The position numbers were made by a program, and so were the translations under genes. From Moraxella catarrhalis (lineage in GTDB: Bacteria > Pseudomonadota > Gammaproteobacteria > Pseudomonadales > Moraxellaceae), in NCBI RefSeq assembly GCF_001656295.1, contig NZ_LXHE01000003.1, positions 1 through 55,136 of the forward strand: a stretch of 55,136 nucleotides of DNA. The letters are read 5' to 3'. Positions 1 through 55,136 of the stretch are shown here, one piece after another. The notes below the pieces were generated by a model. That model worked only from the letters and a program-made list of their open reading frames with translations. It had not been told where the DNA came from and made no database searches. Positions within the stretch are counted from its first letter, which is position 1, and the number at the start of each line of letters is the position of its first letter.

Positions 1-448
<448 letters not shown>

Positions 449-560
449 ACAACACCCAAGTGGTTTTACCCACTGACTGTGTTGATTGGTAATATGTAAG
501 ATGAACCTTAATCTTGATTTAGTAACAAACAGACTCATACCGCGTTGTTAATCCTTTTAC

Positions 561-674
561 GCTGACGACAATAGCAAGATGGAACCACCTGATCCCTTCC
601 CGAACTCAGAAGTGAAACGTCTTAGCGCCGATGGTAGTGTGGTTCGCCCATGTGAGAGTAGGTCATCGTCAGCA
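561..674 (+). rRNA. rrf: 5S ribosomal RNA
   Basis: About 114 nt with the hallmark 5S internal segments: ACCACCTGATCCCTTCCCGA, the GAACTCAGAAGTGAAAC loop and GCCGATGGTAGTG. The ends CTGACGAC and GTCATCGTCAG pair to form helix I. It sits about 110 bp after the 23S gene, with no tRNA in the spacer, and ends just before an intrinsic terminator. Confidence 0.96.
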
Positions 675-683
675 CCTTATTTT

Positions 684-718
684 AAACCCCTCTTTGCAGA
701 AGCAAAGGGGGGTTTTGT
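684..718 (+). terminator. rRNA operon intrinsic terminator
   Basis: An 11-bp stem CCCCTCTTTGC / GCAAAGGGGGG (one G-U pair) with a short AGAA loop, flanked by A and T runs (TTTTGTTT), lies ten bases after the 5S gene. This is a standard rho-independent terminator for the rRNA transcript. Confidence 0.9.
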
Positions 719-1020
719 TTGGGGGGTGATAAAGGAATAATAAAAGAATACCTACAATAGACTGATTTTGTAGTACTTAATGAAACCCACTATTTTGTGA
801 TCTATTTTTGATCAATCGTGATGGTGCATTTACATAAATCTGACATGGGCATTATTTGTGTTTATTTTTATTATAATTTAGGCTCTGTTATCTCAAATAA
901 TACCTTAAAAAATAAAATCAGTTTTTTGTTTTTTATTACTATGAATTGTGTTATATTTAATAAGCTGTGATAAATAGTTAATGTAATAAATTGGTTTTAG
1001 ATTCAAATAAGGCATGACCC
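719..1020. other. AT-rich intergenic stretch, no gene seen
   Basis: About 300 bp between the rRNA terminator and the cupin gene. It is strongly AT-rich and has stops in all frames. A TATAAT hexamer at 872-877 is the best -10 candidate for the cupin gene, but I see no convincing -35 at the proper distance. No tRNA or repeat is visible. Confidence 0.5.
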
Positions 1021-1464
1021 ATGAAAAATACCAACAAAACAATGAACAACACACGGCTTGGCACAGCCATTTTATCAATACTCGTTTTATTACTATCGTG
1101 GTTGCACACCTCTGCCCATGCAGAGCCAATGGGCATATTACCAAAGGGTGAAGGTGTTATTTATCAAAATGAATTGGGCATTCAAACGGTGCGTAAAACT
1201 TTTAGTAAAGACACCCCGATGAAGCGTCATAATCACCCAAACGACATTGTTACCTTGACTGTTACCAATGGTTTGGCACAGGTGTTATTAAATGGTCAAG
1301 AAGCACATACGCTGTCTTCAGGTGATGTGCTTATTTTTGATGGCAAGCATGACATTGAAGGCACCTTTTTAGAAACGACAACGGTGGTGGTAACCTTAGT
1401 ATCCAAAGATAAAACCGCAAACAATCACTTAAATCCAGCACATCACCATCATCACGCTCATTAA
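1021..1464 (+). CDS. secreted small cupin-domain protein with His-rich C-terminus
   Basis: A 147-residue protein. Residues 1-34 form a signal peptide (basic start, hydrophobic segment AILSILVLLLSWL, likely cleavage after AHA), so it should be periplasmic. The rest is a single small cupin beta-barrel: the metal-binding HNH pair near residue 77, a conserved glycine turn, GDVLIFDGKHD near 115 with a further His. The tail ends AHHHHHAH, a plausible divalent-metal ligand patch. Substrate and reaction are unknown; cupins of this size may be enzymes, metal binders or sugar/ligand sensors. The ribosome site before 1021 is weak; a second ATG at 1042 would still leave a signal peptide. The gene stands alone between the rRNA operon and convergent queH. 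Fold assignment is fairly sure, role not. Confidence 0.8.
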   Translation: MKNTNKTMNNTRLGTAILSILVLLLSWLHTSAHAEPMGILPKGEGVIYQNELGIQTVRKTFSKDTPMKRHNHPNDIVTLTVTNGLAQVLLNGQEAHTLSSGDVLIFDGKHDIEGTFLETTTVVVTLVSKDKTANNHLNPAHHHHHAH

Positions 1465-1491
1465 AACACACCATAAAAAACAGCAGTAAAA

Positions 1492-1522
1492 ACACGCCAA
1501 GCTCATCAAAAGCTTGGCGTGT
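1492..1522 (-). terminator. terminator between cupin gene and queH
   Basis: A perfect 12-bp stem, ACACGCCAAGCT (1492-1503) and its complement (1511-1522), with a 7-nt loop. Read on the minus strand it is followed by TTTTTA, so it mainly ends the queH transcript. On the plus strand the T-run is poor, but the same stem may also stop cupin transcripts. Confidence 0.8.
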
Positions 1523-1534
1523 ATCTGTTATGAC

Positions 1535-1568
1535 TGTTTATGGTTTATGAGTGTTTATGGTTTATGAG
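1535..1568. repeat. 17-bp tandem repeat, two copies
   Basis: Two exact adjacent copies of TGTTTATGGTTTATGAG, just beyond the queH stop codon. Non-coding. With only two copies it may be a chance duplication. Confidence 0.7.
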
Positions 1569-1579
1569 TGTTATGACCA

Positions 1580-2305
1580 TCATTCAACTGGCTCATCACC
1601 ATAATACTTAACCCCAATCTTAATGGGTTCTCGTCCTTGGCTACGGCGAAAATTATTGGTATCACGCAGTGAGTAAGCACAGCCACAGTATTCTTGTTGA
1701 TAAAAATGCTCTCGTTTGCTGATCTCAATCATGCGATTACTGCCACCGCCTTTACGCCAGTTAAAATCCCAATATTCAAGGTCATCATAAGGGGCAGCGG
1801 CACGATGACCACAGTCATTGATTTGTGCCATGTTCTTCCATCGTGAGATGCCCAAAGAACTGGTTATCACATTAAAACCATTTTCATGGGCGTATAGGGC
1901 GGTGCGTTCAAATCGCATGTCAAAGCACATGGTACAGCGGCGACCTCGCTCAGGGTCTTGCTCCATGCCTTTGGCACGGGCAAACCAGTTATCCATGTCA
2001 TAATCAGCATCAATGAAAGGAATGCCATGCTTTTGGGCAAAGGCGATGTTTTCGTTTTTGCGAATTTCGTATTCTTTTTTGGGGTGAATGTTGGGGTTAT
2101 AAAAATAAATGGTAAATTCAATGCCACTGGCAAGCATCGCCTCCATGACCTCACCTGAACAAGGGGCACAACATGAGTGCAGCAGCACTTTTTTATGTCC
2201 ATTTGGTGGGGTTAAAATGGGGCGGTCAATGGGGGTGAGTGTTGGATAATCACAGGCTTTAGCAATTGCCACAGGTGTGTCTGTTTTCATGTCAATAGTA
2301 CTCAT
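1580..2305 (-). CDS. queH: epoxyqueuosine reductase QueH
   Basis: A 241-residue protein of the QueH (formerly DUF208) family, which reduces epoxyqueuosine to queuosine in tRNA without cobalamin, replacing QueG. Visible family marks: HSCCAPCS near residue 44, CTMCFDMR near 125 and EYCGCAYS near 208. These cysteines are expected to bind an Fe-S cluster and another metal. The conserved YFYNPNIHP and SLGISRWKN segments are also present. Length is typical. The start at 2305 lacks a clear Shine-Dalgarno; an in-frame ATG at 2290 is an alternative. The gene stands alone and is convergent with the cupin gene, sharing a terminator region. Identification is secure. Confidence 0.95.
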
Positions 2306-2768
2306 TGATGTGTGTGATTGGTTTTGTTTGGTTTTTTAGCGATTGTAAATTTGGCTTTTTATTTAGCATTATGGGTCTATTATGCTGGTTTTTTACCGAT
2401 TAAGCAAGACTTTATCATTCGTATTGTCTTGGGTGTTGATTTATCACAGACCCCAAATGATCATACAACATAAAGCGATCAATTGACCAGTTTGGTTTGT
2501 CAAAGTATGTGGCTAACTATGATTTGGCTTGAGGGTTGTTGTGGTGTTTAAAATAGTCACTTTAATCTGACAAAACTGTTTTGATTTATCGTGAAACTAT
2601 ATAAAAATATTGTTTTTGGCTGTCGTTTTTGGAAGGGTGTTTAATTTTTATGCTATTTATTCTACCTGCGAATTACCCATAAAATCTGTGAAATTGATGG
2701 CGAAACATTGTCAGATAAGGTAAAATATTCTGTTATCTTATTTTATTTTCTTTTGATAAGCGCTTTAT
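2306..2768. other. divergent intergenic region queH-lepA
   Basis: A 463-bp AT-rich region between divergently transcribed genes. It must hold promoters for both. The best lepA candidate is TTGTCA at 2708-2713 with TGTTAT 17 bp downstream (2731-2736), a weak -10. I see no ORF, RNA gene or repeat. Confidence 0.4.
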
Positions 2769-4583
2769 ATGACTGCAAAAAAACCAACCGATATCTCTCA
2801 TATTCGTAATTTTTCTATCATTGCTCATATCGATCATGGTAAGAGTACTTTGGCCGACCGCTTTATTCAAGTTTGCGGTGGTCTGTCAGACCGTGAGATG
2901 CAAGCTCAAGTGCTAGATAGCATGGATATCGAGCGCGAACGTGGAATTACGATCAAGGCACAATCGGTAACTTTGTACTATAATCATCCCAATGGCGAAA
3001 CATATCAACTCAATTTTATTGATACGCCTGGCCATGTGGATTTTAGTTACGAAGTATCTCGTTCATTAGCGGCTTGTGAAGGTGCGTTGCTTGTTGTTGA
3101 TGCTGCTCAAGGTGTTGAGGCTCAAAGTGTTGCAAATTGTTATACAGCGGTAGAACAAGGGCTTGAGGTTTTACCTGTTTTAAATAAAATTGATTTGCCC
3201 CAAGTTGAACCTGAGCGAGTGATTGAAGAGATTGAAGATATTATTGGTATTGAGGCTGTGGAAGCACCAAGGGTATCTGCTAAAACAGGGGTTGGTATCG
3301 AAGAATTATTAGCAACATTGTGCGATGTTATTCCTGCACCGACAGGAGATCGCGAGGCACCGCTACAGGCTTTGATTATTGACTCTTGGTTTGATAATTA
3401 TTTGGGTGTCGTGTCATTGGTGCGCGTGCGTGAAGGTCAGGTCGCCAAAGGAGATAAAATCTTCATCAAATCGACTGGTGAAACACACATTGTCACCTCG
3501 GTTGGGGTTTTTACCCCAAAATCCCTAGAAACGGATGTGCTGCATGCAGGCGAAGTAGGTTTTGTGATTGCAGGGATTAAGGACATCCAAGGCGCTCCTG
3601 TGGGCGATACCATTACGCATGCCAAAACACCAGATGTAGAAAATATTCCAGGATTTCAAAAAGTTACGCCTCAAGTCTATGCAGGAATGTTCCCGATCGA
3701 TTCCAGTGATTTTGAAAAATTTCGTGAGGCTTTACAAAAGCTTCAAATTAATGATGCAGCGCTATTTTTTGAGCCTGATACTTCTGAGGCCCTGGGATTT
3801 GGTTTTCGCTGTGGATTTTTGGGCATGCTGCACATGGAAATCATTCAAGAGCGGCTTGAGCGTGAATATGATCTTGATTTGATTACGACAGCACCATCGG
3901 TCATTTATGAAATTGTCAAGAAAAATGGTGATATTATTTATGTGGATAACCCATCCAAACTACCTGATACAGGTGTCATTGCTGAGTTTCGTGAGCCGAT
4001 CGCTCGTTGCCATATCTTGGTACCTCAAGAATATTTAGGCAATGTCATTACCTTGGCGATTGAGCGTCGAGGTGTACAAGTGGATATGAAATTTATGGCA
4101 CGGCAAGTGCAGGTTATATTTGATATCCCAATGGGTGAGGTTGTGATGGATTTTTTTGATAAATTAAAATCTGCCAGCCGTGGTTTTGCATCGTTAGATT
4201 ATGGTTTTGAGCGTTATGAAGCGGATAAATTGGTGCGTGTTGATGTGCTGATTAATGGTGAGAAAGTCGATGCGCTAGCGATGATTTGCCATCAAGAACA
4301 TGCACGCCGCCGTGGTAATCAGTTGGTTGAAAAAATGAAAGAGCTGATTCCTCGTCAAATGTTTGATGTGGCGATTCAGGCGGCGATCGGCAGCCAAATC
4401 ATTGCCAGAAGTACGGTTAAAGCCATGCGTAAGGATGTTTTGGCAAAGTGCTATGGTGGCGATGTCAGCCGTAAGAAAAAATTGCTTGAAAAACAAAAAG
4501 CAGGTAAAAAACGCATGAAGCAGGTCGGCAGCGTCGAAATTCCACAAGAAGCATTCTTGGCTGTTTTGAAAGTTGACAGTTGA
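2769..4583 (+). CDS. lepA: elongation factor 4 (LepA), ribosome back-translocase GTPase
   Basis: A 604-residue translational GTPase. The G1 motif AHIDHGKST is near residue 19, the switch region [11 protein letters not shown] near 54, DTPGH near 82 and NKID near 138. EF-G-like domains follow, then the LepA-specific C-terminal domain ending near [18 protein letters not shown]. Length agrees with the family (about 600). LepA binds stalled or mistranslocated ribosomes and affects initiation and elongation under stress. It is followed by lepB after 56 bp, the classic lepA-lepB pair, and heads a six-gene run to pdxJ. No strong Shine-Dalgarno precedes the ATG at 2769. Confidence 0.98.
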
Positions 4584-4639
4584 GTTTTTGATCGTGTATC
4601 GCTGCATAAAGCTTGGCATAGTTGCCGTAGGAGAATTTG

Positions 4640-5734
4640 GTGAATTTTGACATTAATTTAATAATCGTACCGATAACTTTGGCGTTTTTGGTGATTTGGC
4701 TGGTGGATAAGCTTGCCCTAAAACAACATCTCGCCGTCAAGCAGCATGACAAAGCAGTCAAATTTGCCGAAACTCAATTTTCAATGCATCAGCAAAGGCT
4801 TGAGTCGGCTTTGGCAAGTCATGGCATGCGTGCCGATGCCCAAAGTTATACGCCTGACGCTCACGCCCCAAGTGATGTGCAAGCAGCTTATCAGGATTAT
4901 CAGGCAAGCCGTGTGAAGCTTGCCACCTTACAAGGCAATCCTGCCGGCGAAACAAAAGTGGTGCGCTGGGCTTATGAGTTTTTGCCTGTTTTATTGGCGA
5001 TTGTGATTGTACGTGCATTTATTGTTGAGCCGTTTAATATTCCATCATCTTCTATGGTACCAACTTTATACACAGGCGATTTTATTATTGTCAATAAAGC
5101 AGCTTATGGGCTTCGTTTGCCAATTACACATACTAAGATTTTGGATACGGGTAGCCCTAAACGAGGCGATGTTGCCGTTTTTCGTTATCCTGTGAATGAT
5201 AATATTTATTTTATTAAGCGCGTGATTGGCTTGCCTGGAGATACGGTAAGCTTTAATCGTGGGGTGTTGTCGATTAATGGTGAAAAAGTAGGAAGTGCAG
5301 CCGCAAATTATCAAATGCCAAGTGCGTTATTGGATAAAATGATGCCTAATATGATTCATGGTCAACTGCTTAGCGATGTAGACCGAGCAAATTGGGGGCG
5401 TCAAGAAGAACATTTGGCACGCTATCAAACCGAAAATTTGGGCGGTCATACTTATACGGTCAGATATTTGGCTGATATGAATTCGTCAGCACAAGCACCA
5501 TTTTTGATGGCGCATTCTAAAGAATTGGCTGCTTCTGGTGGCGAGCGTTGGTCGATTGAGGTACCTAAAGGGCAGTACTTTGTGATGGGTGATAATCGCG
5601 ATCGTAGCGATGATGGGCGTTTTTGGGGCTTTGTGCCAGAATCCAATCTGTCGGGCAAGGCAACTTATATTTGGATGCATAAAGAGCCAGGTTTTAAGTT
5701 GCCAAATTTTGAGCGTAATGGTGCCATTGATTAA
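4640..5734 (+). CDS. lepB: signal peptidase I (LepB)
   Basis: Inner-membrane serine protease that removes signal peptides from exported proteins. The N-terminus has a TM segment (residues 4-23), a charged cytoplasmic loop, a second TM (about 113-128), then the catalytic region: IPSSSMVPT with nucleophile Ser at about 138, and the Lys of the dyad in YFIKRVIGLPGD. The C-terminal box GDNRDRSDDGRFWGFVP is intact. I start it at the GTG at 4640, because TAGGAG at 4628-4633 then sits 6 bases away; a TTG at 4637 directly before it is too close. At 364 residues it is longer than E. coli LepB. It lies between lepA and rnc, as in many proteobacteria. Confidence 0.96.
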   Translation: MNFDINLIIVPITLAFLVIWLVDKLALKQHLAVKQHDKAVKFAETQFSMHQQRLESALASHGMRADAQSYTPDAHAPSDVQAAYQDYQASRVKLATLQGNPAGETKVVRWAYEFLPVLLAIVIVRAFIVEPFNIPSSSMVPTLYTGDFIIVNKAAYGLRLPITHTKILDTGSPKRGDVAVFRYPVNDNIYFIKRVIGLPGDTVSFNRGVLSINGEKVGSAAANYQMPSALLDKMMPNMIHGQLLSDVDRANWGRQEEHLARYQTENLGGHTYTVRYLADMNSSAQAPFLMAHSKELAASGGERWSIEVPKGQYFVMGDNRDRSDDGRFWGFVPESNLSGKATYIWMHKEPGFKLPNFERNGAID

Positions 5735-5751
5735 ATGATCCGGAATTGACT

Positions 5752-6540
5752 GTGAATAACAAAACCTCAAAAATCACCAAAGCACCAAAATCAGCTACTA
5801 AGACGCCTGATCAGCTACCATACTTTACCAACTTTGAGCAAGGATTACCCGTGCTTTGCGCTAAGCTTGGATATCAGTTTGTAGATAGCTCGCTGCCACG
5901 CCGCGCCTTGACCCACCGCTCGTATGACCCCAAACAAAGCTATGAGCGACTGGAGTTTTTGGGAGATGCGCTTTTGAGTTTGATTATTGCAAAAGCATTA
6001 TTTACACAGTATCCTGAGCATGATGAAGGCAAACTTACGCGGATGCGGGCGACTTTGGTGCGCCAAGAAACGCTCGTTCAAATCGCTGATCGTCTTGAGC
6101 TGTCGCGGCACTTGATTTTGGGCGTTGGTGAGCGTAAAGGCGGCGGTCGCCACCGGGCATCAATTTTGGCGGACGCAGTCGAGGCGCTCATTGCTGCTGT
6201 GTATTTGGATAATTTAAAAAGTGATGGTGAGGATGTCGTCAATCGCATGGTGATGGATTGGTATAAAGATTTGATCACAGAAGTGGGTCAAGAGCAGGTG
6301 CTCAAAGATGCCAAATCCCGCCTACAAGAGCTACTTCAGGGCAATCGCTTACCATTACCAACCTATGAACTTATCCAGACCCTAGGCAGCGCACCTAATC
6401 AAGTCTTTGTGGTGCAATGTCGCTGCGCCGTGGCAGATGTCAGTCCAATCACAGAAACGGGCGCCAGCCGCCGCATTGCTGAACAAAAATGCGCTGAAAG
6501 AATGATTAATCAGTTAAATAAATTATCACTTAACAATTAA
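5752..6540 (+). CDS. rnc: ribonuclease III
   Basis: Double-strand-specific endoribonuclease that processes rRNA precursors and degrades structured RNA. The catalytic signature ERLEFLGDALL is near residue 68, with further acidic residues in DEGKLTRMRA and ADAVEALIAAVYLD. A C-terminal dsRNA-binding domain begins near KSRLQELLQG. I favour the GTG start at 5752 (GGA 7 bases upstream) over the TTG at 5746. It begins 17 bp after lepB and precedes era, the standard rnc-era pair. It has an extra basic, Lys/Thr-rich N-terminal stretch of about 25 residues. Confidence 0.97.
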   Translation: MNNKTSKITKAPKSATKTPDQLPYFTNFEQGLPVLCAKLGYQFVDSSLPRRALTHRSYDPKQSYERLEFLGDALLSLIIAKALFTQYPEHDEGKLTRMRATLVRQETLVQIADRLELSRHLILGVGERKGGGRHRASILADAVEALIAAVYLDNLKSDGEDVVNRMVMDWYKDLITEVGQEQVLKDAKSRLQELLQGNRLPLPTYELIQTLGSAPNQVFVVQCRCAVADVSPITETGASRRIAEQKCAERMINQLNKLSLNN

Positions 6541-6585
6541 ATTTGCTTTAAGCAGGTTAATTGAAAAGCAATCATAAGGAAAAAT

Positions 6586-7581
6586 ATGTCTGACGATACT
6601 AAAACTCACAACAATGAAGACACCATCTCGGCGTTTTTTGAAGGTCAATCAACGCCGAAAAATGAGTCTTTTAAGGCGGGTTTTGTCGCGATTGTTGGGC
6701 GTCCCAATGTCGGCAAATCGACGCTCATGAACCATCTGCTTGGACAAAAGCTGTCCATTACTTCTAGAAAGCCGCAGACAACCCGTCATCGCATTCATGG
6801 CATCTTAACCGATGAAAACATGCAGATTGTGTTTGTTGACACCCCGGGCATTCATAGTAAAGAAGTGCGCGCCATCAATGAGCGGATGAATAAAGCAGCA
6901 ATCTCTGCGCTGTCAGATGTGGATGTGGTGCTGTTCGTGGTCGATGGGCTTCAATGGCGAGAAGACGATCTTTTGACGCTTGAGAAATTGTCTGCGACCA
7001 ATTTGCCAGTTATTTTGGTAATTAATAAGGCAGACACGATCAAAGATAAAGCCCAGCTACTGCCCGTGATCGAAAGCTTTAGTGAAAGTTTTGAGTTTGT
7101 AGATATTATCCCTGTTTCTGCGCTTCGCCACCATAATCTTGATCGCTTGCAGTCTGTCATTGGCGAATATCTGCCGGTCAGACCTGCAATTTTTGATGCT
7201 GAGCAAATCACTGACCGTTCAGAGCGTTTTTTGGCATCGGAGATCATCCGTGAAAAAATCATGCGTGCTTCGGGTGATGAAGTGCCTTATGATTTGACCG
7301 TACAGATTGATACCTTTAAGGATGAGCCTGCGCACCGCGATCCAGAAACGGGCAAATGGCGTAAGGCGGTCACATTCATTGATGCCACAATTTTTGTAGA
7401 AAGAGCGGGTCAAAAGTCGATCGTCATTGGAGATAAAGGCGCTCGTATCAAACAGGTGGGTATTGACGCTCGTAAAGATATGGAAGTGCTGTTTGATCGC
7501 AAGATCATGCTCACGCTTTGGGTAAAAGTGAAGCGTGGCTGGAGTGATGATGAGCGTGCGCTGAACAGTTTGGGCTATTAA
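6586..7581 (+). CDS. era: GTPase Era
   Basis: 331 residues. Ras-like G domain: GRPNVGKST (G1, near 38), QTTRHRIHG (G2), DTPG (G3) and NKAD (G4). A C-terminal KH domain contains the RNA-binding GDKGARIKQVG segment. Era binds the 3' end of 16S rRNA and promotes 30S subunit assembly. Slightly longer than usual because of an acidic N-terminal extension of about 30 residues before the G domain. ATG at 6586 follows AAGGA at good spacing. Co-directional with rnc (45 bp gap) and recO (33 bp gap). Confidence 0.98.
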   Translation: MSDDTKTHNNEDTISAFFEGQSTPKNESFKAGFVAIVGRPNVGKSTLMNHLLGQKLSITSRKPQTTRHRIHGILTDENMQIVFVDTPGIHSKEVRAINERMNKAAISALSDVDVVLFVVDGLQWREDDLLTLEKLSATNLPVILVINKADTIKDKAQLLPVIESFSESFEFVDIIPVSALRHHNLDRLQSVIGEYLPVRPAIFDAEQITDRSERFLASEIIREKIMRASGDEVPYDLTVQIDTFKDEPAHRDPETGKWRKAVTFIDATIFVERAGQKSIVIGDKGARIKQVGIDARKDMEVLFDRKIMLTLWVKVKRGWSDDERALNSLGY

Positions 7582-7614
7582 GCCAAACTAAGCCAAACAT
7601 TTTGAGACAGATTT

Positions 7615-8424
7615 ATGCGTGCCACTGCGCTTAATGGTTATTTGATTCATCAGCGCCCCTATCAAGAAAAGCGAGCGATTTATCAATTTTTTTCGTATGA
7701 GCAGGGGGTGGTGCATGGTGTTGGTGCGCGTGGTATGCCTTTATTTGCGCCAATTTGGCTGATGTCAAGTGGCGCAAAATCATTAAAAAGTTTTAGTCAA
7801 ATCAGCTTGGGATTTTCAGGCGAATTTGCGCAGCAGCTAAAAACGCAGTCAAGTGAAGACACTTGGAATCAGGCAAGTTATGGCTTGACCACGGGGCGAG
7901 TCCAGTATGCGCTTTTATATATGAATGAAGTGCTTTATAAGCTGCTTGATACCGAAAGTCCTTGCCCTGAGCTGTGGCAAGTGTATCATGCCAATACTGC
8001 CAAACTTCACGCACTTGATCGGCTGTCATTGTCACTGGCAGATGAGATGCAAGCCATGAAGCTTTACTTACGAAGCTTTGAAAGGGCGCTATTTTCAGAA
8101 CTTGGAGTGGGGATGGATTTTTATGTTGATGGGCATGGGGCACCGATCAATGATGATGCCATTTATTACTATATCCCTCAAATGGGCTTTGTTTTGGATC
8201 ACATTGCACTGACTCAGACCGATCGCCAGATTAAGGTCGGTGGCGCTTGTTATACAGGCGCCCAGATTTTACAGATGGGTGCTGCGATAGATGATCCAGA
8301 ACTTGCCTTGCGTTTTTTGAATCAATTTAGCCAAATTCAAAAGGAGCTTTTGGATGATTTGTTGGGCTATCAGCCCTTGCACAGCCGTACATTGTGGCAA
8401 CAAAGTATCCAGTATTTGCAATAG
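7615..8424 (+). CDS. recO: DNA repair protein RecO
   Basis: A 269-residue protein with the RecO N-terminal OB-fold start (MRATALNGYLIHQRPYQEKR), a GARG segment and a helical C-terminal half with FERALFSELGVGMDF. RecO loads RecA on SSB-coated single-stranded DNA together with RecR in the RecFOR gap-repair pathway. The zinc-finger cysteines of some RecO proteins are not obvious here, as is common in gammaproteobacteria. Its place between era and pdxJ is the conserved proteobacterial order and supports the call for a protein that diverges quickly in sequence. Confidence 0.93.
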   Translation: MRATALNGYLIHQRPYQEKRAIYQFFSYEQGVVHGVGARGMPLFAPIWLMSSGAKSLKSFSQISLGFSGEFAQQLKTQSSEDTWNQASYGLTTGRVQYALLYMNEVLYKLLDTESPCPELWQVYHANTAKLHALDRLSLSLADEMQAMKLYLRSFERALFSELGVGMDFYVDGHGAPINDDAIYYYIPQMGFVLDHIALTQTDRQIKVGGACYTGAQILQMGAAIDDPELALRFLNQFSQIQKELLDDLLGYQPLHSRTLWQQSIQYLQ

Positions 8425-8448
8425 CGATTAAATTTATTAAGGAATATG

Positions 8449-9198
8449 ATGAACGAACCATTATTAGGCGTTAATATTGACCACATTGCCACATTAAGAA
8501 ATGCGCGCGGCGTGGATTATCCTTGTCCTATTGAAGGGGCACTCATCTGCGAGCAGGCGGGCGCATCGGGGATCACATTACACCTGCGCGAAGATCGTCG
8601 GCATATCCGTGATGCCGATGTGTATGAAATGGCTCAGCGGCTCAAGACTCGCATGAATCTTGAGATGGCGGTGACGGAGGAGATGCTTGGTATCGCACTT
8701 AAAGTGCGTCCGGCGTGGGTGTGCCTTGTTCCCGAAAAACGCCAAGAGCTCACCACCGAAGGCGGGCTTGATGTTGTCAATTTACCAAATTTTCAAGCAT
8801 TCATACACAGCCTTCAGCAGGCAGGCATTCAGGTGTCTTTATTCATCGATCCAGATTTGCATCAAATTGATGCTGCAATTGCTTTGGGTGCCAATGCCAT
8901 CGAGCTGCATACCGGCACTTATGCCCATGCCACTTTACAAAATGATCAAACCAAGATTGACCATGAGCTTGAGCGCATTAAACAAGCAGCCGCCTACGCG
9001 CAAGCAAATTCTTCGCTATTGGTTAATGCCGGTCATGGCTTAACGCGTGCTAATGTTGCAGCCATTGCTCAAATTGATGGTATCCATGAGCTAAATATTG
9101 GCCATGCATTGATTGCTGATGCCGTGTTTATGGGTCTTGAGAGTGCAGTGAAGGCGATGAAGGCAGCCTTTACGGAAGGTAAAATGATAAATAATTAA
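8449..9198 (+). CDS. pdxJ: pyridoxine 5'-phosphate synthase
   Basis: TIM-barrel enzyme that condenses 1-deoxyxylulose 5-phosphate with 3-amino-2-oxopropyl phosphate to make pyridoxine 5'-phosphate, the last step of DXP-dependent vitamin B6 synthesis. Diagnostic segments: [15 protein letters not shown] at the start, [22 protein letters not shown] and HGLTRANV, then [13 protein letters not shown] at the C-terminus. Two ATGs lie at 8446 and 8449; the second has the better distance (5 bases) from AAGGA at 8439-8443. It closes the lepA-to-pdxJ run. No good terminator follows. Confidence 0.97.
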
Positions 9199-9378
9199 CC
9201 CTTTAGAAAGAAAATCGTAAACAATGATGATTGTTGTGTAATATTATGTATTTTTATTCAAAAAAAGGTTGTAAATAAATTCATTTACCATTAAGCTAAG
9301 CCTACAAGCCACAATAAATACCTATTAGCAGCGTGACTCATTGGTCGCCCAGAATCTGCAAAATTTTGTAACAGATTA

Positions 9379-9408
9379 TTGGCAGGTGCTGGATAGCTAT
9401 GCTAAAAT
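9379..9408 (+). promoter_or_regulatory. promoter candidate for ompA
   Basis: TTGGCA at 9379-9384 and TAAAAT at 9403-9408 with an 18-bp spacer, plus the extended -10 TG at 9400-9401. A start near 9415 would leave a short leader of about 38 nt before the ompA ATG. Fits a highly expressed outer-membrane protein gene. Confidence 0.65.
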
Positions 9409-9452
9409 AGGTGCGGTAATCTTGAAAAACCAACCATTCCTTGGAGGAATTT

Positions 9453-10769
9453 ATGAAATTTAACAAAATCGCTCTTGCGGTAATCGCTGCAGCTGCAGCG
9501 CCTGTTGCTGCTCAAGCTGGCGTAACTGTTAGCCCATTACTACTTGGCTATCATTACACTGACGAAGCTCATGATGATCAACGCGAAATCTTACGCACTG
9601 GCAAGAAGCTAGAAGATGGCAACGCACCAGCCAACGGCGGTGTAGCACTTGACAGTGAGTTATGGACTGGTGCTGCGATTGGTATCGAACTTACACCATC
9701 AACTCAGTTCCAAGTTGAATATGGTATCTCTAACCGTGATGCACAGTCTTCAGACAAGTCTGCACATCGTTTTGATGCAGAGCAAGAAACCATCAGCGGT
9801 AACTTCTTGATCGGTACTGAGCAGTTTACTGGTTATAACCCAGCTAATAAGTTCAAACCATACGTATTGATCGGTGCTGGTCAATCTAAAATTAAAGTAA
9901 ATGCAATCGATGGTTATACAGCAGAAGTAGCCAATGGGCAAAACATTGCACAAGCTCAAGTTGTAAAAGCAGGTCAAGAAGTTGCTGAGTCTAAAGACAC
10001 CATCGGTAACTTAGGTCTTGGCGCTCGTTACTTAGTAAATGATGCCCTTGCGTTCCGTGGTGAAGCTCGTGCCATCCATAACTTTGATAACAAATGGTGG
10101 GAAGGTTTGGCTTTGGCTGGTCTAGAAGTCACTCTAGGTGGTCGTTTGGCACCTGCAGTACCAGTAGCGCCAGTGGCAGAGCCAGTTGTTGCTCCAGCAC
10201 CCGTGATTGTTCCTAAACCAGCACCAAAACCTGAGCCAGTTGTGATTGAAGATATTGTTGTTGACTCAGACAGAGATGGTGTGCCTGATCATCTAGATGC
10301 TTGCCCAGGAACTCCAGTAAACACTGTTGTTGATGCACGTGGTTGCCCAGTTCAAGTTAACCTAGTAGAAGAGCTACGTCAAGAGCTTCGCGTTTTCTTC
10401 GATTACGATAAATCAGCGATCAAGCCACAATATCGTGAAGAAGTTGCTAAAGTCGCTGCTCAAATGCGTGAGTTCCCGAATGCAACAGCAACCATCGAAG
10501 GTCACGCTTCACGTGACTCAGCACGCTCAAGTGCACGTTATAACCAACGTCTATCTGAAGCTCGTGCAAATGCTGTTAAGTCAATGCTATCTAACGAGTT
10601 TGGTATTGCTCCAAATCGTCTGAATGCTGTAGGTTATGGCTTCGATCGTCCGATCGCTCCAAACACCACTGCTGAAGGCAAAGCAATGAACCGCCGTGTA
10701 GAAGCTGTGATCACTGGTAGCAAAACTACTACTGTAGATCAAACTAAAGATATGGTTGTTCAACCATAA
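9453..10769 (+). CDS. ompA: OmpA-family outer-membrane porin / peptidoglycan anchor
   Basis: 438 residues. Signal peptide MKFNKIALAVIAAAAAPVAA (cleavage after AQA), then an N-terminal beta-barrel of about 200 residues. A Pro/Val/Ala-rich linker follows near 225-255, then a thrombospondin-3-like calcium repeat (DSDRDGVPDHLDACPGTP) near 263. The C-terminal OmpA domain carries FFDYDKSAIKP, GHASRDSARSSARYNQRLS with the Asp and Arg that bind diaminopimelate in peptidoglycan, and the final NRRVEAVI. The true start is the ATG at 9453, six bases behind a near-perfect GGAGGA; an upstream in-frame TTG overlaps that site and is rejected. Strong promoter, strong ribosome site and downstream terminator indicate a monocistronic, highly expressed gene. 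Confidence 0.95.
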   Translation: MKFNKIALAVIAAAAAPVAAQAGVTVSPLLLGYHYTDEAHDDQREILRTGKKLEDGNAPANGGVALDSELWTGAAIGIELTPSTQFQVEYGISNRDAQSSDKSAHRFDAEQETISGNFLIGTEQFTGYNPANKFKPYVLIGAGQSKIKVNAIDGYTAEVANGQNIAQAQVVKAGQEVAESKDTIGNLGLGARYLVNDALAFRGEARAIHNFDNKWWEGLALAGLEVTLGGRLAPAVPVAPVAEPVVAPAPVIVPKPAPKPEPVVIEDIVVDSDRDGVPDHLDACPGTPVNTVVDARGCPVQVNLVEELRQELRVFFDYDKSAIKPQYREEVAKVAAQMREFPNATATIEGHASRDSARSSARYNQRLSEARANAVKSMLSNEFGIAPNRLNAVGYGFDRPIAPNTTAEGKAMNRRVEAVITGSKTTTVDQTKDMVVQP

Positions 10770-10805
10770 TCTAAAAAGTTGCTTGTAGTATGTAAGCAGC
10801 ATAAC

Positions 10806-10837
10806 AAAAAGCCACCCATTACAGGTGGCTTTTTGTA
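10806..10837 (+). terminator. ompA terminator
   Basis: Perfect stem AAAAAGCCACC (10806-10816) / GGTGGCTTTTT (10824-10834) with a 7-nt loop and a T tail, 36 bp after the ompA stop. Confidence 0.93.
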
Positions 10838-10878
10838 TTTGGTGGTTAAATCTTTTTTAGTTATACAAACTGAACTTA

Positions 10879-10887
10879 TGTTATAAT
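10879..10887 (+). promoter_or_regulatory. extended -10 promoter element for typA
   Basis: TGTTATAAT: a consensus TATAAT at 10882-10887 with the extended TGn motif at 10879-10881. The -35 region is poor, as is usual with extended -10 promoters. It lies about 100 bp before typA and after the ompA terminator. Confidence 0.55.
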
Positions 10888-10986
10888 AAACAGTTTTCTT
10901 AGCTTTAAAAATTGGGTTATTGTGCCCAAAAATTGGCTTTTCATTACATCGGGCAAATCGCACGATCATAATTTATATGAGTATAT

Positions 10987-12831
10987 ATGGCAAACGACAT
11001 TAAGCACTTGCGTAATATCGCAATTATCGCTCACGTTGACCACGGTAAAACTACCTTAGTTGATAAACTTTTACAACAATCAGGGGCGCTGGGTGAGCGC
11101 TCTGGTGAAATTGAACGCGTAATGGACTCAAACGCCCTTGAGTCTGAACGAGGGATCACTATCCTAGCAAAAAATACCGCTATCCGATGGACAGATAAGC
11201 GCACTAATACCGAGTACCGTATCAACATCGTCGATACCCCAGGGCACGCCGATTTTGGTGGTGAGGTTGAGCGCGTCATGTCGATGGTTGACTGCGTACT
11301 GCTATTGGTAGACTCACAAGAAGGTCCCATGCCACAAACGCGATTTGTGACTCAAAAAGCATTTGCTCGTGGGCTTAAGCCGATTGTTATTATTAATAAA
11401 ATTGACAAACCAGCGGCTCGTGCAGATTGGGTAATTGATCAAGTATTTGATTTGTTTGACAGCCTTGAGGCAACTGATGAGCAACTGGATTTTCCTATTG
11501 TGTACGCATCAGGCATCAATGGTATCGCAGGACTTGAGCCAGATAATCTTGCCGAAGACATGACACCATTGTTTGAGACGATTGTGGACATTGTTGAGCC
11601 GCCTAAAGTTGATGTTGATGGACCATTTCAAATGCAGATCTCAAGCCTTGACTACAATAGCTTTGTTGGGGTGATTGGGGTTGGTCGTATTCAAAGAGGG
11701 TCAGTCAAAACAAATACACCCGTTGCAATCATCGATAAAGATGGTAATAAGCGAAATGGCCGCATTTTAAAAATCATGGGCTATCATGGCCTTGAGCGTG
11801 TTGATGTTGAATCCGCTCAAGCAGGGGATATTGTCTGTATTACAGGTATCGATGCTTTGAATATCTCTGATACGATCTGTGATCCACAGCATGTTGAAGC
11901 GCTGCCGGCACTGTCTGTTGATGAGCCGACGGTCTCGATGACTTTTCAGGTCAATGATTCACCGTTTGCCGGTAAAGAGGGTAAGTTCGTGACTTCGCGT
12001 AATATCCGTGAGCGACTTGATCGTGAATTGATTCATAATGTTGCGCTGCGTGTCGAAGATACAGACAGTCCAGAAAAATTTAAAGTTTCAGGTCGTGGCG
12101 AGCTGCATTTGTCAGTATTGATTGAAAATATGCGCCGCGAAGGCTTTGAGCTTGGCGTTTCTCGCCCGCAAGTGATCATGAAAGAGATTGATGGTGTCAT
12201 GTGCGAGCCGTTCGAAAATGTCACTTTTGATGTTGAGGAGCAGCATCAAGGTGCGGTCATGCAGGAGATGGGCAACCGTAAGGGCGAGCTGACCAATATG
12301 GAAGTTGATGGTAAAGGTCGTATTCGCATCGAAGCGACTGTTCCTTCTCGCGGCTTGATCGGTTTTCGTTCAGCCTTTTTGACCATGACGTCAGGTACAG
12401 GTATCATGACTTCTAGCTTTAGCCACTATGGTCCTGCCAAAGAAGGCACGGTGGCTAAGCGCCAAAATGGTGTTTTGGTATCGATGGTAACAGGTACCTG
12501 TTTGGCTTATGCGTTATTTAGCTTACAAGAGCGCGGCCGTTTATTTGCTAAGCCGCAGCTTGAAGTGTACGAAGGCATGATTATTGGCATCAATTCACGC
12601 TCAGATGATATGGTAGTGAACCCAACCAAAGCCAAGCAGCTGACCAATATTCGAGCTTCAGGCTCTGACGATGCGATCATTTTGACGCCGGCGCTGGATT
12701 ATACGCTTGAGCAGGCGCTTGAGTTCATCGAAGATGATGAATTGGTTGAAGTGACGCCCAAATCGATTCGCATTCGTAAACGTTATTTGACTGAAAATGA
12801 GCGTAAGCGCTTTAGTCGTAAAAAAGATTGA
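10987..12831 (+). CDS. typA: ribosome-associated GTPase TypA/BipA
   Basis: A 614-residue translational GTPase. G1 AHVDHGKTT near residue 17, [12 protein letters not shown] switch, [15 protein letters not shown] and NKIDKP are all intact. EF-G-like domains III and V follow, then the BipA C-terminal domain ([15 protein letters not shown]). TypA acts in 50S assembly at low temperature and in stress and virulence regulation. It is monocistronic here, between its own promoter and mscL. The start is the ATG at 10987; an earlier ATG at 10977 is out of frame. No strong Shine-Dalgarno is visible. Confidence 0.98.
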
Positions 12832-12968
12832 TAGCCTTGGCAGCGGTGTTGAAGTTCAGCGCCGCTGTGGATGACTTTATTGTCTACTGTGTGCATGCGA
12901 TTTTAGACCGGTTGTATGGGTTTGGATGGTCGGATGCGCTTATTTTAATTGATATTTGAGTATATATC

Positions 12969-13402
12969 ATGAGTTTAGTTCAAGAATTTAAAGAATTTGC
13001 CTTAAAAGCAATGTGATGGATTTGGCGGTCGGTGTAATCATCGGTGCGGCTTTTGGTAAGATCACCACATCATTGGTTGAAGATGTGATCATGCCGATCA
13101 TTGCATTCATCATGGGTGGTGAGTTCGACTTTAAAAATATGTTCATCTTGCTGGGTGATGCGTCAGCTGGCGTGCCGATGACATATGAAGTGCTTAAAGA
13201 AGCAGGCGCACCGATGCTGGCTTATGGCAGCTTTATTACAGTTGTTATCAACTTCATCATTTTGGCATTTATTATCTTTATGATGGTCAAGGCGATGAAC
13301 AAATTACGCCGTAAGGCAGAAGAGCCCACAGCGCCAGAAGAGCCAGCAGAGAAGATTCTGCTGCTGCGTGAGATCAGTGCAAAACTTGGCGAAAAAAGAT
13401 AA
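12969..13402 (+). pseudogene. mscL: large-conductance mechanosensitive channel MscL, frameshifted near its N-terminus
   Basis: The family begins M-(S)-hydrophilic helix-FA-(R/K)-GN-V-(V/M)-DLAVGVIIGAAFGK. Here the ATG at 12969 reads MSLVQEFKEFALKAM and then hits TGA at 13014. The remainder (NVMDLAVGVIIGAAFGK onward, two TM segments, C-terminal helix LLLREISAKL) is intact in another frame. Expected AAAGGCAATGTG appears as AAAAGCAATGTG with one G missing around 13006-13009. So either the gene is inactivated by a one-base deletion, or the base was lost in sequencing. A GTG at 13013 could only start a channel lacking the amphipathic N-terminal helix. MscL is the emergency valve against hypo-osmotic shock. 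A terminator follows. Confidence 0.88.
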
Positions 13403-13417
13403 GCTTTTTTCCATCAT

Positions 13418-13449
13418 AAATGCCGCTAAACTTAGCGGCATTTATTTTT
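13418..13449 (+). terminator. bidirectional terminator mscL/glmU
   Basis: Perfect stem AAATGCCGCTAA (13418-13429) / TTAGCGGCATTT (13432-13443), followed on the plus strand by ATTTTTG. It sits between the convergent mscL and glmU; the minus-strand reading has a weaker T tract (ATTTATG). Confidence 0.88.
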
Positions 13450-13483
13450 GATTAAGTGGCATGGACCAAATATTCAGTGGTCA

Positions 13484-14845
13484 TCATTTGGTCTTTTTAG
13501 TAGGGCGAGACCAACCTGTGATGGTGGCTTGTTTTGTTCTGGCTAAGGTCAAAGCATTATCTTTAGCATCTTTGGTGATGACCGATCCTGCGCCGATCGT
13601 CGCATCACTGCCGATCGTCACAGGAGCGACTAAGCTTGAATTACTGCCAATGAAAGCACGGTCACCAATTGTCGTGGTAAACTTATTTACGCCATCATAA
13701 TTACATGTAATCACACCAGCGCCAACGTTCACATCTTGTCCGATGATACTGTCACCAGCATAACTGAGATGATTAATCTTACTGCCTACACCGACGGTCG
13801 TTTTCTTAGTTTCAACAAAATTACCAATTTTGACATCATCTGCCAGTACGGTTTTTGGTCTTAGATGGGCAAATGGTCCAATAGCCACATGTTGACCAAT
13901 CATACTATCATCAATGACACAGTTGGGTTTAATGTGTGTTTGTTTGCCAATATGACTATTTGTAATGACATTGCCTGCATCAATCCGCACGCCTTCGCCC
14001 AAATGGACATCACCGACAAATACTGTATTAATATCAATAAAAACATCTTGATCACAGGTCAATGTGCCACGAATATCGACACGATTTGGGTCGGCGAATT
14101 GTACGCCAGCCAATTGTAGCTGATAAACTTGGTGTGATTGAAAGGCTCGCTCAAGATTAGCAAGCTGAATGCGATCATTGACGCCCTCAATCTCAAAGGC
14201 AAACTCAGGTTCAATGGTCGCAATCTCAATGCCATCATCAACAGCCAATTTGACAATATCTGTCAAATAATATTCGCCTTGGGCATTGTCATTAGTGAGC
14301 ATGGGTAGGTACTTGTGTAGGAGTGCATTGTCCATACAATAGATACCGCTGTTAATTTCTGTGATTAGCTTTTGTTGGGCATCGGCGTCTTTTTCTTCGA
14401 CGATGGCAACGACCTTGCCCTGATCTCGGACAATCCGCCCCAAACCAAATGGATGCTCAACATTCAAAGTCAGCATCGAAATACCGCTGGTATTGGCTTT
14501 GACAAGGTTTTGTAAGGTGTCGGCTTGAGTTAGGGGTACATCGCCGTACAAGATAAGGCTCTTGCCTTCTTTTGGCATATGGGGCAGTGCCATCTTGACC
14601 GCGTGACCTGTGCCTAGCTGCTGAGTTTGTTCAGCAAAGGTGATCGGATAGGCAGACAGTGCCTCTTTGACCATCTCACCGCCAAAGCCATAAATCAAAA
14701 TCGTGCCATCTGCTTGAATTTGTGTACAGGTATCTAACACATGCTGAACCAAAGCCTTGCCTGCCAAGGTTTGCAAAACTTTGGGTCGGCTAGATTTCAT
14801 GCGCGTGCCTTTTCCAGCAGCCAAAATAATGGTATGTAATGTCAT
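13484..14845 (-). CDS. glmU: bifunctional GlmU (GlcN-1-P acetyltransferase / GlcNAc-1-P uridylyltransferase)
   Basis: 453 residues. The N-terminal nucleotidyltransferase has the LAAGKGTRMKSSRPKVL signature (residues 7-23), GDVPLT and YYLTDIV. The C-terminal half is a left-handed beta-helix of hexapeptide repeats with GNFVETKK, NHLSYAGDS and the AFIGSNSSLVAPV region. It makes UDP-GlcNAc for peptidoglycan and lipooligosaccharide in the cytoplasm. The start ATG at 14845 has TAGGAAG just upstream. It begins only 13 bp after the stop of the preceding ABC permease gene on the same strand, so it may be read through from that operon as well as from an internal promoter. Confidence 0.98.
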   Translation of the reverse strand: MTLHTIILAAGKGTRMKSSRPKVLQTLAGKALVQHVLDTCTQIQADGTILIYGFGGEMVKEALSAYPITFAEQTQQLGTGHAVKMALPHMPKEGKSLILYGDVPLTQADTLQNLVKANTSGISMLTLNVEHPFGLGRIVRDQGKVVAIVEEKDADAQQKLITEINSGIYCMDNALLHKYLPMLTNDNAQGEYYLTDIVKLAVDDGIEIATIEPEFAFEIEGVNDRIQLANLERAFQSHQVYQLQLAGVQFADPNRVDIRGTLTCDQDVFIDINTVFVGDVHLGEGVRIDAGNVITNSHIGKQTHIKPNCVIDDSMIGQHVAIGPFAHLRPKTVLADDVKIGNFVETKKTTVGVGSKINHLSYAGDSIIGQDVNVGAGVITCNYDGVNKFTTTIGDRAFIGSNSSLVAPVTIGSDATIGAGSVITKDAKDNALTLARTKQATITGWSRPTKKTK

Positions 14846-14858
14846 AAGTCTTCCTAAA

Positions 14859-15584
14859 TTAAATCGGTGGATTTGGATTCACCACAGGCGGAATATAGCG
14901 TTTATGGCGATTAACATGGCGCTCAAATTGGCGGAAAATGAATAAAAATACCCAACTGATCACCAAATAAATCACGCCAGCGGCAAAAAATATCTCCAAA
15001 TTAAGATAAGTGATGGCAATGATGTCTCGCGCCTTATGCGTCAGTTCAACCACCGTAATCGATGCTGCCAAAGCGCTCCCCTTGAGCATGAAAATCACTT
15101 CATTGCTATAAGCAGGTATCATGATACCAAAGGCACGCGGCATAGTGACGCGGCGCAATTTTTGCAGTCTCGACATGCCAATGGCGTCGGCAGCTTCCAG
15201 CTCTCCGGCAGGCACGGCCATAACTGCACCGCGGACGATTTCACCGATATAGGCTGAAGTGTTTAAGGTAAAGGCGATGATGGCGCACCAGTAGGCTTGG
15301 CTAAAAATTGGATCCCAAAGAAAAGACTCTTTTAGGGCGGTAAACTGCCCCAAGCCATAGTAAATTAAGAAAATCTGAACCAGTAAAGGCGTGCCGCGAA
15401 AGAAAAAAATGTAAGCTGCTGGAATGGCTCGAAGCCACAATATTGGAGAAAGTCGCCACAGACCAAGAATGACGCCAAACACAAGACCCAAAGCGCAAGA
15501 CAGCACCACAAGCTCAATGGTGGTGACCGATGCAGCGAGCAAATCTGGAAAATATTTAATAATTGCTTGCCAATTCCAGTTCAT
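14859..15584 (-). CDS. amino-acid ABC transporter permease, HisM/ArtM type
   Basis: A 241-residue inner-membrane protein with about five TM segments. The binding-protein-dependent permease signature (EAADAIGMSRLQKLRRVTMPRAF) lies near residue 140, the loop that contacts the ATPase. FFRGTPLLVQIFLIYYGL is typical of the HisM/ArtM branch for polar or basic amino acids. Its ATG overlaps the stop of the upstream permease by 4 bp (ATGA), indicating translational coupling of the two halves of a heterodimeric channel. Last transporter gene of the operon. The exact amino acid cannot be read from sequence. Confidence 0.9.
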   Translation of the reverse strand: MNWNWQAIIKYFPDLLAASVTTIELVVLSCALGLVFGVILGLWRLSPILWLRAIPAAYIFFFRGTPLLVQIFLIYYGLGQFTALKESFLWDPIFSQAYWCAIIAFTLNTSAYIGEIVRGAVMAVPAGELEAADAIGMSRLQKLRRVTMPRAFGIMIPAYSNEVIFMLKGSALAASITVVELTHKARDIIAITYLNLEIFFAAGVIYLVISWVFLFIFRQFERHVNRHKRYIPPVVNPNPPI

Positions 15585-16303
15585 GATCGACCCCCTGAGT
15601 GTTTGTGAAGCAGCTTAGCATACCGCGCAGCAGGGTTGGCGCGAGATTCGCACCACATGGTAAAAAGCGTAATCACTGACGTCAAAGCCAAATAGATGAA
15701 AGCAGCAGCCAAATAGAAGGTAAAAGGTTTTTGGGTGGATTGCGCGGCACGCTGTGAAAAATACATCAAGTCTTGTAAACCAATCAACGAAACCAAGGCG
15801 GTGTCTTTAAGCAGTACCAAAGTTAAGTTACCAAGACCAGGCAATGCCACCATCCACATTTGGGGTAGGATAATGCGCGTCAAAGTCTGTATTGGCGTCA
15901 TGCCAATGCTTTGAGCGGACTCCCATTGCCCTTTGGGGATATCCTGAATCGCCATGCGAAAAACTTCGGTCGCATAAGCACCAAACATGATGGATAGGGC
16001 GGCAACCCCTGCCCAAAATTGACTCACATCAATGCGCCCTGTGTAGCCCATTTGTCTTGCGATGGCGGCCAAAATGACACTACCGCCAAAGAAGATGAAA
16101 AAAACCATCAAAAGCTCAGGGATACCGCGGACAATCGTCGTATAAGCATTGGCAATTTTTTGTAATATCCAAACGCCAGAAAGCTTGGCAAGCGCACCAA
16201 GCAAACCAAATAACAGACCAAACACCAAACTGGCAAGTCCAAGTTTTATGGTCAAAATTGTACCTTGCAATAAAATGGGGCCGTAGCCTTGTAAGTCAAA
16301 CAC
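15581..16303 (-). CDS. amino-acid ABC transporter permease, HisQ/ArtQ type
   Basis: 240 residues with an N-terminal TM (ILTIKLGLASLVFGLLFGLLG), the family segment IVRGIPELLMVFFIFFGG and the EAA loop (ESAQSIGMTPIQTLTRIILPQ) near 130. It forms the partner subunit of the permease encoded just downstream. It follows the third binding-protein gene after 183 bp that contain a stem-loop which probably lowers permease expression relative to the binding proteins, a known stoichiometric device in such operons. Confidence 0.9.
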   Translation of the reverse strand: MFDLQGYGPILLQGTILTIKLGLASLVFGLLFGLLGALAKLSGVWILQKIANAYTTIVRGIPELLMVFFIFFGGSVILAAIARQMGYTGRIDVSQFWAGVAALSIMFGAYATEVFRMAIQDIPKGQWESAQSIGMTPIQTLTRIILPQMWMVALPGLGNLTLVLLKDTALVSLIGLQDLMYFSQRAAQSTQKPFTFYLAAAFIYLALTSVITLFTMWCESRANPAARYAKLLHKHSGGRS

Positions 16304-16420
16304 GCCAGTACCTTAAATTAAAAAATACCATCAGTTGATCGCTGAGATTGATTGGTTTTGGTTAAACCACTCAGCCAATCATCAAAGGATGGTTTAGCAA
16401 AAATCAAATTGCCATACAAA

Positions 16421-16455
16421 AAGCAACTTTCGGCGATGGGTTTTACCGCCGAAAG
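16421..16455 (-). terminator. intra-operon stem-loop / attenuating terminator
   Basis: Stem CTTTCGGCG (16427-16435) / CGCCGAAAG (16447-16455). In the minus-strand transcript it follows the third binding-protein gene and is trailed by GCTTTTTG. It probably stops part of transcription before the permease genes. Confidence 0.65.
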
Positions 16456-16486
16456 CGCAGAGTTTTTTTATGACTTCTTAGAAGCC

Positions 16487-17284
16487 TTATTCAATGTTGT
16501 TTGGCATACCTGCTTCGCCAAAGTGCTCAATGACAATCTGTTTGTAGGTGTCGTCAGCCTTGATTGCAGCCAAAGCCTCATTGAACTTTTGTAATAATGC
16601 GGTGTTACCTTTATCGACAGCGATTGAGATTTTGTCGTCGATATCGATATCCTCACCTTTGATCTCAAAATTTTGACCCAAATCTGAGCTAAGCCAAGTC
16701 AGTGCTGGCAGCTTATCAGAAATCATCGCATCAGCACGCTCATTACCCAAGTCAATAAAAGCATTGTCCAGCGTATCATACAGCTGCGGCTTACTGTCTG
16801 GATAAGTTTGGGTCAACCACTGGCTTGAGATGGTTGAACGCTGAGCGACGATCTTGGCAGCATTGATCGCGTCTGCACTGGTTGGATCAAAATCTGAGCC
16901 TTTTTTTGCCAAAAATACCAAAGAGTTGATAAAGTAAGGCTCACTAAAATCCACTTGCTCGCTACGCTCAGGGGTCACTGACATTGCCGCAACGATGGCA
17001 TCAAACTTGCCTGTTTTTAGAGATGGTATGATGCCATCCCAATCTTGAGCGATGATTTCACATTTGGTTTGCATTTTTTCGCATAAGGCATTAGCGATAT
17101 CCACATCAAAGCCGCCCAAACTACCGTCTGGATTGGTGTAGTTAAACGGTGCATAAGCGCCTTCGGTGGCAATACGCAGGGTGTCACCACTGCCCGCTGA
17201 GCTTTGTTCATTTTGACCGCTACAAGCTGAGATACTAAATGCGCCAACAATGGCTGCCATCAGTCCAAATGTTTTAAATTTCAC
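16487..17284 (-). CDS. amino-acid-binding lipoprotein of ABC transporter (copy 3)
   Basis: A 265-residue family-3 solute-binding protein. Lipobox SISAC with the lipidated Cys at about 21, a Ser/Gln linker, then IATEGAYAPFNYTNPDGSLG, FDVDIANALCE, QDWDGIIPSL and VTPERSEQVDFSEPYF, the ligand pocket signatures of polar/basic amino-acid binders (ArgT/HisJ/ArtJ type). Expected to be anchored to the inner membrane, facing the periplasm. Third of three tandem paralogues. Its binding preference may differ from the other two, letting one permease serve several amino acids. Confidence 0.9.
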   Translation of the reverse strand: MKFKTFGLMAAIVGAFSISACSGQNEQSSAGSGDTLRIATEGAYAPFNYTNPDGSLGGFDVDIANALCEKMQTKCEIIAQDWDGIIPSLKTGKFDAIVAAMSVTPERSEQVDFSEPYFINSLVFLAKKGSDFDPTSADAINAAKIVAQRSTISSQWLTQTYPDSKPQLYDTLDNAFIDLGNERADAMISDKLPALTWLSSDLGQNFEIKGEDIDIDDKISIAVDKGNTALLQKFNEALAAIKADDTYKQIVIEHFGEAGMPNNIE

Positions 17285-17368
17285 AATCTACTCCTTGATT
17301 TGGTGTTACTGAAATTCTCGATGGCACCGCTTTGAACCACCTCAAAGCGACAGCGTCATTAGCCAAAC

Positions 17369-18166
17369 TTATTGACTTACCGCTTGGCTATCAAAGTATT
17401 TGGCAACAATTTCATCATATTTGCCGTTGGTTTTTAGGCTGGCAAGTGCAGCGTCAAAGTCTGCTTTTAGGCTGCTGTCTTTACGCACAGCGATCCCAAC
17501 TTTATCGCCGATGTCAATGGGTGCGCCTTTGATTTCAAATTCAGAACCAGCATCAGTGGTCAACCAGTCGGCGGCAGGCACGACATCAGACAGCATGAAT
17601 TCAGCACGACCAGCAGTCAAATCAAGATAAGCATTGTCTTGTTTATCATAAGTTTTGATGATAGCGTCTGGATAATGTTTTTGAAGATATTCAGCTGAAA
17701 CGGTTGCTTGCTGTGTTGCAACCGTTTTACCAGCGATGTCATCGATGGTGGCAGTATTGCCTTTTTTGCCAATCAGCACAAGCGTATTATCAAAATAAGG
17801 CTCGCTAAAATCCACCGCATTTAGGCGCTCTTCGGTGATCGACATGCCTGCCATGATGGCGTCAGATTTATTGGTATTTAAACTTGGAATCAGGCTGTCC
17901 CAGTCTTGGCTTACGATTTGACAGTCGGCTTGCATCTGCTCGCACAGCGCATTTGCCAAATCAATCTCAAAGCCCACCAGTTGACCTTGATTGTCCAGAT
18001 AGCTGAATGGCTTAAAGCTAGATTCAGTAGCGATGATCAATTCTTTTTGGGTGGTTGAACTGTTAGATGTAGCAGCAGTTTTGGTATTGGTCGTAGGCTC
18101 ATTGCTACAAGCAGTAAGTAAAGAAACACAAAGTGTGGCTGCGGTAAATTTTAACAGTGTTTTCAT
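17369..18166 (-). CDS. amino-acid-binding lipoprotein of ABC transporter (copy 2)
   Basis: 265 residues, family-3 binding lipoprotein: lipobox SLLTAC (Cys about 20), Thr/Ser-rich linker, IATESSFKPFSYLDNQGQL, FEIDLANALCEQM, QDWDSLIPSL, MSITEERLNAVDFSEPYF. Clearly paralogous to the flanking genes, but with its own substitutions around the ligand site (SSFKPFSY instead of EAAYPPFND or EGAYAPFNY). An 84-bp gap separates it from copy 3 and contains a small stem-loop (CGCTTTGA/TCAAAGCG at 17328-17349) that may protect the 3' end of its message. Confidence 0.9.
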   Translation of the reverse strand: MKTLLKFTAATLCVSLLTACSNEPTTNTKTAATSNSSTTQKELIIATESSFKPFSYLDNQGQLVGFEIDLANALCEQMQADCQIVSQDWDSLIPSLNTNKSDAIMAGMSITEERLNAVDFSEPYFDNTLVLIGKKGNTATIDDIAGKTVATQQATVSAEYLQKHYPDAIIKTYDKQDNAYLDLTAGRAEFMLSDVVPAADWLTTDAGSEFEIKGAPIDIGDKVGIAVRKDSSLKADFDAALASLKTNGKYDEIVAKYFDSQAVSQ

Positions 18167-18247
18167 GATAACCCCTTAATACGCTTAATATGCAAGAATG
18201 GATAACCAGCGCATTCAAAAAAAGATGCGCCAAACCTAAAAATCAGC

Positions 18248-19024
18248 TTATTGAAAGTGCGCTTTTTCAATTTCTGCCAATTTACCGCTTTCTTTGATTT
18301 TGGCTAAGGCTGCATCAAATTCAGCTTTTAGGCTATCGCCTTTGCGCACAGCGATACCCAAGTGGTCGTTATTGTCAATCTCTTCACCGATTAAGCCAAA
18401 CTCACCATTGTCTTCTTGCTTAAGCCAATCGGCAGCTGAGACTTTTTCAGCCATGACCGCATGATTGCGTCCTGCTTTCATATCCAAATAAGAGTTGGTG
18501 TAGGTGTCATGTAGCTGAACACGGTTGCCATCTTTGCCATCATATTTTTCGGTGATGTAGGCAGCGCCAGTGGTACCGCGCTGACTGGCAAGGGTTTTGT
18601 TGGTGATGTCATTTGGATCAAAGCTGCCGTCATTTTTGGCAAGCCAAACGATGGTATTTGAAAAGTAAGAATCCGAAAAATCCACCTGCGCCTGACGCTC
18701 AGGAGTAATAGACATGCCTGCGATGATGGCGTCATATTTGCCTGCCAATAAGCTTGGGATCAAGCCGTCCCAATCTTGAGCGATGATTTGACAGTCAGCA
18801 TTCATCTCGGCACACAAGGCATTCATCACATCCACATCAAAACCGACAATCTTACCACTGGCATCGGTGTCATTAAATGGAGGATAGGCAGCTTCAGTTG
18901 CGATGACAATGCTTTTTTGGGCTTGTTCGGCAGGCGCCGCTGTTTGGGTGTTGGCTTCTTCTTTGGTGCAACCAACCAAAGCAACACAGGCAACAGCTGC
19001 CAAAGTGGCAAATGGTTTCATCAT
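18248..19024 (-). CDS. amino-acid-binding lipoprotein of ABC transporter (copy 1)
   Basis: 258 residues, family-3 binding lipoprotein. Lipobox ALVGC (Cys about 19), linker rich in Ala/Gln/Glu, then IATEAAYPPFNDTDASGKI, FDVDVMNALCAEM, QDWDGLIPSLLAGKYDAIIAGMSITPERQAQVDFSDSYF. First binding protein after the ATPase gene (41 bp). Downstream spacer 18167-18247 has a short hairpin GCGCAT/ATGCGC (18209-18230). Probably binds a polar or basic amino acid; identity is not readable. Confidence 0.9.
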   Translation of the reverse strand: MMKPFATLAAVACVALVGCTKEEANTQTAAPAEQAQKSIVIATEAAYPPFNDTDASGKIVGFDVDVMNALCAEMNADCQIIAQDWDGLIPSLLAGKYDAIIAGMSITPERQAQVDFSDSYFSNTIVWLAKNDGSFDPNDITNKTLASQRGTTGAAYITEKYDGKDGNRVQLHDTYTNSYLDMKAGRNHAVMAEKVSAADWLKQEDNGEFGLIGEEIDNNDHLGIAVRKGDSLKAEFDAALAKIKESGKLAEIEKAHFQ

Positions 19025-19065
19025 GATAAATTCCTTGGATTAATAAAAATTTGGCAAAAATAAAA

Positions 19066-19839
19066 TTAGCGGTGCGATGCCATAAATTCGCGTACGCGCG
19101 CTGATTTTGGGTGGTCAAACACTTCTTCAGGCGTGCCAATTTCTTCAATGCGACCTTGATGTAAGAACACCACTTTGCTTGAGACTTCACGAGCAAAGCG
19201 CATCTCATGCGTGACGATGAGCATGGTACGACCTTCGGCAGCCAACTCACGCATCACCGACAGCACTTCATTGACCAACTCAGGATCCAGTGCAGAGGTT
19301 GGCTCATCAAAAAGCAACACTTGTGGATGCATCGCAAGCGAACGAGCGATCGCCACGCGCTGACGCTGACCGCCTGACAAGTTGTCAGGATAGGCATCCT
19401 TTTTATCCAAAAGCCCGACCTTAGTCAAAAGGCGCTCGGCGTCTTTGATGGCATCGGCTTTTGAGATGCCAAGCACTTGGGTGGGACCTTCGATGATATT
19501 TTGTAAAATGGTTTTGTGCGGCCACAAATTGAAGTTTTGGAACACAAAGCCGATTTTTGAGCGAAATTTTTCAAGCTGTTTATTATCGGCAGCGACCAAT
19601 TCGCCTTTGTGCGATTTAAGTTTTAGTTCTTCTTGACCGACGATGATTTTGCCAGACGTTGGCTTTTCAAGCAGATTGATGCAGCGCAGTAAAGTGGACT
19701 TGCCAGAGCCTGATGAACCCAAAATACTGATCACATCGCCATCGTGCGCAGTCAAAGACACACCTTTTAACACCTCAAGTGAGCCATAGCTTTTATGAAT
19801 GTCTTGTAAATCCAGGGCAATGGGGTGTGAATCGGTCAT
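19066..19839 (-). CDS. amino-acid ABC transporter ATPase (ArtP/HisP/GlnQ type)
   Basis: 257 residues. Walker [12 protein letters not shown] near residue 38, Q-loop [13 protein letters not shown], signature [14 protein letters not shown], Walker [15 protein letters not shown] and H-loop [11 protein letters not shown]. It powers uptake through the two permeases downstream. It is the first gene of the operon, divergent from proA across about 220 bp that must hold both promoters. AGGA precedes the ATG at 19839 on the minus strand. The family name is certain, the substrate subclass is not. Confidence 0.95.
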
Positions 19840-20063
19840 GAAAAATCCTAAAACAGGTGAAAATCAGCACAAAAGGCCAGCAAATATCTATACAATTTCA
19901 TCAAAACAAAATTTAGCACTATAATTTTACCCCAAAAAGCCATAAAGACAAAATATTTTTCGCAATTTTTTCTGTATTTATTGAGATTTGCAATCATTCG
20001 GGGTGGTATTTTGATAATTTTATGCTTACAATTGATGGTTGTCACTGTTATTGGGGAAAGATT

Positions 20064-21353
20064 ATGACTGCTCAATCGTTTGATGTTGCTGCTTATATGC
20101 AATCGGTCGGCACCAAAGCTAAGCAGGCTTCTGCTGTGTTGGCGGCGGCTGATACTAAAACAAAAAATCACGCACTGACCGCCATCAAATCAGTGCTACT
20201 CAATCAAAAAGATCACGTGCTGGCTGCGAATGCCATCGATGTCCAAAATGGAAAAAATAATGGGCTTGATGCTGCTTTATTGGATAGGCTGATCTTAAAC
20301 GATGTGCGTTTTGAGGGCATGATCGCTTCTTTGGATGATGTGATCACGCTGCCTGATCCAATTGGGGAGATCAGCGATTTGACCTATCGCCCATCGGGCA
20401 TTCAGCTGGGTAAGATGCGTGTACCGCTTGGTGTGATTGGCATGATTTATGAATCTCGTCCTAATGTCACGCTTGAGGCGGCAAGTCTTGCCATCAAATC
20501 AGGCAATGCCATCATCCTGCGCGGCGGCTCAGAGGCTTATCACTCAAATCAAGCGATCGCCTCGTGTATTCACGAAGGCTTGGCAAAGGTCAATCTGCCT
20601 ACTGACATTGTGCAGGTGCTCACCACCACAGACCGCGCGGCAGTCGATAGCCTGATTACCATGAAACAAACGGTCGATGTCATCATTCCGCGCGGCGGTA
20701 AAGGTCTGATTGAGCGGATCAGCCGCGGTGCGACAGTGCCTGTGATTAAGCACCTGGATGGTAATTGCCACACGTTCATTGATAAAGATGCTGACCTAAA
20801 AATGGCGATCGAGGTATCCGTGAACGCCAAGACATCTCGGTATGCGCCTTGTAATGTTATGGAGACGCTGCTGGTGCATGAAAAAATCGCCGATCAAGCG
20901 CTGCCTAAGATTTTGTCTGCCATGCATGCTGTCAATGATGCCATGGAATTTCGAGTGTGCGAGCGATCGTTTGCGCTGTTAAAAGATGCCCAGCTTAATT
21001 TGGTTCAAGCCACACAAGAAGATTGGTACACCGAATATCTTGCGCCGATTTTGGCGGTGAAAGTGGTTGATGATTTATCGGCGGCGATTGCTCACATCAA
21101 TCATTACGGTAGCCACCATACGGATGTGATCATCACCGAAAATTACCGCGCTGCCAATACATTTATCCGCCAAGTCGATTCCTCCAGTGTCATGGTCAAT
21201 GCCTCAAGCCGCTTTGCGGATGGCTTTGAGTACGGTTTGGGTGCAGAAATTGGCATTTCTACCGATAAAATCCATGCGCGTGGTCCAGTAGGCTTACACG
21301 GCTTGACGAGCGAAAAATGGGTGGTCTTTGGACATGGGGAAATACGCCCTTAA
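20064..21353 (+). CDS. proA: gamma-glutamyl phosphate reductase
   Basis: 429 residues. NADPH-dependent reduction of gamma-glutamyl phosphate to glutamate semialdehyde, second step of proline synthesis from glutamate. Signatures: [16 protein letters not shown] (near 105), [28 protein letters not shown], the catalytic Cys region [20 protein letters not shown], and [23 protein letters not shown] near the C-terminus. The ATG at 20064 with GGGGAAAG upstream is preferred; an in-frame ATG at 20022 would add 14 unlikely residues. Divergent from the ABC operon. proB is not in the window. Confidence 0.97.
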
Positions 21354-21390
21354 GATATTTGATATTCATTTTAATCAATAAGGAAATGAC

Positions 21391-21795
21391 ATGAGTAGTA
21401 TCAATGATAAAAACAGCACTTATCAAAATGGCGTGGCAGTGCGCAAGCAAGTGATGGGCGAGGCGCACGTTGAGCGTTCGATGGGACAGGTGACGCCTTT
21501 TAATGAGCCTTTACAAGATTGGATCAATGAGCACGCGTGGGGCTCGACTTGGCAACGCGGCGGCATTGATAAAAAAACACGTTCGTTGGTGACGATGGCG
21601 TTTTTGATTGCTCAAAAAAGCCCAACCGAGCTCAAAGGTCATATTCGCGGAGCGGTGAATAATGGCGCAAGCCTTGAAGAAATCCAAGAAGTGCTGCTAC
21701 ACAGCTTGCCTTATTGCGGCGCGCCTGCCACTCAAGAGGCTTATCGTGCGGCAAATGAAATCTTGACCGAGATGGGTCTGTTGCCTAAGCCCTAA
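21391..21795 (+). CDS. carboxymuconolactone decarboxylase family protein (PcaC-like)
   Basis: A 134-residue all-helical protein of the CMD/AhpD superfamily. The segment ELKGHIRGAVNNGASLEEIQEVLLHSLPYCG is the PcaC-type signature with the central His, rather than the CxxC of AhpD peroxidoreductases. PcaC decarboxylates gamma-carboxymuconolactone in protocatechuate breakdown, but no other pca gene lies nearby, so a role in another decarboxylation or in redox defence is equally open. Start ATG follows AAGGAAATGAC. It is 37 bp after proA and may be co-transcribed. Confidence 0.87.
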   Translation: MSSINDKNSTYQNGVAVRKQVMGEAHVERSMGQVTPFNEPLQDWINEHAWGSTWQRGGIDKKTRSLVTMAFLIAQKSPTELKGHIRGAVNNGASLEEIQEVLLHSLPYCGAPATQEAYRAANEILTEMGLLPKP

Positions 21796-21869
21796 ATGAT
21801 CGATGGGCTTGTCTACTCATATTAAAGATGGCTGAAGAGTAAGACTATTGTGTGTCGATCAGCCGCCTA

Positions 21870-21906
21870 AGCTTGTTAAATAAGGCGTGGCTTTATTTGA
21901 CAAGCT
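21870..21906 (+). other. long hairpin between the CMD gene and ftsK
   Basis: Fourteen-bp arms, AGCTTGTTAAATAA and TTATTTGACAAGCT, with one G-U pair and a 9-nt loop. No T tract follows on either side, so it is not a classic terminator. It may help end or stabilise the proA transcript. Confidence 0.55.
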
Positions 21907-21914
21907 GCAAATGT

Positions 21915-21943
21915 TTGGCTAATTGAATCAAATTCGCTATAAT
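21915..21943 (+). promoter_or_regulatory. promoter candidate for ftsK
   Basis: TTGGCT at 21915-21920 and a consensus TATAAT at 21938-21943 with a 17-bp spacer, 50 bp before the ftsK ATG. Confidence 0.65.
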
Positions 21944-21992
21944 AGACAGTTATGTCAAATATAAGACGCCCATCGCCTGCCGACGAGTCATC

Positions 21993-24575
21993 ATGAGTAA
22001 TCTATTTCAAAATCCGACCATTACCCGTCTCATGGGTAAACTGCCAACCATCAAGCAACTGATTTTTAGTATCTTTGGTATTGTATTGTTGGTATTTTTA
22101 TTTTTATCGCTGCTGTCTTATGATCCGACGGATTCGGCATGGTCGCATGTTGGCAGTCATTCGACCATTAATAATGTCGGTGGACCGCTCGGTGCGTGGG
22201 TGGCGGATATTTTGCATACCTTATTTGGTTTTGGTGCGTGGGTGGCTGTGCTTGTGCTGGCGTATGAGCTGGTGCGGCTGTGGTGGACGCATGTTAAGCT
22301 ATTTTGGGTCTTAAGATTATTTGCTTATGGGCTGTTGATATTGTTTGTCAGTGCATTGCTTGCTTATATCGGCGAAATTATGGATGCTTTACTTGCTACG
22401 CGGATGGGTGGGGCGATTGGATTTGAGCTTCAAAAAAGTCTTGCTGCCATCTTTGGTGAGACGGTGACAGCTCTACTTTTGGTTGGTATGATTGTCATCA
22501 TATCTTTGCTAAGCTTTGAGATTCGTTGGCGTCATCTGATGGGTCTGGCGTTTCAGTGGATTGGCGGCGATAAACATACCCCTATAGCAGAATCAGAGCC
22601 TAAGCCAAAGCATGCAGACGACGCCATGTTGGATGAAGAGATAAGCCCTGCAGCGCCAGCCGTGGTGAGCACGCCGCATAATCATGACGGTGCACTTGAG
22701 AGCTTTTTACGCCATTCTGGACTGCGTGATGAGCTGATCGCTGAGCGTGAGAATGAAGCTTATAAACAAGCTGCCGAGGCAGAAGTAGAAAACATTCACC
22801 AAGAAACGCAACAAGCAGCTACAACTGACCCGATAAAGTATCGTCATCATAAGTCAGATGACGAAAATCTTTTGGGTGAGTCAAATGGGTCGTCCGACCA
22901 GACAGTCATTAATAACAATCCATCAACCGTAGAGCGATTTAAAACAATTCAAAAAGTTAGCCCTAACTTTGATGAAAATCAGGCGACTGAAGTTAAAATA
23001 GCTAAGGACACTAAGCCTACCCAAGAGCAGACACCCAAACCAAAACAATCCCCAGCGCCTGTACAGTCTCGTGCGATGGATACATTAAGCTATCGTTTGA
23101 GCTTGACGCCGATTCCTGAGCTGGATTTATTGGATAAGCCCAATTTATCCAACAAGCCCAAGGTTAGTGAGGATGAACTTCAGCAAGCCTCAGAGCTTTT
23201 GGAGATCAAGCTTCAAGAATTTAATATCCAAGCCCAAGTGATTTCGGCGATGGTGGGTCCTGTGGTGATACGCTTTGAGGTTGAGCTTGCGCCAGGGGTC
23301 AAGGCAAGCCGAGTCACGCGCGTATCTCAAGATTTGGCACGCTCGATGTCCAAAGCATCTTTGCGTGTGGTTGAGGTGATTCCAGGCAAGCCCTATATTG
23401 GTATCGAGGTACCCAACCAAAAGCGTGAGATGGTGCATCTGATTGAGCTATTGGACACAGAAGATTATAAAAGCCCAAATAACCAAATCGCCATCGCTGT
23501 CGGTAAAGACATTAGCGGTAAGCCTGTGATTGCTGATTTGGCAAAAGCGCCTCACATGCTTGTGGCAGGCACGACAGGATCGGGTAAATCGGTGTTGGTG
23601 AACTCATTTTTATTGTCAATGCTGCTAAAATATACGCCCGATGAGCTGAAGCTTGTACTTATTGACCCAAAACAGCTTGAGCTTGCCAACTATGGCGACA
23701 TTCCGCATCTATTGACCCCTGTCATCACCGACATGAAAGATGCCGTGGCGGCCCTGACGTGGTGCGTCAATGAAATGGAGCGGCGCTATCAGCTGATGAG
23801 TAAGCTGAGAGTCCGTAAAATCAGCGAGTTTAATAAAAAAGTAGAAGCCGCCGAAGCTGAGGGCGAGCCAATTTATGATCCTTTATGGAATATCAATCAC
23901 AGTGTTAGCCAAGATAAGCCGCCTAAGCTCAAGCCACTGCCAACGATTGTGATTGTGGCGGATGAATTTGCTGATATGATCATGCAGCTTGGCAAAACTG
24001 CCGAAGAGCCGATTGTGCGTCTGGCTCAAAAAGCACGTGCCGCTGGCATTCATCTGCTGCTTGCCACACAGCGCCCAACAGTAAATGTGGTGACAGGCTT
24101 GATCAAGGCGAATATTCCGTCTCGTGTTGCGCTGCGCGTCAGCTCCAAAGTCGATAGCCGCACCATCATCGAAGAAGGCGGCGCCGAAGATATGCTGGGT
24201 CATGGCGATATGATGTTCATTGGACCGGGTAAAAATCATCCTGAGCGTGTGCATGGCGCTTATGTGGATGATGATGAGGTCAATCGAGTCTGTGATGCTT
24301 GGCGTGAGCGTGGTAAGCCTGACTATATTGATCTATCTGATAGCTATTCGTTTGAGGGCGAAGGCAGTGGCGATATGGGCGGCGGCATTGATGGCGATGA
24401 GCTGTATGAAGCGGCAGCAGCTTTTGTGGTGGAGACCAGAAAGCCATCCATCTCGTCAGTGCAGCGCAAGTTTAGCATCGGATACAATCGCGCAGCGCGT
24501 CTGCTTGACCAGATGGAAGAGCGTGGATTGGTCTCATCGATGGATAACAGTGGCAAGCGCCAGCTGCTTTTGTAG
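21993..24575 (+). CDS. ftsK: DNA translocase FtsK
   Basis: 860 residues. Four N-terminal TM segments within residues 20-185 place it at the division septum. An acidic, Gln/Glu/Pro-rich linker of about 200 residues follows, then the RecA-like motor: Walker A GTTGSGKSVLVNSF near 527, ILIDPKQLELANY (Walker B-like), VADEFADMI, and ATQRPTVNVVTGLIKANIP. The gamma winged-helix domain that reads KOPS sites closes the protein (RKPSISSVQRKFSIGYNRAARLLDQME). It pumps chromosome termini and activates XerCD recombination. Shorter than E. coli FtsK (1329) because of the short linker. Stop overlaps the ribosome site of the next gene. Confidence 0.97.
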   Translation: MSNLFQNPTITRLMGKLPTIKQLIFSIFGIVLLVFLFLSLLSYDPTDSAWSHVGSHSTINNVGGPLGAWVADILHTLFGFGAWVAVLVLAYELVRLWWTHVKLFWVLRLFAYGLLILFVSALLAYIGEIMDALLATRMGGAIGFELQKSLAAIFGETVTALLLVGMIVIISLLSFEIRWRHLMGLAFQWIGGDKHTPIAESEPKPKHADDAMLDEEISPAAPAVVSTPHNHDGALESFLRHSGLRDELIAERENEAYKQAAEAEVENIHQETQQAATTDPIKYRHHKSDDENLLGESNGSSDQTVINNNPSTVERFKTIQKVSPNFDENQATEVKIAKDTKPTQEQTPKPKQSPAPVQSRAMDTLSYRLSLTPIPELDLLDKPNLSNKPKVSEDELQQASELLEIKLQEFNIQAQVISAMVGPVVIRFEVELAPGVKASRVTRVSQDLARSMSKASLRVVEVIPGKPYIGIEVPNQKREMVHLIELLDTEDYKSPNNQIAIAVGKDISGKPVIADLAKAPHMLVAGTTGSGKSVLVNSFLLSMLLKYTPDELKLVLIDPKQLELANYGDIPHLLTPVITDMKDAVAALTWCVNEMERRYQLMSKLRVRKISEFNKKVEAAEAEGEPIYDPLWNINHSVSQDKPPKLKPLPTIVIVADEFADMIMQLGKTAEEPIVRLAQKARAAGIHLLLATQRPTVNVVTGLIKANIPSRVALRVSSKVDSRTIIEEGGAEDMLGHGDMMFIGPGKNHPERVHGAYVDDDEVNRVCDAWRERGKPDYIDLSDSYSFEGEGSGDMGGGIDGDELYEAAAAFVVETRKPSISSVQRKFSIGYNRAARLLDQMEERGLVSSMDNSGKRQLLL

Positions 24576-24584
24576 GATGGTGTG

Positions 24585-25181
24585 ATGTCATTATCAAGCG
24601 GAAGTATCGCTGTTATTGTTGTGCTTGTCGTTGCTGGTTTTTTGGTAGGCAATTTTATGGCGGCGCGACCCAATGCTAATGAAGTGCGAGTGGCTGATTT
24701 TCGGCTGATGGCACGCAGTTTTGGCATTTTTCCTAAGCTCATTGCTTGCCCAGCTTGGCTTAAAGGTCGGTATGATGCGCTCAAGCCCGCCAAAAAAGAT
24801 GTGTATGCTAGAGCTGGCAACACGCCTTTGATTGCCCAGTACACTGTCATCATAGAAGATCTTAGGCTGCCAATGGCTCAATATCATGTCATGGCAGATC
24901 GTTGGCAGCTGATAACTCAGCAGTTTTATACACCAAAGATGCTAACGCAGGTGCGCCGCCTTGATGAGCAGCCCATGCATCTGCCCGATCACATCAAGAC
25001 CCAAGTTTTGGGATTGTCGGTCAAGGCAAATCACATCTCACTGTATTGGCTAGATGATAAATATCAGCACAGCCACAAAGCCTATAAGCTCGATAAAGCA
25101 AAAGCCCAAGCCGACCTAAATGACATCAAAACCCAGCTGACAGCTTGGGCAAAATTAATTGATGGCGATATGGCATCTTGA
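24585..25181 (+). CDS. unknown membrane-anchored protein downstream of ftsK
   Basis: 198 residues, not recognised. An N-terminal TM segment (GSIAVIVVLVVAGFLVGNFM, about residues 6-25) is followed by a basic cytoplasmic or periplasmic domain. Next come a mixed alpha/beta region with IAQYTVIIEDLRLPMAQYHVMADRWQ and a C-terminal amphipathic helix (KAKAQADLNDIKTQLTAWAKL). No cysteines beyond one at about residue 49 and no enzyme motif. The ATG at 24585 lies 7 bases after AGGA, which overlaps the ftsK stop codon, so the two genes are probably translationally coupled. A house-keeping envelope role is an inference from position only. Confidence 0.8.
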   Translation: MSLSSGSIAVIVVLVVAGFLVGNFMAARPNANEVRVADFRLMARSFGIFPKLIACPAWLKGRYDALKPAKKDVYARAGNTPLIAQYTVIIEDLRLPMAQYHVMADRWQLITQQFYTPKMLTQVRRLDEQPMHLPDHIKTQVLGLSVKANHISLYWLDDKYQHSHKAYKLDKAKAQADLNDIKTQLTAWAKLIDGDMAS

Positions 25182-25232
25182 TAATCGCGATCGGTCATTT
25201 GATAAAACTTTGAGCAAATTTTTATAAAATGA

Positions 25233-25261
25233 TTGACAAAACCACATTTGCACCCTATAAA
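25233..25261 (+). promoter_or_regulatory. strong sigma-70-type promoter for topA
   Basis: Consensus TTGACA at 25233-25238 and TATAAA at 25256-25261 with a 17-bp spacer. A second possible promoter, TTGATA (25199-25204) / TATAAA (25223-25228), lies just upstream. Tandem promoters would suit topA, which responds to supercoiling. Confidence 0.75.
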
Positions 25262-25340
25262 TGCAAATTGATACAGAATCATCCAAAGGAATGTAGGGTG
25301 ATTTTTCAGACATTTATCACATTTAAATAAAGGCATAATC

Positions 25341-27968
25341 ATGGCAACTTCTAAAAAAATGACCACCAAAGCTGAGGCGGCATCGACCAAAGCCAATGCT
25401 AAGGGCAAATCCTTAGTGATTGTGGAGTCGCCTGCAAAAGCCAAAACCATTAATAAATATTTGGGTAAAGATTATGTGGTGCGCTCAAGTATCGGTCATG
25501 TGCGCGATCTGCCTGTCAGTGGCAGCACATCCAAAGCCAACAAGACCGAGGATGCGGGACTGTCTCGTGAAGAAAAAGCCCAAAAGGCGCTCGTTCGCCG
25601 CATGGGCGTTGATCCTGAGCATGATTGGGCGGCTGTCTATGAAGTGCTGCCCAATAAAACCAAAGTCATCCGCGAACTCAAAGCGCTTGCCAAAGACGCT
25701 GATAAAATTTATCTAGCCACTGACTTAGATAGAGAAGGTGAGGCGATCGCGTGGCATTTAAAAGAAGTCATCGGTGGCAGTGATGATAAATACAGCCGCG
25801 TGGTATTTAACGAAATTACCAAGTCAGCCATCCAAACCGCCTTTGAGCATCCTGATCAACTAAATATCGATCGTGTCAATGCGCAGCAGGCGCGCCGCTT
25901 TTTGGATCGTGTGGTGGGCTTTATGGTGTCGCCGCTACTGTGGGCGAAGATCGCGCGCGGATTATCAGCAGGGCGCGTACAAAGCGTGGCGACGCGCTTA
26001 GTGGTGGAGCGCGAGCGTGAGATCCGCGCCTTTGTGCCCGTTGAATATTGGAAAATTCATACCAATAACACCGCAGCAGGCGAGACGCTGAACCTTGAAG
26101 CGGTTAAGCACGGCGGTAAAACGCTCAAGCTTGGCAATAAAGATCAAGCTAACGAAGTGGTCTTGGCTTTAGGCTCATCAGACTTTATTGTGTCAGCGAT
26201 CGAAGAAAAGCCCACTCAGTCGCGGGCATCCGCGCCATTCATCACCTCAACGCTTCAGCAAGCTGCCAGTACGCGTCTTGGTTTTAGTGTCAAAAAGACC
26301 ATGATCTTGGCGCAGCGTCTATACGAAGCAGGGCATATTACCTATATGCGTACTGACTCGACCTTTTTGAGTCAAGATGCCCTGAACTCTGTGCGTGATT
26401 ATATCACTGAGAATTTTGGTGACGCTTATTTGCCCCAAAAGCCCAATTTTTATGGTAATAAACAAAACGCCCAAGAAGCACACGAAGCGATTCGCCCCTC
26501 AAATGTTTCGGTAAAATCCTCGCAACTGACTGGCATGGAGCGTGATGCTCAGCGACTGTATGAACTGATTTGGCGACAGTTTGTGGCGTGTCAGATGACG
26601 CCCGCTCGCTATCAGTCGGTGAATCTGATCGTAACTGCCGGTGATGTGGAATTAAAAGCCAAAGGGCGGACTTTGGTGTTTGATGGTTATACACGCGTGC
26701 AGCCACCTGCCAAGACTGACGATGTCTTATTGCCTGCTGTCAAAGTGGGTGAAAAGCTGCCACTGATTGAGATTTTGCCGACGCAGCATTTTACCAGTCC
26801 GCCTGCTCGCTACAGCGAAGCAAGCTTGGTCAAGGAGCTTGAAAGCCGTGGCATTGGCAGACCGTCCACCTATGCGTCGATCATCTCAACCATCCAAGAG
26901 CGCGGCTATGTGCGACTTGAAAATAAACGCCTATATGCCGAAAAAATGGGCGACATTGTCACAGAAAGGCTGGTGGAGAGCTTTCCTGATCTGATGGATT
27001 ATGCGTTCACTGCAGGGCTAGAAGATAAGCTTGATGAAGTGGCGGTCGGTGATGAAGATTGGAAAGCGGTATTGGATCAATTTTATCATGACTTTAAGCA
27101 AAAGCTTGATAGCGCCAAAGCTTCTGATGGGATGCGCCCAAATGATCCGACCAATGTGCCTGATATTCATTGTGATTTGTGCAGCCGTCCTATGCAGGTG
27201 CGCACTGGCTCAACGGGAGTATTTTTGGGCTGTACTGGCTATAATCTACCGCCCAAAGAGCGCTGTAAGGGTACCAAAAATCTGATGCCTGTATCGGCAT
27301 TTGAGTTTGATGCCGATGATGATTCGGCGGAAGTTAATGCGCTTATGGAGAAAAAACGCTGCCCAAAATGCAATACCGCGATGGATGGCTATATCGTCGA
27401 TGGCGGACTTAAGCTACATATCTGTGGTAATAATCCTGATTGCGATGGCTATGTGCTTGAAAAAGGCGTGTTTGAAGTAGGCGGTGCCACCAGTGATGCA
27501 CCGACCATTGATTGTGATAAATGTGACGGTCAAATGGAGCTGAAAACGGGGCGATTTGGGGCATATTTTGCATGCAGAAAGTGTGATAATACCCGTAAAG
27601 TGCTCAAAAATGGTCAAGCTGCGCCGCCGCGTATGACACCGATTGATATGCCTAATCTGCGCTCACAAAAATTTGATGATCATTATGTGCTACGCGAAGG
27701 GGCGGCGGGGCTGTTTTTGGCAGCATCCAAATTCCCCAAAGTGCGCGAAACTCGTCCGCCTAAGCTTAGCGAGCTGCGCGAGATCAAAGATCAGCTTGAG
27801 CCTAAATTCCACTATTTGTTCGATGCGCCAGATGCAGATGAAGCAGGTAATCCGACGATCTTACGATGGAGCCGCAAAAATTCAGAGCAATATATCGGCT
27901 CAGAAAAAGACGGCAAGGTGACACGCTTTGCGCTCGTTTGGCGTCAAGGTGCTTGGGTGGAAGAATGA
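25341..27968 (+). CDS. topA: DNA topoisomerase I
   Basis: 875 residues. TOPRIM domain: [20 protein letters not shown] (near 24) and [13 protein letters not shown]. Active-site Tyr in [11 protein letters not shown]. The C-terminus has three zinc-ribbon motifs: CDLCSRP...CKG, CPKCNTA...CDG, and CDKCDGQ...CRKC. Further DNA-binding repeats follow. It relaxes negative supercoils in an ATP-independent way and counteracts gyrase. An extra Lys/Ala/Thr-rich N-terminal tail of about 22 residues precedes the TOPRIM fold. It is monocistronic, with its own promoter. Confidence 0.98.
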
Positions 27969-28021
27969 CCTTAAATAAAAGTTGTAGGAAATATCGCACA
28001 AATATTGACGATTTTGGCGTA

Positions 28022-28050
28022 TTTTCATCATCACGGTTTTATTGCATAAT
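28022..28050 (+). promoter_or_regulatory. candidate promoter of a small transcript after topA
   Basis: TTTTCA (28022-28027) and CATAAT (28045-28050) with a 17-bp spacer, 54 bp after the topA stop and just before AAAGGAAAA and an ATG. Moderate match; it gains weight from the small-gene-like layout behind it. Confidence 0.4.
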
Positions 28051-28075
28051 ACACCCATAGCAAAGGAAAACCCTG

Positions 28076-28174
28076 ATGGAGCAGGGCAAGGATGAAGTGC
28101 TATTCATGGAAGGTTGGTAAGGATACGGATTTTACGGTGGTAAAATCATAGAAAATGGCAAGCTGTATCGGTGA
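28076..28174 (+). other. possible small gene or sRNA between topA and polA
   Basis: A compact unit: promoter-like pair at 28022-28050, AAAGGAAAA at 28063-28071, ATG at 28076, and an intrinsic-terminator-like hairpin at 28159-28186. The frame from 28076 encodes MEQGKDEVLFMEGW and meets TAA at 28118. The same frame continues as GYGFYGGKIIENGKLYR to TGA at 28172, which looks protein-like. A second frame, 28092-28151, encodes MKCYSWKVGKDTDFTVVKS. I cannot tell whether this is a small protein, a broken one, or an sRNA of about 130 nt. Nothing here is recognised. Confidence 0.3.
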
Positions 28175-28196
28175 CGGTACAGCTTGTTGTTTTTGT
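28159..28196 (+). terminator. terminator of topA or of the small transcript
   Basis: Stem CAAGCTGTA (28159-28167) / TACAGCTTG (28178-28186), then TTGTTTTTGTG. Rho-independent terminator geometry on the plus strand. Confidence 0.75.
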
Positions 28197-28235
28197 GTTG
28201 ATTACAATTAAACCCTGCCTTGGCTCATATTAAAA

Positions 28236-28267
28236 TTAAAAAAATGTGCGACTGATTGAGCCGCACA
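28236..28267 (-). terminator. polA terminator
   Basis: On the minus strand TGTGCG ... CGCACA forms a short GC stem followed directly by seven T residues, 23 bp after the polA stop. Confidence 0.75.
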
Positions 28268-28289
28268 GTATGTCTTTTAACCAATCGCT

Positions 28290-31178
28290 TTAATGCGCCT
28301 GATCCCAGTTCTCGCCAATACCGACCTCAACCACGAGTGGCACAGCAAAATCAACTTCCCAGCCCAGCTGCTTGGCGGTGTCGGTCAAGGCATTTTGCAT
28401 CGCTGTTTTGATCAGCTTGCCGATATCATCCGCCTTGTCAGCATCAACTTCAAAAACCAGCTCATCATGCACTTGTAGTAGCAGTTTTGCGTGCGCTTTA
28501 GGTAGTACTTCATCTACAGCAATCATTGCAAGCTTGATAATCTCAGCTGCTGAGCCTTGCAATGGGGCATTAATCGCTGCGCGCTCGGCAGCATCTTTGA
28601 CCATGCGATTGCTGCTTTGGATGTCAGGCGAATACAGCTTACGTGCCAAAATCGTCTGTACATAGCCCAGCTGTTTTGCCATGGCTTTAGTATTTTCCAT
28701 ATAGCCTGCGATGGCAGGGTAGCGCGCAAAATAGCGCTTGATATACTCTTGGGCAACCGGTCTATCAACGCCAAGCTGCTTGGCAAGCCCAAAAGCGCTC
28801 ATGCCATACAATAGCCCAAAATTCACCGCCTTGGCAGCGCGTCGCTCGCTTGGCGTAACTTCGCTGATGTCTTTGCCCATGATTTCGGCTGCGGTCGCGG
28901 TGTGAATGTCCAAATTGTGATTAAAAGCGCGAATCAAGCTTTCATCGCCACTAAAATGCGCCATCAGTCGAAGCTCGATTTGTGAATAATCCGCTGCCAA
29001 AATCACGCGACCTGGCGGCGCAACGAACGCCTCACGAATCAGTCGTCCTGTGTCTGTCCGAATGGGAATATTTTGTAGGTTCGGATCTGACGATGACAGG
29101 CGACCTGTGCTGGTGAGCGCTTGGTGATAGCTGGTGTGAACGCGCCCTTGACTGTCGGCGGCTTTTGCCAGTGCGTCGGTATAGGTGCTTTTGAGCTTAG
29201 ATAGGCTGCGATGCTCAAGCACCACATCAATCAGCGGATGATCAATTTTTGATAAGACGGCTTCTGATGTGGAATATTGCCCTGTTTTGGTTTTTTTGCC
29301 ACCTGCGATGCCTAATTTTTCAAATAAAATCTTGCCAAGCTGTTTTGGACTTGCCAAATTAAACTGCTCACCTGCGATGCGTTCAGCCTCGATTTGCAGT
29401 GCCATAATTTTTTTATCAAATTCATCTGATAATTGCCCCAAAAAATCAGTGTCAATTAAAATCCCATCATGCTCCATTTGCGTCAGAATCTGCGCGGTGG
29501 GGATTTCAAGCTGATGTAGTAGCTTGGCGGCAGCGTCATAACGGCTTAGATAGTCGCTAAAGACACTGAACAATCGGAAAGTGACATCCGCATCTTCGCA
29601 CGCATAGCGACTTGCCACGTCTAAGGCGACTTTGTCAAAGCTAAGCTGCTTGGCGCCTTTGCCTGCGACTTGTTCAAAAGTGGTCGTCTGAATGCCCAAA
29701 TAATGCTCCGCCAAAGCATCCATGCCATGCCGTGTCGCGGCGGCGTTGATGACATAACTGGCAAGCATGGTATCCATTGCCCAGTGGTTTAGGGTGATGC
29801 CATATTTTTTGAAGATATGCGCATCATATTTTACGTGTTGTCCGATTTTACCGATGTTTGGGTTTTCTAAAATGGGCTTAAGAGCGGATAACACTTCATC
29901 AATCGGCAGCTGATCATCGATCAATACATCAAAATCTTCTGTATGACCCACAGGAATATAATAACCTTCATAGTTGGCAGTGCTCACCGAGATGCCCACC
30001 AGCTTTGCTTGTTGCCAGTCAATATTGGTGGTCTCGGTGTCGATGGCAAAATACGGCACTGAGGCTAACTTATTTACAAGCTGATCAAAGGCAGCTTTCG
30101 TTGTGATGGTATGGTAGGACACTTCACCTGAAGGCAGTGTTGGTACGCCGTTTGGTGTATCGGCGCTGTCAGCATCAGATGATAAATCTTCGGTCGGCGG
30201 AAGGCTTTTGTCTGCTTGATTATTGGACTGAGTCAGCAGCTTGGCGGTGTCGGCGATTTCTTTTTTAAATTCTAATTCTTGAAAAAGTGTATATAACGCA
30301 GGCGCGCGTTTTTGCTCGGCAGCTTGACTGTGATCAAGTGCGATGTCATCAAAACCGATGGCAAGTTCAAGATTGGTGACGATGGTGGCTAGTACGCGAT
30401 TAAGTGGGATATCGTCTTGATTGTCAGCGATACTTTTGCCGACAGCGCCTTTGATGTGCTCAAGATTGGCTAAGATGCCATCGATGTCGTGATATTCATT
30501 GAGCAGTTTGGCGGCGGTTTTTTGACCGACCTTGGGGATGCCAGAGATCCCATCGGACGCATCGCCCATCAGGGTCAGATAATCGGCGATCTGCTCACTG
30601 GTGACACCAAATTTCTCAACCACACCAGCTTTATCGGTCAGCCTGCCAGTAAAACTGTCTTCAAGTATCACACAGTCATTGACCAGCTGCGCCATGTCTT
30701 TATCGCCTGTCGAGATGACCACAGGATACCCATTTTGGCAGGCTTGGCGAGCGAGTGTGCCGATGATGTCATCTGCTTCAAAGCCATCGATCTTGATAAG
30801 TGGAATGCCCAGTTTTTCGATCATGTCATGGATATAAGGAATCTGCACGCGCAAATCGTCATCCATCGGCGGACGATGTGCCTTATAAGCTTCAGATAAA
30901 TCGTGGCGAAAAGTGGGCACTTTGGTGTCAAATGCAACCGCCATGTAGGTAGGATTGTATTTTTTGATGAGTTTATTGAGTGCATTTAGGACGCCGCGAA
31001 TGGCATTGGTCGGCAGTCCTTGGGAGTTCGATAGAGGCGGCAGACCATGAAAGCAGCGAAACAGATAATAAGAGCCATCCACCAAAATCACAGGTGGTCT
31101 TGAGCGGTCAATGTGATCAGTTGGCAGCTTGGCAAGGTTTGGAATGTCAGCGATGTTTGGATAAATGAGATTTGTCAT
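28290..31178 (-). CDS. polA: DNA polymerase I
   Basis: 962 residues with all three domains. The 5'-3' exonuclease (residues 28-320) begins PVILVDGSYYLFRCFHG and has the DKDMAQL metal site and GDASDGISGIPKVGQKTA. The 3'-5' proofreading domain has FAIDTETT near 375 (DxE catalytic pair present). The polymerase domain has motif A AADYSQIELRLMAHFS, motif B RRAAKAVNFGLLYGMSA and motif C LQVHDELVFEVD. It fills gaps and removes RNA primers. Slightly longer than E. coli Pol I (928) because of an acidic linker after the flap domain (about 320-360). Convergent with topA. Confidence 0.98.
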   Translation of the reverse strand: MTNLIYPNIADIPNLAKLPTDHIDRSRPPVILVDGSYYLFRCFHGLPPLSNSQGLPTNAIRGVLNALNKLIKKYNPTYMAVAFDTKVPTFRHDLSEAYKAHRPPMDDDLRVQIPYIHDMIEKLGIPLIKIDGFEADDIIGTLARQACQNGYPVVISTGDKDMAQLVNDCVILEDSFTGRLTDKAGVVEKFGVTSEQIADYLTLMGDASDGISGIPKVGQKTAAKLLNEYHDIDGILANLEHIKGAVGKSIADNQDDIPLNRVLATIVTNLELAIGFDDIALDHSQAAEQKRAPALYTLFQELEFKKEIADTAKLLTQSNNQADKSLPPTEDLSSDADSADTPNGVPTLPSGEVSYHTITTKAAFDQLVNKLASVPYFAIDTETTNIDWQQAKLVGISVSTANYEGYYIPVGHTEDFDVLIDDQLPIDEVLSALKPILENPNIGKIGQHVKYDAHIFKKYGITLNHWAMDTMLASYVINAAATRHGMDALAEHYLGIQTTTFEQVAGKGAKQLSFDKVALDVASRYACEDADVTFRLFSVFSDYLSRYDAAAKLLHQLEIPTAQILTQMEHDGILIDTDFLGQLSDEFDKKIMALQIEAERIAGEQFNLASPKQLGKILFEKLGIAGGKKTKTGQYSTSEAVLSKIDHPLIDVVLEHRSLSKLKSTYTDALAKAADSQGRVHTSYHQALTSTGRLSSSDPNLQNIPIRTDTGRLIREAFVAPPGRVILAADYSQIELRLMAHFSGDESLIRAFNHNLDIHTATAAEIMGKDISEVTPSERRAAKAVNFGLLYGMSAFGLAKQLGVDRPVAQEYIKRYFARYPAIAGYMENTKAMAKQLGYVQTILARKLYSPDIQSSNRMVKDAAERAAINAPLQGSAAEIIKLAMIAVDEVLPKAHAKLLLQVHDELVFEVDADKADDIGKLIKTAMQNALTDTAKQLGWEVDFAVPLVVEVGIGENWDQAH

Positions 31179-31243
31179 GGTCGTATTTGAATGAGAATTT
31201 AAACTATTATAACCAAAAAACCATCGCTTGGGGCATCAGATGT

Positions 31244-31271
31244 CAAAAAGCCCACCGCTTGGGTGGGCTTT
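31244..31271 (-). terminator. terminator of the small lipoprotein gene
   Basis: Ten-bp stem AAAGCCCACC / GGTGGGCTTT (31247-31271). On the minus strand it is followed by TTTTTGACA, ten bases after the lipoprotein stop. Confidence 0.85.
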
Positions 31272-31280
31272 GACTTAGGA

Positions 31281-31604
31281 TTATTTATACTCGGTGCATT
31301 CGATATAGTCATCGCGGCAAAACATTTCATGATGAGCGGCGGTGCATTTTTTCTTGGCAGCCAAGCGTGCTTTACCTCGGCTTTCATGTTCAGCGGTAAA
31401 AGTGTCTGTGAACGCCTTGATTTTACACACATGGACACTGTTTTTTTCTGTGTCTTTTTTGTCGGTCGTGTTGGTTTTGTCGTGGATGATGACAGGCACG
31501 CCTACTGGCACAGGGATAATGACGGTGCCATTGGGCTCATCCATCGGCGCCACGCACGCAGACAGACCCAAAGTGGCGGCGATGACAAGGGCGAATTTAT
31601 TCAT
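31281..31604 (-). CDS. small hypothetical lipoprotein
   Basis: 107 residues. Lipoprotein signal MNKFALVIAATLGLSAC with the lipidated Cys at 17, then a Pro/Val-rich stretch (GTVIIPVPVGVPVII), an Asp/Lys/Thr-rich linker and a C-terminal part with four cysteines (VHVCKIK, KKKCTA, MFCRDDYIECTEYK) that may form two disulfides in the periplasm. Not recognised beyond that. Own terminator downstream. It lies just upstream of polA, on the same strand, 102 bp apart. Envelope location is likely, function unknown. Confidence 0.8.
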   Translation of the reverse strand: MNKFALVIAATLGLSACVAPMDEPNGTVIIPVPVGVPVIIHDKTNTTDKKDTEKNSVHVCKIKAFTDTFTAEHESRGKARLAAKKKCTAAHHEMFCRDDYIECTEYK

Positions 31605-31746
31605 AACATAACCTTAAGTTTCAATGAAACATGATAAAAAAGTTGCGGTATTATATAAGCCAATTACAACATAAGTTTTTGTAATATGTGTCAAATTGTA
31701 ACAAAATTCATGCAAAAGATAATAATGGTACAGTGCTTAATTTATT
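31605..31746. other. upstream region of the lipoprotein gene
   Basis: AT-rich spacer between the lipoprotein start and the first IS remnant. A TATAAT on the minus strand (complement of 31650-31655) is a -10 candidate for the lipoprotein gene; no good -35 is visible. Nothing else seen. Confidence 0.4.
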
Positions 31747-32433
31747 GGGGCGTGTTGAACATTGAGAAAGAAAATTTTGCCAAAAAAAATAGCGAGATAG
31801 TACACTTTAAGCTCTGAACCAAAAAGAGAACTACTCGCTATGACTAAGCCCAGACTCATGCTAAATGATAAGCGCTAAATGATAAGCAATGGAAAAGACT
31901 TAAACCCATTTCACTTGAAATTGGATTATATGACAAACCCAACTTACGAAAGACAGTAGAAGGTGTATTGTATCGAATGCAATTAGGCTTACCATGGCGA
32001 GACCTACCCAAATATTTTTAGAAACACAATACAGTTTACAAAGCCTTCAACCGTTGGTCAGCCAATAACAAGCTCATTTTACTGTTTAACAAAGTAATAG
32101 ACCAACCAGACATGGAATGGGTCTTTATTGATGATAGCCACATCAAAGCCCATCAACATAGCAGTGGAGCAAACCCTAAAGACCAAGCGATTGCTAAAAG
32201 TCGTGGGGTAATACAACTAAAATACATTTAGCCGTTGATGCTCATGGTAATCCAATGACCATATGGACTGGTATTTATATAAGTTTCGACATTTAGTCGA
32301 AAACGCTTTTTGCAAAATTAAAGATTATCGAGCGATTGCCACACGCTTTGATAAGCTAAAAAGAAACTTTGAAAATAATGTGGCTCTAGCCTTTGCTTAT
32401 CAATGGCTTAAGATATGAATGTTCAACAGAACC
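31747..32433 (+). mobile_element. decayed IS5-family insertion sequence with internal deletion
   Basis: Near-terminal inverted repeats are still visible: TGTTGAACATT at 31753-31763 and its complement at 32418-32428. Between them, the transposase reading starts MTKPRLMLNDK at 31840 and stops. It continues in pieces as EIGLYDKPNLRKTVEGVLYRM, LGLPWRDLPKYF, NTVYKAFNRWSA, WVFIDDSHIKAHQHSSGAN and IHLAVDAHGNPM. It then jumps to FRHLVENAFCKIKDYRAIATR and ends LAFAYQWLKI. This is the IS5-family (IS427-like) DDE transposase with several stops and frame changes, and roughly 100 residues missing around 32265. It cannot be active. Confidence 0.85.
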
Positions 32434-32849
32434 TAATGTGTTTAAATGACAATTTTTTGAGGCTGTAGTAGATGAATACTTCTGCTATACTGCTAATATG
32501 GAAACAACTTGTTTTAAAAAATAGCAAATAAAAATGCTTGAATTTTTTACCTATGTTAGCACCAGACAACCAGTAATTTACTATATATTTATCCAAACTT
32601 GGCACATTTATTTTTATTATAAAGTCAAGCACGTAATAGAATGCAATCTTGGTCTTGAAATCCACGCTTAGTTTGGTCTTTTAAAGCGTAACGACAAAGT
32701 ATTTATGGTTAAAAAGATCTCAAACAAAATACGCCATTAGGTAGCACCTGAACAAACTTTTCAATAAAAGATGAAGGCTATATTTAACAATGTGTTGGTT
32801 GAAATGTTTGTTTTAAAAAATACGGCTAATAGCCGTATTTTGGTCATTA
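32434..32849. other. degenerate AT-rich stretch with an orphan terminator-like palindrome
   Basis: No gene I can support. A perfect palindrome AAAATACGGCT / AGCCGTATTTT at 32817-32841 with a 3-nt loop looks like an intrinsic terminator left from a lost gene. Just before it, short open stretches exist in several frames but show no family resemblance. Confidence 0.45.
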
Positions 32850-33507
32850 TGTAGCATCTGTGCAAAATAAAATTTCTTAAAAACGGAACCATTCAAAATT
32901 CTGCGTCAATCCTGTAAACTACACCCAATGCAAGGATCGACCTGATGCAACAATTTGATCTCAACGAAGCGTTAAAAGCAATTCAAGCAGGCAAACCAAT
33001 TAATGGTCATGATGGCGTGCTTGCCTCTTTGGTCAAACAACTCACCAAAGCTGCTCTGAATGCTGAAATCAATCACTATTTTGAGTAAGATCTCACCCCT
33101 AATGGCAATCGTCGTAATGGCTATACCAAGAAAATGGTTAAATCAGCGGTTGGTAGTTTTGAGATTGAAACACCTCGGTGACAGAAATGGTGAATTTGAC
33201 CTACTTTGGTCAAGAAGCATCAAGCTACATTGACACCTGAAATAGACAGCCGTATTCTATCGCTATATTCACATAGCTATAAGGCGATCAAAGAGCATAT
33301 TGCTGAGATTTACCAACTTGAGATATCTCAAGTCGCCATAAGCAGCATCACCGATGAACTGATTGCCAGACTTTAAGCCTGGCAATCTCGCCCACTGGAT
33401 GGTGTTTATCCTTTTGGATGGTTAGATGTCATTTATTATAAAGTCAAAGAAGAAGGTCGTTATGTCAACAAAGCCATTTATACATTCTTAACACTCAATT
33501 GTGATTG
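32850..33507 (+). mobile_element. IS256-family transposase remnant (5' part)
   Basis: The reading begins at ATG 32945 (MQQFDLNEALKAIQAGKPI) and continues GVLASLVKQLTKAALNAEINHYFE before a stop. Further fragments are NGNRRNGYTKKMVKSAVGSF, SRILSLYSHSYKAIKEHIAEIY and RPLDGVYPFGWLDVIYYKVK followed by GRYVNKAIYTFLTLN. These are hallmark segments of the Mutator-type IS256 family, including the Asp of the catalytic triad (WLD). Several stops and the loss of the C-terminal half make it a dead fragment. The left end near 32850 is approximate. Confidence 0.85.
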
Positions 33508-33785
33508 TACCGGTACAGACAGCTACAAAAGTTACCATGTCCTTGATATAGAATGATGTAAAGATTTTTAGTATTAAACACCCAGAAGAGTTTGTGCATG
33601 ACTATAATCATATCAATGGTGTTTCAAAATTCTGTCTGCAAGCTAAGCGAATTCTAAGACAGTATAACGTCATTAGTAAAACACACTGCAATCTTTTTTA
33701 TTCAAGAATGCAAGTTTGGATTAACTACGGCATATCATCTGATCGGCTTACAGGATTGGCAAAAATGGTGTGGGATTTATGATTT
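33508..33785 (+). mobile_element. IS1595/IS1016-type transposase remnant (3' part)
   Basis: Broken reading frames give TDSYKSYHVLDIE, then KHPEEFVHDYNHINGVSKFC, QAKRILRQYN, ISKTHCNLF, and in another frame QECKFGLTTAY and LQDWQKWCGIYDL. These match the C-terminal end of the IS1595-superfamily transposases of the IS1016 type, frequent in Moraxella and Pasteurellaceae. It is fused directly to the IS256 fragment, so one element was inserted into, or deleted against, the other. Confidence 0.75.
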
Positions 33786-33847
33786 ATCTACTACAGTTCC
33801 AATCATTAAATTGCATTAATATTTTAAAAAATATCTTTACATTGCTT

Positions 33848-34531
33848 TCAAAGGTTGAGCTTATTCTTGTGGAATTGTTCAATGGTTGCCATCAAATCAG
33901 AGAATTTTTGACCTTGAATAACTACATGTGATCTAAGCAAGGTTTCTGTACGAGCCTCATCATTAGCAAAAATTGCTTCAAGGATTGCTTGATGCTCAGC
34001 AAAGGATTTCTCCATACGATTACCTACTCTTAGTTGCAAACGTCTATATGGATGAAGTCTTTTATGTAAAGCAATAGTTTGATCAATTAGAAAGTGGTTA
34101 TGGCTGGCCTGGTAGATTGCTTCATGAAATAGGCGATTAGCCTCATAGTAGCTTTCAGAGTCTCCCGATTGCATGTAATCGCGACAAGATTCATGCAATT
34201 GTAAAATTGCCTGTGTTTGCTCAGGGGTAATCCGACGGCAAGCCAGTCGGCCGCACATAGCTTCAAGTTCTGCCATGACTTCGAACATTTCAAATAGCCG
34301 CATAGGATCAGCGGTTGGTATAACAGCTCCGCGGCGTGGGCGTATCTCCACTAAGCCCTCTGATGCAAGTAATTTAAGAGCCTCTCTAATTGGTGTTCGA
34401 GATACGCCGTAGCGAGCGCAGAGTTCTTTTTCATCTAATTTGTTACCAGGAGAAAACACTCCATAGATAATATCATCTTCAATACGTTTACTGATTTGTA
34501 GAGATAGTGGTAGTTGACTGATAGTACTCAT
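33848..34531 (-). CDS. mdcY: GntR-family (FadR subfamily) repressor of the malonate operon
   Basis: 227 residues. N-terminal winged helix-turn-helix (SKRIEDDIIYGVFSPGNKLDEKELCARYGVSRTPIREALKLLASEGLVE split over residues 13-62) and a C-terminal all-helical FCD ligand domain with the metal/ligand residues in NRLFHEAIYQASHN and FAEHQAILEAI. Divergent from madL-mdcH. By analogy with MdcY of Acinetobacter calcoaceticus (remembered literature), it should repress the operon until malonate or malonyl-CoA is present. The palindrome at 34549-34560 between the two transcripts supports this and would also allow autoregulation. Helix family is certain; the name rests on context and operator. Confidence 0.88.
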   Translation of the reverse strand: MSTISQLPLSLQISKRIEDDIIYGVFSPGNKLDEKELCARYGVSRTPIREALKLLASEGLVEIRPRRGAVIPTADPMRLFEMFEVMAELEAMCGRLACRRITPEQTQAILQLHESCRDYMQSGDSESYYEANRLFHEAIYQASHNHFLIDQTIALHKRLHPYRRLQLRVGNRMEKSFAEHQAILEAIFANDEARTETLLRSHVVIQGQKFSDLMATIEQFHKNKLNL

Positions 34532-34548
34532 GTATTACACTAATAAAA

Positions 34549-34560
34549 ATTGTATACAAA
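34549..34560. promoter_or_regulatory. MdcY-type operator
   Basis: ATTGTATACAAA differs by one base from the perfect palindrome ATTGTATACAAT that I recall as the MdcY binding site in Acinetobacter. It lies 18 bp upstream of the repressor start and 5 bp upstream of the -35 of the divergent madL promoter. A second inverted pair, AATTGTT (34560-34566) and AACAATT (34576-34582), overlaps that -35 and may be an additional half-site pair. Confidence 0.75.
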
Positions 34561-34564
34561 ATTG

Positions 34565-34593
34565 TTGATCAAAAAAACAATTTAGGGTATATT
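34565..34593 (+). promoter_or_regulatory. promoter of the malonate operon
   Basis: TTGATC (34565-34570) and TATATT (34588-34593) with a 17-bp spacer, immediately next to the operator. The leader to madL is long, about 150 nt, and starts next to IS-derived sequence only on the far side of the repressor. Confidence 0.65.
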
Positions 34594-34753
34594 AAATACA
34601 GCTTCAAGCTAGTTAACTGGCAAGAAGTCTCTGTGACAGACATCATTGGCTTAATCGGAACAAATGTGTGTCATATTTTAAGGAGTTATTATAGCAAATT
34701 TATCCCTAGGATGGTTGCTATATGTTAGCCAAGGATTATAAAGGGAATGTAAT

Positions 34754-35152
34754 ATGTTTATATACGGAACCGCCATACTGGCAGTCTGCCATCTGCTCGG
34801 CTCATATCTAGGTAACACACTTGGCACCTTGCTTGGTGTCAAGGCCAACGTCGGCGGTGTGGCTATCGCCATGATTTTGCTGATTATTTCCAAAGAACTT
34901 CTTATCAAGCGGGGCGCATTGCCGCAGTCCACGCAGTTTGGCGTGCTGTATTGGTCTGGCATGTATATTCCGATTGTTGTCGCTATGAGCGCAGGACAGA
35001 ACGTCGTGGCAGCATTGAGCGGCGGTATGGTGGCGGTCGTCGTCTCGGTCGTGTCGCTGGGTGCGACGGTATTCGCCATTCGCTATCTCAACAAAATGTC
35101 CAACGACTACGATACTTATGAATGGGAAAGTGACAGTAAACCTGCCGTCTGA
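34754..35152 (+). CDS. madL: malonate transporter subunit MadL
   Basis: A 132-residue inner-membrane protein with four TM segments, starting MFIYGTAILAVCHLLGSYLG. It has the family segments GVKANVGGVAIAM and GVLYWSGMYIPIVVAM. MadL and MadM together form a sodium-coupled malonate importer. Ribosome site AAGGGA is 9 bases upstream. It is the first gene of the mad/mdc operon and is followed by madM after 20 bp. The corresponding genes are called mdcL/mdcM in Acinetobacter. Confidence 0.93.
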   Translation: MFIYGTAILAVCHLLGSYLGNTLGTLLGVKANVGGVAIAMILLIISKELLIKRGALPQSTQFGVLYWSGMYIPIVVAMSAGQNVVAALSGGMVAVVVSVVSLGATVFAIRYLNKMSNDYDTYEWESDSKPAV

Positions 35153-35172
35153 TTTGTACAAGGAATGTTAAT

Positions 35173-35931
35173 ATGGAAGCTATCATTACCGTACTTACCA
35201 AAAATGCCCTAGTGACCGCACTTGCCTTCACGGGCTTGTTGATGTACATCTCGCATCTTTTGTCAAAATATCTGACCAAGGGTAAGCTGCAAGGCTCTGC
35301 CATCGCCATTACGCTTGGGCTGGTGCTGGCGTACTTCGCTGGCATCTATACCGGCGGCGAAAAAGGTGTTTCTGACATTGCCATTTTCTCAGGATTTGCG
35401 TTGTTGGGTGGTGCCATGTTACGTGATTTGGCGATTGCGTCCACCGCCTTTGAAGTGGATGTCAAAGAAGTCAAAAAAGCAGGCAAAATCGGACTGATCG
35501 CCCTGGCTTTGGGCTGTGTCGTGCCGTTTGTTGCGGGGGCGGCGATTGCATGGATTATGGGGTATAAGGACGCTGCATCGATGTCCACCATTGGGGCAGG
35601 AGCGATGACCTACATCGTCGGGCCTATCACCGGCTCGGCGGTGGGTGCAAGCTCAGAAATCATCGCCTTGTCTATCGCCATTGGACTGGTCAAATCTGTG
35701 TTTTTTATGGTGGGCACGCCTTTGTTTGCCAAATTTATGCAGCTCAAAAGCCCACGCTCTGCCATGATATTTGGTGGCTTGGCAGGCACGACCAGCGGTG
35801 TGGCGGCAGGACTTGCGGGCACGGATGTGCGTCTGGTGCCTTATGGGGCGCTGGTGGCGACGTTTTATACAGGGCTTGGCTGTTTGCTGGCGCCGTCGGT
35901 GTTTTTCTTAATCCTAAACCTGTTTTTTTAA
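35173..35931 (+). CDS. madM: malonate transporter subunit MadM
   Basis: A 252-residue inner-membrane protein with about eight TM segments. It has conserved Gly-rich stretches GFALLGGAMLRDLAIASTAFEVD, TYIVGPITGSAVGASSEIIALS and GGLAGTTSGVAAGLAGTD that characterise the family. Partner of MadL in sodium/malonate symport. The gene begins 20 bp after madL with AAGGAATG as ribosome site and is followed by mdcA after 62 bp. Confidence 0.94.
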   Translation: MEAIITVLTKNALVTALAFTGLLMYISHLLSKYLTKGKLQGSAIAITLGLVLAYFAGIYTGGEKGVSDIAIFSGFALLGGAMLRDLAIASTAFEVDVKEVKKAGKIGLIALALGCVVPFVAGAAIAWIMGYKDAASMSTIGAGAMTYIVGPITGSAVGASSEIIALSIAIGLVKSVFFMVGTPLFAKFMQLKSPRSAMIFGGLAGTTSGVAAGLAGTDVRLVPYGALVATFYTGLGCLLAPSVFFLILNLFF

Positions 35932-35993
35932 GCTTGGTTTGTATCCTGCCAAATCGTCAAAGTCTTTAAAAAGTTTTTAAAAGGTAATCACTT

Positions 35994-37631
35994 ATGACCA
36001 CATGGAACCAAAAGCAGCAGCGCAAAGCGCAAAAACTTGCCAAAGCCTGCGACAGCGGTTTTGACAAATATGTGCCACACGAGCGCATCATCGCCCTGCT
36101 CGAGACCGTCATCGACCGTGGCGACAGAGTCTGCCTAGAAGGCAACAACCAGAAGCAGGCGGATTTTTTGTCCAAAAGTCTTAGCAGCTGCAACCCCGAC
36201 ATCGTCAATGGCTTGCACATCGTGCAGTCGGTGCTGGCGCTGCCCAGTCATATTGATGTGTTTGAGCGGGGGATTGCATCGAAGGTGGATTTTTCGTTCG
36301 CTGGCCCGCAGAGTCTTAGGCTTGCCCAGCTGGTCCAAGCCCAAAAAATCACCATAGGGGCGATTCATACGTATCTTGAGCTGTATGGGCGTTATTTTAT
36401 CGACCTAACGCCAAACGTGGCGCTCATCACCGCTCATGCTGCGGACAAACGGGGCAATCTATACACAGGCGCTAACACCGAAGACACGCCAGCGATCGTC
36501 GAAGCGACCACCTTTAAAAGCGGCATCGTCATCGCGCAGGTGAATGAAATCGTCGATGAGCTGCCACGAGTGGACATTCCGTCTGACTGGGTAGACTACT
36601 ACACTCAAAGCCCCAAGCACAACTACATCGAGCCGTTATTCACCCGTGACCCTGCGCAGATTACCGAGATTCAAATCTTGATGGCGATGATGGCGATCAA
36701 AGGCATCTATGCGCCTTATAAGATCAATCGCCTAAATCACGGTATCGGCTTTGATACCGCTGCCATTGAGCTTTTGTTGCCCACTTATGCTGAGTCATTG
36801 GGGCTCAAGGGCGAGATTTGTACGCATTGGGCGCTCAATCCGCATCCGACGCTCATCCCTGCCATTGAGAGCGGCTTTATCCACTCGGTGCATAGCTTCG
36901 GCTCAGAGGTGGGTATGGAAAATTATGTCAAAGCGCGCAGTGATGTTTTCTTCACGGGGGCGGATGGCAGTATGCGTTCTAATCGTGCTTTTAGCCAGAC
37001 TGCTGGACTGTATGCGTGTGATTTATTTATTGGTTCAACGTTGCAGATTGATTTGCAAGGCAACAGCTCCACCGCCACCGCCGACCGTATCGCAGGCTTT
37101 GGCGGTGCGCCAAACATGGGCTCAGACCCGCACGGTCGTCGCCATGCCAGCTATGCTTATATGAAAGCAGGGCGTGAAGCGGTCGATGGCAGCCCAATCA
37201 AGGGGCGCAAACTGGTCGTGCAGATGGTCGAGACTTATCGAGAGCATATGCAGTCGGTGTTCGTCAATGAGCTTGACGCCTTTAAACTACAACAAAAAAT
37301 GGGTGCTGACTTGCCACCTATCATGATTTATGGCGATGATGTCACGCATATCGTCACCGAAGAAGGCATCGCCAATCTGCTGCTGTGCCGCACGCCTGAT
37401 GAGCGGGAGCAGGCGATTCGTGGTGTGGCGGGCTATACGCCGATTGGGCTGGGTCGTGATGATACGATGGTGGCTCGCCTGCGTGAGCGTAAAGTCATCC
37501 AACGCCCTGAAGATTTGGGCATTAACCCTATGCACGCAACCCGTGATTTGCTTGCCGCTAAGTCGGTCAAAGATTTGGTGCGCTGGTCGGACAGGTTGTA
37601 TGAGCCACCAAGCCGCTTTAGAAACTGGTAG
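35994..37631 (+). CDS. mdcA: malonate decarboxylase alpha subunit (acetyl-S-ACP:malonate ACP transferase)
   Basis: A 545-residue CoA-transferase-fold protein. It swaps acetate for malonate on the acyl carrier MdcC, giving malonyl-S-ACP. Recognisable segments: MTTWNQKQQRKAQKLAKA start, FDKYVPHERIIALLE, LEGNNQKQADFLSK, PNMGSDPHGRRHASYA and the C-terminal YEPPSRFRNW. Length is that of the family. Starts the biosynthetic part of the operon; mdcC follows after 9 bp. The whole module is more G+C-rich than lepA-topA, with many CTG/GCG codons. Confidence 0.96.
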   Translation: MTTWNQKQQRKAQKLAKACDSGFDKYVPHERIIALLETVIDRGDRVCLEGNNQKQADFLSKSLSSCNPDIVNGLHIVQSVLALPSHIDVFERGIASKVDFSFAGPQSLRLAQLVQAQKITIGAIHTYLELYGRYFIDLTPNVALITAHAADKRGNLYTGANTEDTPAIVEATTFKSGIVIAQVNEIVDELPRVDIPSDWVDYYTQSPKHNYIEPLFTRDPAQITEIQILMAMMAIKGIYAPYKINRLNHGIGFDTAAIELLLPTYAESLGLKGEICTHWALNPHPTLIPAIESGFIHSVHSFGSEVGMENYVKARSDVFFTGADGSMRSNRAFSQTAGLYACDLFIGSTLQIDLQGNSSTATADRIAGFGGAPNMGSDPHGRRHASYAYMKAGREAVDGSPIKGRKLVVQMVETYREHMQSVFVNELDAFKLQQKMGADLPPIMIYGDDVTHIVTEEGIANLLLCRTPDEREQAIRGVAGYTPIGLGRDDTMVARLRERKVIQRPEDLGINPMHATRDLLAAKSVKDLVRWSDRLYEPPSRFRNW

Positions 37632-37640
37632 GAGAAAGAC

Positions 37641-37952
37641 ATGCAGACACTACATTTTACACTCAGCTCTGCCGCTGCCCCCCAGCGTGATGATGACATC
37701 ATCTGTGGCGTGGTCGGCTCAGGCAACCTAGAAGTACTCATCACTCGCCATGATGCCCCAGAATGCACCATGACCGTCCACACGTCGGCAGAAGGTTTTG
37801 ATAAAGTCTGGCAAGCGGTGCTTGATGATTTTAGTCAGCGCTATGCTGTCGGCGGACTGAACTTTGAAATCAATGACATGGGGGCGACCCCTGCGGTGGT
37901 CAGCCTACGACTCAGCCAAGCGATGACGATGCGACAAGGAGAGACGTCATGA
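37641..37952 (+). CDS. mdcC: malonate decarboxylase acyl carrier protein (delta subunit)
   Basis: A 103-residue carrier that holds the acyl group on 2'-(5''-phosphoribosyl)-3'-dephospho-CoA. The attachment Ser is expected at residue 27 in GVVGSGNLEVLI, the counterpart of Ser25 described in Klebsiella. The fold resembles citrate-lyase gamma subunit rather than a classic ACP. Ribosome site GGAG precedes ATG 37641. It overlaps mdcD by 4 bp (ATGA). Confidence 0.95.
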   Translation: MQTLHFTLSSAAAPQRDDDIICGVVGSGNLEVLITRHDAPECTMTVHTSAEGFDKVWQAVLDDFSQRYAVGGLNFEINDMGATPAVVSLRLSQAMTMRQGETS

Positions 37953-38845
37953 TAAAAAACAGCTTTTATGAAAAAACCGCCCGAGAGCGCATCGCTGCCT
38001 TGTGCGACGCTGGCAGTTTTGTTGAAATCCTAAAACCAGCCAGCATCGCCAAAAGCCCACATCTGACAAGTCTAGGCATCACAGGCAGCTTTGATGACGG
38101 GGTCATCATCGGCACCGCCAGCATGAACGGTCAGCCTGCGCATGTCATCGCCCAAGAAGGTCAGTTCATGGGTGGGGCAGTCGGTGAGATTCATGGTGCC
38201 AAAATCACAGGGCTGCTGCTCAAAGCAATCGCTGACGGCTCATCGGCAGTCATCCTGCTGGCGGACTCAGGCGGCGTGCGCCTACATGAAGCCAATGCAG
38301 GACTGATTGCAATCTCTGAAATCATGCGCGCGATGCTACAGGTGCGCCAAGCGGACATTCCAGTAATCACCGTGATCGGCGGTATCTGCGGAGCATTCGG
38401 TGGTATGGGTATTAGCAGCTGTCTAAGCAGCCACATCATCATGAACGAAGAAGGTCGCCTTGCTTTGTCTGGCCCTGAAGTCATCGAGACGGTCAAAGGT
38501 GTGGCAGAGTTCGATGCCAAAGACCGTGCGCTGGTGTGGCGGGTGACTGGCGGCAAGCACCGCTATCTCATGGGTCATGCGGATACGCTGGTCGAAGACG
38601 ACATCGAGCAGATGCGTGCTGCGATCGTGCATGCCATGAGCCTGCCTGTGGTAGCACTCGATTTGGCGACGCTACAGCAGGCACAGCATGAGCTACATGC
38701 CCAGCAGGACACATGGTTTGGACAAAAAGACGGTCGTGACATCTGGGCTGGCATGGGCATCGCTGACGCCGATAAAATCCCCATGCTCTCTGCCGCTGCC
38801 GTCACCAAGCTAAAAGCTGAGCTTACCAAGGAGAATCACGCATGA
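37949..38845 (+). CDS. mdcD: malonate decarboxylase beta subunit
   Basis: 298 residues with a carboxyltransferase (crotonase-like) fold. It decarboxylates malonyl-S-ACP to acetyl-S-ACP in complex with MdcE. Oxyanion-type glycine segments are visible: GGAVGEIHGAKITGLL, LLADSGGVRLHEANAGLIA and GGICGAFGGMGISSCLS. No biotin route is present (no madABCDEFGH biotin-type genes), consistent with the soluble, biotin-independent enzyme. Coupled to mdcC and mdcE by 4-bp overlaps. Confidence 0.95.
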   Translation: MIKNSFYEKTARERIAALCDAGSFVEILKPASIAKSPHLTSLGITGSFDDGVIIGTASMNGQPAHVIAQEGQFMGGAVGEIHGAKITGLLLKAIADGSSAVILLADSGGVRLHEANAGLIAISEIMRAMLQVRQADIPVITVIGGICGAFGGMGISSCLSSHIIMNEEGRLALSGPEVIETVKGVAEFDAKDRALVWRVTGGKHRYLMGHADTLVEDDIEQMRAAIVHAMSLPVVALDLATLQQAQHELHAQQDTWFGQKDGRDIWAGMGIADADKIPMLSAAAVTKLKAELTKENHA

Positions 38846-39597
38846 GCACACCCACACACGATACCAAGGCGCACTATGCCGCCACCGAAAGCCTACTGGG
38901 GCAGCTGCTGCCCAATGGCTTGACATATGACATTGATGGACACATCATCACAGGCCATGCCGACACATCGGCAGGGCGGGTGCGCCTGCTCGGCACGGTG
39001 CATGGGGCTGCCATGAATCATCAGATTGCCATACGGCTGGCAGATGAGATTTTGGCACTCATCGCCGACGGTGACAAAACCCCTGTGGTCTTCGTCGTCG
39101 ATACCCAAGGGCAGGATTTGTCCCGCGCAGATGAGCTGCTGTGCCTAAACCACAGCTTTGCCCACTTAGCCAGCTGCGTGGAGCTTTTGCGGGTGTCAGG
39201 TTATGCCAATCTGGCGATTATCTTTGGGCAGGCGGTGAGCGGTGGCTTTTTGTCCTATGGGCTTATGGCGAACGAAGTCTACGCCTTTGATGATTCGCAG
39301 GTGAAAGTCATGGATTTGAACGCCATGGCTCGAGTGACCAAAATCCCCGTCGAGCGCCTACAATCGCTGTCGCAGACATCGGCAATTTTCGCCCCTGGGG
39401 TAGAAAACTACTACAAAATGGGCGCAATCAAAGACATATGGACGACACCTGTCACTAGCGATGTCATCGGCGATGCGCTCGCTCGTCAGCAGGCGGACAT
39501 CAGCGCTGTCAGCATGGATAAGCGCCGCACGCTTGCCCAAGAGCGGCAAGGCAGGCAGCTGTGCGCTGACATCGTGCAGGCGGTATTGTCAGCCTAA
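38842..39597 (+). CDS. mdcE: malonate decarboxylase gamma subunit
   Basis: 251 residues, a second carboxyltransferase-fold subunit that pairs with MdcD. Segments VVFVVDTQGQDLSRADELLCLNHSFAHLA (residues about 78-106, split here as VVFVVDTQGQDLS and RADELLCLNHS) and IIFGQAVSGGFLSYGLMA are typical. The start ATG overlaps the mdcD stop by 4 bp. After it comes an unusual 343-bp gap with a hairpin and a repeat array before mdcG, whereas the rest of the operon is tightly packed. Confidence 0.94.
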   Translation: MSTPTHDTKAHYAATESLLGQLLPNGLTYDIDGHIITGHADTSAGRVRLLGTVHGAAMNHQIAIRLADEILALIADGDKTPVVFVVDTQGQDLSRADELLCLNHSFAHLASCVELLRVSGYANLAIIFGQAVSGGFLSYGLMANEVYAFDDSQVKVMDLNAMARVTKIPVERLQSLSQTSAIFAPGVENYYKMGAIKDIWTTPVTSDVIGDALARQQADISAVSMDKRRTLAQERQGRQLCADIVQAVLSA

Positions 39598-39940
39598 AAA
39601 ACGCTGGGGTAAGCTCGCCCCAGTACTTCGCTCCCAAAAAGTCACCGATGATGCGCACGTGTCTGGGTGGCGTGTGGGACTTTGTTGGTGTGCTGTGGCG
39701 ATGTGCTATGCCGATTTACCATGCTCAAGTTATCATGCCTAAGCTGCCATACCTAAGCTACCATGTCTGAGTTACCATGCCAAATACTTGCCCATACACA
39801 AGGGTGGACAGAGTGTGTAAAACTTGGCTGTTGGTGCCATAAGAGCGTGCTTATGCTTGATAGGCTTGCATGGATAGGGCTATGATAGCTGTCGGGTTTG
39901 CCAAAAAGTGAGAAGGACAAAGATAAAAAGGACGAAAAAA
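39598..39940. other. non-coding gap inside the malonate operon
   Basis: 343 bp without a credible gene. A GC hairpin CTGGGG (39604-39609) / CCCCAG (39618-39623) sits just after the mdcE stop, without a T tract, and may trim or stabilise the upstream message. The array of five 14-bp repeats (39716-39785) lies in the middle. I see no convincing promoter for mdcG. Confidence 0.6.
39716..39785. repeat. five imperfect 14-bp tandem repeats
   Basis: Units: TTACCATGCTCAAG, TTATCATGCCTAAG, CTGCCATACCTAAG, CTACCATGTCTGAG, TTACCATGCCAAAT. Consensus YTACCATGCCTAAG. Unit length 14 is not a multiple of 3, so it is unlikely to be coding; the divergence between units suggests an old array. Confidence 0.9.
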
Positions 39941-40660
39941 ATGCAGCGACACGACCTTGTACATATCGCTAATGCAGCTTGGGTGCAGCCATGCGCTGAC
40001 AGCTTACCTGATATGGCTGTTGCCAAGTTTTTTGCGCTGCTTGGTCAGGGGTTGCCATTGACCGTCACTCGCCAGCCTAGCTGTGATGACGGGCGCATCT
40101 GTCTTGCCATGAATGTGCTGACACATCAGGGCAAATACCGTGTGGCATGTCATACCCCGATGACCAATATCACCGACATCAGTCCACCGCTGCCAGTGAT
40201 GCAGGCGGCAAGTCTGTTTGATGCGTGGTCAGCGCAGCAGCTTGGCGAGCTGGTCAGCAGACTGCAGGCGTGTGGGTGTGCAGTGCATGTCTATGGCTCC
40301 TATGCTTATCAGCTGCTGACTGGTGAACCTTATGTCACGCCATTGTCTGATGTGGATTTGTTGTTTGTGCTTGATGATTGGCGGCAGCTGTCGGCGGTCA
40401 TGATGCAGATTGCGGATTTTCGGGCGGTGTTTGAGCGGCGTATTGACGGAGAAATGAGCGTGCGCCTGCCTGATGTGGCAGAAGTGGTGCAGTTTTCGTT
40501 TAATGAATATTTGACGCTGACAACCAACCCTGCCTGCGCCCAAATCATCATCAAAAGCTTGCATGATGTCAGACTGTATCATGCCGCTGGACTGTTGGGC
40601 TTGGCACAAGATACGCCACCAAAATCATCGCTGGCATTGTCACAAGGAGAGACATCGTGA
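39941..40660 (+). CDS. mdcG: holo-ACP synthase of malonate decarboxylase (phosphoribosyl-dephospho-CoA transferase)
   Basis: 239 residues, nucleotidyltransferase family. It attaches the prosthetic group made by MdcB to the Ser of MdcC. The metal site is LSDVDLLFVLDD with the paired Asp, preceded by the G-S-Y motif (VYGSYAYQLLTG). The start MQRHDLVHI agrees with the family; AAGGA is 8 bases upstream. A GTG at 39908 would add a Lys/Arg-rich tail and is less likely. Ends with GTGA overlap into mdcB, preceded by the same ACAAGGAGAGAC ribosome site that precedes mdcD. Confidence 0.92.
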   Translation: MQRHDLVHIANAAWVQPCADSLPDMAVAKFFALLGQGLPLTVTRQPSCDDGRICLAMNVLTHQGKYRVACHTPMTNITDISPPLPVMQAASLFDAWSAQQLGELVSRLQACGCAVHVYGSYAYQLLTGEPYVTPLSDVDLLFVLDDWRQLSAVMMQIADFRAVFERRIDGEMSVRLPDVAEVVQFSFNEYLTLTTNPACAQIIIKSLHDVRLYHAAGLLGLAQDTPPKSSLALSQGETS

Positions 40661-41559
40661 AGCGCTTAGATTATCACTTTTTTTATCCAGCACATGCCAG
40701 CACGCTTGGCGCAGATATGTGCCATGCCATAGATGCGCTGGCGCGTGATGCGCTGACTGCCGAAGCTGCCTTAGAGCATAAGCCGGGGCTAGTCTGCCCA
40801 AGCAGTAATAACAGTCACCCTGACATGGATTTTGCGCTGTTTTGTCGCAGTATCGATGCGCTGACGGGGTATTTTGCTGATATGGTGTGGTTTGGCTATG
40901 CGCAGGTGGATTTTGAGAGCATCAGACAGCGTGCGATACAGGCTGAGACGCTTATGCTGCAGGCGACAGGTGGCATCAATACGCACCGTGGGGCGATTTT
41001 TAATCTGGGGTTTATGTGTTTGGCGATCGGGCGACTGCTGGCGCAGGATGAGCCTTTGAGCGCTGATAACATCTGTACGGCAATCATCACGCATTGGCAA
41101 TACGACCTGCTACACACCCTACCACGCAAGGCGGACAGCCACGGACAGCAGATGCGCCAAGCCTATGGCATCAGCGGAGCTATCGAAGAAGTGGCATCTG
41201 GATTTATGAGCATACGCCGTCATGCTCTGCCTTGCCTACAACACGCCAAAGCGCTGATGAGCGGCGATGCCAGCGCTGAGCAAGCGCACCTACAGACGCT
41301 GCTGACGCTCATCGCCCACATCAGCGACAGCAACATCGTCTGGCGGGGCGGTATGGCAAGGCTACAACAGGCGCAGGCGCTGGCGCAGGATTTTTTGCGT
41401 ATGGGCGGCATGTATCAGCCCGATGCTTATGCAGCATTGCAGCGCATTCGTGATTATTTTAGTGAGCAAGGCTTAAGCGCTGGGGGCAGCGCCGATTTGC
41501 TCGGAGCGACGATATTTTTGGATAAGGTGGTGCACGATGAGTATCGCAGTTATCTTTAG
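40657..41559 (+). CDS. mdcB: triphosphoribosyl-dephospho-CoA synthase
   Basis: 300 residues, CitG/MdcB family, all-helical. It condenses ATP with dephospho-CoA to make 2'-(5''-triphosphoribosyl)-3'-dephospho-CoA, the precursor of the MdcC cofactor. Signatures: AALEHKPGLVCPSSNNSHPDMDF near residue 36 (KPG and HPDMD), GGINTHRGAIFNLG and the C-terminal SAGGSADLLGATIFL. Translation starts at GTG 40657, overlapping the mdcG stop (GTGA); GGAGA lies just upstream. It overlaps mdcH by 23 bp. Confidence 0.93.
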   Translation: MKRLDYHFFYPAHASTLGADMCHAIDALARDALTAEAALEHKPGLVCPSSNNSHPDMDFALFCRSIDALTGYFADMVWFGYAQVDFESIRQRAIQAETLMLQATGGINTHRGAIFNLGFMCLAIGRLLAQDEPLSADNICTAIITHWQYDLLHTLPRKADSHGQQMRQAYGISGAIEEVASGFMSIRRHALPCLQHAKALMSGDASAEQAHLQTLLTLIAHISDSNIVWRGGMARLQQAQALAQDFLRMGGMYQPDAYAALQRIRDYFSEQGLSAGGSADLLGATIFLDKVVHDEYRSYL

Positions 41560-42445
41560 TGGGCAAGGGCTACAAGCGCAGGCACACATCGATGAGCTGC
41601 TCGCTTGGGCGACCGAGACAGACCAGCTGTCGGTGCTACAGACGCAGCTGCCAGAGTTGTTCACTCGGGCGGATGAACCGCTTGATGCGTGGTTTTATGA
41701 CAATCTGGTGGCGCAGCCGTTTTTGTTGGCTCTGCAGTACAGCCGCTGGCAGTATCTGACGGCGCAGGGCGTGACGGCAGATTATTTGCTTGGCTACTCG
41801 CTGGGTGAGCTGACGGCGTTTTGTATCAGCATTGGGCTGGAGCTATCCACGGCGATGACGCTGGCGCGCACCCGAGCCAGCCTAATGAGTGCTGCCTGTG
41901 CCGACAGTGCAGGGCTGGTGTCGGTGCAGGGCGTGCATCACAGTGAGTTATTGCCCATACTTGCCCAGACAGATACGCATTTGTCCATTGCCTTATCAGC
42001 GGTGGGGCATATCGTCGGAGGCAGGCAGGATGACCTAGCTCAGCTGGTGTGGCAGCTGGGTGAGCTCGGTTATCGGCAGCTTAAGTACCTAAATGTCTCT
42101 ATCCCGTCACACACACCGCTGATGCATGTGGCGATGCTGCCATTTCAGGACGCACTCATCCCATATCAGACCCATAGGCTTGCGTTGCCGATCATCAGCG
42201 GCACACGGGGGCGCATTGCCTACCAAGCTGCCGATGCCGCTCGGCACCTGACCCACCAGATAGACCACCACATTGACTGGCATACCACCATGCAGATGCT
42301 GGCAGAATATCAGCCGAGTGTCGTGCTGGAGATTGGCGCTGGCGGTGCGCTATCTAAGCTGGCAGGCGAGCAGTTGCCTAATGCTAAGGTACGCTCTGTC
42401 GATGACTTTGGGCATATCGATGATGTGCTGATGTGGTTGGCTTAG
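41537..42445 (+). CDS. mdcH: malonyl-CoA:acyl carrier protein transacylase MdcH
   Basis: 302 residues, acyltransferase of the FabD type. Start IAVIFSGQGLQ, then the nucleophile elbow GYSLGE with Ser at about 88, and the conserved His region (SIPSHTPLMH). It primes the enzyme by moving malonyl from CoA to MdcC when no acetyl group is present. It begins 23 bp inside mdcB in another frame, so it is translationally coupled. Last gene of the operon. I see no intrinsic terminator in the 148 bp before prfC. Confidence 0.93.
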   Translation: MSIAVIFSGQGLQAQAHIDELLAWATETDQLSVLQTQLPELFTRADEPLDAWFYDNLVAQPFLLALQYSRWQYLTAQGVTADYLLGYSLGELTAFCISIGLELSTAMTLARTRASLMSAACADSAGLVSVQGVHHSELLPILAQTDTHLSIALSAVGHIVGGRQDDLAQLVWQLGELGYRQLKYLNVSIPSHTPLMHVAMLPFQDALIPYQTHRLALPIISGTRGRIAYQAADAARHLTHQIDHHIDWHTTMQMLAEYQPSVVLEIGAGGALSKLAGEQLPNAKVRSVDDFGHIDDVLMWLA

Positions 42446-42554
42446 AGTGGCTGGATTAGGCTTGTTTGGACTCGTTCCACCAATCCCTGATAATATTCAA
42501 CCTTTCTGTTCGTATCGCTCACTTTTGCGGTAGTTTTTGCACTGCTTTTTACGG

Positions 42555-42576
42555 TATAATACCCCCCCTTTTTTTT
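42555..42576 (+). promoter_or_regulatory. -10 element and C7T8 tract upstream of prfC
   Basis: TATAAT at 42555-42560 is followed after one base by seven C (42562-42568) and eight T (42569-42576). The -35 is weak. A start point about 7 bases after the -10 would fall in or at the edge of the C-run, so the tract would form the 5' end of the message. Confidence 0.5.
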
Positions 42577-42593
42577 ATTTTGATAGACTGATT

Positions 42594-44177
42594 ATGACCG
42601 ATTTTCACGACCACATCAATTCTCGCCGCACTTTCGCCATCATCAGCCACCCCGACGCTGGTAAAACCACCATGACCGAAAAGCTACTACTTTGGGGCAA
42701 GGCAATTCAGGTAGCAGGCGAGGTGCGTGGACGCAAAGCCGACCGCCACGCCACATCCGATTGGATGAGCATGGAGCAAGAGCGTGGCATCTCTATCACC
42801 ACATCGGTCATGCAATTTCCCTATAAAAATCATGTGGTTAATCTGCTAGATACCCCAGGACACGCCGATTTTTCAGAAGATACCTACCGCACACTGACCG
42901 CTGTGGACTCTGCCCTTATGGTGATTGACGGTGCTAAGGGCGTTGAGGAGCGGACGATTAAGCTTATGGAGGTGTGTCGCATGCGTGATACGCCCATCAT
43001 CTCATTTGTCAATAAACTTGACCGTGAGATTCAAAATCCGCTTGCCTTGCTTGATGAGATTGAAAGTGTCCTAAAAATCAAATGTGTGCCATTTGCTTAT
43101 CCCATTGGTATGGGTCAGGACTTTGTGGGGGTATATAGTTTTGTGGATAACAAGACTTACTTTTATAAAAAAGGCTTTGGTTCACAAATTGTAGAGATTG
43201 AGAGTAAAGATGGCTATGACCATGCTGACATTAAGGACAGGCTTGGGCAGATTTTGTGGGATGAATTTATAGAAAACATTGAACTTGCCCAAATGGCGTA
43301 TGAAGATTGGGATGAGCGTGAATTTTTGGCAGGTCGTCAAACGCCTGTGCTGTTTGGTACGGCGTTAGGCAATTTTGGCGTAAACATGATTTTGGATGTG
43401 CTGACCCAATACGCACCGCCCCCAAAAGACCATGTGGCAATAGAGCGGACGGTAAAAGCGGACGAACCTGCCTTTACAGGTTTTGTCTTTAAAATTCAAG
43501 CCAACATGGACCCTAAGCACCGAGACCGTGTCGCCTTTATGCGAGTGTGTTCGGGCAAATACGAGCGTGGCATGAAAATGAACCATGTGCGTCTTGGCAA
43601 AGAAGTGCGAGTGTCGGACGCTCTCATGTTTTTGGCAGGCGACCGTGAGACGCTAGATGAGGCGTATGCTGGTGATATCATTGGTCTGCACAATCATGGC
43701 ACGATACAAATTGGCGATAGTTTCACGAGTGGCGAGACCCTAAATTTTACAGGCATTCCGCACTTTGCCCCTGAACTGTTTCGCCGTGTGGTGCTAAAAG
43801 ACCCGATGAAATCCAAGCAATTACAAAAGGGCTTACAACAACTTTCCGAAGAAGGGGCAACTCAGGTGTTTATGCCCCAAATCAACAACGATTTGATTTT
43901 GGGGGCGGTGGGCGTGCTACAATTTGAGGTGGTGGCACACAGATTATTAGAAGAATATAAAGTACAATGCACCTTTGAACCGATTAGCATTGCAACGGTG
44001 CGATGGGTTTACTCTGATGATAAAGTCGCTTTTGAAAAATTTAAGAAAAAAGCCCACGACCAGCTGTCGGTAGACGGCGGTGGTTATCTGACTTATCTTG
44101 CCCCCAGCCGTGTCAATTTACAACTCATGCAAGAGCGGTATCCTGAGGTTGAGTTTAGAAGTACAAGGGAGCATTAG
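42594..44177 (+). CDS. prfC: peptide chain release factor 3
   Basis: 527 residues, GTPase that recycles RF1/RF2 after peptide release. G1 SHPDAGKTT near 22, [48 protein letters not shown]. These insertions (SDWM, EDTYR) separate RF3 from EF-G. The C-terminal domain III contains [16 protein letters not shown] use ATG 42594 ([19 protein letters not shown]); an in-frame ATG at 42537 would add a stretch encoded by the polyC/polyT tract. Returns to core-genome base composition after the mdc operon. Confidence 0.97.
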
Positions 44178-44194
44178 TCGCACGATAAGATCAC

Positions 44195-45064
44195 ATGAAA
44201 ATTACCCAACATGCCGATACAGGCTCGGTCATAGGTTCACTTTGGATGGTAGTCGGTGCTATTGGTTTTAGCATCATGGGACTGCTGGTCAAGATGACAG
44301 GCACACGCTTTGAGATGCATGAATATGAGTTGGTTTTTTGGCGTGTTGTTTTTGCTGCAACTGTTTTAGGTCTGCAAGCTGCACTGACAAAAAAACAATT
44401 TTCAACACGCTATCCACAAGCACACTTTTGGCGTTCTTTGGCTGGTACAATCAGCTTATTTATGTTCTTTTTTGGTTTGGTGCATTTGCCGCTGGCAACT
44501 GCCATTACCTTTAGCCACACATCAGCGATATTTTTGGCAATTTTTTCAGTCATTCTTCTGAAGCAATTCCCCAGTCGCCTAACTTGGTTTGCACTCATGC
44601 TGGGTTTATGTGGCATTATGCTAATTTTAAGACCCAGTATTCTTGGACATGGGTTATTGCCAACGCTCATTGGGCTGACAAGTGGTGCAATGGCAGGCTA
44701 TGCGTATCTACAGGTGCGTGAGCTGTCTTTATTGGGCGAACCTTCTTGGCGAATTGTGTTTTATTTTGCACTACTTGCAACACTCATTTCAGCGATTGCC
44801 AGTACAGTGGTAGGATGGACACCCATACAGCCCCAAATGTTACCTTATTTATTTGGTATTGGTCTATTTGCGATGATAGGGCAGTTATCGCTGACACATG
44901 CCTACAAGGTTGGGCGTAAATTCATGGTATCGGCATTGGGCTACTTGGTGGTGGTACTCTCGATGCTGTATGGGGTCATATTTTTTGATGAAGTCTTACC
45001 CGTCATGGCGATGGTTGGTATCGTACTTGTGATTGCAAGTGGCATTTTGGCAGGTAAAAAATAA
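44195..45064 (+). CDS. EamA/DMT-superfamily transporter
   Basis: 289 residues, ten predicted TM segments as two EamA repeats. The first repeat starts SLWMVVGAIGFSIMGLLVKM and includes FWRSLAGTISLFMFFFGLVHLPLATAITF. The second includes LIGLTSGAMAGYAYLQVREL and ends MVGIVLVIASGILAGKK. Drug/metabolite exporters of this kind move small metabolites or amino acids; the substrate is unknown. It starts 17 bp after prfC and is probably co-transcribed. Confidence 0.88.
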   Translation: MKITQHADTGSVIGSLWMVVGAIGFSIMGLLVKMTGTRFEMHEYELVFWRVVFAATVLGLQAALTKKQFSTRYPQAHFWRSLAGTISLFMFFFGLVHLPLATAITFSHTSAIFLAIFSVILLKQFPSRLTWFALMLGLCGIMLILRPSILGHGLLPTLIGLTSGAMAGYAYLQVRELSLLGEPSWRIVFYFALLATLISAIASTVVGWTPIQPQMLPYLFGIGLFAMIGQLSLTHAYKVGRKFMVSALGYLVVVLSMLYGVIFFDEVLPVMAMVGIVLVIASGILAGKK

Positions 45065-45161
45065 GTGTCTGACCTAAGCGTCGTGATCCCACATTGCTTA
45101 AGCCTTTTGTTTATTGATAACTGTGTTAAACTATCTGCCACATTCCTTAATTCTTAATACC

Positions 45162-45968
45162 ATGCTTATCTGTCCAATTTGTCATTTATCGCTAAATTTT
45201 ACAAATAAAACCTACCAATGTGCCAATCAGCACAGTTTTGATGTCGCCAAAGACGGTTATGTAAACTTACACTTAGTGCAACATAAAAAAAGTAAACATC
45301 CTGGTGATACGCCTGCTGCTGTGCAAGCACGGCGTGCATTTTTATCAGCGGAGCATTATCAACCGCTCAAATCAGCCATTGTAAACATGATTGGAAATAT
45401 TCGCCCCAAAACGATACTTGATATCGGGTGTGGTGAGGGTTATTATACCCAAGCTTTGGGCAGCATTTGTGATCATGTGATTGGGCTTGATATTGCCAAA
45501 TCAGCCATTCAGACTGCTGCCAAAGCTGATGGGTCAAACCAAATCACTTGGGTAGTGGCAACAGGGTCTGTATTGCCTATTGCTGATAAGTCCATAAATA
45601 TGTGTACCAGCTTTTTTAGTCCGCTACCAAAAGATGAAATACGGCGAGTGCTTTGTGATGGTGGCTACTTGATGGTGGCATCTGCTGCTCCCAATCATTT
45701 GTATGATATGCGTGCAGCGTTATTTGAGACGGTAGTTGCACATCACCCCAACAAATCCATACAAAGGCTTGCACCTGAATTTTGTTTGGTTGACCAAGCA
45801 TATATTACCGCACCGATGCACTTGGATAATACGGCTCTTAAAAACTTAATTGCCATGACGCCTTATGCCTATAAGGCAAAATCTGAGCGTCGTGCTGCAC
45901 TTGAATGCTGTGAGAGCTTTTTTGTACAAGCTGAATTTTGTCTATTTTTATTTAAAAAATTACAATAA
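45162..45968 (+). CDS. rlmA: 23S rRNA (guanine-N1)-methyltransferase RlmA
   Basis: 268 residues. N-terminal zinc finger CPIC...C...H (LICPICHLSLNFTNKTYQCA, then QHSFD), next DGYVNLHLVQHKKSKHPGD, the RlmA signature. The SAM-binding methyltransferase core follows with LDIGCGEGYYTQAL near residue 87 and SFFSPLPKDEI. It methylates a guanine in hairpin 35 of 23S rRNA (G745 in E. coli), near the exit tunnel. I choose ATG 45162, just before the zinc finger; an ATG at 45114 would add 16 unrelated residues. No terminator seen, because the IS982 remnant starts 5 bp after the stop. Confidence 0.93.
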   Translation: MLICPICHLSLNFTNKTYQCANQHSFDVAKDGYVNLHLVQHKKSKHPGDTPAAVQARRAFLSAEHYQPLKSAIVNMIGNIRPKTILDIGCGEGYYTQALGSICDHVIGLDIAKSAIQTAAKADGSNQITWVVATGSVLPIADKSINMCTSFFSPLPKDEIRRVLCDGGYLMVASAAPNHLYDMRAALFETVVAHHPNKSIQRLAPEFCLVDQAYITAPMHLDNTALKNLIAMTPYAYKAKSERRAALECCESFFVQAEFCLFLFKKLQ

Positions 45969-45972
45969 TTTA

Positions 45973-46510
45973 TCCCACTCTCAACTTGAAATAAGCAACT
46001 CAAACTGAAGCGGGGGATTACCTAGTGTTTATTAATCACAAAGCAGAAGTTATAAGCCAATATTTTACGCATAAATCTGTGAGACAAATGCCATAAATCT
46101 CTAGCTCTAATAAAGTGGATATTGTCTTGCCCATGCTGTTGTATCAAAGTTTTTACCTGTAACAAATTAACGCACTGCTTGGCGAAGTTTGGGTATGAGC
46201 CTAGATTGGGAAACCATGCTTGCCAATGCTGTTTAAAATACTGATGGATTTATGAGTTGGTGTCCATTTGTAAAAACTCACCCACTAACTCCATGGTGAT
46301 GATTTCACTGTCAGTGAGCTTGGGTGCATATCCGCCTTGTCTTAGGCGGTTTGTTACAATTTTTTTATAATAGTCATCTACCATTAGATAGATTTTAATG
46401 ATAAATTCGTCAATGGGCATGGCTTATCCTCTAATCTTTTTGGTCTTTGATTAAAGTTTAAGTTCATACCTTCTTTGTTTCAATCTCTCTTAAAGGTGTT
46501 GAGAGTGGGG
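45973..46510 (-). mobile_element. IS982-family element with internal deletion
   Basis: Ends are inverted repeats CCCACTCTCAAC (45974-45985) and its complement (46498-46509). The minus-strand reading starts at ATG 46420 as MPIDEFIIKIYLMVDDYY, continues NRLRQGGYAPKLTDSEIITM and VGEFLQMDTN, then WFPNLGSYPNFAKQCVNLLQ. It jumps to FIRARDLWHLSHRFMRKILA near the C-terminus. These are IS982 transposase segments; the catalytic centre between them (about 150 residues) is missing, and stops are present. A dead, roughly 0.54-kb relic of a 1-kb element. Confidence 0.85.
46384..46510. repeat. 127-bp direct repeat, copy A
   Basis: Transposase-start end of the IS982 element. Differs at only three positions from copy B at 48357-48483, in the same orientation. 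The pair brackets the bacteriocin/rep segment. Confidence 0.9.
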
Positions 46511-46627
46511 TTAATTTTATTCCAAGATAACCTACTGACATCAAAGTAATTTTTAATAACGATAGGCTTTTTATCGTGGCAATTGTTGAGAAAATCTAAC
46601 TTATTGAAGTTCTTACTCATATCTGCA

Positions 46628-46831
46628 TTATTTAGAAAATAACATAAACCAATGCCAACCATTTTCATAAAGATAAAATGAAGCCACAATACACCCCATA
46701 CATACTAAACACATATAAGCTCTAAAATTGTGGTTTTCAAAATTAAACATTTTTTCTATGGATGTGCAGGTGGTATAAAAAATCAAGCCGAATACAACAG
46801 CTGAAATTAAAATAAAAACCGTTTGATTCAT
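46628..46831 (-). CDS. two-TM small membrane protein, candidate bacteriocin immunity protein
   Basis: 67 residues. Two hydrophobic helices, about residues 4-24 (VFILISAVVFGLIFYTTC) and 37-55 (AYMCLVCMGCIVASFYLY), joined by a short charged loop. It starts 27 bp after the point where the repaired bacteriocin frame would stop (46859), on the same strand. Size, topology and position resemble immunity proteins of colicin-V-type bacteriocins, and of the Moraxella catarrhalis mcbC-mcbI pair as I remember it. No ribosome site is obvious. No sequence family is recognised; the function is inferred from context. Confidence 0.6.
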   Translation of the reverse strand: MNQTVFILISAVVFGLIFYTTCTSIEKMFNFENHNFRAYMCLVCMGCIVASFYLYENGWHWFMLFSK

Positions 46832-46858
46832 TATATTTTTATCTGATTTGAATTGGAT

Positions 46859-47206
46859 TTATTGGTAGTTTGTGCCAGCTTTGTCTTGAGATATTTTTAC
46901 AGCCGCTTGGGTAAAACCATTAATACTACCTGATACAGCACCAGTACCCATTGCTGCTCTCACAGAATTTGTGGAGAAGTTAGACATGATTTTTTTTTGC
47001 CCCTGTTACGGTAATATTTGCCCCCCCCTAGCAACTACACCAACACCTGTACCCATTACTGCACCTTCAACAACAGCTCCTGCAAATCCTGCTTTATCCA
47101 TTTGGTTGCCTGCTAAGGTATTGGATACGACATAATAAGTAGCACCAGCAACAGCTCCTGCTCCACCACTTACCATACCAATCTCACTTAAAGATAATTC
47201 GCGCAT
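46859..47206 (-). CDS. double-glycine-leader bacteriocin precursor, frame broken at two homopolymers
   Basis: ATG 47206 follows AAAGGAAG at good spacing. The leader MRELSLSEIGMVSGG is 15 residues and closely matches the colicin V leader type (MR-L-L-E-VSGG), cut after GG by a peptidase-containing ABC exporter. The core is Gly/Ala-rich (GAGAVAGATYYVVSNTLAG, FAGAVVEGAVMGTGVGVVA). As written, the frame ends after the G8 tract (47021-47028) at 47006, 66 residues. With one G more and one A fewer in the A9 tract (46990-46998), it continues GANITVTGAKKIMSNF to a Gly-rich tail ending DKAGTNYQ at 46859, about 115 residues. So it is either phase-variable, decayed or misread. No exporter genes are in the window. 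Confidence 0.72.
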
Positions 47207-47267
47207 CAATCTTCCTTTTCTTGAATTAAAGGAAAAATTATACGAGAGAAATTTAAGGCAGTCAAGC

Positions 47268-48393
47268 CTAATACACCCCCATAACTTGCCTAAAATAATG
47301 TCTTACCATCGGATTTTTGTAGGCGGTGTTACTTACCATATCTTTATCAAAAATTGACTGCATAACAGGGTTAATCAGCTTTTGAACTTCGCTAACAATG
47401 CAATTTTGTTCATCTTGGGGGTAAGCTCTCAAAATACGCAATAAACGACCTATTCTCACTTTCTTGGCGTTGTTTTTCTGCTTGCTCTGCTAGTTTGGCT
47501 TGTTTTTCACGCTCCGCTTGCTCCTTGCGTGCTAGGCGTTCATTTTCGGCTTTTTGTAACTGCTCATAATATTCATCAAGCCCCCAACGGTCGGCAATGG
47601 CTTTTTGCTCAATGTTTTTTCTATGAAAATCGTTCACTAATTCGCCCTTACTCTCCAAATGGACGATATAGTCAGCGACTTTTTGGTGGACGATAGCAAG
47701 TTCTTTGTCGGTCAAACCATGTAAAATGCTTGGGATGTTGGGGTCTTTATCTTTGCTTTCAATTTGTGCTTTATTGGGTCTTTTATCTTTGATTTTTACG
47801 ATTAAGTGTGTGATTATTTTGCCTAGTTTTTGTTGTTCAAGGGTTAATTCAAAATCCCCTTGTTTATTTACCCCCTTAATCGCAGGTTCAATAACCCATC
47901 TTTTGAATTCAGCAATTTTGCCATATTTATCAGATAATCCAAAGAAGTGTCGCCAATCGTCCACGCTTTTTTTGCAATAACCAATTTTTACCCACTTACA
48001 AGCCATTTCATACATTCGCTTCATGGGTGTAATATTCATGTCTATGGTTTTATCGTAAGGATAAGCTGTGTAATCAATCTCACTATTATCAATCAAATAC
48101 ATCACATCATCGCTAAATCGAAAATAGACAAATGACCCCTCTTCGCTGTAACCCACTCTATCCACTAGTTTGATATGGAGTTTCATTTTGGCATAATTGC
48201 CGTGCTTTGGCTTAGTACCAATAATCACATTTGAATGGTATCTGTCAGAATTTAGGGCTATATCTGTTCGTTGTTCCTGTGTTAGCCGTGAAGTAGCATT
48301 GAAGTCATAATACGCATCGCAACGGATAGAAGCGTTTTCAAGCTCCAAAACAGCCTTTAGATAGATTTTAATGATAAATTCGCCAATGGGCAT
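47268..48393 (-). pseudogene. plasmid replication initiator (Rep_3/RepB-like), 5'-fused to IS982 and frameshifted
   Basis: The reading starts at ATG 48393 with MPIGEFIIKIYL, 12 codons of the IS982 transposase inside repeat copy B. It then runs into a Rep_3-type initiator lacking its own N-terminus: FVYFRFSDDVMYLID, KRMYEMACKWVKIGYCKKSV, FFGLSDKYGKIAEFKRWVIE (winged-helix Rep domain), and a long Glu/Lys/Gln helix (QAEREKQAKLAEQAEKQR). It stops early at 47410; dropping one base in the G5 run 47417-47421 lets it continue SLPQDEQNCIVSEVQKL to 47268. Rep_3 proteins start replication of small iteron plasmids. No iterons are seen nearby, so the origin seems lost. Family call is moderately sure. Confidence 0.75.
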
Positions 48394-48483
48394 GGCTTAT
48401 CCTCTAATCTTTTTGGTCTTTGATTAAAGTTTAAGTTCATGCCTTCTTTGTTTCAATCCCTCTTAAAGGTGTTGAGAGTGGGG
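48357..48483. repeat. 127-bp direct repeat, copy B (IS982 end fragment)
   Basis: Second copy of the IS982 transposase-start end, including the terminal GTTGAGAGTGGGG. The rest of that IS copy is absent: sequence switches at 48357 to plasmid rep. It marks the right boundary of the 46511-48356 island. Confidence 0.9.
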
Positions 48484-48535
48484 TAATAATTTTGCCATTG
48501 CTATGACAAATATAAAAGGCAGGTTCGGATTAATA

Positions 48536-48584
48536 AATAAAAACCGCCAATTTTGCCCAAGCGGTCTTAAGATGGCTTGGGCGG
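48536..48584 (-). terminator. parC terminator
   Basis: On the minus strand, nested stems ACCGCC/GGCGGT and GCCCAAGC/GCTTGGGC (48554-48561 with 48574-48581), followed by TTTTTATTTATT. It lies 14 bp after the parC stop. Confidence 0.8.
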
Positions 48585-48597
48585 TGAAATGGTAGCG

Positions 48598-50823
48598 TTA
48601 TTCACTGTCTTTTTGAAGCTTTGTCATCTGCGATACTTTGCCAAAGCCTTTTGGCAAGGCGCTACCACGGCTGGCACGATGTGCAATATAATTGGCGATA
48701 TCGCTGGGCTTGAGCGTTAAAGTACGCTTACCTGCGGTGATGATCAAGCTGTCAGAGTCAGACAAAGCTGTGATGGCAGTGATGGCTTCGCCTTGTTTTA
48801 GATTGGCAAGTTTATTGCCTTTACCCTTGGCAAGCTTAGGCAGCTCATCACGCCCAAACACTAGTAAATTACCATTAGACAGACTGACCGCCACCAAGGT
48901 ATCATCATCTTCCATCGTTACAATGGGGAGCAGTGCGCCCTCGCCAAGATTGATACTGGCTTTACCTGCTTTTTGGGCGGTATCCAAATTACTTAACTGA
49001 TTAATAAATCCATAGCCTGCACTACTTGCCATCAAAATATTTTGATCATTACTAAAGTGCAGCTGATCAATCTTTGCACCTGCAGGCAAGTTTAATAAAC
49101 TGGTGATTGGGTCGCCTTGGGTACGTGCCGAAGGCAGGTGCACGCTATCAAGCCCATAGCTGCGACCAGTATTATCAATCAAAATAAGCCGATCGGTGGA
49201 TTTGCCAAGCGCGTGTGTTAGATAGCCGTCGCCTGCACGGTAATTCATCTCGGCAGGGTCTGTGTTATGACCTTTGGCAGCACGAATCCATCCTGCTTGA
49301 GATAAGATGGCGGTAATTGGCTCACTGGCAATCAAATCCACTGCTTTTAGGCTACTGGATTCTGCTCGCTGTACCACAGGTGAGCGACGAGCATCGCCAT
49401 GCGTTTTGGCATCGGCTGTCAGCTCATCAATGAGTAGCTTGGTGAGCATTTCAGGGTTATTTAGCTGCTCACTGATCAGCGCACGCTCGGCGTCTAGGCG
49501 ATCACGCTCAGCATTGAGCTCGATTTCTTCGAGCTTGGCAAGCTGACGCAACCTGATGTCTAAAATTGCATCGGCTTGGATTTGGGTCAGCCCAAAACGC
49601 GTCATCAGCTCAAGCCTTGGATCATCTTCTTTACGAATGATGCGAATCACTTCATCGATATTTAAATACGCAATTAATAAGCCTGTCAAGATATGTAGCC
49701 GCTTATCAATTTTATCTAAGCGGTGCTCTAGGCGGCGAGTCACCACGCTTCTACGCACCGACAGCCATTCGGTTAGGATGGTTTTTAGGTTTTTGACTTC
49801 AGGCTTACCGTTGACACCGATCATGTTCATATTGACTCGATAGCTCGTCTCAAGATCGGTATTGGCAAACAGATGACTCATGATTGTATCAATGTCAAGC
49901 TTGCCTTTTTTAAGCTCAATGACAATACGGCAAGGGTTCAGGTTATCTGACTCATCACGGATTTCGGTAACCCAAGGCAATTTTTTATCTATCATCAGTT
50001 TGGCGATTTGTTCGACGATTTTATTACCTGAAACTTGATAAGGCAGAGCATTGACAATGATCCAGTTTTTTTGTTTTGGGTCAATTTGGTAAGTGGCACG
50101 CATTTTATAGCTGCCTTTGCCCGTTTCGTACATGGCGATCAGCTCATCTTTGGGCGTGATGATCTCAGCCGTTGTTGGTAAATCAGGTGCAGGCAGGGTT
50201 TGTACAAGCTGTTTGATGGACAGCTCTGGGTTTTTTAATAGGCGAATACAGGCTTTGACAACCTCGTGTAGATTATGCGGTGGAATGTCTGTTGCCATGC
50301 CCACGGCAATGCCTGTTGTGCCATTTAATAAAATATTAGGCAGGCGGGCGGGCAATGTGACAGGTTCGGACAATGAGCCATCAAAATTATCTTGCCAATC
50401 CACCGTGCCTTGTTCAAGCTCGCTTAATAACGTGTTGGCGTAATGGCTCATATTAGCTTCGGTATAGCGCATTGCAGCAAAGGATTTTGGGTCATCAGGA
50501 CTGCCCCAGTTGCCTTGTCCAGTAATCAGCGGATAGCGGTAACTAAAGGGCTGTGCCATTAAAACCATGGCTTCATAGCAGGCACTGTCGCCATGTGGGT
50601 GATATTTGCCCAACACATCGCCGACCGTACGAGCGGATTTTTTGGGCTTGGCGGTATGTTTTAGCCCAAGCTCGCTCATGGCATAGACGATGCGTCGCTG
50701 GACAGGTTTTAGTCCATCAGCAATGTGTGGCAATGCCCTATCCATGATGACATACATGGCATAATTTAGGTAAGCGTATTCAGTAAAGTCGCTCACCGAA
50801 CGAGTATCAATCTGTGTTGTCAT
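48598..50823 (-). CDS. parC: DNA topoisomerase IV subunit A
   Basis: 741 residues. Decatenates daughter chromosomes together with ParE. The N-terminal breakage-reunion domain includes [30 protein letters not shown] and the active-site Tyr in AAMRYTEAN. In the quinolone-determining region Ser80 and Glu84 (same numbering as E. coli) are both wild type, so no target-based fluoroquinolone resistance is seen here. The C-terminal beta-pinwheel blades follow from about residue 500. parE is not in the window. Length matches E. coli ParC (752). Confidence 0.98.
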
Positions 50824-50950
50824 AAACTGCTTTATTATTGCTCAATCAAAATGTATCGGCTATGATACCAAGATTGGTTGTAAAAAAGCAATGGCACACC
50901 GCTTGGCATCTGAAAGAAGGCGGTTTGTTTCAAAAATGATTTGGGTGAAA

Positions 50951-51235
50951 TTAGGCAGCAAAAGCACTTTGCATCCGCTTGGCTAATTGGACATCACGGC
51001 TTTGAACGGCATGTTGGTCAGCTGTACCGATGCGTACCAAAATGCTGGTGTGATTATTTTCCCAAATGGGGTAGTGTTCTAGTATTTCGGCATAAAATGC
51101 CACACGCACCATAAAGCTTATGGCATCAGCAAAGCTTTCAAAATGATAAGTTTTAACCAGGCTATGACCATCAAGCGACCATCCTGGTAAGCTATCAAGT
51201 TGAAGGGCGACCTGATCGGCGGTAAGGCTACTCAT
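50951..51235 (-). CDS. pterin-4a-carbinolamine dehydratase family protein, degenerate active site
   Basis: 94 residues, PCD/DCoH fold: LTADQVALQLDSLPGWSLDG at the start, then KTYHFESFADAISFMVRVAFYAE, EHYPIWENNHTSILVRIGT and SRDVQLAKRM. The enzyme recycles the 4a-hydroxytetrahydrobiopterin made by phenylalanine hydroxylase (PhhB). Here the usual HHP is HYP, and the T-H-D of the second motif is T-A-D, so two of the three catalytic His are missing. The G-G-L-T turn is also changed. It may be non-catalytic or act as a binding partner. The ATG at 51235 has TTGGAG upstream; an in-frame ATG at 51277 lacks one. Confidence 0.82.
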   Translation of the reverse strand: MSSLTADQVALQLDSLPGWSLDGHSLVKTYHFESFADAISFMVRVAFYAEILEHYPIWENNHTSILVRIGTADQHAVQSRDVQLAKRMQSAFAA

Positions 51236-51277
51236 ATGAACTCCAAAATAAGCAAGATTATGGCACAAGTTTAGCAT

Positions 51278-51743
51278 ATTCTTTAGCAGATGTATTAACT
51301 ATTTATTGATGACTGTATTGATTAAGCAATGTACGAAATGTACTAATGGATGTATTGCTTAATTGTAAGCGATACTAAGCTTTTTTTCTTGATTGGCAAA
51401 TTAAAGCGTGCAATAATACGCTATTGGCTTGCTTAATTTTTCTTAACCAACCTTGGTTGATTGATTATTTTTTATTTAATCGCCAGCACAAGCGTCCAAG
51501 ATAATTAAAGCAATTAAAGCGATAAATGATAAATGATAAATGATGATATCAAGATGCAGACAAAACCAGTCATTTAAATTTATTTTAATTGAGCATTGAT
51601 TATACAATCTCTGAAAAACTTAATTTAATCCCTTTAACTTAAAAATACCCCTATTTTGTTGGCAAAAATTTACCAAATTTACCCGATATTGGGTGGATTT
51701 TGATGGATAAGCCAAAAATTTAACATCATGGAGATGATATAAA
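51278..51743. other. AT-rich intergenic region with short tandem repeats
   Basis: 466 bp between phhB-like and the membrane/coiled-coil gene, without a gene I can support. It must hold the promoter for the rightward operon. A TATACAAT at 51601-51608 is a possible -10 but no fitting -35 is visible. Short direct repeats lie at 51503-51541. Confidence 0.5.
51503..51541. repeat. AATTAAAGC x2 followed by GATAAAT x3
   Basis: Two exact copies of a 9-mer (51503-51520) are directly followed by three exact copies of a 7-mer (51521-51541) and a partial GAT. They lie about 200 bp before the start of the membrane/coiled-coil gene. Heptamer arrays of this type can change length by slippage. Confidence 0.8.
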
Positions 51744-53790
51744 ATGAACCAAGTTCCCCCCCAATAATTTAGCAAATATCAATAAAAAACCCAGTATTTT
51801 TTTGCGTTTTTGGTATTGGCTGACTTTAAAAGTGTACTATGATAAGCTTTTAACCAAAGGGGCAGCGAGTTATTTGACCATTATCTCAGTTCTTGTTTTT
51901 ATGGCTGCATTTGCTGAGGGTTTTGCATGGGGGCATTTGGGGAGCACTTTTACTCATGATAATCCATGGCTGGGTAGAATTGGTTTGGGCTGCTTTGTTG
52001 GCTTTGCGTTGCTATTTTTTGATCGGCAAATGATTACAGCCGATTTTTTAGAAGATAAACATAAAAGACAGTTATTACCACATCTTCACAATATTGAAAA
52101 GACTCAAGCGTCTTCTGGTTTTGTGGGTAAAGTGCAGGGTTTTTGGTATCATTTAAGAAGCCTTAAAATTTATTTATTCTTGGTGTGCCGTTTTGCCATC
52201 ATTCTTGGCTCTTTGTATGTTACCGCACCATTTTTAACACAAATTTTATTTAAAACCGACATTGAACAAAAACAGTTTGAGCAATACGAACAGAGTATTG
52301 AGTCTACTAAAAATGAGATCATCGGTAAAATTGATGATGAAATTCGTGCCAAAAAAGAGAAAATTAATAGCCTGCGTGTCAAATTGGATACCGAAATTAG
52401 TGGTGGGCGTGGTACGGGTCGAGGCAAAGGTCCTATTGCCCAAAATTTGGAAAATGAAATCCTTGAGCATAAAGCAGAATTAGAGACACTCATCAAAGAT
52501 CGTAATGACAAAGAAAAGAAAATCGAGGATGTTATCATTGGGTATAATGACAAGACATTAGATGAAGGTGCATTAACAGCACTTGGGATTAAGGTTGCCA
52601 AAGACAGTCCATTATTTCGTGAGCGAGCCATTGAGCAGTTAGAAAAAGACTCCGCCTATCAAAAAGTTAAACAAGCAGTGGATTTTTTCTTACTGGGTTT
52701 GGGTTTAATTTTGATTTTAGGTAAGTTTTTTCAGACCAAATCTGTACAGCTTTATTTTTCAGAAATTCTACAAGAAAAATGGCTAAAATACGAGCGAGGG
52801 GTTTTTGATGAATATTTAAATCCTACCGAGCGAAGCAGTAGCCTTTTACCTACCACAACAGCATTCCCTGCTGAATTTGAAGCCATGATGGTCAGGTATA
52901 ACAACAATATTTCTGAATACGAATCTCAAGAAAAACAAAAACGAGATCAGGAAAAATCTGACCACATTGCTCAGCAAGCTTATTTTTTGGGGCGTGCCAA
53001 AGAATATAAAGACTCAAATACAGAGTTTCATAACCGTGCGTATAATCAAGAAGTAACAGAATTGGCATTGGCAGAAATAGATGCACAAGAGCAGGCTTAT
53101 TTGGCAAAGTATGGTAAAAATTATTATAAATGGAGTCATGAAAAACAGGCGTTAAGTGATGAGTTACAAGCCATCGATAAAGAATACAAAAGCAAGCAAA
53201 ATGGTCGTCATGAATATGAAGAAGAACGGCTTGCTAAGCTTGAACAAGTTCAAAAGGATTTGGATATTTTAAGGGTTAAGGTTGCAGGATCAGAGCGTGA
53301 TTATACGCTCGAGGGAACAAAAACCTATGAGCATATCCAAAAGTCTATTGCTTATCATAAGCAGCAAATCAAAGCGTTGGAAGATGCTCATTTGGAGTAT
53401 GATGAAAATTTGGTTAAATTGGCAAAACAGATGACCTATTTGACCCAAGAGATTGAGGAGCTGAACCTTAAACTTGAACCTTATTATGATAAGCTGGCAG
53501 AGTTTGAGCAGTATCGTGAGGGAATTTATCAAAAACGCCTTGATTATATGTCTGATCATATCAAACACAACCCTTATGATGATTATAATACAGAAGAGGA
53601 TTTGGCGTATTATGCAAAGCATCTACAACAAGAAGCCAAAAATAGCAAAAGTGGTTTACTGGGTGCACGCACCCGCTGGCAGCGAGTACCGAGCGACCCT
53701 CAAGTAAAAACACCGTCTCATCAGGCACAAACGCCATCTCATGAATCACAAGATAGTGATAAGATACCCACAATTAAGCACTCGGATTAA
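51744..53790 (+). CDS. large membrane/coiled-coil protein (DUF4407-like), start frame separated by a C7 tract
   Basis: ATG 51744, behind GGAGATGAT, reads MNQVPP and stops at 51765. If the C7 run (51756-51762) had six C, the frame would continue NNLANINKKPSIFLRFW into an open frame of 662 codons that otherwise has only a TTG start at 51802. The full protein would be about 681 residues. TM segments (numbered from 51802): about 23-42, 50-68 and 121-144. A Glu/Lys coiled coil follows (150-250), then a fourth TM (293-310) and long coiled coils from about 370 to 600, with a polar tail. Three TMs, coiled coil and one TM is the DUF4407 layout. A MotA/ExbB-type channel gene follows after 8 bp, so the two probably work together in the inner membrane. 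Family by architecture only. Confidence 0.75.
51756..51762 (+). promoter_or_regulatory. C7 homopolymer, putative phase-variation switch
   Basis: Seven C residues at codons 5-6 after ATG 51744. C6 (or C9) restores the full-length frame, C7 gives a short abortive peptide. Intragenic polyC or polyG tracts are a known way of slipped-strand phase variation in Moraxella and Neisseria. Confidence 0.6.
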
Positions 53791-53798
53791 GGTGAATT

Positions 53799-54116
53799 AT
53801 GTCTACTTTTGCACTTTTGTTTGATGCCATCACGGCACCCATTAATATGGCATTTTTATTGGTCATGTTAGTGTTATTTATCATAGGGTGGGTTGCTGTC
53901 GGTCGTGATGATGGTCATAAACCTAGGCATTTTATCGACAGTATTCCCACATTGCTGACATCCATCGGCATTTTGGGAACTTTTTTTGGTATTGTATTGG
54001 CTTTACTTGCCTTTGATGATAGTGATATCAAATCTCATATCAATGACATCATCTCAGGCATGAAAACCGCCTTTATTACGAGCGTGACGGGGTTATTAAG
54101 TAATCCGCCAAATTAA
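53799..54116 (+). CDS. MotA/TolQ/ExbB-type proton-channel protein, truncated by IS630
   Basis: The native part encodes about 100 residues before IS sequence begins near 54101; the last codons (SNPPN) and the TAA at 54114 come from the IS. TM1 is about residues 13-34 (MAFLLVMLVLFIIGWVAVG). SIPTLLTSIGILGTFFGIVLALLAFD is the conserved TM of the MotA/TolQ/ExbB family, followed by IISGMKTAFITSVTGL. These stators use proton flow to drive a partner across the envelope; ZorA of the Zorya defence system is of this family. Ribosome site AAGGTGA is close behind the upstream stop, so the pair is an operon. The C-terminal part and any MotB/OmpA-like partner lie beyond the IS, outside the window. Likely non-functional now. 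Confidence 0.82.
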   Translation: MSTFALLFDAITAPINMAFLLVMLVLFIIGWVAVGRDDGHKPRHFIDSIPTLLTSIGILGTFFGIVLALLAFDDSDIKSHINDIISGMKTAFITSVTGLLSNPPN

Positions 54117-54158
54117 TGTTATGATATTATCAACTACCCATCATAACATTAAACACAA

Positions 54159-54584
54159 ATGAAAATCAGCACCATTGAACTAACAGACACTCAAAAACAA
54201 GCACTTGAGCAAGGCTACAAACTAGGCGAAACAGCAGTCTATCGACAACGATGTCATCTCATTCTACTCAAAAGCCAAGGCTACAAAGCTAAAGATATAG
54301 CAAACATACTAGACACCAACATCCAAAGTGTCTATAACTGGATCAAACGCTACCGAGAGCATGGCATACAAGGACTACAAACCAAACTAGGACAAGGCAG
54401 AAAAGCCATACTCACCCATGAGCATGAACAAATCGTCAAAGACTGTATTAGCCGAGAACACCAACGAGTTAAACTCATTATGAATGAACTCACTGAGCAA
54501 ACAGGTAAACAATTTAGCCAACGCACCCTTGAGCATTTTTTAAAAGTCTTGGCTACACCTACAAACGCATCCGAATGCGACTAA
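54159..54584 (+). CDS. IS630-family transposase, orfA (N-terminal DNA-binding half)
   Basis: 141 residues in the zero frame. Helix-turn-helix of the IS630 type: YRQRCHLILLKSQGYKAKDI, then ANILDTNIQSVYNWIKRY and GIQGLQTKLGQGRKAILT, followed by a second winged-helix part (FSQRTLEHFLKVL). It binds the IS ends. The zero frame terminates at 54584 shortly after the heptamer at 54536-54542; a -1 shift there continues smoothly into the catalytic half. Confidence 0.92.
   Translation: MKISTIELTDTQKQALEQGYKLGETAVYRQRCHLILLKSQGYKAKDIANILDTNIQSVYNWIKRYREHGIQGLQTKLGQGRKAILTHEHEQIVKDCISREHQRVKLIMNELTEQTGKQFSQRTLEHFLKVLATPTNASECD
54536..54542 (+). promoter_or_regulatory. -1 ribosomal frameshift heptamer T TTT TTA
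   Basis: In the orfA frame the codons are CAT TTT TTA AAA. The heptamer T_TTT_TTA fits X_XXY_YYZ. After a -1 slip, translation reads AAA AGT CTT GGC TAC, giving KSLGYTYKRIR, the expected continuation of an IS630 transposase. Confidence 0.75.
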
Positions 54585-55136
54585 AAGGGCAATGTCACCT
54601 AAAACTATACCAACTTAAAAAACAGCAACTTGCCATACTTGAGAACTTAAGCCAAAACAACCACATCGACCTATACTACGGCGATGAAACCAAAATCAGT
54701 CAAACAGGCTATGTACCCTATGGTTGGCAACACAAGGATGAAAACATCAGCATTTCTGTGCAACGGGGTAAAGATATTAACTGTTTTGGTCTACTCTCAA
54801 GAACCATGCAGTTTCATTACCAACTAAGCGAAACGAATATGACGGCTAATGATATACTTACCTTTATTGATGAGATATCATTAAAAATTAACAAATACAC
54901 GGTACTTGTATTAGATAATGCCAGAGTCCATACTGCCAAAGTGATTCAAAAGCGGTTAAAGATTTGGCAACAGCGTGGTTTGTTTATCTTTTATTTACCG
55001 CCTTACAGTCCACAGCTTAATATTATTGAGCGTTTATGGAAAGAGGTAAAACAAGGCTGGCTTAGACCGTGTGATTATGTCGATTTCGATTCACTGCGTT
55101 ACGGTGTAAATCGTGTTTTTGCTAATATCGGTTCAA
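54542..55136 (+). CDS. IS630-family transposase, orfB (catalytic half, partial)
   Basis: The -1 frame runs open from the heptamer to the end of the window, about 198 codons. The DDE catalytic residues are visible: Asp in IDLYYGDETKISQ, Asp in VLVLDNARVHTAK, Glu in PYSPQLNIIERLWKEVK. It reaches RPCDYVDFDSL near the C-terminus, so only a few residues are missing. It has no start of its own with a good ribosome site at the left edge, which supports synthesis as an orfA-orfB fusion. Confidence 0.9.

What the first reader, a model, noticed from the sequence alone, without database searches (positions are those of the whole stretch)
51744..54116. Candidate new two-gene membrane system: DUF4407-like coiled-coil protein with a MotA/ExbB-type proton channel
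Seen: a protein of about 680 residues with four TM segments and long coiled coils, followed 8 bp later by a MotA/TolQ/ExbB-family gene (SIPTLLTSIGILGTFFGI). Known: channel proteins of this family energise MotB/TonB/TolA-like partners, and ZorAB of Zorya defence uses a MotA-like stator with a long tail. Inference: here the long tail may be supplied by a separate protein, forming a motor-coupled envelope sensor or defence system. The location after parC/phhB, at an IS-rich chromosome edge, and the switching tract suit an accessory or defence locus. I know no description of this pair.
Basis: partly seen in the sequence, partly recalled or inferred. Interest (0 to 1): 0.8.

Follow-up and report, generated by a model that had tools for sequence, protein, structure and literature searches.

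The report
Zorya defence operon with extra gene
The pair is the start of a known anti-phage system (type II Zorya), broken here by a jumping gene and led by an unusual extra membrane gene whose relatives in two other genomes also sit among defence genes, so it may be a further, possibly switchable, defence part.

Summary
The two genes are real but not a new two-gene system. The MotA/ExbB-like gene is the first ~100 codons of zorA of a type II Zorya anti-phage operon, cut by an IS630-type element. The rest of zorA, then zorB and zorE, lies on another contig; a shared contig-end overlap and gene order in relatives place the two side by side. ZorA keeps its own long tail, so the tail-supplier idea fails.

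New is the gene in front: a ~4-TM coiled-coil DUF4407 protein, 8 bp before zorA. It is rare (7 of 299 Moraxellaceae) and next to zorA only here (1 of 7; 1 of 4 Moraxella zorA loci). Two of the other six copies also sit in defence settings: alone at the smc|tauE site that holds Zorya II in two species and type IIG R-M in two others, and in a tRNA-Gly integrase island with type III R-M. The other four sit behind secreted-protein genes.

Long G/C tracts lie just upstream of zorA in two species and of the lone DUF4407 gene, two of them in the promoter spacer, suggesting phase variation.

Best reading: a defence-associated membrane module docked onto Zorya II; function unproven.

The parts
51744..53790 (+). 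DUF4407 gene (ATG 51744, its frame closed just behind the C tract as assembled; long open frame 51748-53790): inner-membrane protein with ~4 hydrophobic segments, a ~145-aa loop between the third and fourth and a ~350-aa C-terminal part
   Evidence: PF14362, 39.6 bits; hydropathy; AF2 helices, low confidence
51756..51762 (.). run of seven C just behind the start codon; candidate slippage tract
53799..54098 (+). 5' part of zorA (type II Zorya); the rest lies on contig C26 (G000:C26:166410-167510, -) followed by zorB and zorE
54099..55136 (+). IS630-type element (HTH ORF 54159-54584 and DDE ORF 54575-55135), TA at its edge, runs off the contig; interrupts zorA
   Evidence: the DDE_3 match was made on the identical ORF of the C26 copy; edges set by eye
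50951..51277 (-). phhB, left edge of the insertion; in five relatives it is followed directly by the GNAT gene that lies beyond zorE here

Best explanation
The locus is a type II Zorya anti-phage operon (zorA-zorB-zorE) with one extra first gene, DUF4407, gained between phhB and a GNAT gene, and it is broken in this genome: an IS630-type element splits zorA, and the start frame of the DUF4407 gene is closed at a C tract. Shown: gene identity, order, the split, the empty site in five relatives, and the other DUF4407 settings. From published work: ZorAB is a peptidoglycan-binding, ion-driven motor and ZorE a nickase (passages of PMC11890865). Inferred by me: the DUF4407 protein is a defence-associated module that can stand alone or be docked onto Zorya II. 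Its loop between the third and fourth TM segments would lie in the periplasm and report envelope disturbance at the injection site, and its long cytoplasmic coil would pass this on, in this operon to the ZorA rod or ZorE. In several Moraxella species such cargo appears to be switched on and off by G/C-tract slippage upstream of the first gene.
For: Zorya II: the 5' zorA piece hits PDLC00636 at 2.8e-50 (profile 2-96), the C26 piece at 3.1e-215 (95-461), zorB PDLC00641 at 3.8e-93 and zorE PDLC00642 at 2.6e-102. Contiguity: the contig ends overlap by 1040 bp at 100%, the two zorA pieces together cover the profile from 2 to 461, and phhB and the GNAT gene stand side by side in five relatives (G006, G008, G002, G018, G004). 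Operon: 8-bp gap, and no promoter-like site on the + strand between 52221 and zorA. DUF4407 as defence cargo: in G011 it lies alone between smc and tauE. Of the 8 other occupied smc|tauE sites, 2 hold Zorya II, 2 type IIG R-M, 2 an IetA-like AAA gene (one scanned, one by look-alike) and 2 secreted-protein arrays (by eye). In G925 it lies in a tRNA-Gly/integrase island with type III res and mod. Switching: G10 in the zorA promoter spacer of G007 and G11 in that of DUF4407 in G011, same site and same layout; C16 upstream of zorA in G010. The module TTGACA-N6-10-G8+-N0-5-TAANAT, a pattern written after seeing those two, occurs 3 times in 22 genomes.
Against: DUF4407 is next to zorA only once. In 4 of 7 genomes (G001, G018, G716, G720) it sits behind secreted-protein genes (Adhesin_E by Pfam in the one set scanned), with no zor gene near in the three with ample flank. 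The window copy is the most diverged of the four aligned (32-35% identity to the other three, which share 50-69%), so inference from them is indirect. It has no PADLOC match (G925 copy). The AF2 model is poor (pLDDT 61.9, pTM 0.31) and no fold search ran. The topology is hydropathy only. G005 zorA has an interrupted tract (GGGGTGGG), so switching is not universal, and the window tract is only C7. Tract-length change within a species could not be seen. The promoter scan found no site for G011 (its spacer of 19 is outside the scan's range) or G010.
Confidence: 0.5

Rival explanations
1. The DUF4407 gene is an ordinary envelope gene that landed in front of zorA by chance; the rest is plain type II Zorya.
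For: Pairing seen once; in 4 of 7 Moraxellaceae genomes DUF4407 follows secreted or adhesin-like genes; none of the 20 other zorA loci of the order that I fetched has it. Of 3 papers that hold the word DUF4407 none is on defence by title or opening of the abstract.
Against: 8-bp operon spacing; lone copy exactly at the smc|tauE site used by Zorya II and R-M, behind the same promoter layout; copy in an integrase island with type III R-M.
Confidence: 0.27
2. DUF4407 is an obligate fourth subunit that defines a Zorya II subtype (DUF4407-A-B-E); lone copies are remnants.
For: Operon layout here; the lone G011 copy sits where Zorya II sits in G005 and G007.
Against: zorABE stands without DUF4407 in G005, G007 and G010, and zorA without it in the 20 other fetched loci. 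G011, G925, G001, G716 and G720 keep a full-length open DUF4407 frame without zor genes in the flanks searched.
Confidence: 0.15
3. One reading: a new two-gene motor system whose long tail is the DUF4407 protein.
For: Gene order only.
Against: zorA encodes its own 370-aa tail and is followed by zorB and zorE.
Confidence: 0.02

Closest known systems
Zorya type II (zorA2-zorB-zorE)
   Same: All three proteins match the PADLOC type II models, in order A-B-E
   Different: An extra DUF4407 gene leads the operon; zorA is IS-split; C tract at the start of the extra gene
Zorya type III (ZorA, ZorB, ZorF/DUF3348, ZorG/DUF2894)
   Same: Zorya core with other added genes (passages of PMC8565338 and PMC11890865)
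   Different: DUF4407 gene has no PADLOC hit and only DUF4407 in Pfam; ZorE is present
Pfam DUF4407 (PF14362), function unknown
   Same: Domain over the cut-off
   Different: The protein runs ~340 residues beyond the matched domain, and 3 of 7 Moraxellaceae copies lie in defence settings
Phase-variable R-M systems of Moraxella and other mucosal bacteria
   Same: Repeat-tract switching of a defence locus (passages of PMC7302503 and PMC12707154); type IIG R-M with G11-G13 tracts at the same smc|tauE site
   Different: Here the tract is upstream of Zorya or DUF4407 genes, in two cases in the promoter spacer

Membership tests
Zorya type II | ZorA: MotA/ExbB-type stator gene | tested here: met
   PF01618 E 6.6e-7; PDLC00636 2.8e-50 and 3.1e-215 for the two pieces
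Zorya type II | ZorA with long cytoplasmic C-terminal tail | tested here: met
   370-aa 3' part, profile positions 95-461, no TM segment by hydropathy
Zorya type II | ZorB: one TM with Asp, OmpA-like peptidoglycan-binding domain | tested here: met
   PDLC00641 3.8e-93; PF00691 2.7e-7; TM 31-49, Asp just ahead of it by eye, not aligned
Zorya type II | ZorE HNH nuclease | tested here: met
   PDLC00642 2.6e-102; Pfam HNH_3 only 22.9 bits, below its cut-off of 24.8
Zorya type II | all genes intact in this genome | tested here: not met
   zorA split by an IS630-type element
Zorya type II | anti-phage activity | not testable with these tools
   needs a phage assay
Zorya type III | ZorF (DUF3348) or ZorG (DUF2894) gene | tested here: not met
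   DUF4407 gene has no PADLOC hit and no Pfam hit but DUF4407; zorE present
Pfam DUF4407 | profile match over curated cut-off | tested here: met
   39.6 against 31.3 bits
Phase-variable locus (relatives G007 zorA, G011 DUF4407) | long homopolymer between -35 and -10 | tested here: met
   G10 and G11; G005 has an interrupted tract at the same place
Phase-variable locus (window) | long homopolymer early in the frame | tested here: inconclusive
   only seven C; one of three such runs in 55 kb
Phase-variable locus | tract length varies between isolates and changes expression | not testable with these tools
   one genome per species held

The most novel reading that the evidence does not exclude
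Moraxellaceae DUF4407 proteins are an undescribed membrane-borne anti-phage module that works alone and can also be docked onto type II Zorya, and Moraxella flips Zorya II and this module on and off by G-tract slippage in a shared promoter design: a phase-variable Zorya.
Probability: 0.33. Interest if true: 0.75.

Novelty: new variant of a known kind. Interest (0 to 1): 0.5.

Why it matters
If DUF4407 is a defence part, a domain of unknown function gets a role, and Zorya gains an add-on that may report the state of the envelope to its motor. Apart from DUF4407, G/C tracts before zorA suggest that a motor-type defence whose nuclease can harm the host is kept switchable, which would help explain how costly immunity is carried. 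Both claims can be tested with one phage panel and a reporter.

Tried and rejected
DUF4407 as tail supplier: rejected, zorA has its own tail. Conserved DUF4407-zorA pair: of 43 of 390 genomes of the order with a ZorA match at E 1e-20 (own included), I fetched stretches of 20 of the 42 others; none has a relative of the Moraxella DUF4407 in the fetched stretch (22 not looked at; L051 reaches only ~0.6 kb upstream). DUF4407 on plasmids, phages or viral contigs: no relative. The genome-contig scan with the single protein found nothing; the scan with an alignment gave 4 Moraxella loci. DUF4407 in Gammaproteobacteria at large: only the own genome of 274 at E 1e-8. Among 57 relatives 13 had a DUF4407 match at E 0.001, but only 5 over the curated cut-off (G000, G001, G011, G018, G046); I dropped the 8 below it. 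Of these G041 was listed and looked like a mobile-element region by eye; G046 is over the cut-off, and its neighbours told nothing by eye. Structure: AF2 model too weak; three tries at a fold search met a busy machine. Solved structures: one weak hit, E 0.035 (a coiled-coil stretch, recalled), disregarded. Papers: DUF4407 with Zorya, 0. Zorya with phase-variable or with phase variation: 4 and 4 listings, six different papers; passages seen in five, none about switching of Zorya; one (PMC13286925) not opened. Zorya with Moraxella: 4 listings, one opened. Searches gave nothing on switching of Zorya in their listings; of their papers I opened two, passages only. The Nature Zorya paper (PMC11946911) is not held, so 'undescribed' is limited to these searches.

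Full report
WHAT IS THERE. The window is one whole contig, C15, of a 26-contig genome of 2.23 Mb. It is a Moraxella: G011, of the same genus, has a contig of the same length as the named Moraxella MAG contig JAUMYZ010000002.1. At its right end an open frame (51748-53790) carries DUF4407 (39.6 bits, cut-off 31.3). Eight bases later, at 53799, begins a MotA_ExbB gene. That gene is cut: an IS with HTH and DDE_3 ORFs starts at about 54099, next to a TA, and runs to the contig end. Gene names such as phhB, parC, smc, tauE and ettA are recalled from sequence, not from a call.

WHERE THE REST IS. The own genome has one further match to the same ZorA2 model, at C26:166410-167510, profile 95-461, while the window piece covers 2-96. 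On C26 the gene is followed by a 238-aa and a 283-aa gene, which match ZorB2 (3.8e-93) and ZorE2 (2.6e-102). C15 and C26 share a 1040-bp overlap at 100% at their ends. Because an IS is repeated DNA, I sought a second line. In five of eight genomes fetched around phhB (G006, G008, G002, G018, G004) phhB and the GNAT gene stand side by side, in G006 and G004 with ettA next or close by. Here phhB ends C15 while the GNAT gene and ettA follow on C26 in the fitting orientation. So the operon DUF4407-zorA-zorB-zorE, with a PepSY-type gene and small ORFs beyond it, sits at a site that is empty in those five. G001, G013 and G011 have other arrangements there.

TYPE. This is type II Zorya by gene content. 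Published work (passages of PMC11890865) describes ZorA5B2 as an ion-driven motor with a cytoplasmic rod, ZorB as peptidoglycan-binding and ZorE as a nickase. Here zorA is split, so the system is presumably dead in this genome.

THE EXTRA GENE. Pfam finds only DUF4407 and PADLOC finds nothing. Hydropathy gives hydrophobic stretches near residues 16-43, 55-73, 118-142 and 289-313, with the same pattern in G011 and G925. The short N-terminal end is positively charged (3 K/R to 1 D/E), the loop after the second stretch nearly balanced (6 to 5); I infer N-in, a ~145-aa periplasmic helical loop and a ~350-aa cytoplasmic helical part, which is weakly supported. AF2 shows helices throughout but is weak overall. 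The window copy is the most diverged: 32-35% identical to the three others aligned, which share 50-69%.

HOW OFTEN PAIRED. ZorE2 is found in 5 of 22 Moraxella genomes at E 1e-10. Four of them (G000, G005, G007, G010) show zorA; G017 shows a zorE piece near a contig end. Only G000 has DUF4407 in front. In 390 genomes of the order, 43 have a ZorA match at E 1e-20. I fetched 20 of the 42 others; none has the DUF4407 relative in the fetched stretch. A four-sequence DUF4407 profile finds 7 of 299 Moraxellaceae genomes at E 1e-8.

WHERE THE SEVEN SIT. (a) Window: Zorya II. (b) G011: alone between smc and tauE. (c) G925, another genus: behind two tRNA-Gly genes, an integrase and phage-like replication genes, with type III res (PDLC03647) and mod (PDLC03634) in the same stretch. 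(d) G001, G018, G716, G720: behind secreted-protein genes. G716 and G720 have contigs of the same lengths as the M. boevrei (L073) and M. macacae (L074) records, and G018 as M. caprae. Only the L073 set and one L074 gene were run through Pfam, L073 giving Adhesin_E, LprI and DUF3761; the others look alike by eye. The G018 copy is in pieces.

THE smc|tauE SITE. smc was found in 21 of 22 genomes. I looked upstream of it in 20 (G014 at a contig edge was not fetched; G019 has no match). In 16 the tauE gene follows in the same orientation within 7 kb. Seven have gaps under 1.2 kb (G009, G012, G013, G015, G016, G017, G021). Nine carry cargo: Zorya II (G005, G007), type IIG R-M (G010, G018), an IetA-like AAA gene with small genes (G001, G002; only G001 was scanned, G002 by look-alike), secreted-protein arrays (G003, G020; by eye, not scanned) and DUF4407 (G011). 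G000 and G004 have tauE turned round, and G006 and G008 have none in the stretch fetched. So 6 of the 8 other occupied sites hold known or candidate defence genes.

TRACTS. Before zorA in G007: TTGACA, an 18-base spacer ending in ten G, then TAAAAT, 11 of 12 consensus matches. Before the lone DUF4407 in G011: TTGACA, 19 bases ending in eleven G, then TAAGAT (outside the scan's spacer range). G005 has the same promoter with an interrupted tract, spacer 16. In G010 a run of sixteen C begins 57 bases before the zorA start; no promoter was found there by the scan. G/C runs of 10 or more are few: 5 distinct in G007, at most 4 in G011, at most 36 in G010 (from overlapping hits; the list was cut before G011 and G010), so a run within 150 bp of a given start has odds of about 3e-4, 3e-4 and 3e-3. 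These are after-the-fact odds. The promoter-with-tract pattern, written after seeing two cases, occurs 3 times in 22 genomes, none in the reversed control; the third precedes a solute-binding-type gene (by eye) in G017. Of the 20 non-Moraxella zorA loci, three have any G/C run of 8 or more, none within 1.5 kb upstream of zorA as far as fetched.

READING. I hold the Zorya II identity as near certain (about 0.97). That DUF4407 is a defence-linked module or subunit rather than a chance neighbour I put at about 0.65, the mechanism far lower. The main finding for a specialist is the combination: a Zorya II add-on candidate and signs of phase-variable Zorya. No paper in the searches made describes either (passages of five papers), but the library lacks many journals.

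Noticed in passing
L121:10382-11833 (+), G925: 484-aa gene directly behind DUF4407, with an N-terminal TM, a weak glycine-zipper match and, by eye, a PD-(D/E)xK-like motif: a possible membrane-bound nuclease partner. The island's DnaC-like gene looks partly duplicated on both sides of this cargo.
   Followed up: partly
smc|tauE site, L072, L081, L082, L105, L108, L109, L110: A recurrent Moraxella insertion site carrying different defence systems, several with G tracts.
   Followed up: yes
L109:4490-7347 (-), G001; look-alike in G002 (L110): IetA-like AAA gene followed by four small genes (one DUF805) with no PADLOC match: maybe an undescribed defence set.
   Followed up: partly
L105:3443, L105:3578 (G010), L108:3454 (G018): G11-G13 tracts at the boundary of a type IIG R-M gene and a specificity-like ORF, suggesting switching of target recognition.
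   Followed up: no
window 47006-47209 (-): Small ORF with a double-glycine-type leader (LSLSEIGMVSGG), bacteriocin-like by eye, with a C8 run at 47021 inside it.
   Followed up: no
L123, G017:C42:43098-43126 (-): Third copy of the TTGACA-G-tract-TAAAAT module, upstream of a solute-binding-type gene beside a groEL-like gene (both by eye).
   Followed up: no
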